A stretch of DNA of 64,000 bases from Deltaproteobacteria bacterium (GTDB lineage: Bacteria; Myxococcota_A; UBA9160; UBA4427), in the NCBI GenBank assembly GCA_002691205.1, contig NZHD01000108.1, positions 1 through 64,000 of the forward strand, given 5' to 3'. The translations under genes were made by a program, and so were the position numbers. Of this stretch, positions 1 through 64,000 are shown piece by piece. The notes beneath the pieces are model-generated. The model saw only the letters and a list, made by a program, of their open reading frames with translations. It was not told the DNA's origin and did no database searches. Each line of letters opens with the position of its first letter. Position 1 is the first letter of the stretch.

Positions 1-168
1 CCTCTGCGCGATCTGTCCCACAAGCCTTTCTCCGCCCTCAGTAAAAGCGACGGTGGAAGGGGTCGTCCTTGAACCCTCAAGGTTGGCGATCACCTCATGT
101 GAGTTGCCCGATGTAAAAGCGACACACGAGTTCGTCGTTCCCAGGTCGATTCCGATCACAGTGGCCAA
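1..168 (-). CDS. dnaK: Chaperone DnaK (Hsp70), N-terminal fragment
   Basis: ATP-dependent Hsp70 chaperone acting with GrpE and DnaJ in cytoplasmic protein folding. Only the first 56 codons are present; the gene runs off the left edge. The translation contains [14 protein letters not shown], the phosphate-1 motif of the Hsp70 ATPase domain, followed by [15 protein letters not shown] place the start at the TTG at 168 because AAGGGAG lies about 10 nt upstream and the peptide then begins (M)ATVIGIDLG; a GTG three codons later is an alternative. It is the third gene of hrcA-grpE-dnaK, starting 49 nt after grpE. Identity is certain; only the start codon is open. Confidence 0.95.
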
Positions 169-217
169 TAGATTCAAGCTCCCTTGAGGCGATCAGCCCT
201 AGGGAAAGATCCCGAGC

Positions 218-874
218 CTACGATGCGCCTGTATCTCCAGTTTTCGCTACGAGCACACGAGCCGGCCGCAGCATCCGGTCCTGTAGGACATATCCCTTCT
301 GGAGCACCTGAACCACAGTATTGGGTTCGACGCCCTCCATTGGAACCTGGCCCATCGCCTCGTGATAGTTTGGATCAAAAGCCTCACCGCCCGGATCCAG
401 TTGTTTGACACCACTCTTTCCAAGGGCGGCCAAAAACTCGCGTTGGACAAGGTCCAGTCCCTCCAGAACCCCCTGCAGGTCGATTTCCTCACCCGGATCA
501 CCGTGTTCCAGTGCCCTCTCTAAGTTATCGACCGTAGAGAGCAGGTCCTTAATGAGATTCTGCTGGCCGTACTGAAGTGCCTCCTGCTTCTCTTTTAGGC
601 TGCGACGACGAAAATTTTCGAATTCTGCCTGCAATCGAGCATCACGGTCCTTTAGCTCGATCACCTCATTACAGCGTGCTTCGAACTCTTCCTTCATAGA
701 TTGAAGTTCAGTGACAAGCGCTTCGATGGTCTGCTCATCGCCTGAAAGCCCGCCCGGCCCCGCGGCCGCACTCTCTCTGGACTCCATTGACTCCGTGGCC
801 TCTCGAAGAGCCTCAGCCATTTCCTCGCTGGGCTCAATTCGGGGTCCAGCCTGATCTTCCTGTTCCTCGCTCAT
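218..874 (-). CDS. grpE: Nucleotide exchange factor GrpE
   Basis: GrpE releases ADP from DnaK. The 218-residue protein has an acidic, Glu-rich N-terminal tail (about residues 1-45), a long charged helical/coiled-coil segment (about 50-120, containing FENFRRRSLKEKQEA) and a C-terminal beta domain with the family signature region EAMGQVPMEGVEPNTVV and VLQKGYVLQDRMLRPARV. Length is normal for GrpE. It begins 13 nt after hrcA and precedes dnaK by 49 nt, the usual heat-shock operon order, so all three are probably co-transcribed under HrcA repression. Confidence 0.96.
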   Translation of the reverse strand: MSEEQEDQAGPRIEPSEEMAEALREATESMESRESAAAGPGGLSGDEQTIEALVTELQSMKEEFEARCNEVIELKDRDARLQAEFENFRRRSLKEKQEALQYGQQNLIKDLLSTVDNLERALEHGDPGEEIDLQGVLEGLDLVQREFLAALGKSGVKQLDPGGEAFDPNYHEAMGQVPMEGVEPNTVVQVLQKGYVLQDRMLRPARVLVAKTGDTGAS

Positions 875-887
875 GTTTTATTCCCTG

Positions 888-2033
888 TCAGCTCTGCGTA
901 TCATTTCCAGAATTCAGTTTCTCTGTGACCAGCTCTGAGCAAAAACGCACGAGAGAGATCACGCGAGCGTAATCCATCCGCCTTGGACCAATCACACCCA
1001 AAGCTCCAAGGGCTGCCCTCGGCGTGGCCACACCTAAATCATCGACACCCTGAGCGCCTTGTCCAGAGCGTCCATACGGAACGGCCACGAGAGCGCATTC
1101 CTGCAAGTCAGCATCGACCAATTCACCTCCTAAAGAGACTGAAACCGTGCTCTCGGAGCTGTCGAGAATCTGCCCCACCACATCTAAGAGGTTCTCGTTG
1201 TCCTCAACCGCCTTCAAAATGCCCCGAAGCCGGTCGGGATCGTGAAACTCGGGCTGACTCAGGAGCGCCGAATGATTCGTCACCACGAGTTCAAGTTCGT
1301 CCAGCTCAGGCTCCTTCAAGACGCGAAGACCCAAACTCAAAGAACGGGCGAGAAGCCCCTGGGCTTCGCGCCGCAACTGGCTCAATTCAGACGTCAAAAG
1401 GGCACGAAGCTCCTGAAGAGTTCGACCGGAAAGCCGTTCCGTAATCTGCGCCGCCATCGCATCCAGCTCGGCTTGGTCTCGAGCCCCCTGCTCATGCATC
1501 ACACGCTGCTGAACCGCTCCTGCCTCGGGCACAAGAACCACCAGCAGACGGTCAATCGCCACTCGGACGAGGCTGACATGTCTCATCCGCATTCGATCAA
1601 TTCGCGGACTCAACACGAAGCCCAACTGATGTGTTCGGCTGGAAAGAAGAGCTGAGACCCATGAAACGACGCTTTCGGATCCTATGTTGTCGCACTCATT
1701 CGTCAGCGTTAAGCGCTCGTAATCGGTCAAATCTGTGGCATCGAGCAGTTGATCCACAAAAAAGCGCATCCCCAACTCGGTAGGAACTCGGCCCGCCGAA
1801 GCATGGGGCTTCTCAATCAGGCCTAGATTGGCCAAATCCGACATCGTATTCCGAATACTCGCGCTGGAAAGCGGCACGGGCAGAAGATGGGAAACCGTTC
1901 CTGATGACGCAGGTGCCGCCGCAGCCACATAGGCCGCGACTACGGCCCGCAGCACCATCCTCTGCCGTTCACCCAAAACCGGAATACCGGCGGTGGGGAT
2001 TTCTTCAGACTGCATGTGATTGCGTGTAATCAC
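888..2033 (-). CDS. hrcA: Heat-inducible transcription repressor HrcA
   Basis: HrcA represses class I heat-shock genes and is kept active by GroEL. An N-terminal winged helix is visible (ERQRMVLRAVVAAYV ... SSASIRNTMSDLANLGLIEKPHASAGRVPTELGMRFFVDQLL), followed by the GAF-like HrcA core ending VIGPRRMDYARVISLVRFCSELVTEKL, which is typical of the family. I chose the GTG at 2033 because GAGG lies 5 nt upstream and a promoter-like pair maps to 2060-2088. An in-frame TTG at 2069 would fall upstream of the predicted transcript start, and an ATG at 2015 lacks a ribosome site. From 2033 it is 381 residues, somewhat longer than usual. First gene of the operon. Confidence 0.93.
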   Translation of the reverse strand: MITRNHMQSEEIPTAGIPVLGERQRMVLRAVVAAYVAAAAPASSGTVSHLLPVPLSSASIRNTMSDLANLGLIEKPHASAGRVPTELGMRFFVDQLLDATDLTDYERLTLTNECDNIGSESVVSWVSALLSSRTHQLGFVLSPRIDRMRMRHVSLVRVAIDRLLVVLVPEAGAVQQRVMHEQGARDQAELDAMAAQITERLSGRTLQELRALLTSELSQLRREAQGLLARSLSLGLRVLKEPELDELELVVTNHSALLSQPEFHDPDRLRGILKAVEDNENLLDVVGQILDSSESTVSVSLGGELVDADLQECALVAVPYGRSGQGAQGVDDLGVATPRAALGALGVIGPRRMDYARVISLVRFCSELVTEKLNSGNDTQS

Positions 2034-2059
2034 GAAAACCTCAATGATTCCGAGGCTCT

Positions 2060-2088
2060 TATCTAACACTCGCGAAGCGAGGCGTCAA
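2060..2088 (-). promoter_or_regulatory. Candidate sigma-70-type promoter of hrcA-grpE-dnaK with operator-like palindrome
   Basis: On the minus strand TTGACG (2083-2088) and TAGATA (2060-2065) are 17 bp apart, putting transcription start near 2053. The spacer holds the palindrome CTCGC-TTC-GCGAG. The right half reads GAGTGTTAG, close to a CIRCE half-site (GAGTGCTAA), but the left half does not match CIRCE. This may be a diverged HrcA operator; the -10 is weak. Confidence 0.4.
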
Positions 2089-2240
2089 TCCGACTACCCT
2101 CGAACGGGGCATAATTAAACCACCACAGCGAGAGAGTGATCAAAACGGCTTGCCTCAGATCGTGCGCAATTTACCCTTGCCCTCCGAAATCCCCTGATGG
2201 ATGCTGAGGTCTTCATTTCTCAACGTGTAAGGAGAATCCC

Positions 2241-2966
2241 ATGCCTATCTGGCAAGAGGGCGACCTACGAATTCACTACCAACAAACTGGCTCCGGTTTT
2301 CCCGTGCTTTTATTCGCCCCGGGCGGCATGAAATCAGCCATCGACTTCTGGGATCGAATGCCCTGGAATCCGATCGAAGTCCTCTCGCCCCACTTCCGTG
2401 TCATTGCAATGGATCAGCGTAATGCCGGACAATCCAGCGCTCCCATCACAGGGGAAGACGACTGGCCAAGCTACACTGCGGACCACATGGGTCTCCTCGA
2501 TGCACTGGCCATCGAGCAATGCCATGTTCTCGGCTGCTGTATCGGCGGTTCTTACTCGCTGGGCCTCATGCAGGCAGCTCCGCAGAGAGTGGCCGCAGGC
2601 GCCTTGTTGCAACCCATCGGTTCCACGGCTGAAAATCGAAACGCGTTCTATGCGATGTTCGATGACTGGGCCACCGAACTCAAAGCAGATCGCCCCGAGG
2701 TAACCGAAAGCGATTGGCAGGCCTTTCGTGGACGAATGTACGATGGTGACTTTGTCTACAATGTATCAAGGGAGTTCGTTCAAAGCTGCGAAACCCCCAT
2801 GGTCATTCTTGAAGGCGATGACCTTTACCATCCACGTGAAATATCCCTCGAGATTGCTCGTTTGGCCCCAAATGCGACACTCATTGAAGAGTGGAAATCT
2901 GGCGAAGCTGTTCAGAATTCAGCCACACAAGTCATCAACTTCCTCAAAGAGCACACCCCTAATTGA
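2241..2966 (+). CDS. Alpha/beta hydrolase fold protein with Cys at the nucleophile position
   Basis: A 241-residue cytoplasmic alpha/beta hydrolase. Visible features are the oxyanion-strand region VLLFAPGGM, the family motif VIAMDQRNAGQSS (equivalent of D-x-R-G-x-G-x-S) and a nucleophile elbow LGCCIGGS, where Cys replaces the usual Ser of G-x-S-x-G. EGDDLYHP supplies a probable acid residue. The usual C-terminal His is not obvious: the segment reads EEWKSGEAVQNSATQVINFL. Substrate unknown; it could be a hydrolase or a non-catalytic family member. GTAAGGAG sits 8 nt before the ATG. Its end converges on hemW, leaving only 6 nt between them. Confidence 0.8.
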   Translation: MPIWQEGDLRIHYQQTGSGFPVLLFAPGGMKSAIDFWDRMPWNPIEVLSPHFRVIAMDQRNAGQSSAPITGEDDWPSYTADHMGLLDALAIEQCHVLGCCIGGSYSLGLMQAAPQRVAAGALLQPIGSTAENRNAFYAMFDDWATELKADRPEVTESDWQAFRGRMYDGDFVYNVSREFVQSCETPMVILEGDDLYHPREISLEIARLAPNATLIEEWKSGEAVQNSATQVINFLKEHTPN

Positions 2967-2972
2967 ATCTCT

Positions 2973-4202
2973 CTACTTTCCGACGGAGACGTCTTCGCTG
3001 AGAACAAACTCAGCCGAAACAGAGTCAGCCAGGAGACGTCCACTCTCGGTCAATGAAATTCGCCCATCCGACGCTTCCGCAAGAAGGCCCACCGAGACCA
3101 AGCGGTCAATCACTGGGCCAAAAAAATCACGGGGGGGCGCACCAAACTCTTCGACAAACGCGGAGATGCCCAAGCCCTCCTCTGTTCTTAAAGAAAGAAA
3201 GCAAGCTTCCGAAATCGCCTGAAGGCGAGTTAACTCCTCACTGACCGCGTGCGGGGCGTCCCCTTCTCTCAAGTGATCCTCCCAGCGCCTGCGGTCTCTG
3301 AAATTTTCTCGCCGTGCACCGAAAGGGAAACTCTCACTTGAGACATCCATAGAGTGCGCACCCACCCCTATTCCAAGGACAGGCTGTCGGCGCCAATATC
3401 GTTGGTTGTGAGCTGATTCGAAGCCCGGCTGGGAATAATTCGTCAATTCGTATCGACGGTACCCTGAAGCTCGGAGGCCATGAGTGATTTGATCCAGAAG
3501 ATCCGCTGCACCCTCTTCGGGATAGGACTTGAGTTCACCGCGCGCGGCAGCCCGCCCGAAAGGCGTCCGATCTTCAAACACGAGTTCGTAAATCGAAATA
3601 TGTTCGGGCGCATGTTCTAAAGCACGCTCAAGATCGACAGAAAGCATCTCGGGCGTTTGATGAAGGGCTGCGAACATTAAGTCGATCGATAGGTTTTCAA
3701 AACCTGCATCCCGCGCCGCCTCAATGGTGGAATGACTCTCGTGGGCGAGGTGTGCACGACCCAACGACTTGAGAATAGAATCATCAAAGGACTGCACACC
3801 CACAGACAACCGGTTCACCCGAGTTTCTAATCGAAACTGCTTAAGTCGTTCACGCTCCACCGTCGATGGATTGACTTCAAGCGTGACTTCAAGACCTTCT
3901 GCGCACTCTGAGAAATAATCTGTCACCGCCTCGCGGATCCTCAAAAGAGAAGAAGGTGCAAACAACGAAGGCGTTCCGCCGCCAAAGTAAAGGCTCGCAA
4001 TAGACAAGCCCTCAAACGCAGGCGCCCGCAAAGCGAATTCGCGAAGTAAATTTTCTACGTATTCAGCCTCGCGAACCTCCCAGGCCTGGGAACCATTTCC
4101 TTTCAGAGCGCTGTCTCTTGCAGCCTCCACGGCGAAATCGCAATAGGGGCAGATCCGCTCGCAGAATGGAATGTGAACATAAACACCAATGGTTTTATCC
4201 AT
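2973..4202 (-). CDS. hemW: Radical SAM heme chaperone HemW
   Basis: HemW is a radical SAM protein that binds heme and delivers it to acceptor proteins; it was formerly annotated as oxygen-independent coproporphyrinogen oxidase. The N-terminus has VYVHIPFCERICPYCDF, giving the CxxxCxxC cluster-binding motif followed by DF rather than the extra Cys of HemN. GGGTPSLF, LEVNPSTV, NRLSVGVQSF and the later LTNYSQPGFESAHNQRYW are family landmarks. At 409 residues it is slightly long for HemW. The first codon is the ATG at 4202, with a TTG immediately before it; no strong ribosome site is seen. It is divergent from the M16 protease gene, with 62 nt between starts. Confidence 0.9.
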   Translation of the reverse strand: MDKTIGVYVHIPFCERICPYCDFAVEAARDSALKGNGSQAWEVREAEYVENLLREFALRAPAFEGLSIASLYFGGGTPSLFAPSSLLRIREAVTDYFSECAEGLEVTLEVNPSTVERERLKQFRLETRVNRLSVGVQSFDDSILKSLGRAHLAHESHSTIEAARDAGFENLSIDLMFAALHQTPEMLSVDLERALEHAPEHISIYELVFEDRTPFGRAAARGELKSYPEEGAADLLDQITHGLRASGYRRYELTNYSQPGFESAHNQRYWRRQPVLGIGVGAHSMDVSSESFPFGARRENFRDRRRWEDHLREGDAPHAVSEELTRLQAISEACFLSLRTEEGLGISAFVEEFGAPPRDFFGPVIDRLVSVGLLAEASDGRISLTESGRLLADSVSAEFVLSEDVSVGK

Positions 4203-4264
4203 CAACCAAGAGTAGACGAAGAGCGAGCGCTCCGGTCGGCCCTCCGTTAGACTTTGGCGAACCA

Positions 4265-6892
4265 GTGTCCCCCGATAGCATTCACTACAAAAAGCTCGAT
4301 AACGGCCTCTCGCTTCTGCTAAGAGAGGCTCGCCTTGCTCCTGTGGCCAATCTCCAAATCTGGGCCCGCGTGGGATCCGCAGACGAAATGCCCGGCGAAG
4401 AAGGGCTGGCTCACTTTCATGAGCACATGCTCTTCAAGGGAACTCAGCGGAGAGGCGTTGGGCAAATCGCAGCTGATATCGAGGGGGCCGGCGGCCAGAT
4501 CAACGCATACACCTCCTTTGACATGACGGTGTACTACGCGACGGTTCCCAGTGAGTCTCTGAGAACCGGCGTAGACGTCCTCACCGATGCGGTTTGTCAC
4601 TCTCAATTCGACCCCGAGGAAATCCGACGAGAGCAAGACGTGGTGCTTGAAGAGATCCGGCGCTCTGATGACACGCCTGGTCATGTCCTCTCTGAACTCT
4701 CCTTCGCCGAAGCCTACACGGTACACCCTTACAAGCGTCCCATTTTGGGAACCATGGAAAGCGTGTCTTCGCTCGACCAATCCAAATGCCTCGACTTCTT
4801 TCACCATTGGTATGCGCCTGATAATCTGACGGTGGTGGCCGCGGGAGACTTCGATGCGAGTGCTCTTGCGGATCAAATCTCAGCAGCGTTTGCGAACTCC
4901 AGCCCTGCCGGCGCCAAGCGCTCTCGACCTCAGGAACCCGAACGCAATCGCATCCATAGTCATGTGATGCGTCGCAATTTCGAAAATCAAAGAATTGAGC
5001 TCTGCTACCCCGCCTGCAACTTCAGCCACGAAGACTCAACTTACCTTGACCTCTTGGCCTTCTTGCTCGGTGAATGTGAATCCAGCCGACTCGTGCGAGA
5101 CATCCGTAACGAAGGCCTAGCCGACAGAGTGCACGCCTCCTCCTACACCCCTTTTGATCGTGGACTTTTCTCCGTGGACCTCGAAACCGATGAGGCTCGG
5201 TCTCGCAAAGCCATCGAAACCATATCAGAGCAAATTGAAAGGCTACGCATCGAGCCCGTTCTTGACTCCGAACTTGAACGCGCGCGAATCAATTTTCTAG
5301 CCAGTGAACATTTTGAACGGGAAACTGTGTCGGGTATGGCCAGCAAGCTTGGCAACTTCGAGGTCATCGGAGAGGGCTGGGAGAGTGAAGCGGCTTATCT
5401 AGAAACGGTCCGCAACGCCACCCCCGAAGACCTTCTTAGAGTAGCCGAACTCTATCTCGCACCCGAAACGCTCACGGCCACCGCTTTGATTCCTGATCAT
5501 GGAAAAAACACTCTCGACGAATCAAGCCTTGAAGAAGCCGTTTATAGAGGTGTCGCACAGGCACGCAGTCTCTCTGTCGCAGCTCATCCAAAGGGCTCCC
5601 GGGCGCAGCCCAAAAAACCGTTGCCTCCGGAACCCGCGTCTCTCCATGGCACTCGAAGTGATGACGAAATCCTGACGTATGCGCTTCCTCATGGCGCCAC
5701 ACTCCACGTGGCCCCCCGACACACCTTGCCCATTGTGGCGGCGCGAATTGCATTCCCTGGAGGACTGCTCGCGGAATCCGCCGAAACAGCAGGACTCACC
5801 AGCTTTATGGCCTCCTTGTGGACGCGAGGGACAGCCTCTCAGCCCTCCGCGCCCCTCTTTGCCAGTGCAACAGAGGACCTCGCGGCCGATATCGGCGGCT
5901 TCTCCGGCCGGAGCAGTCAAGGCCTTTCCCTCGAAGTCACGCGAGACAACTGGTTGCCCAGCCTTGACTTGATGACCGAAGTCTTGACCGATCCCCTTTT
6001 CAGCGAAGAAGAATTCACCACCGAACGGCGAGAAATTCTAGCCGCCATTGACCGACGTGAGGACCAACTGGCCCATCGGGCGTTCCTCATGTTTGCCAAA
6101 ACCCACTTCAAGCAACACCCCTATCGCCTCCCGCTCCTGGGTGAACGGGAAACCGTCGAGACCTTCACGTTAAATGACATCCGTGATCACCATGCCCGCC
6201 TCATCCGATCACCGAACCTTGTGATGTCTGTGGCCGGCGACGTAGACCCCGACCAAACTGCAGAGGCCGTAGCCCATCGACTGGCTTCACTCTCCCATAA
6301 TCCACACGACTGGCCACTGCCTTCCCAGGAAGCGGCGCCTGATGGCATTTGTGAAGAAGTCATCACCAAAGACCGCGCACAGGCCCACTTTGTGATGGGG
6401 TTTAGGGGTCTCACCGTCAGCGACCCGGACCGGCATACCCTGGAACTGATTTCACAACTTTTGGCGGGCCAAGGCGGCCGACTTTTCCTCGAACTCAGAG
6501 ACCGACGAGGCCTCGCCTACACGGTCAGCGCCAGCAATGTGGAAGGGGCCGCCCCCGGATTCTTTGCCGTATACATCGCGACTTCTCCAGATAAAGTGGA
6601 AGAAGCGAAAGCGGGGATCTTCGAACAGCTTGAAGCCCTACTTGAGAAAGCTCCAGATCACAATGAACTTGAGGAGACCAAGCGCAACCTCATCGGAAAT
6701 TTCACGATCGGCCAGCAACGCTGTGCAGCGAGAGCCGGCCATATCGCCTTGGACAGCCTATACGGTCTGGGTCCGGACGCTTACAAGAAATACCCCGCTC
6801 AAATTGCAGCGCTGACACAAGAGGACGTTCTTCGAGTCGCTCATCGGATCATCCGCCTGGACGCCTACACATCAGCCCTGATCCGGCCCTGA
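4265..6892 (+). CDS. M16 family zinc metallopeptidase, fused active and inactive halves
   Basis: A clamshell peptidase of the pitrilysin/processing-peptidase family. The N-terminal half carries the inverted zinc motif HFHEH (H-x-x-E-H near residues 50-54) with the downstream Glu in REQDVVLEEIRRSDD. The second half, from about residue 470, has the M16 fold (LPHGATLHVAPRHTLPIVAARIAF) but TSFMASLWTRG in place of HxxEH, so it is the inactive partner domain. Family members degrade peptides or small proteins. The reading frame is open back into hemW; I chose the GTG at 4265, just before the first conserved strand, because earlier codons overlap hemW and look non-coding. The start is uncertain; the family is not. 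Confidence 0.9.
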   Translation: MSPDSIHYKKLDNGLSLLLREARLAPVANLQIWARVGSADEMPGEEGLAHFHEHMLFKGTQRRGVGQIAADIEGAGGQINAYTSFDMTVYYATVPSESLRTGVDVLTDAVCHSQFDPEEIRREQDVVLEEIRRSDDTPGHVLSELSFAEAYTVHPYKRPILGTMESVSSLDQSKCLDFFHHWYAPDNLTVVAAGDFDASALADQISAAFANSSPAGAKRSRPQEPERNRIHSHVMRRNFENQRIELCYPACNFSHEDSTYLDLLAFLLGECESSRLVRDIRNEGLADRVHASSYTPFDRGLFSVDLETDEARSRKAIETISEQIERLRIEPVLDSELERARINFLASEHFERETVSGMASKLGNFEVIGEGWESEAAYLETVRNATPEDLLRVAELYLAPETLTATALIPDHGKNTLDESSLEEAVYRGVAQARSLSVAAHPKGSRAQPKKPLPPEPASLHGTRSDDEILTYALPHGATLHVAPRHTLPIVAARIAFPGGLLAESAETAGLTSFMASLWTRGTASQPSAPLFASATEDLAADIGGFSGRSSQGLSLEVTRDNWLPSLDLMTEVLTDPLFSEEEFTTERREILAAIDRREDQLAHRAFLMFAKTHFKQHPYRLPLLGERETVETFTLNDIRDHHARLIRSPNLVMSVAGDVDPDQTAEAVAHRLASLSHNPHDWPLPSQEAAPDGICEEVITKDRAQAHFVMGFRGLTVSDPDRHTLELISQLLAGQGGRLFLELRDRRGLAYTVSASNVEGAAPGFFAVYIATSPDKVEEAKAGIFEQLEALLEKAPDHNELEETKRNLIGNFTIGQQRCAARAGHIALDSLYGLGPDAYKKYPAQIAALTQEDVLRVAHRIIRLDAYTSALIRP

Positions 6893-6942
6893 TTCAACAC
6901 TCAAAACAAAACCAAACCTTTTCGGGTGGAGGACCACTAGAA

Positions 6943-7140
6943 ATGACAAAAGCCAATGGCTTACGACGCTCTCACGATGCCGTACTGGCTGGGGTGTGCG
7001 GCGGACTCGCGGACTTCCTGGGTTGGTCGCCCACGGTTGTGCGTTTCCTATATGTCTTGGTTTCAGTCCTGAGCGCTGCTTTTCCTGGAATCTTGGTCTA
7101 CTTAGCTCTCTGGCTCTTGATGCCAGGGCCAGACGCCTAG
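6943..7140 (+). CDS. PspC domain membrane protein
   Basis: A 65-residue protein that is essentially one PspC domain: a short basic start, LRRSHDAVLAGVCGGLADFLGW, then a hydrophobic membrane region from VVRFLYVLVSV to PGILVYLALWLLMPG. PspC proteins take part in phage-shock or envelope-stress signalling, but no pspA/pspB neighbours are present, so the role here is open. GGTGGAGGAC lies about 8 nt before the ATG. It follows the M16 gene by 50 nt and may be co-transcribed with it. Confidence 0.88.
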   Translation: MTKANGLRRSHDAVLAGVCGGLADFLGWSPTVVRFLYVLVSVLSAAFPGILVYLALWLLMPGPDA

Positions 7141-7153
7141 CCAACTCGCTCGT

Positions 7154-8980
7154 TCACTCCGCCAGAGGGCCCACGGCTGCGCCTTGCGTTCGAGGATCAG
7201 ATCCTCCTTGATGAACTCCGGTGATTGGATCAATCACAATGGCCTCCGCGGCCGACCACGGCCGCTTGGATACTTCCACGTGATGCCCCATCTGCTCCAA
7301 AGCCGTCACCACGCCCGAGGATGTCGCCGGTTCCACCCGCAAGCTGTTCGGAATCCATTGGTGATGATATCGAGGGGCCGAGACGGCTTCAGCGACGTTC
7401 ATATTCCAGTCGACCACATTGAGAATGGTCAGCAAAACAGTGCTGATAATTCGAGGACCACCCGGGCTTCCGGTGACCATAAACGGCTTTCCATCTCGAA
7501 CCACAATCGTCGGCGTCATACTCGAGAGAGGGCGCTTACCGGGAGCGATTGCATTCGCGCCTCGAGTATCAACGAGCCCGTACGCATTCGGTGTATCTGG
7601 AGCAATTGAAAAATCGTCCATTTCATTATTCAGAATCACCCCCGTGCCCGGAACCGTAATCCCTGAGCCGTAGGGAGTATTAATGGTCATGGTAATCGCT
7701 ACAGCTCCCCCTTGAGCATCTGTCACTGAAAGGTGAGCCGTTCCACTGTCGTCTACGGGTAACCCGGGCGCTGGAACCTCGGTGGTCGTCAATGGGTTAA
7801 TACGCGCACGCTGTTCATTCGCATACTTTTTCGAGACAAGACGCGCCATCGGCACTTCGACAAAATCCGAGTCTCCGATGTAGGCCGCTCGATCGGCAAA
7901 GGCCAACTTCATCGACTCGCTTACGAGGTGGATGTTTCTCGGGCTTTCGGGCCCCCCTTCTGAAAGTGAAAAACCTTCTAAGATATTAAGAGCCTCGACG
8001 AGCACAGCACCTCCGGAAGAAGGCGGTGGAAACGAGTACACCTCGTAGCCGCGGTATTGACCGCTCACGGGAGGGCGTACTTTGGGCGAATAGGTGGTCA
8101 GGTCTTCCAAAGTCAAAATGCCACCACGACGCTGAACTTCCGCCACGATTTTTTTTCCGATCTCTCCGCCTTGAAGAACGCTTGGCCCCTTCTTTGCGAT
8201 CGCACGTAATGTCTGGGCGAGATCAGATTGGACGAGCACCTCGCCCGGCTTGGCCTCTCCATCGTCCGCGGCGGGGGCAAACTGAATTCGGACTGTTTCC
8301 GGAAAGTCTTTGGCTTGGATGTACTTCTGCATCCAATTGATTCGATCCGCTTGAAACCGAGATAATGAAAAGCCCTCAGCCAAGCTGATCGCTGGAACGA
8401 GCACTTCAGAAAGCTCCATGGTGCCCCATCGTTTAAGCACATACGCCATCCCGGCCGTAAAGGTGGGCACGGCCACAGCCAATGGCCCTCGAATGGAAGC
8501 TTTTTCGGCGACACCAGGCTGGACATACATATCTCGAGTCGCTGCAGCGGGTGCGGTCTCGCGAGCGTCTACAGCAAAAACCTGACCCTCTGATGTCCGA
8601 AGTAAGACGAAGGCCCCGCCGCCCAATCCGGCCGAAAATGGCTGGGTGACCGCCACCGCAAAGGCTGTGGCGACAGCCGCATCCACCGCATTTCCTCCAC
8701 GGGAAAGGATGGATGCACCGGCCTCAGCGGCGTCTTTTGACGAGCTCACCACAATCCCAGCTGCCGAACTCACCGGCAGAATCGGCTCGCCAATCTTCGC
8801 CTCGTCGGCCCAGACACCTGGCCCTCCAAGGCAAAAAGCCAGCCCTAGGCCTGCCATAGCTAGAAAAGAGGGCTTAAAAGGCCTTCTGAAGCGCCAAAGG
8901 CCCTTAAAATCGGGGTTTCGCTCCCCTGAAGGGCCAAAGTTTTCTGAATCGAGCTTTATTGGGGACATAATAAGAGTCAT
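7154..8980 (-). CDS. ggt: Gamma-glutamyltransferase / glutathione hydrolase
   Basis: A periplasmic Ntn-hydrolase that cleaves or transfers the gamma-glutamyl group of glutathione. It is 608 residues with a hydrophobic export signal near residues 38-58 (FLAMAGLGLAFCLGGPGVWA). Landmarks are ILSRGGNAVDAAVATAFAVAV, the substrate-site region VDARETAPAAA, and the autoprocessing site DDSGTAHLSVTD, where the Thr near residue 413 becomes the N-terminus and nucleophile of the small subunit, followed by TMTINTPYGSG and GSPGGPRI. Two in-frame ATGs four codons apart are possible starts. It converges with the PspC gene 13 nt away. Confidence 0.93.
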   Translation of the reverse strand: MTLIMSPIKLDSENFGPSGERNPDFKGLWRFRRPFKPSFLAMAGLGLAFCLGGPGVWADEAKIGEPILPVSSAAGIVVSSSKDAAEAGASILSRGGNAVDAAVATAFAVAVTQPFSAGLGGGAFVLLRTSEGQVFAVDARETAPAAATRDMYVQPGVAEKASIRGPLAVAVPTFTAGMAYVLKRWGTMELSEVLVPAISLAEGFSLSRFQADRINWMQKYIQAKDFPETVRIQFAPAADDGEAKPGEVLVQSDLAQTLRAIAKKGPSVLQGGEIGKKIVAEVQRRGGILTLEDLTTYSPKVRPPVSGQYRGYEVYSFPPPSSGGAVLVEALNILEGFSLSEGGPESPRNIHLVSESMKLAFADRAAYIGDSDFVEVPMARLVSKKYANEQRARINPLTTTEVPAPGLPVDDSGTAHLSVTDAQGGAVAITMTINTPYGSGITVPGTGVILNNEMDDFSIAPDTPNAYGLVDTRGANAIAPGKRPLSSMTPTIVVRDGKPFMVTGSPGGPRIISTVLLTILNVVDWNMNVAEAVSAPRYHHQWIPNSLRVEPATSSGVVTALEQMGHHVEVSKRPWSAAEAIVIDPITGVHQGGSDPRTQGAAVGPLAE

Positions 8981-9091
8981 CTCTCAAAACTATCACAGCG
9001 CATGACAGATCCCGAGGCTTCAAAACCCACATCCTCGGCAGAAATTAAAGCGGCGCCCAGCCCCTGAATCCAAAATCCAGACACAGTTCCG

Positions 9092-9120
9092 CTGTGAATT
9101 CGGCGCTAGCAGGCTATGAT
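9092..9120 (+). promoter_or_regulatory. Candidate promoter of tRNA-Phe
   Basis: TATGAT at 9115-9120 is a 5/6 match to a -10 box and lies 15 nt before the mature tRNA. A poor -35-like CTGTGA lies 17 bp upstream. Confidence 0.4.
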
Positions 9121-9134
9121 GCTCGCCCTACGGT

Positions 9135-9210
9135 GGCCCGGTAGCTCAGTTGGTAGAGCACTCGACTGAAAATTGAGGTGTCGGCGGTTCGAGCCCGCCC
9201 TGGGCCACCA
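9135..9210 (+). tRNA. tRNA-Phe (GAA)
   Basis: A full cloverleaf can be drawn. The acceptor arm GGCCCGG pairs with CTGGGCC (one G-U), and the D arm is GCTC-AGTTGGTA-GAGC. The anticodon stem CTCGA/TTGAG carries the loop CTGAAAA with anticodon GAA. The T arm is GGCGG-TTCGAGC-CCGCC, the discriminator is A, and CCA is encoded in the DNA. It decodes UUC/UUU. No adjacent tRNA is seen; a VOC-family gene follows 106 nt downstream. Confidence 0.97.
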
Positions 9211-9316
9211 CCCCAAACGGGTTCCGCTCTGCGTGCCGCGAAACCTAGCCGCTCAACCACGCAATTCCTCGGCTCCAAAAGACTTAGCCCATGGAGCGAC
9301 GGACGGAGGTGTGTCC

Positions 9317-9691
9317 ATGAATCCAAAAGACCCTCGTCCTTTAGCAGCCCTAGGCCATGCTCGTATGTATGCGCAAGCCGTCGAACCAGCCGCTCGTCGA
9401 CTCGAGGCCATCGGCGTTCGACCCATTGTGATCAAAGAAGACTTCGCTGTTCTAGAACTCCGTGGAGGGACTCATATTGTTCTTCGCCAAAGTGAGGACG
9501 AGGAAGCCCTCAAAGCTCCTTTCGATCTCATGTACGACGATCTCGATGGAGCACGCGACCTCCTAAAGTTTGCGGGTTTCCAAGTGACCGAAATCGAACC
9601 AGGTCGGATTCACGATTCATTTTGGGCATCAGCTCCAGAGGGCTTTCGCATTCAGATCAACTCTTCTCATGCCGAAGGCCGTCCCATCTGA
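9317..9691 (+). CDS. VOC (glyoxalase/bleomycin-resistance fold) family protein
   Basis: A 124-residue single-unit protein with the beta-alpha-beta-beta-beta arrangement of vicinal oxygen chelate proteins: MYAQAVEPAARRLEAIGVRPIVIKEDFAVLELRGGTHIVLR, then DLMYDDLDGARDLLKFAGFQVTEIEPGRIHDSFWASAPEGFRIQIN. Metal ligands cannot be assigned with confidence and the substrate is unknown. I chose the ATG at 9317 because GGACGGAGG is correctly placed upstream; the frame extends earlier across the tRNA, which is not credible. Lies between tRNA-Phe and the trp leader. Confidence 0.7.
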   Translation: MNPKDPRPLAALGHARMYAQAVEPAARRLEAIGVRPIVIKEDFAVLELRGGTHIVLRQSEDEEALKAPFDLMYDDLDGARDLLKFAGFQVTEIEPGRIHDSFWASAPEGFRIQINSSHAEGRPI

Positions 9692-9752
9692 ACGCCAGTG
9701 ACGTTCCCCAAGCTCTCCTCCCGGGTGAAACGAGACACTCCATTCAATGAGC

Positions 9753-9781
9753 TTGACTCTGCGTCGGGCCTGTGAAACACT
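9753..9781 (+). promoter_or_regulatory. Promoter of the trpL-trpE(G) transcript
   Basis: TTGACT (9753-9758) and AACACT (9776-9781) are separated by 17 bp. The -35 is strong and the -10 weak. The expected start, about 7 nt after the -10, falls on or next to the A of the leader ATG at 9788, so the leader peptide would be translated from a leaderless transcript. Confidence 0.5.
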
Positions 9782-9787
9782 CCCGCC

Positions 9788-9838
9788 ATGGTTAAGAAAA
9801 ACTCTCAGAACAGACTTTGGTGGTGCTCCTCTCTCTAG
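9788..9838 (+). CDS. trpL: trp operon leader peptide
   Basis: A 16-codon frame, too short for most gene finders, encodes MVKKNSQNRLWWCSSL and ends in TAG. Tandem TGG codons at positions 11-12 (9818-9823) are the tryptophan sensor. When charged tRNA-Trp is scarce the ribosome stalls there, freeing the downstream antiterminator. No Shine-Dalgarno precedes the ATG, and the predicted transcript starts at or beside it, so initiation is probably leaderless. The peptide itself has no expected function. The tandem Trp codons, the paired hairpins downstream and the trpE(G) gene together make this call strong. Confidence 0.9.
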   Translation: MVKKNSQNRLWWCSSL

Positions 9839-9914
9839 CGAGGTGGCCTAAAGTCTTGCGCTCTGGCGCGGAGAGATTGAAATAGGCCGCCTCCTTGGGC
9901 GGCCTTCGTTTTTT
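9812..9914 (+). promoter_or_regulatory. Tryptophan transcription attenuator (pause, antiterminator, terminator)
   Basis: Four mutually exclusive segments can be paired. Pause hairpin: AGACTTT (9812-9818) with AAAGTCT (9850-9856), extended by GG/CC across a bulged T; it covers the first Trp codon and abuts the second. Antiterminator: AGGTGGCCT (9841-9849) with AGGCCGCCT (9884-9892), 9 bp with one G-U. Terminator: AGGCCGCC (9884-9891) with GGCGGCCT (9898-9905), loop TCCTTG, then TCG and six T (9909-9914). Segment 3 is shared by antiterminator and terminator, the classic attenuator logic. Confidence 0.92.
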
Positions 9915-9981
9915 CCGGAGTTCGCTGTTTCACCCGCGCATGCCGCTCAAAGACGGCTTGATACCTCGTAAGGGAAAAACA

Positions 9982-12135
9982 ATGGATAACGATCTTCCTA
10001 AACAACCTACGCCCTTTGTCACTAAGGGCCATATTCACATTGATGTCCACGTCGAAGAGGTCGAAGGCGCCCATGCCCTGGACCAACTCGCTCAAGCTCT
10101 CGATCGACGGCGCGGCGTGCTCCTCTCCTCCAGCTACGAATATCCCGGACGCTACACGCGATGGGACATGGGTTTTGTCGATCCGCCGGTGGTCTTCCAT
10201 GGCTCAGGCCGAGAAGCTCGAATCGAAGCCCTCAACGAACGGGGGGAGCTCATTGTCGAAAGAATCGCTTCACATCTTGAAAACGATGTATGCCTCGCGG
10301 ACTTCAATTTTTCACCCGGCGAGATCGTCTGCCGTGTTAAGGAGCCCTCCTCTCGTTTTCCGGAAGAAGAAAGAAGTCGCCAACCCTCTTTCTTTTCAAT
10401 CCTGCGCTCACTGATTGATCTCTTTGGCTCAGAGATGGATCCCCACCTTGGCTTCTATGGGGCCTTCGGATATGACCTCGCCCTCCAATTCGAGCCTATA
10501 CAGCAACGACTTGAGAGATCCGAGAGCACACGTGATCTCGTTCTCTACCTTCCCGACGAAGTCTATATCGTTGATCACCGCCAAGAATTCGCCGAAAAAC
10601 GGACATACACCTTTAAAATTGACGGGAAGTCTACGGCGGAGCTTAAAGGTGGAGGCACAAGCATTGAAGTCGCCGCTCCGGCCCGCGTAGAAAGAGGATC
10701 GGATCACAAAGCAGGCGCCTATGCGAATAATGTTCGCACGGCTCAGGAAGCTTTTCACCGAGGCGACCTTTTTGAAGTGGTCCTTTCACAAACCTTTCGA
10801 GAGCCTGCTGAAGCAGCCCCCTCAGAAATTTTCAATCGGCTGCGAGAGCGCAACCCTTCTCCTTATGGGTTCTTAATTAATCTCGGAGAAGGCGAACATC
10901 TCGTGGGTGCTTCACCTGAAATGTATGTCAGAGTCAATGGAAGACGAATCGAGACATGTCCCATTTCAGGGACCGTCCCACGAGGTCGAGACGCTGTTGA
11001 GGATGCCGAGAGGATCCGTGAGCTCATTGTCTCCAAGAAAGACGAATCCGAACTAACTATGTGTACAGATGTCGACCGGAACGATAAGTCACGCATTTGT
11101 GAGCCTGGTTCAGTCCGCGTCATTGGACGGCGTCAAATTGAGATGTACTCTCGACTCATCCACACCGTCGATCACGTTGAAGGGAAACTGCGTGCAGGTT
11201 TTGATGCTCTCGACGCCTTTCTCTGCCACACATGGGCCGTCACGGTGACTGGGGCCCCCAAGCCATGGGCCATGCAATTTGTTGAAGATCATGAAGCTTC
11301 TGCGCGAGCATGGTACGGAGGTGCGGTGGGCTTTGTAGGCTTCGATGGCAATATGAATACAGGGCTCACTCTTCGGACTGCACGAATCCATGGCGGCGTA
11401 GCTGAAGTACGTGCAGGAGCGACGCTCCTTTTTGATTCTGATCCAGAGGCTGAGGACCGAGAGGCCCACGTGAAGGCCTCGGCACTTCTCGACGCCATTT
11501 TACGACCGACTCCCGAAAAAATTGACATACCCAAAGTCCCCCAAACGGGCATTGGACGTCGGATCCTTGTGATTGATCACCAGGATTCTTTTGTCCACAC
11601 TCTCGCGAGTTACTTGTGCGAGACCGGTGCAGAGGTAACGACTTGGAGATTCGGTTTTAACGCTGAAGAATTAGATGAACTCAAACCGGACCTTGTCATT
11701 CTCTCTCCCGGACCCGGCTCACCCTCAGACTTTGATGTCTCAGGAACACTCGAGTTGCTGCAACAGAGAGGCCTTCCGGCTTTTGGCGTGTGCCTTGGAC
11801 TCCAGGGAATCGTGGAACACTTTGGCGGTACGCTCGACGTTCTCGACATCCCCATGCACGGTAAACCTTCGACGATCTCAACCCTTGGAGGCGAATTGTG
11901 GGAGGGGATCCCTGAGAAATTTCGGGCCGCTCGATACCACTCTCTCATTGCTCGACGTGAAACCCTGCCAAAGGAGCTACGCGTCACCGCTGAAAGCGAT
12001 GATGGGGTCGTCATGGCCGTAGAGCACGTCTCACTTCCTATTGCGGCAGTGCAGTTTCATCCTGAATCAATCCTGACCCGTGGAGAATTTGGACGAAACT
12101 TACTCGCTAACGTGGTTGAAAAACTCAGGGCATAG
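9982..12135 (+). CDS. trpE(G): Anthranilate synthase, fused components I and II
   Basis: Converts chorismate and glutamine to anthranilate, the first step of tryptophan synthesis. The 717-residue protein joins TrpE (about 1-500) to the glutamine amidotransferase TrpG (about 520-717). TrpE landmarks: FEVVLSQTFREP, LVGASPEMYVRV, ETCPISGTVPRGRDA, DESELTMCTDVDRNDKSR and YSRLIHTVDHVEG. TrpG landmarks: ILVIDHQDSFVHTLASYL, LSPGPGSP, the nucleophile loop FGVCLGLQGIVEHFGG, and VQFHPESILT with the catalytic His-Glu. I chose the ATG at 9982 (AAGGG upstream, after the attenuator T-run); earlier in-frame codons lie inside the attenuator. Fused TrpE(G) is known from rhizobia and some other bacteria. Expression is set by the upstream attenuator. 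Confidence 0.95.
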   Translation: MDNDLPKQPTPFVTKGHIHIDVHVEEVEGAHALDQLAQALDRRRGVLLSSSYEYPGRYTRWDMGFVDPPVVFHGSGREARIEALNERGELIVERIASHLENDVCLADFNFSPGEIVCRVKEPSSRFPEEERSRQPSFFSILRSLIDLFGSEMDPHLGFYGAFGYDLALQFEPIQQRLERSESTRDLVLYLPDEVYIVDHRQEFAEKRTYTFKIDGKSTAELKGGGTSIEVAAPARVERGSDHKAGAYANNVRTAQEAFHRGDLFEVVLSQTFREPAEAAPSEIFNRLRERNPSPYGFLINLGEGEHLVGASPEMYVRVNGRRIETCPISGTVPRGRDAVEDAERIRELIVSKKDESELTMCTDVDRNDKSRICEPGSVRVIGRRQIEMYSRLIHTVDHVEGKLRAGFDALDAFLCHTWAVTVTGAPKPWAMQFVEDHEASARAWYGGAVGFVGFDGNMNTGLTLRTARIHGGVAEVRAGATLLFDSDPEAEDREAHVKASALLDAILRPTPEKIDIPKVPQTGIGRRILVIDHQDSFVHTLASYLCETGAEVTTWRFGFNAEELDELKPDLVILSPGPGSPSDFDVSGTLELLQQRGLPAFGVCLGLQGIVEHFGGTLDVLDIPMHGKPSTISTLGGELWEGIPEKFRAARYHSLIARRETLPKELRVTAESDDGVVMAVEHVSLPIAAVQFHPESILTRGEFGRNLLANVVEKLRA

Positions 12136-12190
12136 ACGGCTGTACCCACTCTGAGAATCTGAAGCCAACCCAATATGCACAAACCCATGT

Positions 12191-12227
12191 AAAAAGGCGT
12201 CGAGGCCATGGGCCACGACGCCTTTTC
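12191..12227. terminator. Bidirectional rho-independent terminator between trpE(G) and glutamine synthetase
   Basis: AAAAGGCGTCG (12192-12202) pairs with CGACGCCTTTT (12216-12226), and GGCC-ATG-GGCC extends the stem inside after an A-A mismatch. A and T runs at the two ends allow termination from both converging genes. Confidence 0.88.
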
Positions 12228-12269
12228 TACACTAAAAACAGAGCCGAAAAAACGGGCCCTAAGACATGC

Positions 12270-13268
12270 TTACTCGCACGTGGTTTCCACCATCAGTCGA
12301 GCCACCGTGTAAGGATCAATGTTTGAGCAGGGACGACGATCTTCCAAATATCCCTTTCCTTGTTCCTTACATTGCAGCGGAATCCGGATAGAAGCACCGC
12401 GGTCCGACACACCGTAGGAAAAGTCCTTGAACGAAGCCGTCTCGTGCAAACCCGTCAAACGATCTTCAAGACCCGCACCATAGTTGGCGATATGCAATTC
12501 TACTTTCTTGCCCAACTTCTCACACGCTTCGATGATGACGTCGTAGCCCCCGTCCTCACGCATGGCCTTCGTCGAGAAGTTCGTATGGCAGCCCGCACCG
12601 TTCCAATCACCCTTCATGGGCTTAGGTTCGAGGGTGATGACCACTCCATATCTCTCGGCGATTCGATGCAAAAGGTATCGAGCCACCGTCAAGTGATCGC
12701 CTACTTCAAGTAAGCCGGCGGGGCCAATCTGAAACTCCCACTGACCGGGCATCACTTCTGCATTAATGCCCGAAAGCATGAGGCCTGCATCGAGGCATGC
12801 ATCGATATGCTCCTCGGCGATCTCGCGACCGAAGATTCGATCTGCTCCAGCACCACAGTAGTAAGGGCCTTGTGGGGCAGGGAATCCACCATCAGGGAAT
12901 CCGGCGGGATAGCCTTCGAGCGTCATCATCGTGTATTCCTGCTCGATTCCGAAAAGAGGTTCCTGAGCAGCATGCTTGCTCGCGGTCTCAACGGCCGCTG
13001 CACGATTATTGCTCTTGCTCGGGCTTCCATCCGCGTTGTACACCTCACAAAGAACCAAGATGTCTCCACCGTCACGCAAAGGGTCAGGACATGTAAAGAC
13101 GGGCCTAAGTACGCAGTCTGAGGAATGCCCTTCGGCTTGCTCGGTGGATGAGCCATCAAATCCCCATGCTGGCGGTTCCTCGCCTTCTTGCATGATCTTT
13201 GTCTTGGAACGCAGTTCGGGGGTGGGCTGGACACCGTCGATCCAAATGTATTCTGCCTTGATTGCCAT
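12270..13268 (-). CDS. glnII: Glutamine synthetase, type II (eukaryotic-like)
   Basis: ATP-dependent synthesis of glutamine from glutamate and ammonia. The short length (332 residues) and motifs mark GSII rather than the roughly 470-residue GSI: YIWIDG, WGFDGSSTEQA, the metal-site segment FGIEQEYTMM, YYCGAGADRIFGREIAEEHIDACLDAGL, INAEVMPGQWEFQIGP, GDWNGAGCHTNFSTKAMRE and SDRGASIRIP. Two ATGs are three codons apart; I prefer the one at 13268 because GAAGG is better spaced from it. Bacterial GSII is often nitrogen-regulated and is not known to be adenylylated. A sigma-54-like element lies 277 nt upstream. Convergent with trpE(G). Confidence 0.95.
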   Translation of the reverse strand: MAIKAEYIWIDGVQPTPELRSKTKIMQEGEEPPAWGFDGSSTEQAEGHSSDCVLRPVFTCPDPLRDGGDILVLCEVYNADGSPSKSNNRAAAVETASKHAAQEPLFGIEQEYTMMTLEGYPAGFPDGGFPAPQGPYYCGAGADRIFGREIAEEHIDACLDAGLMLSGINAEVMPGQWEFQIGPAGLLEVGDHLTVARYLLHRIAERYGVVITLEPKPMKGDWNGAGCHTNFSTKAMREDGGYDVIIEACEKLGKKVELHIANYGAGLEDRLTGLHETASFKDFSYGVSDRGASIRIPLQCKEQGKGYLEDRRPCSNIDPYTVARLMVETTCE

Positions 13269-13544
13269 GTGCTTCATTTCCTTCTCTGGAGTTCGCGTCT
13301 TAAACGCGGGTTAACAAATTCGCTGGGGTTTCTTTATCGGATTTGGAAGCGGGTCTACTCCCTGAATGGGAATCGTCTCGCTCCAACTTCTTCTTCGCTC
13401 TTCGTTGAAATTCCCAAGCAACTCTACGATGCGAGTCCCTCCCGCCTGGATCGTTCGCCTGAAAATATCTACAAAGTCTGCTCGTAAGCCACAGGGAATG
13501 ACTCGACCCCATCCTGGCCACGCGTCTGGCGCGCCCGATGTTAT

Positions 13545-13560
13545 CGCAAGGAGCATGCCA
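13545..13560 (-). promoter_or_regulatory. Candidate sigma-54 (-24/-12) promoter for glutamine synthetase II
   Basis: The minus strand reads TGGCATGCTCCTTGCG: GG and GC are 10 nt apart as required, and it matches 10 of the 12 fixed positions of TGGCACG-N4-TTGCW. It would give a leader of about 265 nt, long but possible. NtrC/sigma-54 control of glnII is known in rhizobia. No clear NtrC site was found upstream. Confidence 0.4.
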
Positions 13561-13747
13561 TTCGCAGCCCGCTCACGGCAAACAAGAGCCGTCCCAGCGG
13601 CGAACTCCGAAACAGGTGCCCATTCTAAAGGCAGCAGTGCCCTCAGCTTGGGCAGATGCCATTAAAGCGGCTTAAATCCCCTAGTTACGGGGAAACCCTG
13701 AGGCCAGGGCCCTCCCTGACACTCTCGACCCTAGGCTAAGAGGCAAG

Positions 13748-13765
13748 GAGGCCCTCCCCGGCCTC
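13748..13765 (-). terminator. Possible weak terminator after ferredoxin
   Basis: On the minus strand GAGGCC pairs with GGCCTC across a 6-nt G-rich loop, followed by CTTGCCTCTT. There is no real T-run and a competing hairpin overlaps, so the call is weak. Confidence 0.3.
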
Positions 13766-13773
13766 GATGAGGC

Positions 13774-13995
13774 CTAAGACCCACCCGAATCCTCGGTTCG
13801 CCAGGCGATGACACGATTTGGGCAGTAACGAATGGCTGCCTGGAGTTTTTCCCGCATAGATTCAGGAGGATCTTCCAAAAGCACTTCCACCGAGGGCCCT
13901 CTCCCCCCCTCGGTCACTACACGGAAAATCTCAGGAGCCTCCATCTCGCATTCACCGTGCCCCTGGCAGAGCTCCATGTCTACTTTGAATTGCAT
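13774..13995 (-). CDS. Small ferredoxin of the P450-partner type
   Basis: A 73-residue electron-transfer protein. VDMELCQGHGECEMEAPEIF and, near the C-terminus, AIRYCPNRVIAW give C-x5-C plus CP, the ligand pattern of 3Fe-4S (or variant 4Fe-4S) ferredoxins that feed bacterial cytochromes P450. The middle Cys of a full four-Cys set is absent. Two P450 genes lie elsewhere in the window (28.8 and 45.5 kb), so it could serve either; no ferredoxin reductase gene is seen. The ATG at 13995 has GAGGAG seven nt upstream; an earlier in-frame start has none. Confidence 0.82.
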   Translation of the reverse strand: MQFKVDMELCQGHGECEMEAPEIFRVVTEGGRGPSVEVLLEDPPESMREKLQAAIRYCPNRVIAWRTEDSGGS

Positions 13996-14038
13996 CTGAA
14001 GACTCCTCGTCACTCATTTCGGCCCGATGGGCATTCGT

Positions 14039-14506
14039 TCAATGGTGAGAATGATGGCCTGATCCTGCATCTTCAACCGGAGGCCTTCGCTGAACCATCG
14101 CTTTCACAAGAGCATCAGCCCCAGATTCAAATTTCAGTTGGATTGAAATCGTCTCGCCTTCATTTAAAGGGATCGGGTCGATCAACATCAAATGCATTCC
14201 CTTCGGAGAAAATACAACAGACTCATGCGCTGGAATCGAGACTTCTTCCAATCTTTCCATTCGGGCCACGCCATCTGAGATCTGACTGCGATGTATCTCT
14301 ATCCTCTTTGCTGAGGCCGTCTCCGCTCCGACAAGAGTCACGGCCTCATCCGAATGATTACGGATATTCATGAATCCGGCCGCAGCCGAGTTCGGCGGGG
14401 GAAGCATCACCCAAGATTGATCAACCATGATCTCTCCGGCCGCAGCCCACTGGGTGGGAATCAAAAAAAAGGCACTCACAAGTACCAGAAAACGTTTCAA
14501 GGTCAT
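14039..14506 (-). CDS. Periplasmic copper chaperone PCu(A)C
   Basis: Delivers Cu(I) to the CuA site of cytochrome c oxidase together with Sco. The 155-residue precursor has a signal peptide (LKRFLVLVSAFFLIPTQWAAAG) and the Met/His copper-binding set: EIHRSQ, VARMERL and GMHLMLI, arranged as H-x9-11-M ... H-x-M. A His-rich tail (GHHSHH) may bind more copper. The start codon overlaps the sco stop as ATGA, so the two are translationally coupled. Family assignment is secure. Confidence 0.92.
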   Translation of the reverse strand: MTLKRFLVLVSAFFLIPTQWAAAGEIMVDQSWVMLPPPNSAAAGFMNIRNHSDEAVTLVGAETASAKRIEIHRSQISDGVARMERLEEVSIPAHESVVFSPKGMHLMLIDPIPLNEGETISIQLKFESGADALVKAMVQRRPPVEDAGSGHHSHH

Positions 14507-15201
14507 AGATGAGTCTCTCCGATGGTCTGAACTTTTGCAAGCAACTCAATGAATTCCTCAGGATCATGGGGATCATCGAGCAATGCCAGAAACCGTCCGT
14601 TTGGATCGACTAGAAAGATCTTTGATGCATGATCTACCAAATACCCCTGCCCCTCCGCTACATCCGGAACTCGGTAATACGCGCCCACTCCCGACGCCAA
14701 AATTTGCAATTCTTCGTCAGGACCACTTACACCCACAAAATCCGAATCAAAGAAATTCATATACTCGGAAAGTCGGACCTGGGAATCCCTGTCGGGATCA
14801 ACCGAAACGAACACAACCTCGGGCATCTCTCGCTCAGAATCCGTTCTCTCCTCAAAAGCCTTCTTCACGAGTGCTAATTCTTGCAAGACAAAGGGACAAA
14901 CGTCCGGGCAAGAAGTGTAACCGAAGAAAAGTAAGCTCCACTGACCCTTCAATTGGTCCTGGCTAAAAGCCTCACCGCGGTGATCTCTCAAAACAAAGTC
15001 TGGAATTTCACGCGGGACCACCATCATACGAGCGTGCTCGCCAGGGTCTGGCAATGACTCTGGAATGACACTCCAAGCCTTCACGAAGAGGGCCAGAACT
15101 GCAATCAGCAGGCCGCCCACAATGCTCCAGGTCACCCAATCGGGCCCCTTTTTGAGAGGAGCCTGACTTCCTGTGACGGGAGATGGATTTTTATTCGACA
15201 T
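14503..15201 (-). CDS. Sco1/SenC family copper-binding thioredoxin-fold protein
   Basis: Assembles the CuA centre of cytochrome c oxidase. One membrane anchor (WVTWSIVGGLLIAVLALFVKAW, about residues 22-43) leaves the thioredoxin-like domain in the periplasm. Copper ligands are the Cys pair in YTSCPDVCPF and the His in VDHASKIFLVDP; FVSVDPDRDS is another family landmark. At 232 residues the length is normal. AGGGA precedes the ATG. Together with PCu(A)C it implies aerobic respiration through an aa3-type or related oxidase encoded elsewhere. Confidence 0.94.
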   Translation of the reverse strand: MSNKNPSPVTGSQAPLKKGPDWVTWSIVGGLLIAVLALFVKAWSVIPESLPDPGEHARMMVVPREIPDFVLRDHRGEAFSQDQLKGQWSLLFFGYTSCPDVCPFVLQELALVKKAFEERTDSEREMPEVVFVSVDPDRDSQVRLSEYMNFFDSDFVGVSGPDEELQILASGVGAYYRVPDVAEGQGYLVDHASKIFLVDPNGRFLALLDDPHDPEEFIELLAKVQTIGETHL

Positions 15202-15364
15202 GAATCCCTATTATCAAACCCTCGGGACACGCCAAGAGTCGTGCTAAGCCCCAACTCATCACGCAGCCAACAATTTCTTAACTTCCTGAATCTAGCAGAC
15301 ACGATTAAGGACAACAGAAAATGGCTCAAATGCTCCCCGCGCGAACAGAAATCTCCGCCCAAGG

Positions 15365-16153
15365 TTAGGCCTGTAGGCCCGCAACAGCTTCCCACTGGAT
15401 TCTCAAATCCGCCACTAAAGGCTGACCCGGTCGCACCTCTGTCGGTTCGAGGTTAAGCGCATTCGGCGGGCCCGTCATAGGCTCTATGCAGATCGCGTGA
15501 TCAGGTTCACTGTAAACAACCCAGTGACTAACTTCAGACAAGAGCCGTAGCCTCAAGGCGCCCGGCCAGATTAGTGTAGGTGCCGACTGAACACCCACGA
15601 AACAATCGTCCCAAGGTCCCTCAGGAACCTCTACCTCCTCGCCCGTCGAAATACCTTCTTCATCCCGAGCGCACATGGAACCCGGAGAGAACAAAAATTG
15701 AGCAGGCTCTCCTCTCTCCAACTGACGGGTAAACCATGGGTGCCAACCCGCCGCTGCCGGAAAAGGCTCATCTCTCGCATGCACCTCAAGGCGCAAGCAG
15801 AGCGCGTCCTCTTCAAGTCTAAACTCCTGCCTTACTTCTCCCTTAAAAGGCCAAGGTCCGTCCAGTTCACATCTCGCCCCATGAGTTCCATCTTCTTCCC
15901 ACCGTTGATCGTGTACGGTTCCATGAATCGCATGAGGCGGCAGAGACAAGGGCAGCTGGAAGCTCTGGGCTTGATACTCGAACCGACCCTGACGCAAGCG
16001 CCCTGTCCAAGGCGCCATGGGGTAAGCTCCCCAGCCCAGAGGATCTGCGCTCTCCGTCACAAGCAGTTCTAGGCCCTCAACGCGAAGCGAAGCCACCCTT
16101 GCTCCGTGATCAAGGTCAATTCGCACCTGGGCAGACTCATTTTCAAAAATCAT
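15365..16153 (-). CDS. Aldose 1-epimerase family protein
   Basis: A beta-sandwich mutarotase-like enzyme of 262 residues that probably interconverts sugar anomers. Visible motifs are MAPWTGRLRQGRF (sugar-site Arg), HAIHGTVHDQRWE (His), AAGWHPWFTRQL (catalytic-type His) and CIEPMTGPPNALN (catalytic-type Glu). Members of this superfamily also include sugar-phosphate epimerases, so the exact substrate is open. Its 5' end faces a 200-bp region shared with the divergent SDR gene; no specific regulator site is seen there. Confidence 0.85.
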   Translation of the reverse strand: MIFENESAQVRIDLDHGARVASLRVEGLELLVTESADPLGWGAYPMAPWTGRLRQGRFEYQAQSFQLPLSLPPHAIHGTVHDQRWEEDGTHGARCELDGPWPFKGEVRQEFRLEEDALCLRLEVHARDEPFPAAAGWHPWFTRQLERGEPAQFLFSPGSMCARDEEGISTGEEVEVPEGPWDDCFVGVQSAPTLIWPGALRLRLLSEVSHWVVYSEPDHAICIEPMTGPPNALNLEPTEVRPGQPLVADLRIQWEAVAGLQA

Positions 16154-16378
16154 ATTTCTCGAATCTCAAAAGCCATAGTGGATCGCTCTCACTCTCAAGT
16201 TTATCTAACTTCTTCGCCTGATAGCCACGGTGGGGCATCCCCCGCAGTATGCAACAGTGAGCCTCACCACAGATAGATCGCGTTTTAAGGTCCCAAGCCC
16301 TAGAATACAGTCGACCGATTTGGGCTACGGCATCCTCTGTAAAAAGCATGTCTCATGCTTATCGGAACTATAAAGCGA

Positions 16379-16651
16379 ATGAAGCTACGACATGCTCTCA
16401 GCCAAGCCATCTATATCGATCAGGAAGACGGGACGGTTCTCGTTGAAGATCCCAATTTGGGAGAAGGTGTATTCCGAATCAATGGAGAGTGGATCCGAGG
16501 AAAACTTCGTGACGCCGACCCCCATATGCTTCTCTTCGTAGGCGGTCCCAAGCTCGCTAAGCCTAATCATAGCCGCACTTCATCACCCAATCCGAAAGCG
16601 AGATGTCTTCCACTCGGATCCAACTCAAATGCCCCAGGGAGCAGAAGCCAC
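16379..16651 (+). other. Coding-like segment in frame upstream of an SDR gene
   Basis: The SDR frame stays open for about 100 codons upstream. The first part, from the ATG at 16379, reads like protein: IYIDQEDGTVLVEDPNLGE, then RINGEWIRGKLRDADPHMLL and FVGGP. The last 35 codons are Ser/Pro/Asn-rich and look non-coding. It may be a real N-terminal extension, a separate small gene that lost its stop, or a remnant. I do not recognise the domain. Confidence 0.35.
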
Positions 16652-17410
16652 ATGGAACTCGGACTAGAAGGCAAACGCGTACTCATCACCGCTGCATCTC
16701 GAGGAATCGGCCAAGCCACAGCCCAGTGTTTCGCAGATCATGGATGCTCAGTCGCTCTTTGCGCTCGGGGAGAAAAACAACTTGAAATCGCCTCCCAAAA
16801 TCTAAAAGAACGCGGCGTCCAGGTCTTCTCGCAATCTTTGGACGTCTCCAACGGCGACGCACTTAAAAATTTTATCAGCGAAGCAGGCGAAGCTCTCGGC
16901 GGCCTTGATGTCTATGTCGCCAATGCCAGCGCAGGGGCCGGCCCCGGTGAAGAAGCTTGGCAGGCAAACTTCGACATCGATGTCATGGGCGCAGTTCGCG
17001 GAGTCGAGGCATCCTTGCCCTTTCTCGCTGATTCGGAAACGGCAAGTGTGGTTTTCATTGGATCGACTGCAGCCGTCGAGTTCCTGGGGGCTCCACAAGC
17101 GTACAATGCCATGAAAGCGGCTCTCATAGCCCACGCGTCTGATCTTTCGCAGTCCTTGGCTCCGCGAGGCATTCGCGTCAATGTCGTCTCGCCCGGTCCA
17201 GTCTTCTTTGAAGGCGGAAACTGGGAGATGATCAAGCAAACGATGCCACAAGTATACGAACGTGCCCTCGCGCAATGTGCCATCGGCCGAATGGGCACAC
17301 CCGACGAAGTCGCAAGAACAGTTGTTTTTCTTGCAAGCCCTGCTGCGAGCCTGATCACAGGCGCGAACCTCGTCGCAGACGGTGGATTTACCAAGAGGAC
17401 TTCTTTTTAG
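16652..17410 (+). CDS. Short-chain dehydrogenase/reductase (SDR)
   Basis: NAD(P)-dependent oxidoreductase of 252 residues, classical SDR type. The cofactor motif is ITAASRGIGQA; YVANASAGAG stands for the NNAG region. The catalytic Ser lies in VFIGSTAAVEFLG, and Tyr-Lys is AYNAMKAAL (Y-x3-K). The substrate-side loop is VVSPGPVFFEGGNW, and the C-terminal GANLVADGGFTKR is typical. The ATG at 16652 has CAGGGAG about 11 nt upstream. A Rieske oxygenase gene follows 36 nt later, so the pair may act on one substrate, for example oxidising a hydroxylated or dihydrodiol product. Substrate unknown. Confidence 0.88.
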   Translation: MELGLEGKRVLITAASRGIGQATAQCFADHGCSVALCARGEKQLEIASQNLKERGVQVFSQSLDVSNGDALKNFISEAGEALGGLDVYVANASAGAGPGEEAWQANFDIDVMGAVRGVEASLPFLADSETASVVFIGSTAAVEFLGAPQAYNAMKAALIAHASDLSQSLAPRGIRVNVVSPGPVFFEGGNWEMIKQTMPQVYERALAQCAIGRMGTPDEVARTVVFLASPAASLITGANLVADGGFTKRTSF

Positions 17411-17446
17411 CTGAACAAATCGCAGCCCTGCAGGAGATCCTAACTC

Positions 17447-18811
17447 ATGGATTTTGAAAATATGAATCCCGTTAAGAATCCAAAAGAATCTCGATCAAAC
17501 GGCCTAAGCTATCAGCAACTTCTCGACACGGACAGCCGAGAGGTGCCCGATGTTTTGAGAATGCAATCGAGTCGAGATCTGCCTTTCGTTCGCGTCCCCA
17601 TCGATCGATACACTTCGCAAGCGTTTCACGATCTTGAATTTGAAAAGATATGGAAGAAAGTTTGGCAATTCGCCTGTCGCGAAGAGCAAATTCCCGAAGT
17701 GGGCGACCATCAAATCTACGACATTGGAAAACTCTCCATCCTCATTGTGCGCGGACAGGACGCCATCATTCGAGCTTTTCACAACACCTGCCTGCATCGG
17801 GGACGCGCGCTGAAGGACAGGCCTGGGCGCAGCCTTCAACTTCAGTGCCCTTTTCACGGATGGACCTGGAACCTTGACGGATCCTTAAAGCAGATCCCCT
17901 GCCGCTGGGATTTTGATCACGTCAAAAATGAGAAAACTTCATTGACCGAAATCAAAGTAGGAACCTGGGGCGGTTTCGTTTTCATCAATCCGGATCCAAA
18001 TGCTGAAGCCTTTGAGGATTATATCGGCGACTTGCCTTCTCACTTTGAAAGGTGGCCACTCGAAGAGCGCTACATCGCAGCCCACGTTGGACGCATTATG
18101 GAATGCAACTGGAAGGTCGCCCAGGAGGGGTTTATGGAGGCTTACCATGTCGCGAGCACTCACCCCCAAATGCTGAGTGCCATTGGCGATGCCAACTCTC
18201 AATACGATGCCTGGGACCATTTTTCCAGAGCCATCACGGCAAACATGACGCCGAGTCCGCACCTTCGAAAAAAACCCTCTGAGCAGGAGCAGCTCGATGC
18301 CATGATGGGAGTCAGCCTAGATGGAAAACCCAGCATGACGGTCCCTGAGCAAAGAACGGCTCGTCAGACCCTAGGCCAACTTTCACGTATGCAACTTCAA
18401 GGGCTCGTTCCTTCGGTGCAAGATCTCAGCGATGCCGAGCTTTCTGACTCCATCTATTACACCCTCTTCCCGAACTTTCATCCGTGGGGCGCATACAATC
18501 GCATCACCTACCGATTTAGGCCTCTCGGAAACAGTCCGAATCAATCACTGATGGAAGTTTTTTACTTGGCCCCTTTTCGTGGCAAAAGGCCCGATCCTCA
18601 TCCATTTCAGCTTTTGAATGCCCATGCGTCTTGGACCGAAGCACCCCAGCTGGGCTCTCTCGCAAAGGTATTTGATCAAGACACCTTGAATATGGCCGCC
18701 GTCCAAAAAGGACTTCACGCAGCCGGACACCAAGAAGTCACATTCAGTCAGTACCAGGAAACTAAAATTCGCCATTTCCATTCTCTGCTCGACCAGTACG
18801 TCAAAAGCTAA
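17447..18811 (+). CDS. Rieske [2Fe-2S] aromatic-ring-hydroxylating-type oxygenase, large subunit
   Basis: A 454-residue terminal oxygenase component. The Rieske domain (about residues 50-150) has CLHRGRALKD and CPFHGWTWNLDG, giving the two Cys and two His cluster ligands. The catalytic domain has NWKVAQEGFMEAYHVASTHPQ, the mononuclear-iron facial-triad region. No small subunit, ferredoxin or reductase lies next to it, as in single-component (homotrimeric) family members that hydroxylate or demethylate varied substrates. The ATG at 17447 has CAGGAGA upstream. It follows an SDR gene by 36 nt. Substrate cannot be deduced. Confidence 0.9.
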   Translation: MDFENMNPVKNPKESRSNGLSYQQLLDTDSREVPDVLRMQSSRDLPFVRVPIDRYTSQAFHDLEFEKIWKKVWQFACREEQIPEVGDHQIYDIGKLSILIVRGQDAIIRAFHNTCLHRGRALKDRPGRSLQLQCPFHGWTWNLDGSLKQIPCRWDFDHVKNEKTSLTEIKVGTWGGFVFINPDPNAEAFEDYIGDLPSHFERWPLEERYIAAHVGRIMECNWKVAQEGFMEAYHVASTHPQMLSAIGDANSQYDAWDHFSRAITANMTPSPHLRKKPSEQEQLDAMMGVSLDGKPSMTVPEQRTARQTLGQLSRMQLQGLVPSVQDLSDAELSDSIYYTLFPNFHPWGAYNRITYRFRPLGNSPNQSLMEVFYLAPFRGKRPDPHPFQLLNAHASWTEAPQLGSLAKVFDQDTLNMAAVQKGLHAAGHQEVTFSQYQETKIRHFHSLLDQYVKS

Positions 18812-19124
18812 AGAGTCGGGAAGAAGGACTCAACTCCCTCAAGCCCCATACCCCCGGGCTTTAAGTAAGAGGTCCGGGGCAAGAACCTCAACAAGAACGA
18901 GTAGGCGCCTAGGAAATAAGCTCCCTCCTACCCTGCAAGTGACACTCTTCCTTGAATTCAACCTCCGCTACACCCCGTCACGCCTGAGATTCAGAAGGGA
19001 TCAGCAAAGTCGTTCCCCTAAAATAAAGAAGCTGCGCTCGTCCTTTTGAAGGGCTATTGGTAATCATCAACCCCGGGGCACCTCGACTCAGGTTTCTCCA
19101 AATTAAATTAACCGAAAGGACAAC
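18812..19124. other. Intergenic region before peroxiredoxin
   Basis: Just over 300 bp with no gene seen. A CCCCGG ... CCGGGG inverted repeat with a 17-nt loop occurs near 18850-18880 but lacks a T-run. The 3' end holds the ribosome site GAAAGGA of the peroxiredoxin gene. Confidence 0.4.
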
Positions 19125-19598
19125 ATGGCCATCCAGGTAGGCGAAAAAATTCCAGACGTAACGATCAAGACCAGTGGTATGCAGGACCTCTCCACAGGAG
19201 AGTTATGTGCTGGGAAAAAAGTGGTGCTCTTCTCTGTTCCCGGAGCGTTCACTCCCACTTGCTCGGAACAGCATTTCCCCGGATTTATTGATCATGCCGC
19301 AGATATTAAATCTAAGGGTGTCGATGTCATTGCATGCATGTCAGTCAACGATGCATTCGTCATGGACGCATGGGCTAAAGATCGAGGAGCCGGCGAAGAC
19401 ATCACTCTGCTCGCAGATGGGAACGCTGATTTCGCCAAGGCGCTCGGACTTGAAATGGATGGAACCGGAATTGGCTTCGGAACCCGAGCTCAACGTTTTG
19501 CTCTTATTATCGAAGACGGCGTAGTCACTCATGCAGCCGTTGAAGAACCCATGAAGTTCGACGTCAGCAGCGCTGAGAAAATCATGGAGGCATTGTAA
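19125..19598 (+). CDS. Peroxiredoxin, Prx5/AhpE-like (redoxin)
   Basis: Thiol peroxidase reducing hydrogen peroxide and organic peroxides in the cytoplasm. The 157-residue protein has the peroxidatic motif SVPGAFTPTCSEQHFPGF with the reactive Cys at residue 46. CMSVNDAFVMDAWAKD, LLADGNADFAKALGL and FGTRAQRFALIIEDG follow, all characteristic of the Prx5 group, where glutathione/glutaredoxin usually serves as reductant. A second Cys (residue 28) could be resolving, which I cannot prove. A good ribosome site lies upstream and a hairpin terminator downstream, so it is probably monocistronic. Confidence 0.94.
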   Translation: MAIQVGEKIPDVTIKTSGMQDLSTGELCAGKKVVLFSVPGAFTPTCSEQHFPGFIDHAADIKSKGVDVIACMSVNDAFVMDAWAKDRGAGEDITLLADGNADFAKALGLEMDGTGIGFGTRAQRFALIIEDGVVTHAAVEEPMKFDVSSAEKIMEAL

Positions 19599-19662
19599 AA
19601 ACTAGGCACCGATGTCGAAGCTCATTAGATTAGAAGTATCTCATGGGTGGAAAAATCGAATA

Positions 19663-19696
19663 AAGGAGAGAACGGTGAAAATCGTTCTCTCCTTCT
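19663..19696 (+). terminator. Hairpin terminator after peroxiredoxin
   Basis: AAGGAGAGAACG (19663-19674) pairs perfectly with CGTTCTCTCCTT (19683-19694) around an 8-nt loop. The tail is pyrimidine-rich rather than a pure T-run, so termination efficiency is uncertain. Confidence 0.65.
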
Positions 19697-19892
19697 CGCT
19701 CTCACCGGGTCAACGTGCAGCTCGCCATGACCCGAAAGTTACCCCCACCAAAGAAGGCATGAGCAGGCCTTTATGATCTAAAGCTCTTCGCGAATATCGC
19801 AAATTAGTCCTGTATCATCTCGCATCACTCGCTCACTCACTCAATTTTCAGACTCGCGACTCACTTTCACGCTCGAGGCCCTCGGAGGAAAA

Positions 19893-20654
19893 ATGAAATC
19901 CATACTTTTCGGACTGGCAACGATCCTCGTTCTTCTCGTTGGCGGATTCTACTTTGTCTATTCGAACCTCGATGAAATTGTTCGAACGGCCATCGAAGAA
20001 TACGGCTCCCAAGTCGTAGGCACATCGGTGAGCGTCAGCGGTGTTTCGATCTCTTTGACCGAGGGAAAAGGAACGATCAAAGAACTTCGAGTGGCCGAAC
20101 CCAAGGGCTTTGGATCAGGCAGTGCCATTTCCTTTGACGAAATCGAGCTTGGAATTGACATCCGCTCACTCACGGCTCGTGAACCCATTATTATCAACCT
20201 CGTGCGCGTCATCGCACCGTCTGTCAACTATGTGATCAATCAGGCAGGCGAAAGCAATCTCGCTGCCATCCAAAAAAATATTGCTCGAAGCTCCTCCTCT
20301 AGTCCCTCTCCTCCAGAAGAAAGAGGAAGTGATAAGAACGAGAAGCCCTTGTTGATTTCAATTCGAAGTCTCGATATCGAAGGCGGAAGCGTATCGGCTG
20401 ACCTTTCAGCCGTGGGGCTCAAAGCAACCAAAGCCTCACTACCGGCCATCCGAGGCAAAAATTTAGGTGGAAGTTCAGGAGCACCTCCGACCGAAATCGC
20501 CACCCAGCTCGCTCAAAAATTTGTGGGCGACACCATCATCGCTGTGAGCAAGTCTCAAATCGCTCCTGAAATAAATCGTCTACTCAATCAAGCGGTGGGC
20601 AAAGAGAATAGTCAAAATATTCAAGGGCTCATCCAAGGACTGATGCAGAAATAG
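19893..20654 (+). CDS. AsmA-like / DUF748-type envelope protein
   Basis: A 253-residue protein with one N-terminal membrane helix (ILFGLATILVLLVGGFYFVY), then VGTSVSVSGVSISLTEGKGTIKELRVAEPKGF and SISFDEIELGIDIRSLTAREPIIINLVRVIAPSVNY (quoted in parts; the pattern is what matters), typical of the AsmA superfamily N-terminus. A Ser/Pro-rich linker lies near residue 135. AsmA-like proteins bridge inner and outer membrane in lipid transport; this short form contains only one repeat unit. CGGAGGAAAA precedes the ATG. Function inferred from fold only. Confidence 0.7.
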   Translation: MKSILFGLATILVLLVGGFYFVYSNLDEIVRTAIEEYGSQVVGTSVSVSGVSISLTEGKGTIKELRVAEPKGFGSGSAISFDEIELGIDIRSLTAREPIIINLVRVIAPSVNYVINQAGESNLAAIQKNIARSSSSSPSPPEERGSDKNEKPLLISIRSLDIEGGSVSADLSAVGLKATKASLPAIRGKNLGGSSGAPPTEIATQLAQKFVGDTIIAVSKSQIAPEINRLLNQAVGKENSQNIQGLIQGLMQK

Positions 20655-20707
20655 GCGAAGACACCCAGTCCATTTCACCCAGACGTTAAAAAAAAGGAAA
20701 ACGGCTC

Positions 20708-21187
20708 TTGGGAGAAAAAAACGACGAATCACTTATGCAGCGACTCCATGCCGAATCGGAAATCCGACGGCGACTGATCGATTATGCGACCATCGTGGAC
20801 ACTCGAGCTTGGCCGAAACTCGATGATGTGTTCGTGCCCACTGCGACCGCGATTTATGGATCAGATCCAGCCTTTCAATTTACATGCGAAGACCTCGATA
20901 AAATTCGTCAGATGTGCCAAAGCAATCTCGACGGCTGCGGGCCGACCCAACACCTCATTACGAATTTTCAAATCGACGTCAATCTTCAAACCGAGACAGC
21001 CTCCAGTGTATGCTCAGTTCAAGCGGGACACTTTGGACGAGATCAATACAGCCAGTCCAGGTATGAAATGTGGGGCGAATATCGTGATCGCTGGCTGCTT
21101 ACTACAACTGGATGGAGAATCATTCAGCGCCAGCTTCATGTCGTCCACGAATTCGGTGATCGAGAACATGTTCTGGGCTCTCAATAG
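20708..21187 (+). CDS. SnoaL-like (NTF2-fold) protein
   Basis: A 159-residue protein with the cone-shaped NTF2/SnoaL fold pattern: ESEIRRRLIDYATIVDTRAW, KLDDVFVPTATAIYG, a central THL-like segment PTQHLITNFQIDV, and RYEMWGEYRDRWLLTTTGWRI ending in a typical last strand. The family includes steroid isomerase-like enzymes, hydroxylases and dehydratases; catalytic residues cannot be assigned. The start is a TTG at 20708, supported by AAAAAGGAAAA upstream; no ATG is available before the conserved region except one ten codons in. Co-directional with the HugZ-like gene downstream. Confidence 0.75.
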   Translation: MGEKNDESLMQRLHAESEIRRRLIDYATIVDTRAWPKLDDVFVPTATAIYGSDPAFQFTCEDLDKIRQMCQSNLDGCGPTQHLITNFQIDVNLQTETASSVCSVQAGHFGRDQYSQSRYEMWGEYRDRWLLTTTGWRIIQRQLHVVHEFGDREHVLGSQ

Positions 21188-21307
21188 ACAAATCGGCATG
21201 TCACATTTTGATAAATCATAAAAGCTTCGATACCGTCTGCTTAAGGATGAGGAAATTATCCTTCCAAAAATCCTCTTTATTGAATCACTCCATCAGGAAA
21301 TTTGAAC

Positions 21308-22126
21308 ATGACCAACGATGCCCACTCCCAGCCAAGCGGACAAGATCAAGAGCTTCTTTACGACCCCGCAGTGGCTCAGCTCTCACACGGAGAGCGTGCA
21401 CGAACGCTTCTTGAGACAGTCAATACAGCTACGCTATGCACACTGTCTCACAAGCCTGCCGATTACCCTTATGGCTCCTTCGTCACCTTCTCCATGGATG
21501 GCCACCTTCCGACCTTCTTCATCAGCGAACTGGCTGAGCACACTCAGAACCTGAGACGGGATACTCGGGCTTCCCTCATGGTGGCCGAAAGCGGAGGAGA
21601 AGACCCTCTCGCGAATAGCCGCGTCACTCTTGTGGGCCGAGTAGAACTCGTCGTAGATCAGAAACTTCGAGAGAGTGCCAAAGAGTCTTACTTGGCCTCT
21701 CACCCTTCAGCAGCTCACTATATCGACTACTCAGATTTTTCGTTCTGGCAACTTCACGTAGAGTCCCTTCGATACATTGGGGGCTACGGGAGAATGTCCT
21801 GGGTCGATGGCGAACAATGGAGATTAAGCGAAGCCGACCCCACCATCTCCTTCTCGGAGGGAGTCCTCACGCACATGAATGAGGACCACGGCGAGGCCAT
21901 GGTGGACTATTGCAAAGCTTTTTCAAAAGCGATTGACACGACCAGCGCCACAATGACTCAGATTGATCGATACGGATTCGAAATGTCCGCCTCTACCCAA
22001 AAAGGGCCCAGACCCATCAGACTCGCTTTCCCAGAGCCCATCCTAACCTCTGAAGATGCGCGAAAGCAAATGGTGGCCCTGGTCAAAAAGGCTCGACAAC
22101 TCCTTGATGCCCAGTCGCCAGAGTAA
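21308..22126 (+). CDS. HugZ-like pyridoxamine-phosphate-oxidase-fold protein with DUF2470 tail
   Basis: A 272-residue protein. The split-barrel flavin/heme-binding domain (about 25-165) shows ARTLLETVNTATLCTLSHKPADYPYGSFVTF and LSELAEHTQN-like strands ending RVTLVGRVELV. The C-terminal domain begins near residue 190 with the DUF2470 signature LTHMNEDHGEAMVDYCKAF. The same architecture occurs in HugZ/HutZ proteins involved in heme breakdown and in plant GLK1/PGR-type homologues. Heme use is an inference. The ATG at 21308 has AGGAAA upstream. It converges on the ATP-grasp gene. Confidence 0.8.
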   Translation: MTNDAHSQPSGQDQELLYDPAVAQLSHGERARTLLETVNTATLCTLSHKPADYPYGSFVTFSMDGHLPTFFISELAEHTQNLRRDTRASLMVAESGGEDPLANSRVTLVGRVELVVDQKLRESAKESYLASHPSAAHYIDYSDFSFWQLHVESLRYIGGYGRMSWVDGEQWRLSEADPTISFSEGVLTHMNEDHGEAMVDYCKAFSKAIDTTSATMTQIDRYGFEMSASTQKGPRPIRLAFPEPILTSEDARKQMVALVKKARQLLDAQSPE

Positions 22127-22167
22127 GCAAATTGTGTAGAGAGAAGGGCCTTCGATGCGAGAACGCA

Positions 22168-23142
22168 TCAGATGTTGTCTAGAGATCCCGCCTCTGCCGA
22201 GAATACCCTCATGGCTGTGGCGACTCGTTCCTCGACACTGGCCGCATGACAACCACTTTTCTGAACCCACTGAACACGCGGCAATAAACCCGCTCCACTT
22301 GCCATTTGGATCGCCAAGCCGGGCCTAGCATTAATTTCCAAAATAAGCGGCCCTCGAGTTTTATCTAACACAATGTCCACCCCTATATATCCCATCTCGG
22401 TCATATCAGTGCATCGTGCAGAAAGCTCAAGCAATTCGGTCCAACGTGGAACCACCAATTCATCGAATGGGTTCTTTGAATCGGGGTGACTTTCGATTGG
22501 CAAACCATGCTGAACGGCTCTCAGAGCGCGACCATTCGCCAGATCAAGCCCGACCCCAACAGCTCCCTGATGCAGATTCGCTTTCCCATCGGATGCACGA
22601 GTCGATAAACGCATCATAGCCATGATCGGAACTCCCCGAAAAACCACGACACGAATATCAGGTACTCCCTCAAAACTATAATCACGGAAGTCTTCCGAGA
22701 ACTGCACCAGGGCTTCAATCATGGCGACATCAGGCTTTCCACCCAAGCTATAAAGTCCGCTCAAGGTATTTGAAACATGCCGCTCCATCGCCTTTCGACC
22801 AATCACTTCGCCACTGGGTTTTCGAAATTCACCGTCTTCTTGACCAGTAATCACAAGCACCCCTTTACCCGCACTCCCATGGGTTGGTTTGATCACAAAA
22901 CCAGGATACTTACTCACTCTTTCATAAACCCCGCCCACTTCACCTTGCGAGCGAACCACACCGTATAGTTCTGGAACAGCAATGCCCGCTTCCTCTGCCA
23001 ACAACTTTGTCTTGAGCTTGTCATCAACACGAGGGTAAAACTTACGAGCATTGTAGACTGATATGAGAGAAACATTTCTCGCATTCATGCCTAAAATGCC
23101 TGCGGCACGAAGCTTGGACGGCCTTACAAATCGACCGATCAT
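22168..23142 (-). CDS. ATP-grasp, alpha-L-glutamate ligase-like protein
   Basis: A 324-residue ATP-grasp enzyme of the RimK-related, glutamate-ligase-like group that accompanies 7TM-transglutaminase proteins. Landmarks: DDKLKTKLLAEEAGIAVPEL, the ATP-binding strand PGFVIKPTHGSAGKGVLV, DIRVVVFRGVPIMAMMRLST, and the metal-binding end GYIGVDIVLD plus LILEINARPGLAIQMA. The reaction, expected to be ATP-dependent carboxylate-amine ligation, has no known substrate. Its ATG overlaps the stop of the 7TM gene by 4 nt, so the two are coupled. The family assignment is strong; the biology is open. Confidence 0.88.
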   Translation of the reverse strand: MIGRFVRPSKLRAAGILGMNARNVSLISVYNARKFYPRVDDKLKTKLLAEEAGIAVPELYGVVRSQGEVGGVYERVSKYPGFVIKPTHGSAGKGVLVITGQEDGEFRKPSGEVIGRKAMERHVSNTLSGLYSLGGKPDVAMIEALVQFSEDFRDYSFEGVPDIRVVVFRGVPIMAMMRLSTRASDGKANLHQGAVGVGLDLANGRALRAVQHGLPIESHPDSKNPFDELVVPRWTELLELSARCTDMTEMGYIGVDIVLDKTRGPLILEINARPGLAIQMASGAGLLPRVQWVQKSGCHAASVEERVATAMRVFSAEAGSLDNI

Positions 23143-24671
23143 TTCTCGGCCATGGGCGAAAAGCGCCTCAACTCAGTCAATCGGTATCCGGTGTAGTGTC
23201 CGAGCATTAAAGTCACCGCCAGCACAACAAGAAGCAATTCTGGAAATGAAAAAGTTAAGTACTCGACAATTTCGATGCTCATGGCCAAATAAACAAGCAC
23301 GGCCACTCCCAGACTTCCTGCTCCTTGAATCAAGGCTTCACGCGCTCCATCCTCCTCCCATAAAACTGACATTCGCTCGATGGTCCAGGCCATGATAATC
23401 ATCGGGAAAAACGTCACGGTGAGGCCAGCTTCAATTCCAAGCTTAAAACTCGCGATACTCACCCCTGCGAATAAAATGATTACTACAATCACCACTGCAG
23501 AAATACGCGGTACCAACAGAAGATTGAGGCGCGATAGGTATGCTCTAATCATCAGGCCAATGGCAACCACCACGATAAACATCACGAGTCCTGAGATCAG
23601 CTCGGTCTGCTTAAAAGCCAGTGCAATCAAGATGGGCATAAAAGTTCCAGAGGTACGAATACCCACAACGCTTCGCATCAATACGACGACTAAAGTACCA
23701 ATGGGGACAAGTAAGAGGAGCTTAAAAATATTCTGCTGATTAATAGGTAGGGTGTAGATCGAGAAATTGACGAGAGCAGCTTTTTCTTCTTCCCCCTTAA
23801 GGACAACCAGCCCTCGGGTCCCACGAATTTCACTTAGGGTCGAAAAAGTGACCCTTGAACCGTGCCCGCCGATGAGATCCAGAAGCGACTCCCCCCCTCT
23901 CTGCCACAGCAAGAACCTGTCGGGTAAACCCAAAACTCCTGTATCTGGCTGAAAATCTTGCCACTGATCGCCAGTCCAAACTTCCACGAGGTCACTGAGC
24001 TTCTCTCGCCTTCGGCCATCCTCGAGCAAGATCCCTCTCGCTATACGAGCGGGAACCCCCGAGAGATTCACAAGGTCTACGGCGATTCGCGCCCGCGAGT
24101 TGGCATCGCTGCTAATGCCGAGGAGAATTCGAGCACTTTCGCTGGGCTTAGGGGCCGCTAGGTCTTGAATGAGTTGTGCCGTGAATGAAGCTGGGTCGGT
24201 TGTTTTTGCCTTTACCTGGGCGATCAAATCCTTTGCAGCCACCTTATAGGCCGGTTCGAGGTCTGGAGCCGTAGGCCCAGACGGAGCCTTCGTGTCGGGT
24301 CTTTTATCTCCTCCTTCCCCTTCAAAAGCAACGACCTGATAGTAGATCACCTGCCTTCCGGTCTTGCCCGACCCTTTCCAAATCGCTCGAGGGTGACTTC
24401 CTCCTTTGTCCTGATAGCCAAGGGTGTAGGCTGAAGAGGCTGAAAACTGCTCTAAGACCTGCAGAGTAGAACTCGACTCAGGCACTGCAAACGAAAGCTC
24501 AACATCCTCCGACGTGGCCTCAAAACTAATCCGGGCCTCGGCCGTCCAAGCCTGCGTCACCTTGCCCGGCAACAATGGGAAACCTAAAGAAAAGTGTTTA
24601 TACAGAGTCAATCCGAGACCGACGACAGTTAAAATCACGACCGCCGTCACCAGTTGAAAGCGCTCCGACAT
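23139..24671 (-). CDS. Inactive transglutaminase-like domain fused to seven membrane helices
   Basis: A 510-residue inner-membrane protein. After one N-terminal helix (LVTAVVILTVVGLGLTLY) comes a large periplasmic domain (about 40-310). Its transglutaminase-like segment, from SARILLGISSDANSRARIAVDLVNLSGVPARI to GDQWQDFQPDTGVLGLP, lacks the Cys of active enzymes. Seven hydrophobic helices follow (for example ILVAL-rich stretches from FKLLLLVPIGTLVVVLM to LLLVVLAVTLMLGHY). This architecture is a known co-occurring partner of ATP-grasp and retropepsin-like proteins. The ATG at 24671 has CAGGAG at the preceding gene's end; a TTG at 24680 is the alternative. Confidence 0.86.
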   Translation of the reverse strand: MSERFQLVTAVVILTVVGLGLTLYKHFSLGFPLLPGKVTQAWTAEARISFEATSEDVELSFAVPESSSTLQVLEQFSASSAYTLGYQDKGGSHPRAIWKGSGKTGRQVIYYQVVAFEGEGGDKRPDTKAPSGPTAPDLEPAYKVAAKDLIAQVKAKTTDPASFTAQLIQDLAAPKPSESARILLGISSDANSRARIAVDLVNLSGVPARIARGILLEDGRRREKLSDLVEVWTGDQWQDFQPDTGVLGLPDRFLLWQRGGESLLDLIGGHGSRVTFSTLSEIRGTRGLVVLKGEEEKAALVNFSIYTLPINQQNIFKLLLLVPIGTLVVVLMRSVVGIRTSGTFMPILIALAFKQTELISGLVMFIVVVAIGLMIRAYLSRLNLLLVPRISAVVIVVIILFAGVSIASFKLGIEAGLTVTFFPMIIMAWTIERMSVLWEEDGAREALIQGAGSLGVAVLVYLAMSIEIVEYLTFSFPELLLVVLAVTLMLGHYTGYRLTELRRFSPMAEK

Positions 24672-24680
24672 AAAAACCAA

Positions 24681-25271
24681 CTACTCCTGACTGTCTTTCG
24701 CAACGGGAGACAACGTCAACTGTCGATCGACATCCACCAGAGCCAAACCCTGAAGGTAGCTCCGACCGATGAGGATTGGAAAATCGTATCCGGATCGATC
24801 AGCGAGTGTAAAATCACTCAACCGATCCAAAGGCCCCAAAACAACCCTCAGCGTCACTACGAGTCTGTGCAAGGATGCTTCTCCGTGCCTCTTAATGAAG
24901 GTGCGCCCGGTCACTTCCGTCTCAATCTCAATCGATGTTTTTTGTTTATCCCTGAGAGGCAACTTAAATTTTACCCAAGGCTTACCGTCTCTCTCAAACG
25001 GAGTGATTTCTTGTGCATCGATGGAAGAAGTTTGAGCCCCAGTGTCGATGCGTGCTTTAAAAATAGCTTGTTGTGGTTCAAGCAAGACTCGCTCAATCGC
25101 ACCCACTACCAAGAGATTGTCTTTGTACAATTGAGGAGGACAATCGTCTGCCTGCAATTCACCCTCCTTCTCATTAGCTTGATCCACAGACGGCATGATT
25201 TGAGCACACGAAATGAGTAAAAAAGAAAGGGGAACTAAGCCGATCACAAAAATAAGTAAGTGTTTACGCAT
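24681..25271 (-). CDS. Retropepsin-like aspartic protease lipoprotein ('ATP-dependent zinc protease' family)
   Basis: A 196-residue precursor with a lipoprotein signal (LIFVIGLVPLSFLLISCAQ; lipobox L-I-S-C). The mature domain has VGAIERVLLEPQQAIFKARIDTGAQTSSI, where DTGA is the single active-site motif of a dimeric retropepsin, then KRHGEASLHRLVVTL and DFPILIGRSYL. The 'zinc protease' name in databases is historical. It is the first gene of the three-gene operon with the 7TM-transglutaminase and ATP-grasp proteins, ending 9 nt before the next ATG. It could process peptides that the other two build or sense. Confidence 0.87.
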   Translation of the reverse strand: MRKHLLIFVIGLVPLSFLLISCAQIMPSVDQANEKEGELQADDCPPQLYKDNLLVVGAIERVLLEPQQAIFKARIDTGAQTSSIDAQEITPFERDGKPWVKFKLPLRDKQKTSIEIETEVTGRTFIKRHGEASLHRLVVTLRVVLGPLDRLSDFTLADRSGYDFPILIGRSYLQGLALVDVDRQLTLSPVAKDSQE

Positions 25272-25517
25272 TTGATGCCCTACCCCTTCCTAACATGCGA
25301 GCAAACCGTAACAGGACCTAAACAGCTCAGATTCAACGCAGCGTTGCTCGACGAAATTTTCGCTAAGTCTTCACCAAAACACCAAGCAGATCATAGATCG
25401 AGAATCCCGAGATAGCAGCCTTACCGAAAAAAGGTGGCTTTCTGAGCATACTTTTGGCAAAAACACTGGCCCTTTGACGCGGTTCTGATGCGCGTTGAAT
25501 TCTGAGTTTAAAGCGAC

Positions 25518-26984
25518 CTAGGGGTTAGCCGCGGCCGTTTCAGCTCGCTCTAAACCCAAATAATCCACCATGATCGAAAAAATCTCAGTCTGATGGAGCA
25601 TCACTGGAACTCGTCCGAATCCAACTCCGTTGGCCAAGATCGGCACCTGAACCCCCGTATGCTCTTCTGCGAAAAAATCAGTGGTGGCATAGTTCACAGC
25701 AATGTTGGCTCCATCGGCACCGCGCAAACGAACCAGATGACCGGGTGTAAACACAGCAATTCCCGTTTTGGAAAACAGACTTTCGTCAGGAACCAATTGA
25801 GCTGCATGTCCATGATCTGCTGTCACTATGATCAAAGTATCGGGATGGGTCTCCGAAAATTTGAGCGCGCTGTCTAAAGCTTCATTCAATTGCTCAACTT
25901 CGCCCACCGAACCGCACGCTTGACGACGATGAGCTTCTTTATCAATGGAAGCCGACTCCACCATCAAAAAAAACCCACGCTCATTTTCATAAGACAACTG
26001 CTTTAAGGCCACCTCCGTCATCTCTTTCAAGGTCGGCGTTCCTGAAAATTCGGGATTCGATTCACATTCCATCACCTCCGGAAGCTCGACGCTGCCCAGA
26101 TACCAGTGGATCCGATTTAAAAAACTAGGCGTTGGCATCTCAGCGGCACGCCCCCCTTCACCCCGCAATCGAGGAGGCAAAGTACTTTCGGCGAAAAGAC
26201 CAAGAAGCTTCTTGTCAACAGGAGCATTTCCTAACTCCTCTCGAGTCGTGACGACATAAAAACCATTGGCCTCTGCTTGCTCCCGAACTGTCATCGTTCC
26301 CGATTCATTCATAGGCTCAAAGTGCTGGGCCCCACCTCCGAGAACAACCTCTAAATCCGAGGCGGCGATCTGCTCAGAAACGGACCCCAGACCGCCATTT
26401 GAAATCAGATCAGCCGGGCACGCTTCCATCTTTATGCCTGAGTATTCGATCTCCACCATATTGGCCGGGTCTTCGCAAAATCTAAATCGCGTATGTGCCA
26501 CAAACGCAGCAGGCGTCGCATCGGTCACACTCGCGGTGGCTACGAGACCCGTCCGTATACCCGCTGCCTCTGCCATCTCGACAATTGTAGTCAAATCCTG
26601 GTCTGTCTTAGCGGTGGTGGCGAGGCGCCCTCGACTCGTGACGACTCCCGTCGACATCGAAGTTGCACTGTTCGCCGAATCGGCCACGAACACAGGAAGA
26701 CTCGGATCTTCCTCGGAGATCGTCAACACCTGAACCTGACCTCGAACAGGCAACTCATCCATAGATAGGCGACCGCGCGCACCGACAAGATAATTTCGAG
26801 CGATCGTAATTTGGTGATCATCCATTCCGTCGCCCACGATTAAAATCACATTGCGTGGACCACGGGCTTCAGTATCTACTGAGTTGATTCCGTCGGCCTG
26901 AAGCGCCCCGGCCATGGAAATTAAACCGAGAAAAAAAACGATGCAGACTCGCGAGATGGGGAAGTTCCCCAATTCTTTAATCAT
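25518..26984 (-). CDS. Alkaline phosphatase (PhoA family)
   Basis: A secreted phosphomonoesterase of 488 residues. A signal peptide (ISRVCIVFFLGLISMAGALQA) precedes NVILIVGDGMDDHQIT, which holds the first metal Asp. VFVADSANSATSMSTG contains the phospho-acceptor Ser (D-S-A). The metal-binding segments FFLMVESASIDKEAHRR and LIIVTADHGHAAQLV follow. The His beside the usual D-x-x-x-H position in the acidic ESASID segment differs from E. coli PhoA, so the metal set may vary. Long divergent C-terminal region to residue 488. No Pho box could be established upstream. Confidence 0.9.
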   Translation of the reverse strand: MIKELGNFPISRVCIVFFLGLISMAGALQADGINSVDTEARGPRNVILIVGDGMDDHQITIARNYLVGARGRLSMDELPVRGQVQVLTISEEDPSLPVFVADSANSATSMSTGVVTSRGRLATTAKTDQDLTTIVEMAEAAGIRTGLVATASVTDATPAAFVAHTRFRFCEDPANMVEIEYSGIKMEACPADLISNGGLGSVSEQIAASDLEVVLGGGAQHFEPMNESGTMTVREQAEANGFYVVTTREELGNAPVDKKLLGLFAESTLPPRLRGEGGRAAEMPTPSFLNRIHWYLGSVELPEVMECESNPEFSGTPTLKEMTEVALKQLSYENERGFFLMVESASIDKEAHRRQACGSVGEVEQLNEALDSALKFSETHPDTLIIVTADHGHAAQLVPDESLFSKTGIAVFTPGHLVRLRGADGANIAVNYATTDFFAEEHTGVQVPILANGVGFGRVPVMLHQTEIFSIMVDYLGLERAETAAANP

Positions 26985-27104
26985 CAGACATTCCTTCTCA
27001 ATCTACCCACAGACAGCGCTTTTGCGGCCATGGCTTTAAACCCATTCAAAGAGCATCAATCTTCCGGTGGAGGACACCGACGCTGAGAAAACTAAAAATG
27101 TAGG

Positions 27105-28004
27105 CTAGGCCTCTTCATTCGCTAAATCATTCCAGATGTCTTCAGCCCAACCCTTTAACATGAGTGCTTCTTCCCAGCGATCAGATATCTCGTACCCATC
27201 TGCACCCGTAATCCCATAAGGCGGAGGACCCAGTTCACAAAGGAAGGCGAGACGATCATCCGGACCGCTCCTTTCCTTCCACGAACGCATATTGGACTTC
27301 CACCATCCCCTAAAGAGATCAACCCATTCTTCATGCTGCTTAAAGGTCACCGGGATTTGAACTTGTTCTCGGTTAGCCACTCGACCCTGTAAGCAGTCTG
27401 ATCGTCCGATCAGTCGATCAAACAATGCTTGGTTTTCCTCTGAAATAGGAATCCTCAACTCGCGATTCACCACATAATGCGATAGATCAGCGCAAAGCCG
27501 CATTTCCGGAATCGCGTCAATCAGCTGAAGGGTAAAAAACATATCATTCGTGATGCATTCTCGATGCGTCTCAAAAAGAATAGGGACTTTTAGATCGCGG
27601 GAGATCGCTAACCATTCTCGAATAATCGGAATCGCGCCTTCAACGGTCAGCGGATACATCAACCCAATGACATTAACGAACGGAGCCTTCATTTCTTTCG
27701 CGAATTCAAGCAGAGGGACCATGTCTTCGATGCTGCAGGGGAAAATATTCATCAAGCAAGCTAAGTCATATTTCTCCATCCACGGACCAAAATCTCGGTA
27801 ATGGTCAATATCCTCGACCATTGGGTCAAGACTCACACCCCGATAGCCCGCGCTCGAAATTTTTTCAAAGCGCTCCTCTGTCGTCCATTCCCTGCCGTCA
27901 GGACGGCGTAACTCCATGGCCCAAAGTGATTGATACACGTCAAGATGCTGCAATCGAATTCTCCCAAGATTGAGATGTCTAGACTTGAGGCCAAAGCTTA
28001 GCAT
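27105..28004 (-). CDS. Sugar-phosphate isomerase/epimerase-like TIM-barrel protein
   Basis: A xylose-isomerase-like TIM-barrel of about 299 residues: LQHLDVYQSLWAMEL, YRGVSLDPMVEDIDHYRDFGPW, MKAPFVNVIGLMYPL, VPILFETHRECITND (metal-type E and H) and MRLCADLSHYVVNRE (D and H). These match the AP-endonuclease-2 family, whose members isomerise or epimerise sugars and polyols; the substrate is unknown. The frame extends to a GTG at 28049; I chose the ATG at 28004, but neither has a strong ribosome site. Divergent from the DJ-1/PfpI gene. Confidence 0.78.
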   Translation of the reverse strand: MLSFGLKSRHLNLGRIRLQHLDVYQSLWAMELRRPDGREWTTEERFEKISSAGYRGVSLDPMVEDIDHYRDFGPWMEKYDLACLMNIFPCSIEDMVPLLEFAKEMKAPFVNVIGLMYPLTVEGAIPIIREWLAISRDLKVPILFETHRECITNDMFFTLQLIDAIPEMRLCADLSHYVVNRELRIPISEENQALFDRLIGRSDCLQGRVANREQVQIPVTFKQHEEWVDLFRGWWKSNMRSWKERSGPDDRLAFLCELGPPPYGITGADGYEISDRWEEALMLKGWAEDIWNDLANEEA

Positions 28005-28180
28005 TCGTGACCGAATCGGCGGGCGGGCCCCTATTCGTGCACGCGGCACTCCAAAGAGTCCATGGCTCTCTCAAAACGGAAGTGCACTCAACGGCCCTAG
28101 AACATCTCTTCATCAAATCTCGGCGACCCTCAGCATATTCTGTAACCTCTGCGGCTCTAACTTTTTCCTATGGAGAGATC

Positions 28181-28789
28181 ATGACGGACGACAGCGGATT
28201 TACGATTGGAATTCTTCTTTTTGAAGACGTCGAGGAATTGGATATGGCTGGTCCATTTGAAGTTTTTGGCGTTGCTCTGAAAAGTGTTCCCAATGGAAAA
28301 TTGGTCACCGTCTCAGAGTCAGGCGAAAGCCTACGCTGCTTCAACGGTCTGCGCGTCCTCCCCGACTACGACTTTTCGGATTGCCCTCCCCTAGACATGA
28401 TTTTAGTTCCCGGCGGAATGGGAACTCGAACGCAAGTCTCAAACCCAAAGCTGATTGAATGGCTCGCCGATATTTCCAGTCAGTGCACGTGGGTGACGAG
28501 CGTTTGTACGGGGTCGCTCCTCTTGAGCGCGGCTGGTCAAACCGAAGGACGGAGAATTACAACACATTGGGCCTTCGCCGAAACCTTACGCGAGCTCTAT
28601 CCTAACACCACGGTGATCGAGAATGCCCGATACGTCTGCGATGAAAACCTCGTTACAGCGGCCGGTGTTTCTGCTGGAATCGATATGTCTCTCTGGCTGG
28701 TCGGTCAGATATGGAGCATAGACCTGGCTCAGACCACACAACGCATGATGGAGTACGACCCGAAGCCGCCCTACTCTTTGGACTCTTAA
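28181..28789 (+). CDS. DJ-1/PfpI (GATase1-like) family protein
   Basis: A 202-residue protein resembling isonitrile hydratase-type or AraC-associated GATase1-like domains: IGILLFEDVEELDMAGPFEVFG, DMILVPGGMGTRT, the nucleophile elbow VTSVCTGSLLLSAAGQTEGRRITTHW with a reactive-type Cys, and VTAAGVSAGIDMSLWLV. No DNA-binding domain is attached. It may be a hydratase or amidase; the substrate is unknown. The ATG at 28181 follows TGGAGAGATC, and the earlier open frame is unlikely to be translated. It converges on the P450 gene. Confidence 0.86.
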   Translation: MTDDSGFTIGILLFEDVEELDMAGPFEVFGVALKSVPNGKLVTVSESGESLRCFNGLRVLPDYDFSDCPPLDMILVPGGMGTRTQVSNPKLIEWLADISSQCTWVTSVCTGSLLLSAAGQTEGRRITTHWAFAETLRELYPNTTVIENARYVCDENLVTAAGVSAGIDMSLWLVGQIWSIDLAQTTQRMMEYDPKPPYSLDS

Positions 28790-28816
28790 GACAACTCCAC
28801 TCAAGACCAGAGAAAT

Positions 28817-30094
28817 CTAGCCAATTGGCCTTCCTGGAGAAAATTCGCACTCCATTCGCTTGATGCCATTGATGAAGTTGGACTGCAGTGGGACAGGCGG
28901 ACTGGTCACTTGAATATCTGGGATCCGTTCAAAAATCTTCTTGAACATCACCCCGATTTCGCGACGAGCCAGATTGGCTCCTAGGCAGTAATGGGGGCCT
29001 GGTCCTCCAAACCCAACATGATCGTTCGGTGTCCGGCCGATATCAAAACGATAGGGTTGATCAAAAACGGTCTCGTCTCGATTTCCCGACGAATACCAAA
29101 GCACAACCTTATCGCCTTCCTTGAAATCCTGCCCGGACAGCGTCGTGTCCTGTGTGCACGTTCGCCGCATATGGATCACAGGAGACGACCAACGAACAAT
29201 CTCTTCAATCGCCGTTGGCATCAACCCCTCAACGTCCTGCATCCAGCGTTTACGCTCATCGGGAAAATCACAGAGTGCCTTCAAACCATGACTGATTGAA
29301 TTTCGAGTCGTCTCGTTTCCAGCCACCACAAGAAGAATAAAAAAGGAAGCCAACTCGCTGTCGGTCATTGCCCCGTCTTCAAGTTCAGTATTCAAAAGCG
29401 CTGTTGTTAGATCGTCTTTGGGATTTTTCCTGCGTTCCTCCGCCATCTCTCCCATCAATCCAGCCAGGGTGGACCCGGCCTGCAGCGCGGCAACTTCAAC
29501 GTTTTCCAGTTCCTCTACAAACTCGGGATCACCCAGCCCCAGAATAATATTCGTCTGCTGTAAAACCACGGGGGCCTGACTTTCAGGAATTCCCATCATG
29601 TCGCAAATAATTTCCAGAGGTAGGGGCGCCGCTAAATCGGCCACCACATCGCATGTCCCCTGTTCAACGATCCGATCAATGACGCGGTCAGCACGTGCCT
29701 CCACATTGACCTCTATTTTTTTGAGCGCACGAGGCGTAAACCCTCGAGAAACAATTCGCCGCTGACGGCCGTGGCGGGGATCATCCATGTTGATCATGCC
29801 CCCAAAAAACTCAAGAAAGGCCGGCGGCATGTCGGCAATGGAGGTGGCCCCTTTTGCCGAGCTAAAAATATCAGGATTCCGGCTCGCTTCGCGAATATCA
29901 GAGTTACGCGTCAGAGACCAATAGCCCGGCCCCTTGGGAATAAACTCCGCATACTCGGCTTCTTTCATAAAGGGAATCGGCCGCTCCGCACGAAGAGTCG
30001 CAAAGGCGCCCTCTCGCTCCTCAATAGGCAGTGTCCAGAAATCAAGGCTTGATAGGTCGATCTCTTCCACAGAAAGAGTTTTTTGGATCTTCAT
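28817..30094 (-). CDS. Cytochrome P450 (CYP124/125/142-like)
   Basis: A soluble bacterial P450 of 425 residues. The I-helix has VVAGNETTRNSISHG, the K-helix EEIVRW (E-x-x-R), and the heme-ligand loop GFGGPGPHYCLGANLAR with the axial Cys. MDDPRHGRQRRIVSRGFTPRAL is typical of the mycobacterial sterol/methyl-branched-lipid hydroxylases CYP124, CYP125 and CYP142, which it resembles throughout. The likely role is terminal hydroxylation of a sterol side chain or branched lipid; that is inference from family resemblance. Electrons may come from the ferredoxin at 13.8 kb. Divergent from an acyl-CoA dehydrogenase gene, with 74 nt between starts, so the two may be co-regulated. Confidence 0.92.
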   Translation of the reverse strand: MKIQKTLSVEEIDLSSLDFWTLPIEEREGAFATLRAERPIPFMKEAEYAEFIPKGPGYWSLTRNSDIREASRNPDIFSSAKGATSIADMPPAFLEFFGGMINMDDPRHGRQRRIVSRGFTPRALKKIEVNVEARADRVIDRIVEQGTCDVVADLAAPLPLEIICDMMGIPESQAPVVLQQTNIILGLGDPEFVEELENVEVAALQAGSTLAGLMGEMAEERRKNPKDDLTTALLNTELEDGAMTDSELASFFILLVVAGNETTRNSISHGLKALCDFPDERKRWMQDVEGLMPTAIEEIVRWSSPVIHMRRTCTQDTTLSGQDFKEGDKVVLWYSSGNRDETVFDQPYRFDIGRTPNDHVGFGGPGPHYCLGANLARREIGVMFKKIFERIPDIQVTSPPVPLQSNFINGIKRMECEFSPGRPIG

Positions 30095-30168
30095 TTACGT
30101 GCCTCCTTGGGACTACGGTACCATTCACCGCTTACGTAGCCACATAATCGAGATATTGAGGAGAAGAA

Positions 30169-31407
30169 ATGATCGAATGGAGCGACTCGCAACTCATGAT
30201 TCGGGATGCATTTCGCCGGTTTGTCGAGGCCGAGATTGTTCCCCATGTAGAAGAACTTGAGCATGGCAGCACTCCTCCCTACGAAATTTTGAGGAAGATG
30301 TACACGGCCTTTGGAATGAGCGAAATGGCGGCCTCCCGCTTCGATGAACAAATTGCCAGAGAAAAGAGGGGGGAAACTAAAAAGAAGAGTCCTACACCAA
30401 AAGACCCCGCCACAGCCGCGGACCAAGCGGCCGCTCAGCTGATCCCGATCATTGAACTTTGTCGATATTGCCCGGGCATGGTGACCGCTATGGGTGTGAG
30501 CGTGGGCCTCGCTGCGGGTTCCATTCTCTCTAAAGGAACCACTGAGCAAAAAACACGCTGGGCGCGGGATCTTCTCACTCTCGATAAAATCGGGGCTTGG
30601 GCCATTACCGAGCCTGGCTCAGGTTCAGATGCCTTCGGGGGGATGCGTTCATCGGCTCGGAGAGACGGCGACGAGTTTATTCTAAACGGCTCGAAAACAT
30701 TTATTACCAATGGGCCTCATGCCGATACAACCATTTTTATCTGTAAGCTTGAAGAAGAAGGAGTCGATGTCAGGGACCGAGCTATTCTTAACTTTGTGCT
30801 CGATCGGGGGATGCCTGGCTTTGAGCAGTCTCCCCCCCTGCGTAAAATGGGACTCCATTCTTCTCCAACGGGTGAACTCTTTTTACAAGATGTCCGAGTG
30901 GGTGCAGATCGACTCCTGGGCGGACTCGAGTCACTTACACGATCTGGCGGAGGCCGCTCCAGCGCAAAGGATACCTTTCAAACAGAACGATCAGGCGTAG
31001 CCTGTATGGCCTTGGGCATGGTTGAAAGATGTCTTGAACTCTCGCTCTCCTACTCCAGAGAACGCGTCCAATTTGGTCAAGCCATCGGTGAATTCCAACT
31101 TATCCAAGATAAAATTGCACGCATGGAAGTCGCTCGTATGAATCTACAAAACCTTGTCTTTAGAACGATCGAACTCTCGGCGCATGGAAAGACTATGAGT
31201 TTCGCTGAGGCTTCAGCCATGAAGCTTTACTCCGCACGGGCTGCGGTCGAAGTCGCTATGGAGGCCGTTCAGATCCATGGAGGAAACGGTTACATGTCTG
31301 AGTACGTGGTGGAGCAGCTTGCTCGCGATTCAAAGGTTCTCCAAATTTATGCCGGGACCGACGAGATCCAAATACGTGCGATTGCAAAGGAATTATTGGC
31401 GGGCTAG
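30169..31407 (+). CDS. Acyl-CoA dehydrogenase
   Basis: FAD-dependent alpha-beta desaturation of an acyl-CoA. The 412-residue protein has WAITEPGSGSDAFGGMRSSA (FAD/substrate loop), FILNGSKTFITNGPHAD, SRERVQFGQAIGEFQLIQDKIA and QIHGGNGYMSEY. The usual catalytic Glu in the IYEGT motif is replaced: the sequence is IYAGTDEIQ. A Glu in FQTERSGVACMALG occupies the position used by isovaleryl- and long-chain-type enzymes, suggesting a branched substrate. A Lys/Pro-rich insert lies near residues 63-85. GAGGAG precedes the ATG at 30169. Divergent from the P450 gene. Confidence 0.92.
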   Translation: MIEWSDSQLMIRDAFRRFVEAEIVPHVEELEHGSTPPYEILRKMYTAFGMSEMAASRFDEQIAREKRGETKKKSPTPKDPATAADQAAAQLIPIIELCRYCPGMVTAMGVSVGLAAGSILSKGTTEQKTRWARDLLTLDKIGAWAITEPGSGSDAFGGMRSSARRDGDEFILNGSKTFITNGPHADTTIFICKLEEEGVDVRDRAILNFVLDRGMPGFEQSPPLRKMGLHSSPTGELFLQDVRVGADRLLGGLESLTRSGGGRSSAKDTFQTERSGVACMALGMVERCLELSLSYSRERVQFGQAIGEFQLIQDKIARMEVARMNLQNLVFRTIELSAHGKTMSFAEASAMKLYSARAAVEVAMEAVQIHGGNGYMSEYVVEQLARDSKVLQIYAGTDEIQIRAIAKELLAG

Positions 31408-31464
31408 CTAAATATAAACACCCATCTCCCAGCGGGGCTTAACTCAGACTCATCGTGAGGAACT

Positions 31465-31857
31465 ATGAATCCACGCACAGCTTGCTGGCTCATCTTTATC
31501 ACCCTTGCACTGACAGTCCCCCTTCCGCTGCTTGGACCTTTTCCCGTGCTGGCGCCCGCCGTTCGGTATCTGCTTCTCGCGACTGTGACCTCTTCCGTGG
31601 CACTCGTCGAAGGGGCCTCTGGGCCTGTTCCACTTATCCTTCTTCTCTTTGCCGTTCATGCCCTCGTTTACCTCGTTTTAGAATGGCTCGTGGCCGCCCT
31701 CCTCGCGCGAAGTCTTTCCCGTCTAACTCGTCCTAGCCGTAGGTTGATCGTATTAACGACGTGCGGATTCCTCTTTCTGATGGCCATCACTTTCAATCTT
31801 TATCACATGCCCTTTGGAACGAATCCGAAGGCGAACTTATTCGGCTTACTCTCGTGA
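31465..31857 (+). CDS. Small multi-pass membrane protein, unknown function
   Basis: A 130-residue hydrophobic protein with about four membrane segments: CWLIFITLALTVPLPLLG, YLLLATVTSSVALVEG, VPLILLLFAVHALVYLVL and LIVLTTCGFLFLMAITF. The last lies just before a short polar tail. I do not recognise the family. GTGAGGA is well placed before the ATG. Its stop codon overlaps a GTG start of the DUF3604 gene (GTGA), so the two are probably translationally coupled. Confidence 0.7.
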   Translation: MNPRTACWLIFITLALTVPLPLLGPFPVLAPAVRYLLLATVTSSVALVEGASGPVPLILLLFAVHALVYLVLEWLVAALLARSLSRLTRPSRRLIVLTTCGFLFLMAITFNLYHMPFGTNPKANLFGLLS

Positions 31858-33926
31858 AAATAATGCCGAGAGTCATCCTGCTGCTCCTCGCTCTCTTCCT
31901 CGGAATTTCGAATGCCGAGACTCATCTTGATTTTGAACGGACAGAAGAACGAGAGGATTGTCTGGATTACCAACCTCTTAGACAGCCCTTTTTTGGAGAC
32001 ACCCATGTTCATACGGCTTTTTCATTTGATGCCTGGGGTCAAGGCACGCTCGCAGGTCCGGGAGATGCCTATCGATTCGCTAAAGGCGAATCCATCGGTA
32101 TGCAGCCCTATGCGAAAGACGGAACACCCTCGCGTAAAATCCAACTACGACGACCACTTGACTACGCCGTCGTCACTGACCACAGCGATCTCATGGGTGA
32201 GACTCGGATTTGCCAAGACAAAACTCTAGAAGGATATAACTCTTTAATTTGTCGAGTCGTTCGGCGCTTTCCAAAGCTCGGGTATGCACTTATCAATGGT
32301 CACGTGTACAGCAGCCTTTCGCCTGAACGCTATTCCTTTTGCGGTGCGAACGGAGAGACTTGCATTGCTGCGGGCATGAAGCCTTGGATCGAAATTCAAA
32401 AGGCTGCCGAGCGGCATTACGACCGCACGGAAGCATGTCAATTCACCAGTTTCGTGGGTTATGAATGGACGGGTATGCCCGGAGGCAACAATATCCATCG
32501 CAACGTGATCTTTCGGAATCAAAACACCCAGGAATATCCTACAACTTACATCGAAACGCCCAGTCAAGAGGGGCTCTGGGAAGCGCTCCACCGAGAGTGT
32601 ATCAGCGCTGAGAATGGGTGCGATGTCCTCGCTATCCCACATAACTCCAATGTGAGCGGAGGACTTCTTTTCACAACGACTCGCTCAGACGGAAAGCCTT
32701 TCACGGAAGAAGACCTCTACACGCGAAGGTCACTTGAGACATTAGTCGAGATCACTCAACACAAAGGAGACAGTGAGTGCAGGATCAGCGCTGAAGATGA
32801 ACTTTGTCTCTATGAAACACTCACTTATCCGAAGATGTCAGACATGATGGGCTCTCGTGCTGACCCGAATGACCTTACTCAAAACATCTACGTTCGAGAA
32901 GTTCTAAGTGAGGGTCTCTCTCAATTTAATCGCCAAGGCGTGAACCCGTTCAAGTTTGGCATCATTGCAGCCACAGACACCCACCTGGGTGCGCCTGGCA
33001 AAGTCGACGAAGACCGGTTCGATGGACATGCAGCGGGCACTGTAGATGCTCGTTTTGAAGTACCTCTTTTCCCCGACCGTTCTGATTTCAACCCTGGTGG
33101 CTTAGGCGTCTTTTGGGCAGAAGAAAATTCACGCGACTCTCTGTTCGCCGCCATGCGCAGACGCGAGGCCTATGGAACGAGTGGGCCAAGAATGACCGTC
33201 CGCTTTTTTGGCGGCTGGGATTACCCCCTCGATCTCTGCCAAGAGCCGGATTTCGTAGCTCAGGGCTACCGCCAAGGCGTACCTATGGGGGGAGACCTTC
33301 CCGTGATCAAGGAGTCTGGGAAAAAGCCTCGCTTTGCCGTCTCGGCCCTACGCGACCCCGGTGGCGAAGGGGCCCCGAGCCATCCCCTTGAAAGGATTCA
33401 GATCATTAAAGGCTGGACTCAAGATGGACAGAGTAAAGAACGCGTCTTTGACGTCGCAGGTTCCGCGACTCCTCAAAATGCTCTTGATCTCGAGACCTGC
33501 ACCACAAGTGCTCAGGGACAAGGCCAACTCTGCACCGTTTGGGAGGACCCTGATTTTGACCCCCTGTCTCCGGCGTTTTATTACGTCCGAGTGCTTGAGG
33601 TACCGAGTTGCCGATGGAATCAGTATGCATGCAACGCTCGCAATGTGGACTGCAGCCAGAACGATCTGACTTCAGAAGAGTCTGAGTTCTGCTGTGAGGG
33701 CGAAGCTCCGAAACAGATCAGAGAGAGAGCTTGGACATCCCCGATCTGGTATTCACCCACGACCAAAGACCCAAATCAACCCAAAAGCCACTCGGGCTCT
33801 GTCGCACCTCAAGATTCCACAGCTCCGCGGAACGCCTCATTCGCACCCGAAGCCACCACCGATCAATCCTCAGAGGGCTCCATAGAATCACCGCCTGAGG
33901 ACACAGGTTCGGGCATAGCCTCTTGA
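31854..33926 (+). CDS. DUF3604 family exported protein
   Basis: A 690-residue exported protein. A signal peptide follows the start (MPRVILLLLALFLGISNA). The DUF3604 core shows PFFGDTHVHTAFSFDAW, DYAVVTDHSDLMGETRICQ, CDVLAIPHNSNVSGG, KFGIIAATDTHLGAPG, and GLGVFWAEENSRDSLFAAMRRREAYGTSGPRM in the C-terminal half. The His/Asp motifs resemble PHP-type metal sites, so a metal-dependent hydrolase is plausible; no reaction is established. A Ser/Pro-rich tail ends the protein. I chose the GTG at 31854 because it overlaps the preceding stop; an ATG three codons on is equally possible. Confidence 0.88.
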   Translation: MKIMPRVILLLLALFLGISNAETHLDFERTEEREDCLDYQPLRQPFFGDTHVHTAFSFDAWGQGTLAGPGDAYRFAKGESIGMQPYAKDGTPSRKIQLRRPLDYAVVTDHSDLMGETRICQDKTLEGYNSLICRVVRRFPKLGYALINGHVYSSLSPERYSFCGANGETCIAAGMKPWIEIQKAAERHYDRTEACQFTSFVGYEWTGMPGGNNIHRNVIFRNQNTQEYPTTYIETPSQEGLWEALHRECISAENGCDVLAIPHNSNVSGGLLFTTTRSDGKPFTEEDLYTRRSLETLVEITQHKGDSECRISAEDELCLYETLTYPKMSDMMGSRADPNDLTQNIYVREVLSEGLSQFNRQGVNPFKFGIIAATDTHLGAPGKVDEDRFDGHAAGTVDARFEVPLFPDRSDFNPGGLGVFWAEENSRDSLFAAMRRREAYGTSGPRMTVRFFGGWDYPLDLCQEPDFVAQGYRQGVPMGGDLPVIKESGKKPRFAVSALRDPGGEGAPSHPLERIQIIKGWTQDGQSKERVFDVAGSATPQNALDLETCTTSAQGQGQLCTVWEDPDFDPLSPAFYYVRVLEVPSCRWNQYACNARNVDCSQNDLTSEESEFCCEGEAPKQIRERAWTSPIWYSPTTKDPNQPKSHSGSVAPQDSTAPRNASFAPEATTDQSSEGSIESPPEDTGSGIAS

Positions 33927-34117
33927 TCGCAAAAGCCAATCGAAGACCACGCGCCCTCATCGCATTCCATCATTGAACCGCCCTGACACATCTGACTCTT
34001 CTCCGGATATACACTCCGGTTGTAGACACATCCACCCTCCTCAGAGTAAGACTGGAAAGGGAACGCCACCGAAAACAAAAAAATCGCAGCCATCAGGGAC
34101 CGTCTTGAATGAATCAT
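33863..34117 (-). CDS. Small secreted Cys-containing protein
   Basis: An 84-residue precursor with a signal peptide (RRSLMAAIFLFSVAFPFQSYS) and a short mature part with four Cys: GGCVYNRSVYPEKSQMCQGG and MMECDEGAWSSIGFCDQEA. The C-x-YN-x-x-Y-x(n)-G-x(n)-C pattern is reminiscent of DUF1496 proteins, which I cannot confirm. The ATG at 34117 has GAGGAG about 10 nt upstream, strong support for translation. Its 3' end overlaps the end of the convergent DUF3604 gene by 64 nt. Function unknown. Confidence 0.68.
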   Translation of the reverse strand: MIHSRRSLMAAIFLFSVAFPFQSYSEEGGCVYNRSVYPEKSQMCQGGSMMECDEGAWSSIGFCDQEAMPEPVSSGGDSMEPSED

Positions 34118-34203
34118 TTTAAAGATCTCCTCGCCTCCTATTGTACCAGTCAACCCTGATTCCATCGAGTTAATAAAGGATCACCACTGCTCGCTAGATT
34201 TCA

Positions 34204-34836
34204 TCAAGCTCTATGGATCTCGACAGGAGTACCCTTGCGCCAGCGACGGACTGAATTAACTAAAAAAACTTCTTCAGCCTCATCGAGACTCGAGACGGGT
34301 ATCACCGCCTCTTCGATCTCACCTGTGGCCAAAAGGTAAGCTCGAAAGGTTCCGGGCAACAATCCGCACTCCAGGGCAGGCGTCAATCGCCGGCCCTTCA
34401 TCTCAAGAACCAAGTTCGCCGAGCAACTCTCGGTCAATTCTCCACGCTCATTCCAAAGCACCACATCGTCTGCCTCCGGATGTAACCTCAAAGCTTCGTC
34501 GTATGTCTCGCGCTGACTTGTTTTGTGCCGCAGGAAGAGGTTGCTGCTCTGGACCGGACGCCGAGAAAGCGAATACACAATCGTGTCACTCGGGTGAATA
34601 ATCTCTGCCTCCACCCGTATCTCGCCCTGTTCCGAGACTTCAATTCGAACCTTTCGAGAATCAGATGAAAAGCCTTGGGCCAAATCCAAAGCTTTTTTTT
34701 CAATCGACTTTAGGTCGGCCTGACGATCAAAATGTGCAGCCGTCAGCGCCAGCCTCTTAAGGTGCAAATCAAAAAGGAAATAACCTGAATTCGGCTCCCA
34801 AAGAAGAGCCTCAAAGATCGAAAAATCATCTTTCAT
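34204..34836 (-). CDS. Aminotransferase class IV, 4-amino-4-deoxychorismate lyase-like
   Basis: A PLP enzyme of 210 residues, probably converting aminodeoxychorismate to 4-aminobenzoate for folate. The N-terminus FSIFEALLWEPNSGYFLFDLHLKRL, the catalytic-Lys segment LRHKTSQRETYDEAL, DDVVLWNERGELTES and LTPALECGLLPGTFRAYLL match the PabC domain usually found fused behind PabB. Here it stands alone and no pabB is adjacent. Length equals that domain and is shorter than free-standing PabC. Could also act on another class IV substrate. Confidence 0.83.
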   Translation of the reverse strand: MKDDFSIFEALLWEPNSGYFLFDLHLKRLALTAAHFDRQADLKSIEKKALDLAQGFSSDSRKVRIEVSEQGEIRVEAEIIHPSDTIVYSLSRRPVQSSNLFLRHKTSQRETYDEALRLHPEADDVVLWNERGELTESCSANLVLEMKGRRLTPALECGLLPGTFRAYLLATGEIEEAVIPVSSLDEAEEVFLVNSVRRWRKGTPVEIHRA

Positions 34837-34920
34837 AAGAGAACTTTCGTCGAAGGTTACCTGATCTCGTTTCAGTCTCGGGCTGAATCAATGACGCCCC
34901 CTCATGAGAAGCCTCTCATC

Positions 34921-35793
34921 CTAGAACAGTTTTAAATCGGTGGCTGTTTGGTCAATAAAGCCAAGCACGCGGTCACGTGCTTCTTCATCTGCCCGTGGCC
35001 CCATGTCCTCAAAGCTACGCATCAGGACCAAACGGTCCACCCCAAGGTCTTCGAAACGACGAACTGTATCCATATCCACGGGGCCGGGAGGCGTAATCGT
35101 AATTTCTAATTCACCGAGTCCTGATGGACGTTCAACTTCTTTTTCAGCTTTCCGGATACCGCTTAAAGCGGCTTCCGTTGCCTCGAGGTTCAAGAAAAAT
35201 CCATACCAGCCATCACCCTGGGCCACCGCGCGCCGGTGCGCAATCGGTGACATGCCCCCGACATGAATAGGGGGGTGTGGACTCTGAACCGGCTGTGGGT
35301 GTGACTGTATTCCAGAGAACGATGTGAACTGACCGGAAAACTCCGGCTGGTCCTGAGTCCAGAGCGCCCGAACGACTTCAATATGCTCGGTCATCCGAGC
35401 TCCCCGCTCCTCATACGGAATTCCCATCGCTTCAAATTCGCGCGGGACATAACCCACCCCAACGCCAAAAAGCAATCGGCCATTCGAGAGGACATCCACG
35501 CCGGCCAATTCTTTTGCGAGCACGACTGGATTTCGCTGAGGGAGCAAGATAATCCCAGATCCAAGCTTCAGGCTCTGCGTGTGAGCGGCGGCAAAGCTAA
35601 GAGAAGCCACCGTATCTAAAAAAGGGGTTTCAGGTGGGACCGGAGAGGGAGCTTCATGCGGATCCATTACAACCACGTGCTCACCCGTCCAAACTGACTC
35701 AAAACCAGACTTTTCAAGATGTTGAACGAGAACCGCCATATTCTCAGGGCGGCAAAATGGCCCCTGATTGAGCCCGAAGTATCCAATATGCAT
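34921..35793 (-). CDS. LLM class (luciferase-like) oxidoreductase, probably F420-dependent
   Basis: A 290-residue flavin- or F420-dependent TIM-barrel oxidoreductase: GFESVWTGEHVVVMDPHEAP, LKLGSGIILLPQRNPVVLAKELAGVDVLSNGR, FGVGVGYVPREFEAMG, and HPPIHVGGMSPIAHRRAVAQGDGWYGFF. The closest resemblance is to the mycobacterial-type LLM F420-dependent family. No F420-synthesis gene is in the window, so the cofactor is inference. The ATG at 35793 has GAGAGG eight nt upstream. It is separated from the TauD-like gene by about 50 nt on the same strand. Confidence 0.87.
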   Translation of the reverse strand: MHIGYFGLNQGPFCRPENMAVLVQHLEKSGFESVWTGEHVVVMDPHEAPSPVPPETPFLDTVASLSFAAAHTQSLKLGSGIILLPQRNPVVLAKELAGVDVLSNGRLLFGVGVGYVPREFEAMGIPYEERGARMTEHIEVVRALWTQDQPEFSGQFTSFSGIQSHPQPVQSPHPPIHVGGMSPIAHRRAVAQGDGWYGFFLNLEATEAALSGIRKAEKEVERPSGLGELEITITPPGPVDMDTVRRFEDLGVDRLVLMRSFEDMGPRADEEARDRVLGFIDQTATDLKLF

Positions 35794-35845
35794 CAATAAC
35801 ACCTCTCAATTTTAAAAAAGCTCTATTTAGATCAAAACCTGCTTC

Positions 35846-36910
35846 TTACGGCTGGCTGCGAAGAGCCCAAGGGGCCTTTCCCTCGTCTAGATCCTGAGCG
35901 GACACCCCACCCCAGAAAGTATGCGGTTCATCCTCGGCGGTGGTGACTCGCCACATTTTACGACGTTCCGCCTCGTAGTCGTACGGAATCACAGCATGCT
36001 GACAACTCTGGTTATCCCAGATCACGAGTGAATGTTCTTGCCACGGAAGGAGGTACTGAAAAGCAGGTTGAACTGCGAAAGCATACAACGCATCGCTTAA
36101 AATCCGAGCGGGCTCTCCCCTCAGTTCACTTCCATTGCGAAGAATAATCCGTTTTCGGTTATCGTAAATTTGCAATGCATGGCATTCGCTGAAATTAGAG
36201 TGACGCCTAAGAATAGGCTTAAGCTGCTTGCCAAAGTCTTCGTGCATAATCGGCGCCTCTTCGCTCTCTGATGCAGCATATGATTCAACGATGTCATCCG
36301 TGGAATACTCGGCTCTTGCGCCTTCGAGAAGAAATCTCAATTCTTCTGGCATGAAATCCACACACCGATTCGTTGCTGCGAACCCCGTAGAATGACCCTC
36401 ATGAGGCCTAATCAGACAATAAAGTGATGTATAGCTATGAAGCCAAGGCATATCTTCACCATCGAAATGCCACGACCAGGCATCTGAGTAGAGGTGTTCG
36501 CCGGCTCCACCATTTCCAAAGACCATCGGAGACCTTTCGGTTGACTCTGACGGCTCAAAGCTCATATCTTGATCCACCTGATAATCAGGTTGAAGACGAC
36601 CCCAGCGAGACATGAAATCGGAAAAATGGGTCGCCGTCATCCCTTGAACATTACGAAGCAAGAGCAAGCCATAGCGAGCGCACTTACGACGCATCTCCCA
36701 AATTTGACCATCCGTAGCCGAAAGTAATTCTTCAACTCGCTGGCCTTCGCCAAGCAAAGCTCCGAAACGCAGCTTCTCAGACAGGCAGCCTGTCTGATCT
36801 AGAGAAGACTTCTTATCAAGAGAAGACACTTCGCCCTCTCGATCCTCTTCGTACAAAGGCTTAAGGAGATCGAGACACGGAGCCAACATAGACACGTCGA
36901 CTTCAATCAA
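35846..36910 (-). CDS. TauD/TfdA-like Fe(II)/2-oxoglutarate-dependent dioxygenase
   Basis: A 354-residue oxygenase. The iron-binding H-x-D is in SWHFDGEDMPWLHS; the distal His and the 2-oxoglutarate-binding Arg lie in DNQSCQHAVIPYDYEAERRK followed by MWRVT. RKCARYGLLLLRNVQGM and the region around GRLQPDYQ fit the N-terminal part of the fold. The substrate is unknown; relatives attack sulfonates, aryloxyacids or other carboxylates. The N-terminal 45 residues are divergent. Start assigned to a TTG at 36910, with an ATG seven codons later as alternative; neither has a good ribosome site. Confidence 0.82.
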   Translation of the reverse strand: MIEVDVSMLAPCLDLLKPLYEEDREGEVSSLDKKSSLDQTGCLSEKLRFGALLGEGQRVEELLSATDGQIWEMRRKCARYGLLLLRNVQGMTATHFSDFMSRWGRLQPDYQVDQDMSFEPSESTERSPMVFGNGGAGEHLYSDAWSWHFDGEDMPWLHSYTSLYCLIRPHEGHSTGFAATNRCVDFMPEELRFLLEGARAEYSTDDIVESYAASESEEAPIMHEDFGKQLKPILRRHSNFSECHALQIYDNRKRIILRNGSELRGEPARILSDALYAFAVQPAFQYLLPWQEHSLVIWDNQSCQHAVIPYDYEAERRKMWRVTTAEDEPHTFWGGVSAQDLDEGKAPWALRSQP

Positions 36911-36968
36911 ATGGGCATCGGATTTTGAATCGTGAGGTTCCAGAGTACTTTTCCCTTAGAAGGCCCCT

Positions 36969-37577
36969 CTATTCAGAGAGATTCTCCACCATAGATTCAA
37001 GGGCTTGAAGCAGTTCGTCCAATTCGATTACGAGACGGCGCGGCAAAGAATCTCGAATGACACCAATCACAGTCTCGTAATACCAGAGTGTCTCGACAGG
37101 CGAAGCCGTGAATCGATCGAAGACTGAAAGGCCCTCTGCCTTCCCATCAAAGATAATTGCATGCAAGTTATGACGCTTATCACATCCGGCCACTAAGCAC
37201 GCGTCACTCGTCGCCGAGGAGAGCTGCGCCACATATCTGTCCTTGCGTTCTTTCCAGCCCTTCTTCTGGGTCAGGAACTCATCAGGCCCAGTGTCAGTGC
37301 AAGTCAAGATCATCTTCAAAACCCGCAATCCAAACCGATCTTCGATGATGGCCTCTCGAGCGGTTCTTTCTCTTGAGTCCGGAGCATCTTCAAGAGAATC
37401 ATGAAGCAGGCCCGCAATGGCTTGGCCTGCGTCTCCGCCGTGCTCCAAGATTAACCCCTGCACCTGGACCAGATGGCTAAAATAAGGAATGTCCGAAGAC
37501 TTTCGCTTTTGGTCAGCGTGCCAGAGTTGAGCAAACTCAGTGGCCTCTAACATCTTTTTCCATTCTTCTAGAGTCAT
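36969..37577 (-). CDS. HD-domain phosphohydrolase, small SpoT/MESH1-like
   Basis: A 202-residue metal-dependent hydrolase of the RelA/SpoT-hydrolase type. The metal-binding order is visible: PYFSHLVQVQGL (His), AIAGLLHDSLEDAPD (HD plus ED) and VAGCDKRHNLHAI (distal Asp). No synthetase or regulatory domain is attached, so it is a candidate small alarmone hydrolase degrading (p)ppGpp or a related nucleotide. It could also act on another nucleotide. It lies 58 nt upstream of the TauD-like gene on the same strand. Confidence 0.82.
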   Translation of the reverse strand: MTLEEWKKMLEATEFAQLWHADQKRKSSDIPYFSHLVQVQGLILEHGGDAGQAIAGLLHDSLEDAPDSRERTAREAIIEDRFGLRVLKMILTCTDTGPDEFLTQKKGWKERKDRYVAQLSSATSDACLVAGCDKRHNLHAIIFDGKAEGLSVFDRFTASPVETLWYYETVIGVIRDSLPRRLVIELDELLQALESMVENLSE

Positions 37578-37637
37578 TCGCCTTTTCTACCCGCTGTCTC
37601 GACTTTCATCGGAAAGGAGTCGCTCTTGGTTTACATA

Positions 37638-39071
37638 CTATAAACCTATTCGGGGATGAACTCTTGAGAGGCCCAGACTTTTCTCAAGCGAAGCAGCCAG
37701 TTGGAGAACTCCAAAATCATCTTGAGGGCGACCCACTATCTGTATTCCCACTGGCAGTCCTGCGGATGTGAAACCAAAAGGCAACGAGATTGACGGCAGC
37801 CCAATGACGCTCACGAAGTAACTCGACTTCATCCAGTCGATATAGTTTTCCATCTTAATCCCAGAGATCTCTTCGGGGAACCGAGTGCTCACATCAAAAG
37901 GCAAAACCTGACTGACCGGAAACATCATAAACTCATACTCTTGCATAAACTCACCCACCCGTTGATACAAGCGAGAGCGCAATACTTCAGCTCGAGACAA
38001 ATCTGTACCCGAAAGAGCTAGCCCTGCCTCAAGGTTCCAACGAATCGTCTCCTTCAAAAATTTTCGTTTTTCCTCCGGCAGTGAGCCCAAAGTCTGAGCG
38101 AACGTCCAGGCTCTCAATGTCTTAAAGGCTTCATCGGCCCCCGCCCAGTCGGCGTGAGCTTCGTCCACATGACATCCCATGGACTCCACGGTGGACCGAC
38201 CCGATTCAAGCACTTGGGTCACGGCCGGATCAACCGGCAAGCAGCCGAAATCTTGACTCCAAGCAATTCGCACATTGGAGAAATCACGCTCCAAAGAACC
38301 TCTAAACCGATCACCCGATTCTGGAATTGAGATCGGCGATCGCCAATCCGGTCCTGACATGACAGAGAACAACAAAGCCAGGTCGGCTACGTTGCGCGCC
38401 ATTGGGCCCATCACCGACAGAGCCTCCCAAGCCATTTCTGACGGAACCATCGGCACGCGCCCCGGAGATGGCCTGAACCCTACGACGTGACAAAAATTAG
38501 CGGGATTCCGAAGCGAACCACCCATGTCGCTGCCATCGGCAATGGGAATCATCCCCGCTGCGAGAGCGGCCGCTGCCCCACCGCTGCTCCCGCCACATGT
38601 CTTTGAGAAATCCCACGGATTGAGGGTCTCACCGAAAACCTCATTGTATGTCTGAGAGCCCGCTCCAAACTCGGGGACATTGGTCTTCCCAAGTGTAATC
38701 GCACCACTCGATCGTAAGCGCTCAACAAGCAGTTCATCGCGATCCGGCACGAAGTCTTTAAACAGAAGAGATCCAAATGTGGTCCGGATGCCTGCGGTGG
38801 AAACCAAGTCTTTGTGAGCAATCGGAAGACCGTGAAGACACCCCAAGGCTTCTCCCCGAGCTTGCTTCTCATCCGCCGCTCTCGCCTGCTCCATAGCCAG
38901 TTCGGGAACATGAGTCACGATGGCATTGATCTTCGGATTCACTTGCTCAATCCGATCTAGATGTATCTGCAAAAGCTCACGCGCAGAGATTTCGCGGCGA
39001 TGGATCATTCCAATCAGATTTACAGCGGTTTCGTAGTGCAGTTCGGTTGATTCCAAATTGAGCACCTTCAC
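37638..39071 (-). CDS. Amidase (amidase-signature family)
   Basis: A 477-residue Ser-cisSer-Lys hydrolase. The catalytic Lys is in LPIAHKDLVSTAG, the signature region is CGGSSGGAAAALAAGMIPIA, and DGSDMGGSLRNPANFC carries the nucleophilic Ser. Typical substrates are amides, including aryl and acyl amides; this protein is not next to gatB/gatC, so a GatA role is unlikely. It starts at a GTG (39071) without a clear ribosome site. The C-terminal LGLSRVHPRIGL is typical of the family. Confidence 0.9.
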   Translation of the reverse strand: MKVLNLESTELHYETAVNLIGMIHRREISARELLQIHLDRIEQVNPKINAIVTHVPELAMEQARAADEKQARGEALGCLHGLPIAHKDLVSTAGIRTTFGSLLFKDFVPDRDELLVERLRSSGAITLGKTNVPEFGAGSQTYNEVFGETLNPWDFSKTCGGSSGGAAAALAAGMIPIADGSDMGGSLRNPANFCHVVGFRPSPGRVPMVPSEMAWEALSVMGPMARNVADLALLFSVMSGPDWRSPISIPESGDRFRGSLERDFSNVRIAWSQDFGCLPVDPAVTQVLESGRSTVESMGCHVDEAHADWAGADEAFKTLRAWTFAQTLGSLPEEKRKFLKETIRWNLEAGLALSGTDLSRAEVLRSRLYQRVGEFMQEYEFMMFPVSQVLPFDVSTRFPEEISGIKMENYIDWMKSSYFVSVIGLPSISLPFGFTSAGLPVGIQIVGRPQDDFGVLQLAASLEKSLGLSRVHPRIGL

Positions 39072-39148
39072 TAGTCAAAAGACAGCCACGAGACTAGCTC
39101 TAAAGCAACCTAATGAGACCCATAGGAGAGAATTCAACTCATCCCGTT

Positions 39149-39757
39149 TCAGTATCCAAAATTCTCAGGTAAATCTTCAAACAATTCATCGTGCTCCGCC
39201 TGCTCCTTGTCCAAGCTTTCGCGAATTTGAATGTCGCACTGCCCCGACTCACACGCTTCTCTTTCGGAAACAGCGCTTTGATCGGTACAACTCACCCCTT
39301 CAGCCAGAGGACGGGTCACACACCCGCGTAGTGCGACGCACATCGCTACAGCGCACTCACCCGCATCTGGGCACACCACCGGAGTTCCACTTACACATTG
39401 CCCCTCTTGACAACGGTCCGACGTTGTACAGAGGTTGCCATCATCGCACGGCGTTCCACTCAAGGAAAGACTTTGGCATCCAACTCGTGGGTCGCATTCT
39501 GACGGCTGACACATGTTCTCCGAAAAACAATAAACCGCTTTTCCGGGTTCACAGAATCCTTCACTGCAAATTTCTAAACCATTGCAAACGTTCCCGTCTG
39601 AGCATTCTGCATGAAGGCGACATGGACGCCGCAAATTACTCTCATCAGTCTCCTGCGCCACGGCCTGTATCGAATTTTCAGGCGCGGGATCAGAAAATGC
39701 GAGGGCAGGTAAAAAAAGAAACGAAAGCCCAAAGACGAGTTTTAGAAAAGTCAGCAT
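39149..39757 (-). CDS. Secreted Cys-rich repeat protein
   Basis: A precursor of about 202 residues with a signal peptide (TFLKLVFGLSFLFLPALAFS) and many Cys in repeated units such as CSDGNVCNGLEICSEGFCEPG and CDDGNLCTTSDRCQEGQCVSG (C-x-DGN-x-C-x(5-8)-C-x4-C). Such repeats are common in exported proteins of Myxococcota and related bacteria, where they are probably disulfide-bonded surface modules. The tail is acidic and Cys-poor. The RND gene begins the upstream cluster about 50 nt away. Function unknown. Confidence 0.75.
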   Translation of the reverse strand: MLTFLKLVFGLSFLFLPALAFSDPAPENSIQAVAQETDESNLRRPCRLHAECSDGNVCNGLEICSEGFCEPGKAVYCFSENMCQPSECDPRVGCQSLSLSGTPCDDGNLCTTSDRCQEGQCVSGTPVVCPDAGECAVAMCVALRGCVTRPLAEGVSCTDQSAVSEREACESGQCDIQIRESLDKEQAEHDELFEDLPENFGY

Positions 39758-39813
39758 CAAAAATTTGCGATGACCTGAACTTTGAGGAGAGTCCTCTTTG
39801 AACCGGAGATCAT

Positions 39814-42800
39814 CTATCGACGCGCTGCCGCTAAGTCAGGCTTTGAATCTTGTCTGCCGACAGCTTTTCGCCCTTTCCGTTTAATCCAATCCATTCCATC
39901 ATCCACCGTTAGATAAACAACGGGCACCATGAGCAACGTCAAAACGGTTGAGGAAAACATGCCCATAGCCGTCGCCACAGCCATGGGAGCCCGGCTCTCC
40001 GCTCCAGGGCCAATCCCTAAAGCGGCCGGCAACACACCAAATATCATAGACAGAGCCGTCATTAACACGGGGCGCATTCTCACCGGCGCCGCTGTGCGGA
40101 TGGCTTCCACCTTGTCCATCCCTGTCCCTCTGAGTTGATTCGCATAATCGACGAGAAGAATCGAATTTTTCGTCACGAGACCAAACAATAAGATAATGCC
40201 AATCATACTAAACAGATTTAGAGTATGGCCGAAAACAAAAAGTCCGCCTAAGGCCCCCACCATCGCCAGCGGAAGCGCGATCATCACAGTGAGAGGGTGA
40301 GCGAAGCTTTCAAACTGGGCAGCCAAAACCATATAGATCACAAGGATACCTAACATCATGGCAAGGCCGAACTGATCATTGCCTTCCATCATGGCTTGGG
40401 CTTCACCCACCGCAACGAGGCGGACGTATGGAGGAAGTACCACCTCCGCCACTTCTCGGGCCTTTTCGATGGCTTCTGCGAGCTTCAACCCTTGCAGATT
40501 GGCGCTGATTGTCACAGAACGTTGACGACCTGTCCGAGTGATCTCGGAGGGGGCCGCATCGTATGAAAGGTCCACCAAGTTCCTGAGAGAAACCGGCTCG
40601 CCCTCGCGATTTCGAACATAGATCGAACCAATCGACTTTGGGTCACTGCGCAGGCTCTCCTCCAAGCGCATGCGAATATCAATTCGGCGACCGTCTTCCT
40701 TAAAAACACCCACATCCATACCGCCCACCAACAATTGAATCGCTTCTGCAATCGCAGCGGGCTCAACGCCCATCGCCGCCGCTTTTTGCCGATCCGGCGT
40801 CACACGGAGTTCAGGAAGTCCCATCTTTAAACTACTGTCGATATCCACTAAGCCCGGAATCTCAGAGAGAGCCAACACGTAACGGCTGGCGATATCTTGC
40901 AACTCATCCAGCGAAAGGTTTGCGCGAATATCAACCTCGAATGCACCGCCACTCCCCATCATGGCTTCACCGGGATTAAAAATACGGATCACACGACCGG
41001 GAATCGCCGAGAGCGAATCTCGAGCCTCTCTGATGACCTCTTGGACGCTCCGGTCACGTTCCCCCGCTCCGGATAGAGTCCCAAAAATCATGGCGGCGTG
41101 ACTCCTGGGAATCAGGTCGAAGCCGCCCTGCTGACCTGCAGATGAAAAAATTCCAACGACTTCAGGTTGGTCCAAAAACCAGTTCTCATCGCGCTCGAGA
41201 TAAGTGGTCGTATTTTCCACCGAAGTCCCTTGTGCGGCAAGCGAGCGTACAAAGAAGATCCCCTGGTCTGAGGAGGGAAAGAATTCTGTCTTTAACTGAG
41301 AAGCAAAGAAATAAGCGAGCCCTAGAAAGCCAACAGCAAACAGGATTGTCACAAAACGGTGAGCCAAAGAAATATCTAGAACTTGCCGATAGCTTCTTTC
41401 CAGAGACTCAAAGCCTCTTTCGAGCAAGTCATAGAGGCCGCCTTCAGAACGAGGTGCCGGAGGAGGCATCCGAGCCGCCAACATGGGGGTCACCGTTAAG
41501 GCGACAAAAAGAGAAACAAGGACGCTGCCGGCTACAACCAAGCCAAACTCACCCAGAAAGCTTCCGACTAGGCCCTCCACGAAATAAACTGGGAGAAAAA
41601 CCGCAGCCACAGAGATCGTCGCGGCCGTGGCGGCAAAGGTAATCTCTTTGGTGCCCGACTTCGCTGCAGAAAAGGCATCCTCACCCATTTCTCGATGTCG
41701 CTCGATGTTCTCAAGAACCACAATCGCATCGTCGATGACAACTCCCACGGCCAGGGTCATCGCAAGGAGCGTCATCGTATTCAAAGTAAAACCGAAGAGG
41801 TAGACCAACCCGAACGTGGCTAAAAGTGAAATGGGAATAGACAGTGCAACAATTAAGGTCGGCCGCGTCCGACGTAAGAAAATAAAGACTGTAAAGATTG
41901 CCAGCAACGCTCCGAAAAGAAGAGCGAACTTCGTCTCCTCAACCGCTTCACGAACCCCTCTCGAAAAGTCGATAAAGCCAGCAGGATCCTCAAATGTTAT
42001 GCCCTCGGGCAACGACTCTTGAATCTCTGGAAGTCGCCTCAAAACCTCATCGACGATGCTGACAGAATTACCGCCGGATTGCTTTTGAATACCGAGCCCC
42101 ACCATCTCTTTGCCGTTGTATCGAGCAATCACCTCTTGGTCATCCGCACCATCAACCACCCGAGCAATATCTTTAAGCAGCACAGGCGCCCCACCCTTAT
42201 GCGCCACGACCATCTGCTCTAACTCAGCGACGCTTTCAAACTCCGCCGTTGTCTTAACTACGTAACGCATACGTGAAGTCTCGAGGGTGCCGGCCGGAAG
42301 TTCTATGTGCTGCCTGCGCAAAGCATTATAAATATCCATGGCAGCAAGATTTCGAGCGCGAAGAGCATCCCCATCCACCCAAATTCGTATATTGCGGTCT
42401 AGGCCTCCAAAGACAGCCACACCGGAGACCCCTGGAATCGTCTCTAACTTAGGCATCACCTGTCTCTCCACTGCGTCTAACGTGGCGACAGGGTCCTCGG
42501 TGGTCTGGAGCGGGATCCAGAGCACAGGCTGATCGTTTGGATTTCGATTGCTGACCATGGGAGGCTCAAGTTCCTTGGGCAGATCAAACCGAGCCTGCGC
42601 CACTTTGTCACGCACCTCCTGAGTGGCCACATCCAAGTCCGTTCCCAATTCGAACTCGACGGTAATCGAGGCGCCCCCTCGAAAGCTGGTGGAAGTGATT
42701 CTCCGAACCCCTGCAATACTATTAAAACGCTCCTCTAAAACGTCTGTAACATCTTCTTCCATCCCCTCAGGTGTGGCGCCCTCCATCATCGCAGCCACAG

Positions 42801-42936
42801 AAAGAACGGGGAATTCCATATTCGGAAACTGATCGACACCTAAACGGTTGTATCCGAGCAAACCGAAAACAACGAGGGCCAGCATCATCATCCACGTCAG
42901 AACAGGTCGGTCGATGGAAGCGTCCGAAAGAGTCAT
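39814..42936 (-). CDS. RND efflux transporter, HAE1-type inner-membrane pump
   Basis: A 1040-residue AcrB-like proton/drug antiporter. It has the duplicated RND layout: N-terminal helix (PVLTWMMMLALVVFGLLGY), large periplasmic loop, and helix 4 motif AVGVVIDDAIVVLENIERH with the two proton-relay Asp. The second half repeats this, with LVTKNSILLVDYANQLRG. Start and adaptor stop overlap by 4 nt, so the pump and adaptor genes are coupled. No outer-membrane channel gene is in the cluster; a TolC-like protein would have to come from elsewhere. Substrates unknown. Confidence 0.95.
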   Translation of the reverse strand: MTLSDASIDRPVLTWMMMLALVVFGLLGYNRLGVDQFPNMEFPVLSVAAMMEGATPEGMEEDVTDVLEERFNSIAGVRRITSTSFRGGASITVEFELGTDLDVATQEVRDKVAQARFDLPKELEPPMVSNRNPNDQPVLWIPLQTTEDPVATLDAVERQVMPKLETIPGVSGVAVFGGLDRNIRIWVDGDALRARNLAAMDIYNALRRQHIELPAGTLETSRMRYVVKTTAEFESVAELEQMVVAHKGGAPVLLKDIARVVDGADDQEVIARYNGKEMVGLGIQKQSGGNSVSIVDEVLRRLPEIQESLPEGITFEDPAGFIDFSRGVREAVEETKFALLFGALLAIFTVFIFLRRTRPTLIVALSIPISLLATFGLVYLFGFTLNTMTLLAMTLAVGVVIDDAIVVLENIERHREMGEDAFSAAKSGTKEITFAATAATISVAAVFLPVYFVEGLVGSFLGEFGLVVAGSVLVSLFVALTVTPMLAARMPPPAPRSEGGLYDLLERGFESLERSYRQVLDISLAHRFVTILFAVGFLGLAYFFASQLKTEFFPSSDQGIFFVRSLAAQGTSVENTTTYLERDENWFLDQPEVVGIFSSAGQQGGFDLIPRSHAAMIFGTLSGAGERDRSVQEVIREARDSLSAIPGRVIRIFNPGEAMMGSGGAFEVDIRANLSLDELQDIASRYVLALSEIPGLVDIDSSLKMGLPELRVTPDRQKAAAMGVEPAAIAEAIQLLVGGMDVGVFKEDGRRIDIRMRLEESLRSDPKSIGSIYVRNREGEPVSLRNLVDLSYDAAPSEITRTGRQRSVTISANLQGLKLAEAIEKAREVAEVVLPPYVRLVAVGEAQAMMEGNDQFGLAMMLGILVIYMVLAAQFESFAHPLTVMIALPLAMVGALGGLFVFGHTLNLFSMIGIILLFGLVTKNSILLVDYANQLRGTGMDKVEAIRTAAPVRMRPVLMTALSMIFGVLPAALGIGPGAESRAPMAVATAMGMFSSTVLTLLMVPVVYLTVDDGMDWIKRKGRKAVGRQDSKPDLAAARR

Positions 42937-44093
42937 TGACCTGCTCCGGCGGCAAAGGAAGACCCCCCGGCAGCGACCGTGGGGGGAGCAGCGATCGCTC
43001 CTGCTTTCGAACGGCGCGAAACAAGGGCGCCATCTACGATTTGCTCCTGACCACGTGCCACTACGACATCGCCCTGCTTGACGTCACCCTCCACTTCAAC
43101 CCAACCCTCACGCAAAACACCCGGTGTAACGACCAAACGCTCTACGCGATTTTTATCGTTCAAACGAAAGAGAACGGTTCCATCTGCGCGCTGCACCAAG
43201 GACTCCTCCGGAACCATCACGACGCCCCGTCGTGATTCTAAGCCCAGCCGAACGTGAGCAAATAGACCTGGCTTTAGCCTGCCCTCTGAGTTTGAGAAAA
43301 GAGCCTTCGCTCGAAGAGTTCGGGTGATGGGTTCGATCGTAGGCGCGATCATAGTCACCTCCGCCTCAAAAATGAGATCCGGAAACGGAGCCAAAGTGAT
43401 CTGTACGACCTGGCCAAGACGAATTCGCGAAGAGTCTTTCTCGGCCACCGAAAACTCAACCTCAATTGGATCAAGCGCCACGAGTTCAAAAAGAGGCATC
43501 CCCACCGAAAGGTATTCACCGGTGCTCACGTGGCGACGGGCGATCAGTCCAGAAAAAGGAGCCCGAACCGTCGAGTCAGCAAGAGCTCTCTCCGCGAGTC
43601 CCAAATGAGCTTCAGCGGCTTTCTGGCGAGAGCGGCTCAACTCTAGAGCTGTCCTTGCATCATCGAGCAAGGCCTCCGACGTCGCGCCTCTCTTTCGTAA
43701 ATTCTGGATCCGCTTGAAATCACGTCGACTTTCGAGCACCTGAGCTTCCGCCTGCGCCATGCTCGCCTGGGCGTTCGACAGCTCTAGAACACGGCGCTGA
43801 GGGTCAATCTCAAGTAAGGCTTCGCCTTCGATCACCGCCTGACCTTCCTCTGCCCAAATCGAAGTCACTTGACCATTCACTTGGGAGGCCACTGCAGCCT
43901 CGAATTTGGCAATCAACTGACCGGTGGCTTCAACGTTTTCGGTGACATCCAGCAATCGCACAGGGACCCCAAGAACAGGCGCAAGGCTCGCAGCCGGTGC
44001 CGCTTGCTCCTCCTGCGCACATCCCATCAGCCCTGCCAAATAAGCACTTGCAAGGAAGAGGACAGGCGAAAATCTAACTCTCGAATTCATCAT
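42933..44093 (-). CDS. RND efflux periplasmic adaptor (membrane fusion protein)
   Basis: A 386-residue lipoprotein (lipobox region YLAGLMGCAQ) of the AcrA/MexA family. The biotinyl-lipoyl-like segment VASQVNGQVTSIWAEEGQAV and its partner STVRAPFSGLIARRHVSTGEYLSVG flank a coiled-coil hairpin (about residues 105-165). The beta-barrel and membrane-proximal domains follow. It links the inner-membrane pump to an outer-membrane channel. Its ATG overlaps the tetR stop by one base (TAATG) and its stop overlaps the pump start, giving one tightly coupled tetR-adaptor-pump operon. Confidence 0.94.
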   Translation of the reverse strand: MMNSRVRFSPVLFLASAYLAGLMGCAQEEQAAPAASLAPVLGVPVRLLDVTENVEATGQLIAKFEAAVASQVNGQVTSIWAEEGQAVIEGEALLEIDPQRRVLELSNAQASMAQAEAQVLESRRDFKRIQNLRKRGATSEALLDDARTALELSRSRQKAAEAHLGLAERALADSTVRAPFSGLIARRHVSTGEYLSVGMPLFELVALDPIEVEFSVAEKDSSRIRLGQVVQITLAPFPDLIFEAEVTMIAPTIEPITRTLRAKALFSNSEGRLKPGLFAHVRLGLESRRGVVMVPEESLVQRADGTVLFRLNDKNRVERLVVTPGVLREGWVEVEGDVKQGDVVVARGQEQIVDGALVSRRSKAGAIAAPPTVAAGGSSFAAGAGQ

Positions 44094-44761
44094 TACTTGG
44101 TTCTTTCCTTTAAATTCCGATCGACTGATAAGCGACTCACGCTTATCTCGGATTCATTTACATCCACGGGCGAGACCCAGCCCCGAAGAATAATGTCCAC
44201 ACTCGTTTCAAGAAGACCTACTTCCCAAGAGAGATCCGGTCTTAATGCAGGCAGAGAAATCAAGCCGTGCATACAGGCCCACAAGGATTGACGTAAGAGC
44301 GGCAGTTCGGCCTCTTTTAAATGACCCGCCTCGACGAGTTCGCTAAGCGGTCCCGTCATCATTTCGGTACTGGCCTCTGCAGACTCCAGCGGAGTTGCGT
44401 TCACCGGGCGATGCTGCGTCAAAAAATAGTAATAGGTGGGATTCTCAAGACCCCACTGACCAAAGCAAAGAGTGAGAGCCCGAATCGTCTCGATGGGATC
44501 ATCTAGGACCGGGACCTTCTCCATATCTCTGACCAAGTCCTGCAGACTTTCATCCAACAAGGCATCGAGAACACCGTTCTTGTCGCCAAAGTAGGAATAG
44601 ATGGTAGGAGCCGAATAGCCGCAGCGGTCAACGAGACTCCGGACTGAGAAACCTTTAAAACCGGACTCAGCCACCCGTTCGGCCGCGGCATCGAGAATCG
44701 TCCTTCGTGCTTCGGCACGGTTCTGTTGGCGCCGCTTTTCAGCGGATTGTGCTGGACACAT
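44093..44761 (-). CDS. TetR family transcriptional regulator
   Basis: A 222-residue repressor. The N-terminal HTH is clear: RRTILDAAAERVAESGFKGF, SVRSLVDRCGYSAPTIYSYF and GDKNGVLDALLDE. The C-terminal ligand domain is divergent. As first gene of the adaptor-pump operon it most likely represses its own transcript, releasing on binding a pump substrate. A near-perfect palindrome and a second related site lie 84-119 nt upstream of its start codon, the expected position for autoregulation. Confidence 0.93.
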   Translation of the reverse strand: MCPAQSAEKRRQQNRAEARRTILDAAAERVAESGFKGFSVRSLVDRCGYSAPTIYSYFGDKNGVLDALLDESLQDLVRDMEKVPVLDDPIETIRALTLCFGQWGLENPTYYYFLTQHRPVNATPLESAEASTEMMTGPLSELVEAGHLKEAELPLLRQSLWACMHGLISLPALRPDLSWEVGLLETSVDIILRGWVSPVDVNESEISVSRLSVDRNLKERTK

Positions 44762-44844
44762 GGGGGGATCAGCCTTGCGATAAAATCAAATGCCTGCCCC
44801 CGGCCGATTGCCGTGGAGCGGCCACCTAACCACGTTCAAGAGGT

Positions 44845-44880
44845 CTAACGGTGTTAGGTATGTTAACAGTGTTAGCATAC
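44845..44880. promoter_or_regulatory. Tandem TetR-type operators upstream of the efflux operon
   Basis: 44858-44880 is a 23-bp palindrome with arms GTATGTTAACA and TGTTAGCATAC around a central G; 10 of 11 arm positions pair. A second palindrome, CTAACGGTGTTAG, lies at 44845-44857. The core TAACGGTGTTAG (44846-44857) recurs as TAACAGTGTTAG (44864-44875), 11 of 12 identical and 18 bp apart, so two dimers could bind on nearly the same face. Confidence 0.75.
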
Positions 44881-45508
44881 TTTTAAGTGAACTCAAAAAA
44901 TGAAGTGCTCTTTCGCTGTCGTGCCCCTGAACTTGGTTCCCGCAGATGAACGATTGCCCCTCGGGTAAACTCGAGGTCCCGGGGATCTCACTCAGCCTGA
45001 TTTCGAACCGGCGCCCATTCAGAAGCGAGCGAGAGCCCTATTCGCGACGCGTATCGGCCCCGGGTGAGCTGAGAGCCGTCTTCCAAAAGAGCTTGAGTGG
45101 AATCAAACGTTCGTAGAGCCCAGCCTCAAACCGAGAATATGCAGTCACAAAGGCATTTCTACATCGACCACTTTGCTTTCACATCTCGATTTCCATCCCT
45201 CTGGAGGAGAGCCAGCTGAAATTGTTTTTGCGTACCCAAAGGGAATTTCTGACGAACCCTGCCCAGAAGAAGAGAAAGAAACCCACTCCTCTTGAATCAT
45301 GGAACCTTCGTGTCTTGATCTCGCTGGTCCACCCCTTCCTGATGGCGCCCTCGGTTCAGAGCCCTCCTGTTCAGTGCAAAAGCAAGTCTCTTCCTGTCCC
45401 TATGCGTGAGTCTTTCGACGGTCTACCCTTTCGACGTACAACCACTTTCCTCAAGAGACAGTAACCGACAAAAGACCTCACGCATGAAATGAAGTCAGGA
45501 ACCGCAGA
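44881..45508. other. Long intergenic region between tetR and a P450 gene
   Basis: More than 600 bp without a supported gene. Short frames exist on the plus strand (for example from 45299 and within 45222-45464), but their translations have no recognisable motifs, and the better-looking one is interrupted by stops. It might hold a decayed gene or leader sequence for the downstream P450 cluster. No hairpin with a T-run or riboswitch-like element was recognised. Confidence 0.4.
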
Positions 45509-46729
45509 ATGCCCAGCCACCCTACTCGCAGTGGAATCAAGCTTCTCGATGGTGATTTCTATATAGATCGACCTCTCGATCAATTTGAATGGATGCGAGA
45601 ACACGCGCCTGTCTACTATGACGAGATCGGGGAAATCTGGGGCATCACTCTTCACGAAGACATCATGAGTGTCTCAAAAAATCCCGAGCTTTTTTGTTCG
45701 AACAAAAGCTCTCGCCCTGAACCTGGTTCCTGGATCCCGTCTATGATCAATCTCGACGATCCCGATCACAAAAGAAGACGAAACCTCGTCAATCGCGGCT
45801 TTACCCCTCGTCGACTTCTTGAAAGCGAAGCCAAAGCTCGAAAGATCTGCAACCAACTCATCGACGCGGTCTGTGAACAAGGCTCCTGTGAATTCGTCCG
45901 GGAAATCGCGGCTCCGCTCCCACTCATCATGATTGGGGATATGCTCGGAATGCCCGAAAGTGACTTTGAGACTCTGCTCCGATGGTCAGAGGACATGCTT
46001 CAGGCGACATCTACGACTGCGAGCGAAGAAATCTTAAAAAACGCCAGTCAAGCCGGAATCGAGTATGCCACGTATGCCGTCGATGCAATTCAACAACGCC
46101 AAACATCTCCTCGCGATGATCTCCTTTCAACACTTGTTCATGCTGAAATCGATGGCGACAAACTTAATCAAGAAGAGCTCATTCATGAGTCTTTGCTGAT
46201 TCTCATTGGCGGCGACGAAACGACTAGGCATGTGATTACCGAGGGGACCCTCGCACTAATCAACCATCCGGGAGAACGACAAAAATTAATCGAAGACCCC
46301 TCTAAGGTTCCTGTCGCCGTCGAAGAACTCCTTCGCTGGGTCAGCCCGATCAAGAATATGAATCGAACGGCGACAAAAGATACAGAGTTGCGCGGAGAGA
46401 AAATTCGCACAGGCGACCGAATGCTCCTGCTTTATCCGTCCGGAAACCGAGACGATCGCGTATTCGATCAACCCAACCAACTTCGCATAGACAGAAAGCC
46501 AAATCCACACGTAGCCTTCGGTGGATACGGAACGCACCACTGCTTAGGGGCAAGCCTGGCAAGACTGGAACTCCGCGTCATGTTCGAAGAACTCAACAGG
46601 AGACTGCCTGATCTTCAACTCGCCACTGACGAAAAACTACCCATGAGACCCTCCAACTTCATCACGGGGATAGAGTCGATGCCCGTCACCTTCTCGCCAA
46701 GTTCCTCCGAAGGCTGGAATAAGCCTTAG
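45509..46729 (+). CDS. Cytochrome P450 (CYP142-like)
   Basis: A 406-residue soluble P450. I-helix LILIGGDETTRHVITEG, K-helix EELLRW, and heme loop FGGYGTHHCLGASLAR with the axial Cys. The C-terminal SNFITGIESMPVTFSP and NLDDPDHKRRRNLVNRGFTP strongly resemble mycobacterial CYP142 and related sterol side-chain hydroxylases. Family resemblance suggests terminal oxidation of a sterol or branched alkyl chain. First of four co-directional genes; the kinase follows 27 nt later. No redox partner gene is adjacent. Confidence 0.92.
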   Translation: MPSHPTRSGIKLLDGDFYIDRPLDQFEWMREHAPVYYDEIGEIWGITLHEDIMSVSKNPELFCSNKSSRPEPGSWIPSMINLDDPDHKRRRNLVNRGFTPRRLLESEAKARKICNQLIDAVCEQGSCEFVREIAAPLPLIMIGDMLGMPESDFETLLRWSEDMLQATSTTASEEILKNASQAGIEYATYAVDAIQQRQTSPRDDLLSTLVHAEIDGDKLNQEELIHESLLILIGGDETTRHVITEGTLALINHPGERQKLIEDPSKVPVAVEELLRWVSPIKNMNRTATKDTELRGEKIRTGDRMLLLYPSGNRDDRVFDQPNQLRIDRKPNPHVAFGGYGTHHCLGASLARLELRVMFEELNRRLPDLQLATDEKLPMRPSNFITGIESMPVTFSPSSSEGWNKP

Positions 46730-46756
46730 CCCGATTGTCTCTACATTCAACGGTTC

Positions 46757-47647
46757 ATGGGACCCATGACTATGCCTATTCTCAACTTCGGTTCAATCAA
46801 TATTGATTTCGCATATCGAGTTCAGCGCTTTGCCGAGGCAGGAGAAACCGTAAGGAGCCTTCACCACCAACTCTTTGCGGGAGGAAAAGGGTTTAACCAG
46901 TCCATTGCCTTAGCACGTGCTGGCGCTCAGCCTAGACATGTCGGTCGAGTTGGTCACGACGGGCGCTGGCTCGTGGACAAACTACATAATGAGGGCGTTA
47001 CGGTGGACGAGATCGAATTCGGAGATACCCCCACCGGACATGCCATCATACAAGTGGACGAATCTGGCGAAAACAACATCCTTGTTCACGGAGGAGCAAA
47101 CCAAGAGATTTCAAAAGAACACATCGATCTTGTGTCTAAAAAATTTGATCAAGACGTTTGGCTACTTCTACAAAATGAAACCAATGGAATCGAAACGATC
47201 CTTCAAAAAGCCTCCGAGCGAGGCAGCCGAATTATTCTCAACCCCTCTCCGATAGATGATCAATTGATGAGTCTTCCTCTTCACCTTGTGGACCTCTTCA
47301 TTTTAAACCGGACGGAAGGAACGGCTCTCACAGGAGAACAAGAGACCGATGGAATCATCACTGCTCTTGAAAGGATTTTCCCTAAAGCTGAATTTGCTTT
47401 AACGCTGGGTCAAGAGGGCGTAATGTATTCTCAGTCGGGAGAACGTCTCTATATCGAAGCCGAGAGAGTGGAGGCGCTGGACACAACGGGGGCAGGAGAT
47501 ACTTTTGCAGGTTTCTTTCTCGCCGAACTTCATGCGGGTGCGGATTTGAAGAAGGCCTTAGAAATCGCTTGCCGAGCTTCAGCCCTCTGCGTAACTCGGC
47601 CTGGTGCCTCAGACTCCATCCCTAAAAAGTTCGAGCTATCGATCTAG
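46757..47647 (+). CDS. PfkB/ribokinase family sugar kinase
   Basis: A 296-residue kinase that phosphorylates a sugar or nucleoside. LNFGSINIDFAYRVQRFAEAGETV and HQLFAGGKGFNQSIALARAGAQ form the substrate side (GGKG-x-N-x-A of ribokinase). The ATP-binding and catalytic motif is LDTTGAGDTFAGFF with the base Asp. The best match by motif is ribokinase, though the exact sugar is open. Three ATGs occur in the first six codons; no clear ribosome site favours one. It lies between a P450 and a CmcJ-like oxygenase gene, an unusual setting for a ribokinase. Confidence 0.9.
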   Translation: MGPMTMPILNFGSINIDFAYRVQRFAEAGETVRSLHHQLFAGGKGFNQSIALARAGAQPRHVGRVGHDGRWLVDKLHNEGVTVDEIEFGDTPTGHAIIQVDESGENNILVHGGANQEISKEHIDLVSKKFDQDVWLLLQNETNGIETILQKASERGSRIILNPSPIDDQLMSLPLHLVDLFILNRTEGTALTGEQETDGIITALERIFPKAEFALTLGQEGVMYSQSGERLYIEAERVEALDTTGAGDTFAGFFLAELHAGADLKKALEIACRASALCVTRPGASDSIPKKFELSI

Positions 47648-47705
47648 AAATACAGCTTCCCTACGAAAAAATTAGGCCCAGCACTTTGGCACGAAAAGAG
47701 AAAAC

Positions 47706-48503
47706 ATGACAATCACGGCAAAGCTCAGCTATCTCACGACTCAAGAAGAGCGAGCTTATTACTTCATGGACAAAGTTCCCGAGGGTCAAAGCGCAAGAAA
47801 CGTTCGGGGTGATCGTCATAAAGTATCGATTGAAAACGCGCGCGAATTGGCCGAACCCGTCACTCTAGAAAGAGAGGGAGTGGAACTCGTTCCCTGGGAT
47901 CGTGACCCGCAAAATGAGCAGGATGCCAAAGGCGTCATAGAAACCTTCTACCCTCAAGTCGAAGCTCTTGTAAGGAAATATACCGGGGCGTCTCGAGTCG
48001 ACGCTTTTGACCACAATGTACGAACAAGCGATAAGGACCAAACCGGGAACAAAAACATTCAAGCTCCCGTACGGCTCGTCCATAACGATTACACCGAATC
48101 GTCTGGTCCTCAACGTGTACGAGACCTCTTCCCTAAGGAAGCGGACAGCTTATTACTGAAAAGATTCTCGATCATCAACGTTTGGAAGCCTATTCGAGTC
48201 CCTGCACTCAAAGAACCACTCGCCATATGTGATGCGCGAACGATTCAAAAGCGAGAGATGATCCCGACTGATCTTCGATACACAAACCGAACAGGGGAAA
48301 TCTACTCCTTTCGCTACTCGCCTGATCATCGCTGGCTCTACTTCCCAGAAATGCAAACTGACGAAGCCATCCTTCTTAAATGCTACGATTCAAGTTCAAG
48401 CGGAGCTCGTTTTACGGCCCATACCGCAGTCGATGACCCCAACAGTCCGGAGAGAGCGCCTCATCGCCAGAGTATTGAAGTCAGGACTCTCGCCTTCTTT
48501 TAG
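47706..48503 (+). CDS. CmcJ/NvfI-like Fe(II)/2-oxoglutarate oxygenase family protein
   Basis: A 265-residue protein. VRLVHNDYTESSGPQRVRDL (H-x-D), FSIINVWKPIR, HRWLYFPEMQTDEAILLKCY, SGARFTAHTAVDDP and APHRQSIEVRTLAFF are the conserved blocks of the CmcJ/AsaB/NvfI group found in antibiotic methoxylation and fungal natural-product pathways, some of which are proven dioxygenases. The reaction here is unknown; hydroxylation of a secondary metabolite or lipid is plausible. It lies in line with the P450, kinase and SDR genes. Confidence 0.84.
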   Translation: MTITAKLSYLTTQEERAYYFMDKVPEGQSARNVRGDRHKVSIENARELAEPVTLEREGVELVPWDRDPQNEQDAKGVIETFYPQVEALVRKYTGASRVDAFDHNVRTSDKDQTGNKNIQAPVRLVHNDYTESSGPQRVRDLFPKEADSLLLKRFSIINVWKPIRVPALKEPLAICDARTIQKREMIPTDLRYTNRTGEIYSFRYSPDHRWLYFPEMQTDEAILLKCYDSSSSGARFTAHTAVDDPNSPERAPHRQSIEVRTLAFF

Positions 48504-48582
48504 ACCTCAGTCTAAAACCGATTGAAGGTTCATCGCGAAGGTGGTGCCTCAGAGCCAGAGAACAAAAAACTTGGAGAATCTG

Positions 48583-49401
48583 ATGTCGCGAAAACATGAA
48601 GTCGCTTTTGTCACCGGCGCCAGTCGTGGAATAGGTCGCGCCTCCGCGATCGCACTAGCGAAGGCGGGCTTTGACGTAGCCATGAGCGCGCGTACGCTGA
48701 AGGAAGGAAAATCCGCAGATGGACGTCCTCTTCCAGGAAGTCTTGAAACTACTGCTCAGCAGGTTGAATCCGCCGGCAGAAAGGCCCTCCAGCTGCCCAT
48801 GGACCTGCTCGACTTGGAGAGTGTCGATGCCGCAATCGATGAGACATTCAGAGAATGGGGGACGATTGATCTTCTGCTCAACAATGGAATCTACACGGGA
48901 CCAGGAAACATGGATTTCTTTCTTGACCTAAAACCCGAACGCGTCAAAACCCTCTTTCAAGCCAATCTGTTCACCCAGATCCACATCACGCAACGGGTCG
49001 TCGAGAAAATGCTCGATCAAGGAACAGGCCGAGTAATCAACATGGTTTCCAACGCCGGTCTCTCCGACCCCCCTGAAGCCCCCGATCGGGGCGGTTGGGG
49101 ATATGCCTATGCGGCCAGCAAGGCCGCTCTCCATCGCATGTCTGGATGTCTTGCCGTGGAACACAAGAACAGTGGAGTTTGTTTTTTCAACCTTGAGCCC
49201 GGTTTTGTCATGACCGAGGCCATGAAACTCAACGATCCAGAGGGGCGAATCGCCGCCCTCTTCCCGCCCGCTCCCCCATCGGTCCCCGCGGCCGTCGTCG
49301 CATGGCTCGCCTCGAACTCAGAAGCCACGCCCATGAGCGGTCAAACGATTTTCGCACAACCGTTCTGTCGCGAAAAAGAACTCCATCCGGAATGGCTTTA
49401 A
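48583..49401 (+). CDS. Short-chain dehydrogenase/reductase (SDR)
   Basis: NAD(P)-dependent oxidoreductase of 272 residues. Cofactor motif VTGASRGIGRASAIALAKAG; NNGIYTGPGN replaces NNAG. The catalytic Ser is in VINMVSNAGLSDPPEAPDRG, and Tyr-Lys in YAYAASKAALHRM. The loop FFNLEPGFVMTEAMKLN is typical. A PEAPDRGGWG insertion before the Tyr resembles SDRs of steroid or lipid metabolism. I chose the ATG at 48583 because TTGGAGA lies upstream; the earlier frame is unsupported. Last gene of the P450-kinase-CmcJ-SDR run. Confidence 0.9.
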   Translation: MSRKHEVAFVTGASRGIGRASAIALAKAGFDVAMSARTLKEGKSADGRPLPGSLETTAQQVESAGRKALQLPMDLLDLESVDAAIDETFREWGTIDLLLNNGIYTGPGNMDFFLDLKPERVKTLFQANLFTQIHITQRVVEKMLDQGTGRVINMVSNAGLSDPPEAPDRGGWGYAYAASKAALHRMSGCLAVEHKNSGVCFFNLEPGFVMTEAMKLNDPEGRIAALFPPAPPSVPAAVVAWLASNSEATPMSGQTIFAQPFCREKELHPEWL

Positions 49402-49771
49402 ACGGGGGTTCCCTCAAAGAAGCATCGGCCTGAGAACCCAACGCCCGAAGTGAGCGAAAGCAAATAGAACCTCTCTCCGGCGGGACGCCTAGAACCGCCC
49501 TGAGTCCGCTCTTTGGCCGTGATCTCACTTGTCATTTTTCCCTCGAATGGTCGATATCCACCAGCTCAGGGCCCAGGTGATCCATTTGAGCCCCATATCC
49601 GAAAGGGTACAGAATCATAAGCTATCGGAATTACTGGTATTTTTAAAAAAATTCACGATGGCACGGCTTCTGCAATGGAGTAAGGGCGAGGCATAAATCG
49701 ACTCAATTTTATGCCGATCGGACACAGGCGCGAATCAGCCCTCCACTTGGTGCGAACATAAAGGAGCTAAA
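49402..49771. other. Intergenic region upstream of the degenerate MBL/HTH gene
   Basis: About 370 bp with no gene seen. It contains the sigma-54 promoter at 49659-49674, preceded by an A/T-rich tract (49640-49655) that might bind IHF. No enhancer repeats for an NtrC-type activator could be assigned by eye. Confidence 0.5.
49659..49674 (+). promoter_or_regulatory. Sigma-54 (-24/-12) promoter
   Basis: TGGCACGGCTTCTGCA matches 11 of 12 fixed positions of TGGCACG-N4-TTGCW, with GG and GC correctly 10 nt apart. It would start transcription near 49686, about 86 nt before the ATG of the next gene. Sigma-54 promoters need an activator of the type encoded at 52.6 kb. Confidence 0.75.
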
Positions 49772-50893
49772 ATGATCTTCCGACACTTCACAGACACCGC
49801 TCGAAACCGAAACAGTTATTTGATCGCATGTCCAAAAACGCGCGAGGCCGCCCTCATTGATCCCATCGAAAGCTGCATGAGCCAGTACGAATCCATGCTC
49901 GCAGAGCGAGGATTACATCTGGCCTACACGTTACAGACCGAAAATGACCGCCTGTCGACGCACACGTCCCGGACCCTTCGTAAAACCTATGGGTCCCGCC
50001 AAGTCGTGCCCTTTCGAGCTGCGCACTTTGACAGCTCAAATCGAGATTCTGAAGAAGGAGCCAAGCCAGGCTCTAGCTTTATCCTCGGAGATCTCAAAAT
50101 TGAAGCGATCCAGGCGAGAAGGTTAAGCGAGGGTGAACTCTCTTACCGCATTTCGAACTACCTTTTATCATCTCAAGAAATACTCATTGATGACTCCGAC
50201 TCGGTAAAAAATCAGACTTCGCCGAGCGCCGGCTCGGAGTCCATCCAAGCCTCTTCACCCTTTGATCGAATTTCAGAGAGTAGAAAACTCGTCCGGAACC
50301 TTCGAACGACAAGAAGCGGCGTGTCCATCGAACGGCTGATTATGGAAGATCTCCATACCAGTTTAGTAGAAAATACCTTCAGCCCGAAGGAAGCCCGTGT
50401 GGTCAAAACATATCTGACGCACCTTGAAGACAATGAATTCTGCCACCCCACGGCCTCTGATCTCTCCGAAATGCTAGGCGACGTAGACAGAACAGCCGTC
50501 CATGTTCTTGTCCATAATATTCGCTGGAAGCAAATCGAATCGGAGAGACTGCCTATGGTCCTCGAGGGTCAAACGTCAAAATGGCTGCGCGAGCTGCAGA
50601 CAAAGCCCACCTTTACCGATCATGAAAAAGAATTTTTGAGTGCGTACCTTCAACTGGTGGAACGTCATCAACGCCCGCCTTCAGGCCCGGACGTTGCTAA
50701 AGAACTGGCTGGAGAAAGATCCGTTCAATGGATCCGAAAAAGAGCTCACACTATTCGCCGTAAACAAAAAGAATTCAATCAGCCTATTTTGATCCTCAAC
50801 CGAAAATCACCTGAGATCTCTCATTCCCGAAGGTATATGATGACCCGAAGGCCAGAGAGCATTGACCATCAAGAGATGCATTACACCGCGTAG
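49772..50893 (+). CDS. Metal-site-less MBL-fold (persulfide dioxygenase-like) protein with duplicated HTH-like region
   Basis: A 373-residue protein I cannot assign to a named family. Residues 1-150 resemble the ETHE1/persulfide-dioxygenase metallo-beta-lactamase fold: MIFRHFTDTARNRNSYLIAC, TREAALIDPI and GLHLAYTLQT. The HxHxDH motif expected next is replaced by ENDRLST, and later His/Asp ligands are also gone (SEGELSYRI, EILIDDSDS), so it should not bind iron the same way. Residues about 200-345 contain two similar 60-residue units, each shaped like a helix-turn-helix (FSPKEARVVKTYLTHLE and FTDHEKEFLSAYLQLVE at their starts; HNIRWKQ and HTIRRKQ near their ends). It looks like a DNA-binding regulator built on a dead enzyme. 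A ribosome site (AAAGGAG) and a sigma-54 promoter precede it; a terminator follows. Confidence 0.75.
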   Translation: MIFRHFTDTARNRNSYLIACPKTREAALIDPIESCMSQYESMLAERGLHLAYTLQTENDRLSTHTSRTLRKTYGSRQVVPFRAAHFDSSNRDSEEGAKPGSSFILGDLKIEAIQARRLSEGELSYRISNYLLSSQEILIDDSDSVKNQTSPSAGSESIQASSPFDRISESRKLVRNLRTTRSGVSIERLIMEDLHTSLVENTFSPKEARVVKTYLTHLEDNEFCHPTASDLSEMLGDVDRTAVHVLVHNIRWKQIESERLPMVLEGQTSKWLRELQTKPTFTDHEKEFLSAYLQLVERHQRPPSGPDVAKELAGERSVQWIRKRAHTIRRKQKEFNQPILILNRKSPEISHSRRYMMTRRPESIDHQEMHYTA

Positions 50894-50972
50894 ACAAGCA
50901 CTGGCTTCAGTTCCAGCGGAGCCCACTGGGAAGCTCAAGTCAACAGGCTTGAACCTCTCCTCATGAGAAAGT

Positions 50973-51014
50973 GAAGCGGCGACAGACTTAGTTTGTCGCC
51001 GCTTCATTTTATTC
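50973..51014 (+). terminator. Rho-independent terminator after the MBL/HTH gene
   Basis: TGAAGCGGCGACA (50973-50985) pairs perfectly with TGTCGCCGCTTCA (50995-51007) around a 9-nt loop, followed by TTTTATT. It separates the sigma-54-driven gene from the kinase/regulator pair. Confidence 0.93.
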
Positions 51015-51148
51015 GGCAAGAACGAATGACAAAAAGAGATTCTCCAGATCCAACAGGAAATTGAATCCGCCACGAATCCAATATCGCGCTACCGTGCCAT
51101 TTTATCAAAATGAGCTCTTCGAGCGCTTTTCTGCAAGCGGATCAAGGT

Positions 51149-52597
51149 ATGAAATTCTCCACCGTCACTCCCATATCTCTAATCGTGGCAAGCTGCATGG
51201 TCGTAATCACTCTGGCCGTCCTCCTGCTGGTTTACTCCTCGCTCACTCTCGATGGGCAAGTCGAGTCAATCCAACGGGGCCTCATTCATTCTCAGCGGGC
51301 TCTCAAACTTGAGAACAAAGTCGATTCTGAAATAAAGAACCTGTCAGCGAAACCTGCACCCAGTACAAGCCTTCTGATACAGAACGATTTAAAAGAAATC
51401 CTTAGCCTAACGCCGGAAGATCAATTTGAAATTCGAGAACGAATCACCCGCTTTCATTCAGAAATAGCAGCGCTTGACGGAACACCTCGCCAGAGAATCG
51501 AACCTCTCTCCATGCGCTTTCTAGACATACAGCGTGCGAACGCCTTCGACCGAAATCAAAGAAACGTCACTTTGATTACTTCGACCCAGGCAAGCCTCGC
51601 TCAAATAGCGATTATTCAGGCCGCACTTCTAATATTTCTTCTTGCGGTCTTTATCCTCACTTGGATGCGAATATTTACGCCCATTTTTAAAATAATGAAT
51701 CAAGTATCAGAATCACTAAGCCCAGAACATACCCCTGGACTCCACCCGAGCAACGAAGGAGTGGCTCGCATTTCGTTCAAGAGAGACATCCAAAAAATGA
51801 CAGATCACCTGAACCAAAAAACACAAGATGATCAACTAGCCCAAGATCAAGTCGAGCGAGAAGTGGACTCACGTGTGAGGGATTTGCTCAAACAACAAGA
51901 GGATCTACTCCAAATTGGAAAATTAAGTATCGCCTCCGAACTAGCCGCTTCTCTTGCCCATGACATTCGAAATCCTCTCGCGGCTATCCAAATGAGCCTT
52001 TCAAACCTTCGGGCTGACATCCAAGAAGAAGAGATTTCCGAACGCATCGAACGCATCTCTTCCGAAGTCCTCAGAATGGGAAGAATCGTGGGAGACGTCG
52101 TTGAATCCGCTCGTGTAGAAGTCGAACCCGATACGAACCTTAAACTCGCCGACCTAGTATCGGGGATTCTTCAACTCGCTCGATATCAAACTCATTCCGG
52201 CATCTCTATTCAAAACTATGTTTCAGAGGAGCTGAATTGTCGCCTTCCGCAAGAATCGGTCCGACAGGCCCTCTTCAGTCTAATTACAAACAGCATCCAA
52301 GCCATGGGCGATACGAGCGGGGTCATCAAAATTGAAGCTGAAGTCATCGATTCCGACCTAAAGATCGTCGTCAAAGATAGCGGGCCGGGCTTTGCCGAAG
52401 AGATACTCCAAGCTGGAGGTCGGGCCTTTCGGAGCGGCAGCGCCGAAAACACAGGTCTGGGCCTCGCTAGCGTGAGACGGCTCATGCGAGATCATGGGGG
52501 CTCAATGAAGCTTTCCAATTACTCAGACGTTCCCCTCGAGATCCACCAAAGCGCCTGCGTAGCTTTATTGCTACCCTCCTGTGTTGACGATGTCTGA
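51149..52597 (+). CDS. Membrane sensor histidine kinase (NtrB/AtoS-like)
   Basis: A kinase of about 482 residues. Two membrane helices (SLIVASCMVVITLAVLLLVY near the start and IAIIQAALLIFLLAVFILTW near residue 155) bracket a periplasmic sensor region of about 125 residues with no motif I recognise. A HAMP-like/coiled linker follows, then the phospho-acceptor H-box LAASLAHDIRNPLAAIQMSL and the ATPase boxes FSLITNSIQAMGD (N), VVKDSGPGFAEEI (G1) and GSAENTGLGLASVRRLM (G2). No PAS domain is evident. The start is uncertain: an ATG at 51110 is also in frame. It overlaps the regulator gene by 8 nt. Confidence 0.9.
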   Translation: MKFSTVTPISLIVASCMVVITLAVLLLVYSSLTLDGQVESIQRGLIHSQRALKLENKVDSEIKNLSAKPAPSTSLLIQNDLKEILSLTPEDQFEIRERITRFHSEIAALDGTPRQRIEPLSMRFLDIQRANAFDRNQRNVTLITSTQASLAQIAIIQAALLIFLLAVFILTWMRIFTPIFKIMNQVSESLSPEHTPGLHPSNEGVARISFKRDIQKMTDHLNQKTQDDQLAQDQVEREVDSRVRDLLKQQEDLLQIGKLSIASELAASLAHDIRNPLAAIQMSLSNLRADIQEEEISERIERISSEVLRMGRIVGDVVESARVEVEPDTNLKLADLVSGILQLARYQTHSGISIQNYVSEELNCRLPQESVRQALFSLITNSIQAMGDTSGVIKIEAEVIDSDLKIVVKDSGPGFAEEILQAGGRAFRSGSAENTGLGLASVRRLMRDHGGSMKLSNYSDVPLEIHQSACVALLLPSCVDDV

Positions 52598-53999
52598 CAC
52601 CCTCCTTCTGATCGAGGACGAAGAATTCCTCGGAACCGAACTCGCCCGACACTTCAAACGAGAAGGCTGGGACGTTGTGCATCACGTGGACCTCGCTGGG
52701 GCCCGAACCGCTCTCCTAGATAACCACTTATCTCCTCTAGTCGTCGTCTCAGATATGAATCTCCCGGATGGCAGTGCACTCGATCTGCTTGAAGAAGCTC
52801 GCGGCCAACATCTGACAGCCGAATGGCTTTTCCTTACGGGCTACGGAACGGTGGCCGACTCGGTCAGAGCACTGCGCCTTGGAGCTTATGATTTCCTCGA
52901 AAAGCCATGTGACCAAAAGCGTCTCGACCTTGTTGTCGCTGGAGCAGCACGAAGCGCACTCGCCCAACGCCGGCTAGAAGACCATGCGATTAACCAAAAC
53001 CGAGCCTATCCCGTCGAGAACTTTGTGGGCTCCAGTGAAAAAGCCCTTGAGGTTCGAGACATTCTGAGCCGACTCATCCAAGTCCCCATCAGCGCCTTAA
53101 TCATCGATGGTGAAACCGGTACTGGAAAAGGACTCGTTGCAAGAATCATCCATAACAGTGGCCCGAGAGCAAAGGAGCCGCTGATTGAAGTCAACTGTGC
53201 CGCGCTTCCTCGAGAGCTACTTGAGTCAGAATTATTTGGCCATGAAGCCGGAGCGTTTACGGGCGCCAAGAACAAACGGAGAGGCCTCGTACAGCAAGCT
53301 GATCAGGGCACCCTATTTCTGGATGAGATTTCAGAAATGCACCCGGACCTACAGTCAAAGCTTCTCAAAGTCATCGAAGATCAAAAAGTACGCCCTGTTG
53401 GAGCGGATAAAGAGATGGCGATCGATGTACAGATCATCGCCGCGAGCAACCGAAATCTGTCTGAGCGTATCGCTGAAGGTGAATTTCGATCTGACCTCTA
53501 CCACAGACTCTCCGTTTTCCAACTTACACTGCCAGCCCTTCGGGACCGAATTGAAGATCTTGAAGAGCTCGTCCCTCTGATCGTGGACGAGTTCAATGCA
53601 ATGGCGGGTCGATCGGTCAGCGATATTCCAAAAGAGGTTTGGAGCGCGCTCCAATCATATGACTGGCCTGGAAATGTCCGTGAACTCCGTAATGTCATTG
53701 AGCGATGTGTCCTTTTCTCGGAAGGCTCACTCTTCTCTACCCGATGGCTCCAGCTTCCCGGGCAATCAAAATCTCAAAGCAAAGCGTCAACTGACGACTC
53801 GAGTATCTCGCTTCCTCTAGATGGCTCAATGTCACTGGAAGATATGGATCGCTATATCGTCAATACAGCCCTTGAGAAAACTCAGTACAACATGACGGCG
53901 GCAGCTCGCAAGCTTGGTACCACTCGTCAAACGCTTCGATACCGTGCTCAGAAATATGGCATCAAAGCCCCGGACAATGACGAGAATGGAAACGCATAA
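52590..53999 (+). CDS. Sigma-54-dependent response regulator, NtrC family
   Basis: A 469-residue activator with three domains. The receiver (about 1-120) has LLIEDEEFL and phospho-acceptor Asp55 in VVVSDMNLPDG. The AAA+ domain (about 140-380) carries Walker A GETGTGKG, the sigma-54-contact loop GAFTGA in FGHEAGAFTGAKN, Walker B GTLFLDEISEM and the Arg finger region RSDLYHRL. The Fis-type HTH (about 425-460) reads TAAARKLGTTRQTLRYRAQK. It is the cognate partner of the overlapping kinase and the obvious candidate activator of the sigma-54 promoter at 49659. An upstream GTG at 52581 is an alternative start. Confidence 0.95.
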   Translation: MSDTLLLIEDEEFLGTELARHFKREGWDVVHHVDLAGARTALLDNHLSPLVVVSDMNLPDGSALDLLEEARGQHLTAEWLFLTGYGTVADSVRALRLGAYDFLEKPCDQKRLDLVVAGAARSALAQRRLEDHAINQNRAYPVENFVGSSEKALEVRDILSRLIQVPISALIIDGETGTGKGLVARIIHNSGPRAKEPLIEVNCAALPRELLESELFGHEAGAFTGAKNKRRGLVQQADQGTLFLDEISEMHPDLQSKLLKVIEDQKVRPVGADKEMAIDVQIIAASNRNLSERIAEGEFRSDLYHRLSVFQLTLPALRDRIEDLEELVPLIVDEFNAMAGRSVSDIPKEVWSALQSYDWPGNVRELRNVIERCVLFSEGSLFSTRWLQLPGQSKSQSKASTDDSSISLPLDGSMSLEDMDRYIVNTALEKTQYNMTAAARKLGTTRQTLRYRAQKYGIKAPDNDENGNA

Positions 54000-54573
54000 C
54001 TTTCAAGCACGGACGCTTGCCTTTAGCTCCAACCGGAGAGTTGTTCTCGTTTCACTCGCCCTGCTCGCCATCGCATGCTCAGGAACAAGAGCAGCTCACG
54101 ACTATGAACCCTCCGTCAACTTTTCTAATTTGACGACGTTCTCATGGATGCCCAACCAACCCCAAGGCCACACAAAAGTCTTGCATACCAATGCCCTGAT
54201 GCTGGAACGTATTCGAAAAGCTGTGAATGCGAATCTTTCTTCCCAGGGTCTAGCGGAAGAGGCTGAGGGTCAAGGCGACTTCTTCATTCGGGCACTCATC
54301 GGAGCCGACTTAGACAGGAACGCTTCACACTCGGGTCACTCTGAAGCCAACGAATCGAAAACAACATCGTCTCCCACTCCGAAAAAAATATCTAAAAGAC
54401 ACACCACTGAATCGCTCATCATAGACTTCATGCGCCCAAGCGACGGAAGCCTAATCTGGCGCGGCACTGGAAAAAAACGGCTGAGGATAAACGCAACTCC
54501 CAGCGAAAGAAATTCTGAAGTCAAAGCGCTTGTTGATAGCATTCTCTCCAACTACCCGCCAAAGAATCGCTAG
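53986..54573 (+). CDS. DUF4136 family lipoprotein
   Basis: A precursor of about 195 residues with a lipoprotein signal ([18 protein letters not shown]; lipobox L-A-I-A-C is slightly relaxed). The DUF4136 pattern follows: [19 protein letters not shown], then [31 protein letters not shown] and, near the end, [22 protein letters not shown]. Periplasmic or outer-membrane location; function unknown for the whole family. Its start lies inside the last codons of the regulator gene (14-nt overlap), suggesting coupling to the kinase/regulator pair. Confidence 0.8.
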
Positions 54574-54650
54574 ACCCGCGTCTAATACAATTCTATCTGC
54601 ATCACATTCAAACTTATTTTAGACTATGCTACTCGAAATTGGAGGGCAAG

Positions 54651-56249
54651 TTGGAAACGACCATTGATGTGAAGAGCGACGAATTCCTCGCCAATGCAGA
54701 ATACATGCGAGACCTCGTCGAGAACCTCAGAGTGAAGCAAGCTCAAATAGCCGAGGGAGGAAGCCTTCGGGCGGTTAAAAAACACGTGTCTCGTGGAAAA
54801 TTGCTTCCGCGAGAGCGCATTCGACAACTCCTTGACCCAGGCACCCCCTTCATCGAGTTCTCAGCCTTAGCGGGAGATGGCCTTTACGAAGACAATGTTC
54901 CTGCTGGCGGGATCATTACAGGCATTGGAAGTATCTCAGGCAGAGAGTGTGTAGTGATCTGTAATGATGCCACTGTGAAAGGCGGCACCTTCTACCCTAT
55001 TACTGTCAAAAAGCAGCTTCGTGCCCAGGAAATCGCACTTGAGAACCGTCTGCCTTGTATTTATTTGGTGGACTCAGGCGGCGCCCACCTCCCGAGTCAA
55101 GCGGATGTCTTTCCAGACAAACATCATTTCGGTCGATCTTTTTACAATCAAGCCAATATGAGCAGCGAGGGAATTCCTCAGATCGCTCTCGTAATGGGCT
55201 CATGTACTGCGGGCGGCGCATATGTACCGGCCATGTGCGACGAAAGCATTATTGTTAAAAACCAGGGAACAATCTTTTTAGGGGGCCCTCCTCTCGTCAA
55301 AGCCGCTACCGGCGAAGAAGTGAGCGCTGAAGAACTCGGAGGGGCCGACGTTCATACGCGAATGAGTGGTGTCGCTGATCATCTCGCTATGAATGATGAG
55401 CATGCTCTTTCTATCGCTCGAACCATCGTATCTCACACTGCTTACTCCAAAAAAGTATCCTTGCCTATTCGCGAGCCTGTGCCGCCCCCATATGATCCAG
55501 AGGAGCTATTGGGCATCGTGCCCCAGGACACCCGAAAGCCCTATGACGTCCGTGAGGTCATTACTCGAATCGTTGATGGTGGCGAATTTGATGAATTCAA
55601 AAAATTCTACGGCGAGTCTCTCGTTACCGCGTTCGCCCACCTACACGGCTATCCTGTAGGAATCGTCGCCAATAATGGAACCCTGTTTAGCGAGTCCGCT
55701 CTTAAAGGGGCGCATTTTATAGAACTCTGTTGCCAGCGAGGAATACCTCTCATATTCCTTCAGAACATCACCGGCTTTATGGTGGGGAAAAAATATGAGC
55801 AGGCCGGAATCGCTAAAGATGGTGCCAAGCTTGTCGCTGCAGTGGCCTGTGCCAAGGTTCCTAAATTTACCGTTATCATTGGGGGGTCGTTTGGAGCAGG
55901 GAACTACGGCATGTGCGGACGCGCCTACTCGCCTCGACTTCTTTTCATGTGGCCAAACGCAAGAATTAGTGTAATGGGCGGCGAACAAGCGGCTCATGTG
56001 TTGGCCACAGTCCGCCGAGACAGCGCAGAAGCCGAGGGCGCAAATTGGCCTGAAGACGAGCAAACTCAATTCATGAATGAAATTCGTACGCAGTATGAGC
56101 ATGAGGGACACCCTTACTACGCCAGCGCCCGACTGTGGGACGATGGAATCATAGACCCAAGAGACACCCGACGAGTTCTTGCGCTTGGAATCAGCGCCTC
56201 TCTCAATGCGCCCATCCAAGAAACCTCGTTCGGCGTATTCAGGATGTAA
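54651..56249 (+). CDS. Acyl-CoA carboxylase carboxyltransferase subunit (methylcrotonyl-CoA type)
   Basis: Carboxyltransferase beta subunit of 532 residues, homologous to MccB/LiuB. Landmarks: [107 protein letters not shown] and [17 protein letters not shown]. These favour 3-methylcrotonyl-CoA (leucine breakdown) or geranyl-CoA over propionyl-CoA. The start is a TTG at 54651 with GGAGGG just upstream; an earlier TTG overlaps that ribosome site. The biotin carboxylase subunit follows 4 nt later. Confidence 0.92.
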
Positions 56250-56253
56250 ACGA

Positions 56254-58254
56254 ATGATAGATACCCTTCTAATTGCAAATCGAGGAGAGATCGCCTGTCG
56301 AGTGATTGAAACCGCTCAAAGAATGGGGCTGCGTACCGTCGCGGTTTATTCTGAGGCTGATCGCGATGCGATTCATGTACGGCAGGCCGATGAAGCCATC
56401 TTTATCGGTGAGGCGCCGGCGCGTGAAAGTTATCTCCGCGCAGACCGAGTGATCGCAGCCGCCAAAAGCTGCGGCGCCCAGGCGATTCATCCGGGCTATG
56501 GGTTCTTGTCCGAAAACGCTGATTTCGCTGAAGCCTGTGAAAATGAAAATCTGATTTTCATAGGGCCACCCGCAGAAGCCATTCGTGCAATGGGCTTAAA
56601 AGCTGAAGCCAAACGACGCATGGAAGCGGCCGGCATACCCGTCATCCCGGGTGAACACAGTGAGGCCGATGATGATATTTCTCTGTCTAAGGCAGCCGAG
56701 AGGATCGGATATCCACTCCTCGTTAAGGCGATAGCGGGCGGCGGCGGAAAAGGAATGCGCAGAGTTGATTCCCAAGAGGATCTGGCGGCCGCGCTTCAAG
56801 CCGCTCGGCACGAAGCCGAATCATCCTTTGGAGACAACCGGCTCCTTATCGAAAAATGGCTGGGTCGTTCTCGCCATATCGAAGTCCAAGTTTTTGCAGA
56901 CTCACAAGGAGATGTCGTACATCTATTCGAACGCGATTGCTCTGTGCAAAGAAGACATCAAAAAGTAGTTGAGGAGGCTCCTGCGCCGAACATGCCTGAG
57001 AGCCTTCGTCAGGCCATGTGTGAGGCAGCGATCAGCGCCACTCGTGCAATCAACTACCGAGGCGCAGGGACGATCGAATTCCTGGTTGATATAAGTCAAG
57101 GAATTGATAACGCCCCTTTCTATTTTATGGAAATGAACACTCGCCTTCAGGTCGAGCATCGAGTCACGGAAGCAATTACAGGGGTAGACCTTGTCGAATG
57201 GCAAATTCGAGTGGCCGCCGGGGAGCCACTTCCACTCAAGCAAGAAGATCTGTCTATCCAGGGCCATTCCGTGGAGGTCCGGGTGTACGCCGAAGATCCT
57301 GCACGTCGTTATCTACCTCAAACCGGAACTCTTGTGCGTCACCGTCCCCCTGCGACAAACGAAAATATAAAAGTCGATAACAGTGTCGACGAGGGCGATT
57401 CCGTCACGATCCATTACGACCCTATGATTTCAAAATTGATCACTCATCACAAAACGAGAGAAGACACGCTACGGCACCTCGGCTCAGCCCTTGAGCAATA
57501 TCAAATCGCTGGAGTCACTACGAATCTTTCACTCCTACACTCCATAGCCCGACACCCATCTTTTTTGGCGAGCAGCGTCGATACTTCCTTCCTCACAGAA
57601 CATGAAGCCACCCTTGTCTCGGGAGAAAGTCGCTTCGAAGAAGAACTGATTGCACTCGCTTGCTCTACCTTCCTAGAGCAAAGAAAGGCAGCGAGCTACC
57701 CCCTTGAGAGCGCGGATAAATTCTCTCCTTGGGCCAAGACGGACTGCTTCAGACTTAACGACGACGGCTTTGAGGTTCTGCACTTAAAAAATAAGAAGGA
57801 TGACATCGACATCCGCACACACTTCACAAAGGATGCGATAACGCTCGCCTTCGGTGACGGCGCATTCGTAGTTCGAGATATTGATGTGAGAGACAATAAA
57901 GTTTCAGCCACGATCAATGGAGTACAAATCGAAGCCTTCTACGCGCGTCAAGAAGACAGATTTTTCTTGATGCGGAATGCAAGCCATCTGACCTTGAACA
58001 TCAGAAAAGAAAAAGCTTTTACCGATATAGAAAGCTCTGCCGAAGGAAAAATCCGGGCACCTATGCCAGGGAAAGTAACCAGCGTGAGCGTCCAGAATGA
58101 CCAAAAGGTAAAGCGAGGCCAAGCACTGCTTACTCTCGAAGCCATGAAAATGGAGCACACTCTGAAGGCACCCCTTGATGGGACGGTCACTCACTTCAAA
58201 GCTGAGATCGGCCAGCAGGTGGAAGAGAATGAAGTCCTTCTCATTGTGGAGTGA
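56254..58254 (+). CDS. Acyl-CoA carboxylase biotin carboxylase/biotin carrier subunit (methylcrotonyl-CoA type)
   Basis: A 666-residue alpha subunit. The biotin carboxylase domain (1-450) has LIANRGEIACRVI, AIHPGYGFLSENADFAEAC, the ATP-grasp loop VKAIAGGGGKGMRRV, ERDCSVQRRHQKVVEEAPAP and EMNTRLQVEHRVTEAITGVD. After a linker domain comes the biotin carrier (about 595-666) with LTLEAMKMEHTLKAP, where the Lys is biotinylated. With the preceding subunit it would carboxylate 3-methylcrotonyl-CoA or a similar branched enoyl-CoA. Isovaleryl-CoA dehydrogenase, hydratase and lyase genes usually found beside it are absent. Confidence 0.94.
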   Translation: MIDTLLIANRGEIACRVIETAQRMGLRTVAVYSEADRDAIHVRQADEAIFIGEAPARESYLRADRVIAAAKSCGAQAIHPGYGFLSENADFAEACENENLIFIGPPAEAIRAMGLKAEAKRRMEAAGIPVIPGEHSEADDDISLSKAAERIGYPLLVKAIAGGGGKGMRRVDSQEDLAAALQAARHEAESSFGDNRLLIEKWLGRSRHIEVQVFADSQGDVVHLFERDCSVQRRHQKVVEEAPAPNMPESLRQAMCEAAISATRAINYRGAGTIEFLVDISQGIDNAPFYFMEMNTRLQVEHRVTEAITGVDLVEWQIRVAAGEPLPLKQEDLSIQGHSVEVRVYAEDPARRYLPQTGTLVRHRPPATNENIKVDNSVDEGDSVTIHYDPMISKLITHHKTREDTLRHLGSALEQYQIAGVTTNLSLLHSIARHPSFLASSVDTSFLTEHEATLVSGESRFEEELIALACSTFLEQRKAASYPLESADKFSPWAKTDCFRLNDDGFEVLHLKNKKDDIDIRTHFTKDAITLAFGDGAFVVRDIDVRDNKVSATINGVQIEAFYARQEDRFFLMRNASHLTLNIRKEKAFTDIESSAEGKIRAPMPGKVTSVSVQNDQKVKRGQALLTLEAMKMEHTLKAPLDGTVTHFKAEIGQQVEENEVLLIVE

Positions 58255-58372
58255 ATAATCACACTCACCATCCGCTGCCTTGGAGATACATTTTCAGCTA
58301 ACAGAAAATAGACCCCTTCAAGCCTTACGCTTCTTCAGGGTCACTCCAGAGCGATCTTTCAATTTTCGTTAA

Positions 58373-59434
58373 TCACGCTCTTCGCTTTTGCGCCGCGATA
58401 GCCAATTCTTCCAGAACCTCGGCTGTTTTTTCCCATCCCATACAGGCGTCAGTGATGCTTTTTCCGTAGACAAGACTTGCGGTGTTTTTTTCGTCGTGCT
58501 TTTGGTTCCCTTCTTCAAGAAAACTTTCAAGCATTAAACCAAAGATACTTTGACTGCCTCCAGCCACTTGACTCGCGACCTCTTTCGCCACGGTCACCTG
58601 AGTTTCATGGTTTTTACCACTGTTCGCGTGACTGCAGTCCACCATCAATCGGCCCGGCAGCCCAATCGCTTCTAATTGCTCAACGGTGGAAGCAATTTGA
58701 CTCGGAGAGTAGTTTGGTCCGGCCGCTCCGCCTCTTAGAATTACATGACAGTCACCGTTGCCTCTCGTGGCTACAATGGCTGCCACTCCCTGCTTGGTCA
58801 CTGAGAGGAATCGGTGAGGATTCGCACTGGAACGAATCCCGTCGAGAGCAATCTGAATATTTCCTTCAGTCCCATTCTTGAAACCTACGGGCATAGACAA
58901 ACCCGAAGTCAATTCTCTATGTACTTGACTCTCTGAAGTTCGAGCGCCAATGGCTCCCCAACTCACAAGGTCTGCGTAAAATTGTGGCATGATGGGGTCG
59001 AGAAATTCGTTTCCAGCAGGCACACCCCGAGAAAGAACATCAAGTAAGAATTGCCGAGCTGCGCGAAGACCTTCGTTGATTGCAAAACTACCATCAAGAT
59101 TTGGGTCATTAATGAGCCCTTTCCATCCTACGGTCGTTCTCGGTTTCTCAAAGTAAACCCGCATCACGATACACAGGTCGGCAGCCAACTCCTTTTGACA
59201 AACTGCCAATTTCTCTGCGTACTCAAGGCCAGCCACGGGGTCATGAATAGAACAAGGACCCACAACAACAACCAGACGGTCGTCTTCACCGCGCATGATC
59301 TGACTAATCGCCGAGCGGGCCTCCGAGACAGTGGCTGAAATCTTCTCTGTAATCGGAAGATCTTCCATCAAAATAGCGGGAGCAACGAGTGGACGAAGCG
59401 TTTCGATTCGGAGATCGTCTGTAGGATGAATCAT
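58373..59434 (-). CDS. 3-deoxy-7-phosphoheptulonate (DAHP) synthase, class I
   Basis: Condenses phosphoenolpyruvate and erythrose 4-phosphate, the first step of the shikimate pathway. The 353-residue protein is the AroF/G/H type: VVVVGPCSIHDP, MRVYFEKPRTTVGWKGL, INDPNLDGSF, SWGAIGARTSESQVHREL, GFKNGTEG, ATRGNGDCHVILRGG and MVDCSHANSGKNHE. The feedback specificity (Phe, Tyr or Trp) cannot be read by eye. It lies alone on the minus strand and is divergent from the M28 peptidase gene. It supplies chorismate to TrpE(G) and the PabC-like lyase. Confidence 0.95.
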   Translation of the reverse strand: MIHPTDDLRIETLRPLVAPAILMEDLPITEKISATVSEARSAISQIMRGEDDRLVVVVGPCSIHDPVAGLEYAEKLAVCQKELAADLCIVMRVYFEKPRTTVGWKGLINDPNLDGSFAINEGLRAARQFLLDVLSRGVPAGNEFLDPIMPQFYADLVSWGAIGARTSESQVHRELTSGLSMPVGFKNGTEGNIQIALDGIRSSANPHRFLSVTKQGVAAIVATRGNGDCHVILRGGAAGPNYSPSQIASTVEQLEAIGLPGRLMVDCSHANSGKNHETQVTVAKEVASQVAGGSQSIFGLMLESFLEEGNQKHDEKNTASLVYGKSITDACMGWEKTAEVLEELAIAAQKRRA

Positions 59435-59541
59435 CCCGAATGTTTAAAGGAACCGGGAGGTTCGCGCCAGTCTCACCTTGCAGGCGCTCTCAGACTCAGC
59501 GAGACTCAAAGCCTTCTCGAAAAGTGAGGTCCTCCATAAAG

Positions 59542-62517
59542 ATGCTCGCCCTAGCCGACCACACTCGCTCGCGGCTTGTTTGCCTCCTCTTTTTGGTCTC
59601 AACGGGACTTGGAGGCTGCCTCCGAACTCCAATGCCCCCGGAGGTCATGCCTAAGGCCGCACCCAAGCTCCTTTCTGGCGCCTACCAACTTACTTTTGAG
59701 GGCCAAAGCTCGCAGGAAGCCTACTTCTCTCGCGACAGCCGAAATTTAATTTTTCAAAGCAAACGGGCAACCGAAAACGCCTCAGATCAAATCTACACCC
59801 TTGACCTTCAAAACGGCCTGACTCGAAGAGTTTCCCCGAGTCGAGGGGAAGCCATCTCCGGATTCTTTCACCCAGGCGGACGGCTTGCTCTCTTCTCCTC
59901 CACTTTTCCTGAGGCCCATGGCGCGCCCCTTCTGCCGACGCCCCAAAATCCCCATATAGAGAATGCGACCCCTCCTCACTCATCGGACTACGATCGCCGA
60001 TACGACATTTTCAGCGTCAGCCTCGAGCAAGACAGCCAAGCTTTACCCAAGAGACTCACGAACTCCACTGGCTATGATGGAGAGGCTTCTTGGTCTCCCA
60101 ACGGCCGAAAAATAGTTTTTGCCTCAAATCGACATGTCTTCGAATCTGAAAACAGCATGGCGACAGACCCCCATTCGCAATCTTCTGAAAAGTCCGTTGA
60201 TCTCTACATCATGGACTCAAGTGGCCGCAATGTTCGACGTCTTACAGAGTCACCGGGGTACGACGGACGACCTTTCTTTAGCCCAGGTGGAGATCGAATC
60301 ATTTGGTCCCGAAGCTCTCCTGACGAATTAGGCTCTCAAATCCGAACGATGAACGTCGACGGATCAAACGTTATTCAAGTCACGCATCCTGATGCCGTGT
60401 CCCAAGCCCCTTTCTATCACCCTTCAGGTGAGTACATCATCTTCAGTGCTGTTGGACTCAGTCACGAAAACTTTGAACTGTATATCGTCGATACTCTCGG
60501 GGACCAGCCTCCCGTGCGAGTCACGCATAGTTCTGAATTCAATGGTCTTCCGGCTTTCTCGCCATCAGGAGAGGAACTGGTTTGGACCCGTGCTCTCGCT
60601 GAAAAATCACCCCCTCAATTATTCCGTGCGGAGTGGAACGACGCCCTAGCCCGTCGTCTCCTGAACCTACCTGCACGTAGCGGCCCTAGCGCGATACGGG
60701 CACTTCCTCTTCCTCTCGACCTTGACCCAAAGATCGATGCCAAAGATTTACGCAAACACGTTGAGTCACTCGCATCCCCTGTCACAGAAGGACGCCTCAC
60801 AGGGACAGCCGGAGAACGCATTGCCACCAGCTATGTCGCGCGCACCTTCCGCAAACTGGGCCTGGAGCCGGCGGGGGACAACGGTTCCTACTTCCAAAGC
60901 TTTGGCTTCACTGCGGGAGTATCTCTTGGATTAGACAATCAGCTAGAACTCTTTATCTCCGACTCATCAATCGGCCTGCCCCATCAAGTGGATACGGATT
61001 GGCGTCCTTTCGCGTTTTCCCGCGAAGGAACTGTCGAGCCGACTCAAGTGGTTTACGCCGGGTATGGAATTAAAGCTCCCGGAAACTCCGATCAGCGTGC
61101 CATTGATGACTATGATGGACTTGACGTTACCGGTCGATGGGTGCTCATCTTTCGTTACATGCCCGAGGACCTTTCTCCTGCGTCAAGGCAACATCTGCAT
61201 CGATTCTCAAGTCTGCGTCATAAGGCGATGATTGCCAGAGATCAAGGAGCCAAGGGTTTACTGGTCATGAGCGGCCCAGCCTCCAGAGTTCGCGAAGAAC
61301 TCGCACCCTTAAAATTCGATGTTTCTTTGGCCGGGAGTTCAATCACCACGATCTCTATCACCGACGAACTCGCCCAAAAAATCCTGACTCCTTCCGGAAG
61401 GAATCTAAAAGCGCTTCAGAAGCAAGCCGACTCCGACAGTGCTGAACTCGGCTTCTTGCTGCCCGATGTTACGCTATCGGCCACTGTCGAACTTGAACGG
61501 CAGCGAAAAACCGGCCGAAATGTAATCGGAAGACTACAAGTTGGCCCCTCGCCCAGCCGTGATTTTGTGATTCTCGGAGCTCATCTCGATCACTTAGGAG
61601 CAGGGGGCGGGTCGGGCTCACTCGCCAAGGAAAATGCAAAAGAGAAAATTCACCCGGGCGCGGATGACAATGCATCTGGAGTCGCAGCCCTTCTTGAAAT
61701 AGCGCAGGAGCAATCGCAACTGCTTGCGAATGGCAATCTCACTGCGGAAAGAGATTTAGTCTTTGCGGCTTGGTCAGGCGAAGAGCTAGGTCTTCTAGGC
61801 TCAAACTTCTGGGTGGATCACGCTATGAATCCACATCTTGCTCAATCTAAGCTTTCCGATCTTTCAATCGCATATTTAAATTTTGACATGGTTGGCCGGA
61901 TGGATGGCAACGTTTCAATCTTTGGCGTGGGATCTAGCCCGATTTGGCCACGAGAAATCGAGACAGCCAATGTGAATATCGGTCTACCCATCGTCGCGCG
62001 TCAGGAAAGCACCCTGCCCACTGATACGACCTCTTTTTACAGCCGAGAAGTCCCTGTCTTAGCCGCCTTCACCGGAGCTCATACGGATTACCATACGCCG
62101 ACCGACACCCCTGAGAAATTAAATTACGAAGGTTTGGAGAAGATCGCGATGCTTATGAGTAAGATCAGCATCTCTCTTGCCACCCAAAGCCTTCCTCCCC
62201 GCTTTCAGCCCGGGGAGTCCACTCAAAGAGGGCCTGTACGGGCTCACCTCCGCGCGTATCTCGGGACAGTACCCGACTACGCGAAGAGCGAAGTTATGGG
62301 TGTCTCTCTCTCAGGGGTCACACGAGATGGACCGGCAGAACGGGCCGGCCTACAGTCTGGAGATATCATCGTCGAACTCGCGGGTCGAAAAATTGAAAAT
62401 ATCTACGACTATACGTTTGCCATTGAAGCCCTCAAGATCGATGAGCCTATAAGTCTCAGCGTAGAACGAGAAGGTCAAATAAAAGAATTCACAGTGGTTC
62501 CGACTTCACGTGACTAA
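59542..62517 (+). CDS. Lipoprotein with PD40/TolB-like propeller, M28 metallopeptidase and PDZ domain
   Basis: A 991-residue exported protein. A lipoprotein signal ends at GLGGC. Repeats of the form GYDGEASWSPNGRKIVFASNR and GYDGRPFFSPGGDRIIWSRS (about 50-370) are PD40 beta-propeller blades. A PA-like insert is followed by the M28 di-zinc peptidase (about 630-860): FVILGAHLDHLG, GADDNASGVAALLEIA, AAWSGEELGLLGSNFW, NFDMVGRM and TDYHTPTDTPEKL. A C-terminal PDZ domain (about 895-985) has GVTRDGPAERAGLQSGDIIVE. It is probably a periplasmic or surface aminopeptidase. The ATG at 59542 gives a proper lipoprotein signal; the frame is open further upstream. Confidence 0.9.
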   Translation: MLALADHTRSRLVCLLFLVSTGLGGCLRTPMPPEVMPKAAPKLLSGAYQLTFEGQSSQEAYFSRDSRNLIFQSKRATENASDQIYTLDLQNGLTRRVSPSRGEAISGFFHPGGRLALFSSTFPEAHGAPLLPTPQNPHIENATPPHSSDYDRRYDIFSVSLEQDSQALPKRLTNSTGYDGEASWSPNGRKIVFASNRHVFESENSMATDPHSQSSEKSVDLYIMDSSGRNVRRLTESPGYDGRPFFSPGGDRIIWSRSSPDELGSQIRTMNVDGSNVIQVTHPDAVSQAPFYHPSGEYIIFSAVGLSHENFELYIVDTLGDQPPVRVTHSSEFNGLPAFSPSGEELVWTRALAEKSPPQLFRAEWNDALARRLLNLPARSGPSAIRALPLPLDLDPKIDAKDLRKHVESLASPVTEGRLTGTAGERIATSYVARTFRKLGLEPAGDNGSYFQSFGFTAGVSLGLDNQLELFISDSSIGLPHQVDTDWRPFAFSREGTVEPTQVVYAGYGIKAPGNSDQRAIDDYDGLDVTGRWVLIFRYMPEDLSPASRQHLHRFSSLRHKAMIARDQGAKGLLVMSGPASRVREELAPLKFDVSLAGSSITTISITDELAQKILTPSGRNLKALQKQADSDSAELGFLLPDVTLSATVELERQRKTGRNVIGRLQVGPSPSRDFVILGAHLDHLGAGGGSGSLAKENAKEKIHPGADDNASGVAALLEIAQEQSQLLANGNLTAERDLVFAAWSGEELGLLGSNFWVDHAMNPHLAQSKLSDLSIAYLNFDMVGRMDGNVSIFGVGSSPIWPREIETANVNIGLPIVARQESTLPTDTTSFYSREVPVLAAFTGAHTDYHTPTDTPEKLNYEGLEKIAMLMSKISISLATQSLPPRFQPGESTQRGPVRAHLRAYLGTVPDYAKSEVMGVSLSGVTRDGPAERAGLQSGDIIVELAGRKIENIYDYTFAIEALKIDEPISLSVEREGQIKEFTVVPTSRD

Positions 62518-62580
62518 GATCAGCTCCGATTCACCCATGGGCTATTCAGTCGCAGTACGAAGGGCCACCCATCCTGTTGA

Positions 62581-63234
62581 CTAGTCGAGTTCGCTCTCTT
62601 CAGCTTCTTTTATAAATTGAAGCTCTTCGATGGCGTCCTCAAGAGCCTCAAGCATTTCAGGTTCAGTCGCCCGTTTCGATCGAAGCTTTAAAATCGGAAT
62701 CAAACCCGTAAAGGAAGATTCGGCCAGAACGTCGAGCGCCTCTAGGCGTATCTCTAAAGACGGGTCGTCCATCGCTCGAAGGAGAGGCTCACGAACATCG
62801 GCTTCGCCTTCAAACATTGAGAGACCAGCAATCGCATCGAGCTTTAGGTCATTGGAGGACGATCGATCAATCACTAAGGCAAAAGCAGAAACAGCAGTTG
62901 GTCCTCCCTGATCTTCAAAATCGAGCATTTGATCCATGACCTCCCCCTCATCACCTGAAGCGAGGGCCGAATCTAGGTATCTCAAAACGGTCTCAGGCTC
63001 TGCTTGCTTGTCCGCCGCTTCACCGGGCATCTCCAAATCAACTGTTTCGCCGGTCAAGTCAGCCTCTTCCAGAGAAGAGCCTCGAAGATTAAATGAACGC
63101 CGGAAATTCTCACGGTCTTCAGAGATACTGAGCGGGCTTCGGTCGGATGAATCCGAGCATCCCACGACCATCCCAAAGAAAAGAAACACGAGCACGAAGA
63201 GACAAGAATGAAGGCTTATACCCTTTTTAAACAC
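62581..63234 (-). CDS. HEAT-repeat-like lipoprotein
   Basis: A 217-residue precursor with a lipoprotein signal (HSCLFVLVFLFFGMVVGC). After an acidic, low-complexity segment come helical repeats: ETVLRYLDSALASGDEGEV, LKLDAIAGLSMFEGEADVRE, LLRAMDDPSLEIRLEALDVL and IPILKLRSKRATEPEMLEAL, of HEAT/PBS-lyase type. Such repeats usually mediate protein binding. I chose the GTG at 63234 because AAAGGAAG lies upstream and the signal then starts correctly; the frame extends upstream without support. It converges on the M28 peptidase gene 63 nt away. Confidence 0.8.
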   Translation of the reverse strand: MFKKGISLHSCLFVLVFLFFGMVVGCSDSSDRSPLSISEDRENFRRSFNLRGSSLEEADLTGETVDLEMPGEAADKQAEPETVLRYLDSALASGDEGEVMDQMLDFEDQGGPTAVSAFALVIDRSSSNDLKLDAIAGLSMFEGEADVREPLLRAMDDPSLEIRLEALDVLAESSFTGLIPILKLRSKRATEPEMLEALEDAIEELQFIKEAEESELD

Positions 63235-63542
63235 GAGACTTCCTTTCTGCGGAAATCTATTTGATTCGATGACACCAAAGACACTCCTCAAGCATATCCA
63301 AATGCCACGTTCCCGTGAAAATAATCTCACTCAGAGTGCCTTGGAATATTGGATAAATGGGAGATCAGATAAAAGTGCAGGAACGCTTCCAGTTTACGAA
63401 TAAATGATGATGTTCCCCTAGGGCGCGGGCTTTCACGTGTTGCCCTTCGACTCCACCCATCGAGGAAGAATGATTGAATACACTTGAAGGCTTGGCTCCA
63501 AGCCGCCAAACTCTCTAGAGCAATCAGTAAGGAGGAGGAGAA

Positions 63543-63950
63543 ATGGCCATCGAAGGCGGATGTTATTGTGGGGCGCTGCGCTTTAGTGCGGACGGAGAAC
63601 CCGCTTTTAAAGCTCAATGCCACTGTCGCGAATGCCAATACCTCTCGGGCGGCGCTCCCAACTATCTTATCGGGATGACGGAAAGTGGGTTTTCGTATCA
63701 AGTCGGTACGCCTAAAAGTTTTCAGCGAAGCGATCTAGACGCTCCGGTCACGCGAGAATTCTGCGCAGAGTGCGGCACCCATTTAGTCAGCAAAGCGCCC
63801 GGCGCACCTGGGCTTGTGTTTATAAAAGTGGGAACGCTTGACGACCCGGGGTTCTTTGACCAACCTCAAATGGCTATTTTTACAAGCGACAAGCAAAGTT
63901 TCCACCAAATTCCAGATGGCCTCGCGTGTTTCGAGAAAAGTCCCAACTGA
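63543..63950 (+). CDS. GFA (CENP-V/glutathione-dependent formaldehyde-activating) family protein
   Basis: A 135-residue zinc protein. GGCYCGALRFSA, QCHCRECQYLSGGAPNYLIG and FCAECGTHLVSKAPGAPGLVFIKVGTLDD carry the conserved Cys ligands of two zinc sites. The family includes Gfa, which was proposed to join formaldehyde to glutathione, but most members have no proven reaction. A very strong ribosome site (AAGGAGGAGGAG) precedes the ATG, suggesting high expression. No formaldehyde-oxidation genes are adjacent. Confidence 0.9.
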   Translation: MAIEGGCYCGALRFSADGEPAFKAQCHCRECQYLSGGAPNYLIGMTESGFSYQVGTPKSFQRSDLDAPVTREFCAECGTHLVSKAPGAPGLVFIKVGTLDDPGFFDQPQMAIFTSDKQSFHQIPDGLACFEKSPN

Positions 63951-63991
63951 CGAAATTCGTTGCCTTCTGAGTACGTTTAAAATCATTTTTT

Positions 63992-64000
63992 AAAGGAGAT
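63992..64000 (+). promoter_or_regulatory. Ribosome binding site of a gene beyond the right edge
   Basis: AAAGGAGAT at the very end is a good Shine-Dalgarno sequence; the start codon would lie just outside the window. Confidence 0.4.

Follow-up and report, generated by a model that had tools for sequence, protein, structure and literature searches.

The trpL-trpE(G) locus

The window analysed here, the whole 64,000-nucleotide stretch of a contig from Deltaproteobacteria bacterium (Myxococcota_A; UBA9160; UBA4427), carries on its forward strand a gene for a fused anthranilate synthase. This trpE(G) gene (9982-12135) encodes components I and II within a single protein of 717 aa, which scores 1046 bits against TIGR01815 (TrpE-clade3; cut-off 739) and 1087 bits against NF010081, contains the Pfam domains Anth_synt_I_N, Chorismate_bind and GATase, and has no second counterpart above the TIGR01815 cut-off in the window's whole genome. 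Its Shine-Dalgarno (SD) sequence, AAGGG (9970-9974), lies 7 nt 5' of its ATG. The upstream neighbour is a tRNA-Phe gene (gaa; 9135-9210, same strand; ARAGORN, Rfam), and in a same-genus relative (L083) tRNA-Phe stands immediately 5' of the trp leader. A 124-aa ORF (9317-9691), which has no Pfam or NCBIfam match, sits between tRNA-Phe and trpL in the window and is missing from this interval in L083.

Upstream of trpE(G), a short leader peptide ORF, trpL (MVKKNSQNRLWWCSSL*; 9788-9838, forward strand), runs from an ATG at 9788 to a stop codon at 9836-9838 with tandem Trp codons at 9818-9823, and no ribosome site precedes it, as the initial annotation had remarked. Three helices can form over the same strand of RNA. 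Strand 1 (AGACUUUGG; 9812-9820), which takes in the first Trp codon, forms a pause helix of 9 bp with 9848-9856; strand 2 (GAGGUGGCCUA; 9840-9850) pairs with strand 3 (9883-9893) in an antiterminator of 11 bp; and strand 3, used by both alternatives, also takes part in an intrinsic terminator of 9 bp (9884-9914; arms 9884-9892 and 9897-9905, T-run 9909-9914). The full leader folds into the pause helix plus the terminator, whereas the fragment from the stop codon onward forms the antiterminator instead. The 2:3 and 3:4 fragments each fold better than 1000 of 1000 dinucleotide shuffles; for the 1:2 (pause) fragment alone, 145 of 1000 shuffles fold as well. Strand 2 starts two bases past the stop codon, so that a terminating ribosome would mask it and a Trp-stalled ribosome would not, a placement that is textbook attenuator geometry.

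Judged from its sequence, the region 9753-9914 is a real, well-formed and complete trp attenuator. The initial annotation had read it as such, and the ATG, WW codons, stop codon, TTGACT, T-run and three helices were all recovered in place; the stems proved to be of 9-11 bp and not of the 8-9 bp that it had drawn. At the gathering threshold, tRNA-Phe is the sole Rfam match in the window, where neither Trp_leader nor RF02552 (RcsR1/rnTrpL) was matched; permissive sub-threshold Rfam matches in the window were dismissed as chance.

The promoter assigned to this leader consists of a -35 hexamer, TTGACT (9753-9758), located 35 nt 5' of the trpL ATG at a spacing kept in relatives, and an extended -10 element composed of TGA (9773-9775) and the hexamer AACACT (9776-9781), all on the forward strand. 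The two hexamers are separated by 17 nt. AACACT follows an xAxxxT pattern and is weak, with a 3/6 match to TATAAT; it retains the A2 and T6 found in relatives. From these elements, the transcript is predicted to start at A9788, the A of the trpL ATG.

Leaders of related trpE(G) genes and the start of the transcript

Upstream regions were read for the best 80 loci with close TrpE(G) relatives and for loci of the window's order, its phylum and a plasmid collection. Leaders with WW, WWW or W.W codons occur in the order (L083, L084, L002, L003, L004, L089, L093, L094 and L119), elsewhere in the phylum (L111 and L112), and in Binatia, Rokubacteria/Methylomirabilota, Chloroflexi-labelled metagenome-assembled genomes (taxon labels used as given), Acidimicrobiia, Nonomuraea and Alphaproteobacteria, including Sinorhizobium meliloti. 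Among the loci read, no trp leader was found upstream in Legionella, Sorangium and several others, and within the order it is also missing from 3 of 13 trpE(G) loci (L005, L025 and L049).

The distance between promoter and start codon is largely constant in these leaders. It was measured in 20 trp leaders with a TTGAC 5' of trpE(G) relatives, counting from whichever TTGAC is closest to the Trp codons. An in-frame ATG or GTG follows at exactly 35 or 36 nt in 17 of them; when the stretch from TTGAC to the Trp codons was shuffled, 0.57 +/- 0.75 such leaders were expected, with a maximum of 4 in 2000 trials. Two exceptions (L011 and L004) have their start codon at 39 nt, and in the third (L058) the rule chose a TTGAC within the leader, an upstream TTGAC standing at 36. 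Sixteen more leaders without TTGAC in the searched stretch fell outside this test; in several Binatia leaders among them, a TATAAT ends ~9 nt before the ATG. Aligned on the start codon, the TTGAC promoters have A at -12 in 14 of 17 and T at -8 in 11 of 17 (hexamer -13 to -8); that is, an xAxxxT -10 element common to the relatives lies 17 nt from TTGAC and ~7 nt 5' of the start codon. A similar TAnnnT motif is found in Streptomyces promoters, most strongly in those of leaderless transcripts (PMC8079986).

SD sequences are scarce before trpL. A ribosome site of at least 5 nt precedes 1 of 36 trpL ORFs versus 16 of 32 trpE(G) genes at the same loci, and anti-SD energies differ between trpL and its own trpE(G) with p = 1.7e-10, figures that, like the spacing count, come from related and hence only partly independent leaders. 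Apparent GTG starts at the predicted +1 were seen in L007, L009, L014, L027, L032, L033, L094 and L119, and such starts would suit leaderless initiation. The covariance model described below brought up the L119 leader (MIRTGSSARGWWRTFLSTP), which has its GTG exactly 35 nt downstream of TTGAC and belongs neither to that model nor to the spacing test; in the L119 genome, trpE(G) is divided between two contigs. As a positive control, the S. meliloti locus (L110) has a similar layout with TTGCGC at -37, and its trpL transcript starts at the ATG (PMC7298713).

The attenuator could be real yet not leaderless if transcription began farther upstream, at a second promoter, or ran on from tRNA-Phe or from the ORF whose end is at 9691, with trpL weakly translated in the absence of an SD. 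Both of these upstream features and the weakness of the -10 at 9776-9781 speak for such a start, which would not, however, explain the distance from TTGAC to the start codon that 17 of 20 leaders keep fixed despite differing in length. The common position of xAxxxT relative to TTGAC and the absence of the ORF between tRNA-Phe and trpL in L083 also argue against it, and an upstream start is considered improbable. The comparison strongly favours a leaderless trpL in the window, which is very probably the case; the probable leaderless leader of the initial annotation is supported by the 35/36-nt spacing and the scarcity of SD sequences before trpL.

The helices are also conserved. Over 27 leaders, 80.7% of antiterminator cells are paired, compared with 32-49% when the strands are slid, and 84.3% of terminator cells, compared with 31-62% when slid, a value that 0 of 500 shuffles reached; changes occur on both sides of both helices, although the segments were chosen by pairing, which biases these counts towards structure. 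The pause helix covaries between the window and L083, where AGACUUUGG:CCUAAAGUCU becomes GGACUUUGG:CCUGAAGUCC. Since strands 2 and 4 share strand 3 as their partner and GC-rich terminators look alike, the pairing over the 27 leaders indicates structure and is weak evidence of descent. Strands 2-4 indeed resemble ordinary GC-rich terminators, and a covariance model of the leaders (R1) matches such terminators elsewhere in the phylum: most true leaders score above 45 bits and many plain terminators fall below about 35 bits. Because R1 also picks up plain terminators, no further attenuators are claimed from it. One match (L136, 28 bits) was rejected as an attenuator, being a tRNA/terminator region.

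In the mechanism proposed for this locus, RNA polymerase would start at, or about 1 base from, the trpL ATG, and the leader peptide would be translated from a leaderless mRNA. When charged tRNA-Trp is scarce, the ribosome would stall at the Trp codons (9818-9823) and cover strand 1, leaving strand 2 to pair with strand 3 and allowing the polymerase to continue into trpE(G). When Trp is plentiful, the ribosome would reach the stop codon and cover strand 2, upon which strands 3 and 4 would fold into the terminator and transcription would end with the release of a short, ~127-nt RNA. We infer both the stalling and the Trp response from the layout of the leader. Regarding the released RNA, trpG ranked above 37 background starts among candidate trans targets, as scored by crude whole-length duplex energies, which ignore folding and make the ranking uninformative.

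Operonic trpE and the descent of the module

In the window's family, the trp operon is organized as lptD-trpE-trpG-trpD-trpC-trpF, and the operon of the window's own genome reads lptD-trpG-trpD-trpC-trpF, without trpE (G000:C99, L148 3239-8941; L152, L153). The locus could be read in 38 of the order's genomes, and operonic trpE is missing from 9 of the 12 among them that carry trpE(G) versus none of the 26 that do not (one-sided Fisher probability ~1.3e-6, a calculation that ignores shared ancestry); G004, G008 and G013 hold both genes. As the loss of trpE accompanies trpE(G), operonic trpE appears to have given way to the trpL-trpE(G) unit, and we infer that the swap was a replacement. The remaining chorismate-binding genes of the window's genome are pabB (above its cut-off) and a menF-like gene with a menD-like neighbour. 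By gene content, trpL-trpE(G) appears to be the only gene for anthranilate synthase component I in the genus, with the proviso that the window's assembly is 94% complete and may lack a further trpE. The unit also appears to be regulated apart from trpGDCF, an arrangement resembling that of S. meliloti with its split trp genes. Of the nine trpE-less genomes, G056 (L188) and G031 (L187) likewise yielded no trpG in the operon, so that in these two the fusion's own glutaminase domain may suffice.

It is highly likely, then, that 9753-9914 comprises the promoter and a ribosome-mediated attenuator of the single gene trpE(G), acting through a leaderless trpL, and that this unit replaced operonic trpE in the genus. 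How the unit arose is a separate matter. The initial annotation had suggested, with reference to rhizobia, that the whole module was either inherited from a common ancestor or transferred, and the recurrence of the module before trpE(G) in many lineages suits shared descent. The best TrpE(G) tree, however, groups the window with its own order and not with rhizobia: the window, a same-genus relative and five sequences from another family of the order form a group with 95% SH-aLRT support, and leaders are found on distant branches of the tree. AU tests reject neither a single clade for the order nor a grouping of the window's genus with rhizobia (p-AU 0.467 for the latter), so a rhizobial transfer is neither established nor refuted by them.

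If the unit came directly from an alphaproteobacterial donor, rhizobial or other, this would agree with its layout being the same in S. meliloti and in R. leguminosarum, with the patchy occurrence of trpE(G) among genomes of the order (13 of 80) and with its rarity in the phylum (11 of 284), and the AU value given above is compatible with it. The seven rows that include the window, all from its own order, nevertheless stand apart from the alphaproteobacterial rows in the best tree, and rhizobia are no privileged source, since the same layout also occurs in Binatia, Rokubacteria/Methylomirabilota, Acidimicrobiia and Nonomuraea; such a transfer is regarded as very improbable. Convergence is a stronger contender, if still a doubtful one, and concerns the origin of the leaders and not their mechanism: unrelated trp leaders could have arisen repeatedly before trpE(G), their likeness reflecting generic promoters, generic GC-rich terminators and a shared requirement for Trp codons. 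In its favour, the phylum holds many terminator-like model matches, a leader is absent from several trpE(G) genes, and the leader peptides cannot be aligned beyond their Trp codons. Against this stands the joint recurrence, before one gene family and on distant branches, of TTGAC-17-xAxxxT, a start codon at +1, a missing SD, Trp codons and a strand 2 close to the stop codon. A tentative reading, put forward with less than even confidence, is that several phyla share one ancient cassette, which regulates itself and is made up of the promoter, a leaderless trpL, the attenuator and the fused trpE(G); selection would hold its start codon at +1, and it would spread or survive by taking the place of trpE in ordinary trp operons.

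Known leaderless attenuators and significance

The logic proposed for this leader is that of the E. coli trp attenuator, in which stalling on tandem Trp codons favours the antiterminator over the terminator. The E. coli trpL (Rfam Trp_leader, RF00513) is leadered, has its own ribosome site and stands before an operon of five genes on which TrpR acts as an additional repressor.

Leaderless trpL ORFs are known before trpE(G) in S. meliloti (PMC7298713) and, from transcription start site data, before trpE in Streptomyces lividans (PMC8079986); the initial annotation had named the rhizobial case correctly and left S. lividans unmentioned. The closest known system is rnTrpL of S. meliloti (RcsR1, Rfam RF02552), which encodes the peptide peTrpL. 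Both loci combine a monocistronic fused trpE(G) with a short leader bearing tandem Trp codons and an antiterminator/terminator switch, and have trpD and trpC elsewhere. Unlike the S. meliloti leader, which scores 98.1 bits, the window falls below the RF02552 threshold; its leader has WW where that of S. meliloti has WWW, the strand spacing differs and the host belongs to another phylum. TrpL1 of S. lividans (MFAHSTRNWWWTAHPAAH) similarly joins a leaderless trp leader and a terminator to a monocistronic trpE, but its host is an actinobacterium. One fused Streptomyces trpE(G) that was read (L143) has no WW leader.

The leaderless trp attenuator is thus of a known kind, represented in S. meliloti and S. 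lividans, and what is new here is its conservation across phyla together with the apparent displacement of operonic trpE. Leaderless attenuators had hitherto been reported singly, in rhizobia and actinobacteria; a promoter-to-start spacing of 35/36 nt across phyla suggests that leaderless initiation is built into the control of trpE(G) and is no peculiarity of rhizobia. Where trpE(G) is present, the disappearance of trpE from the operon would represent the rewiring of a biosynthetic operon by the exchange of one gene for a self-regulated version and, if this displacement is true, closed genomes of the order would carry either operonic trpE or trpL-trpE(G), and rarely both.
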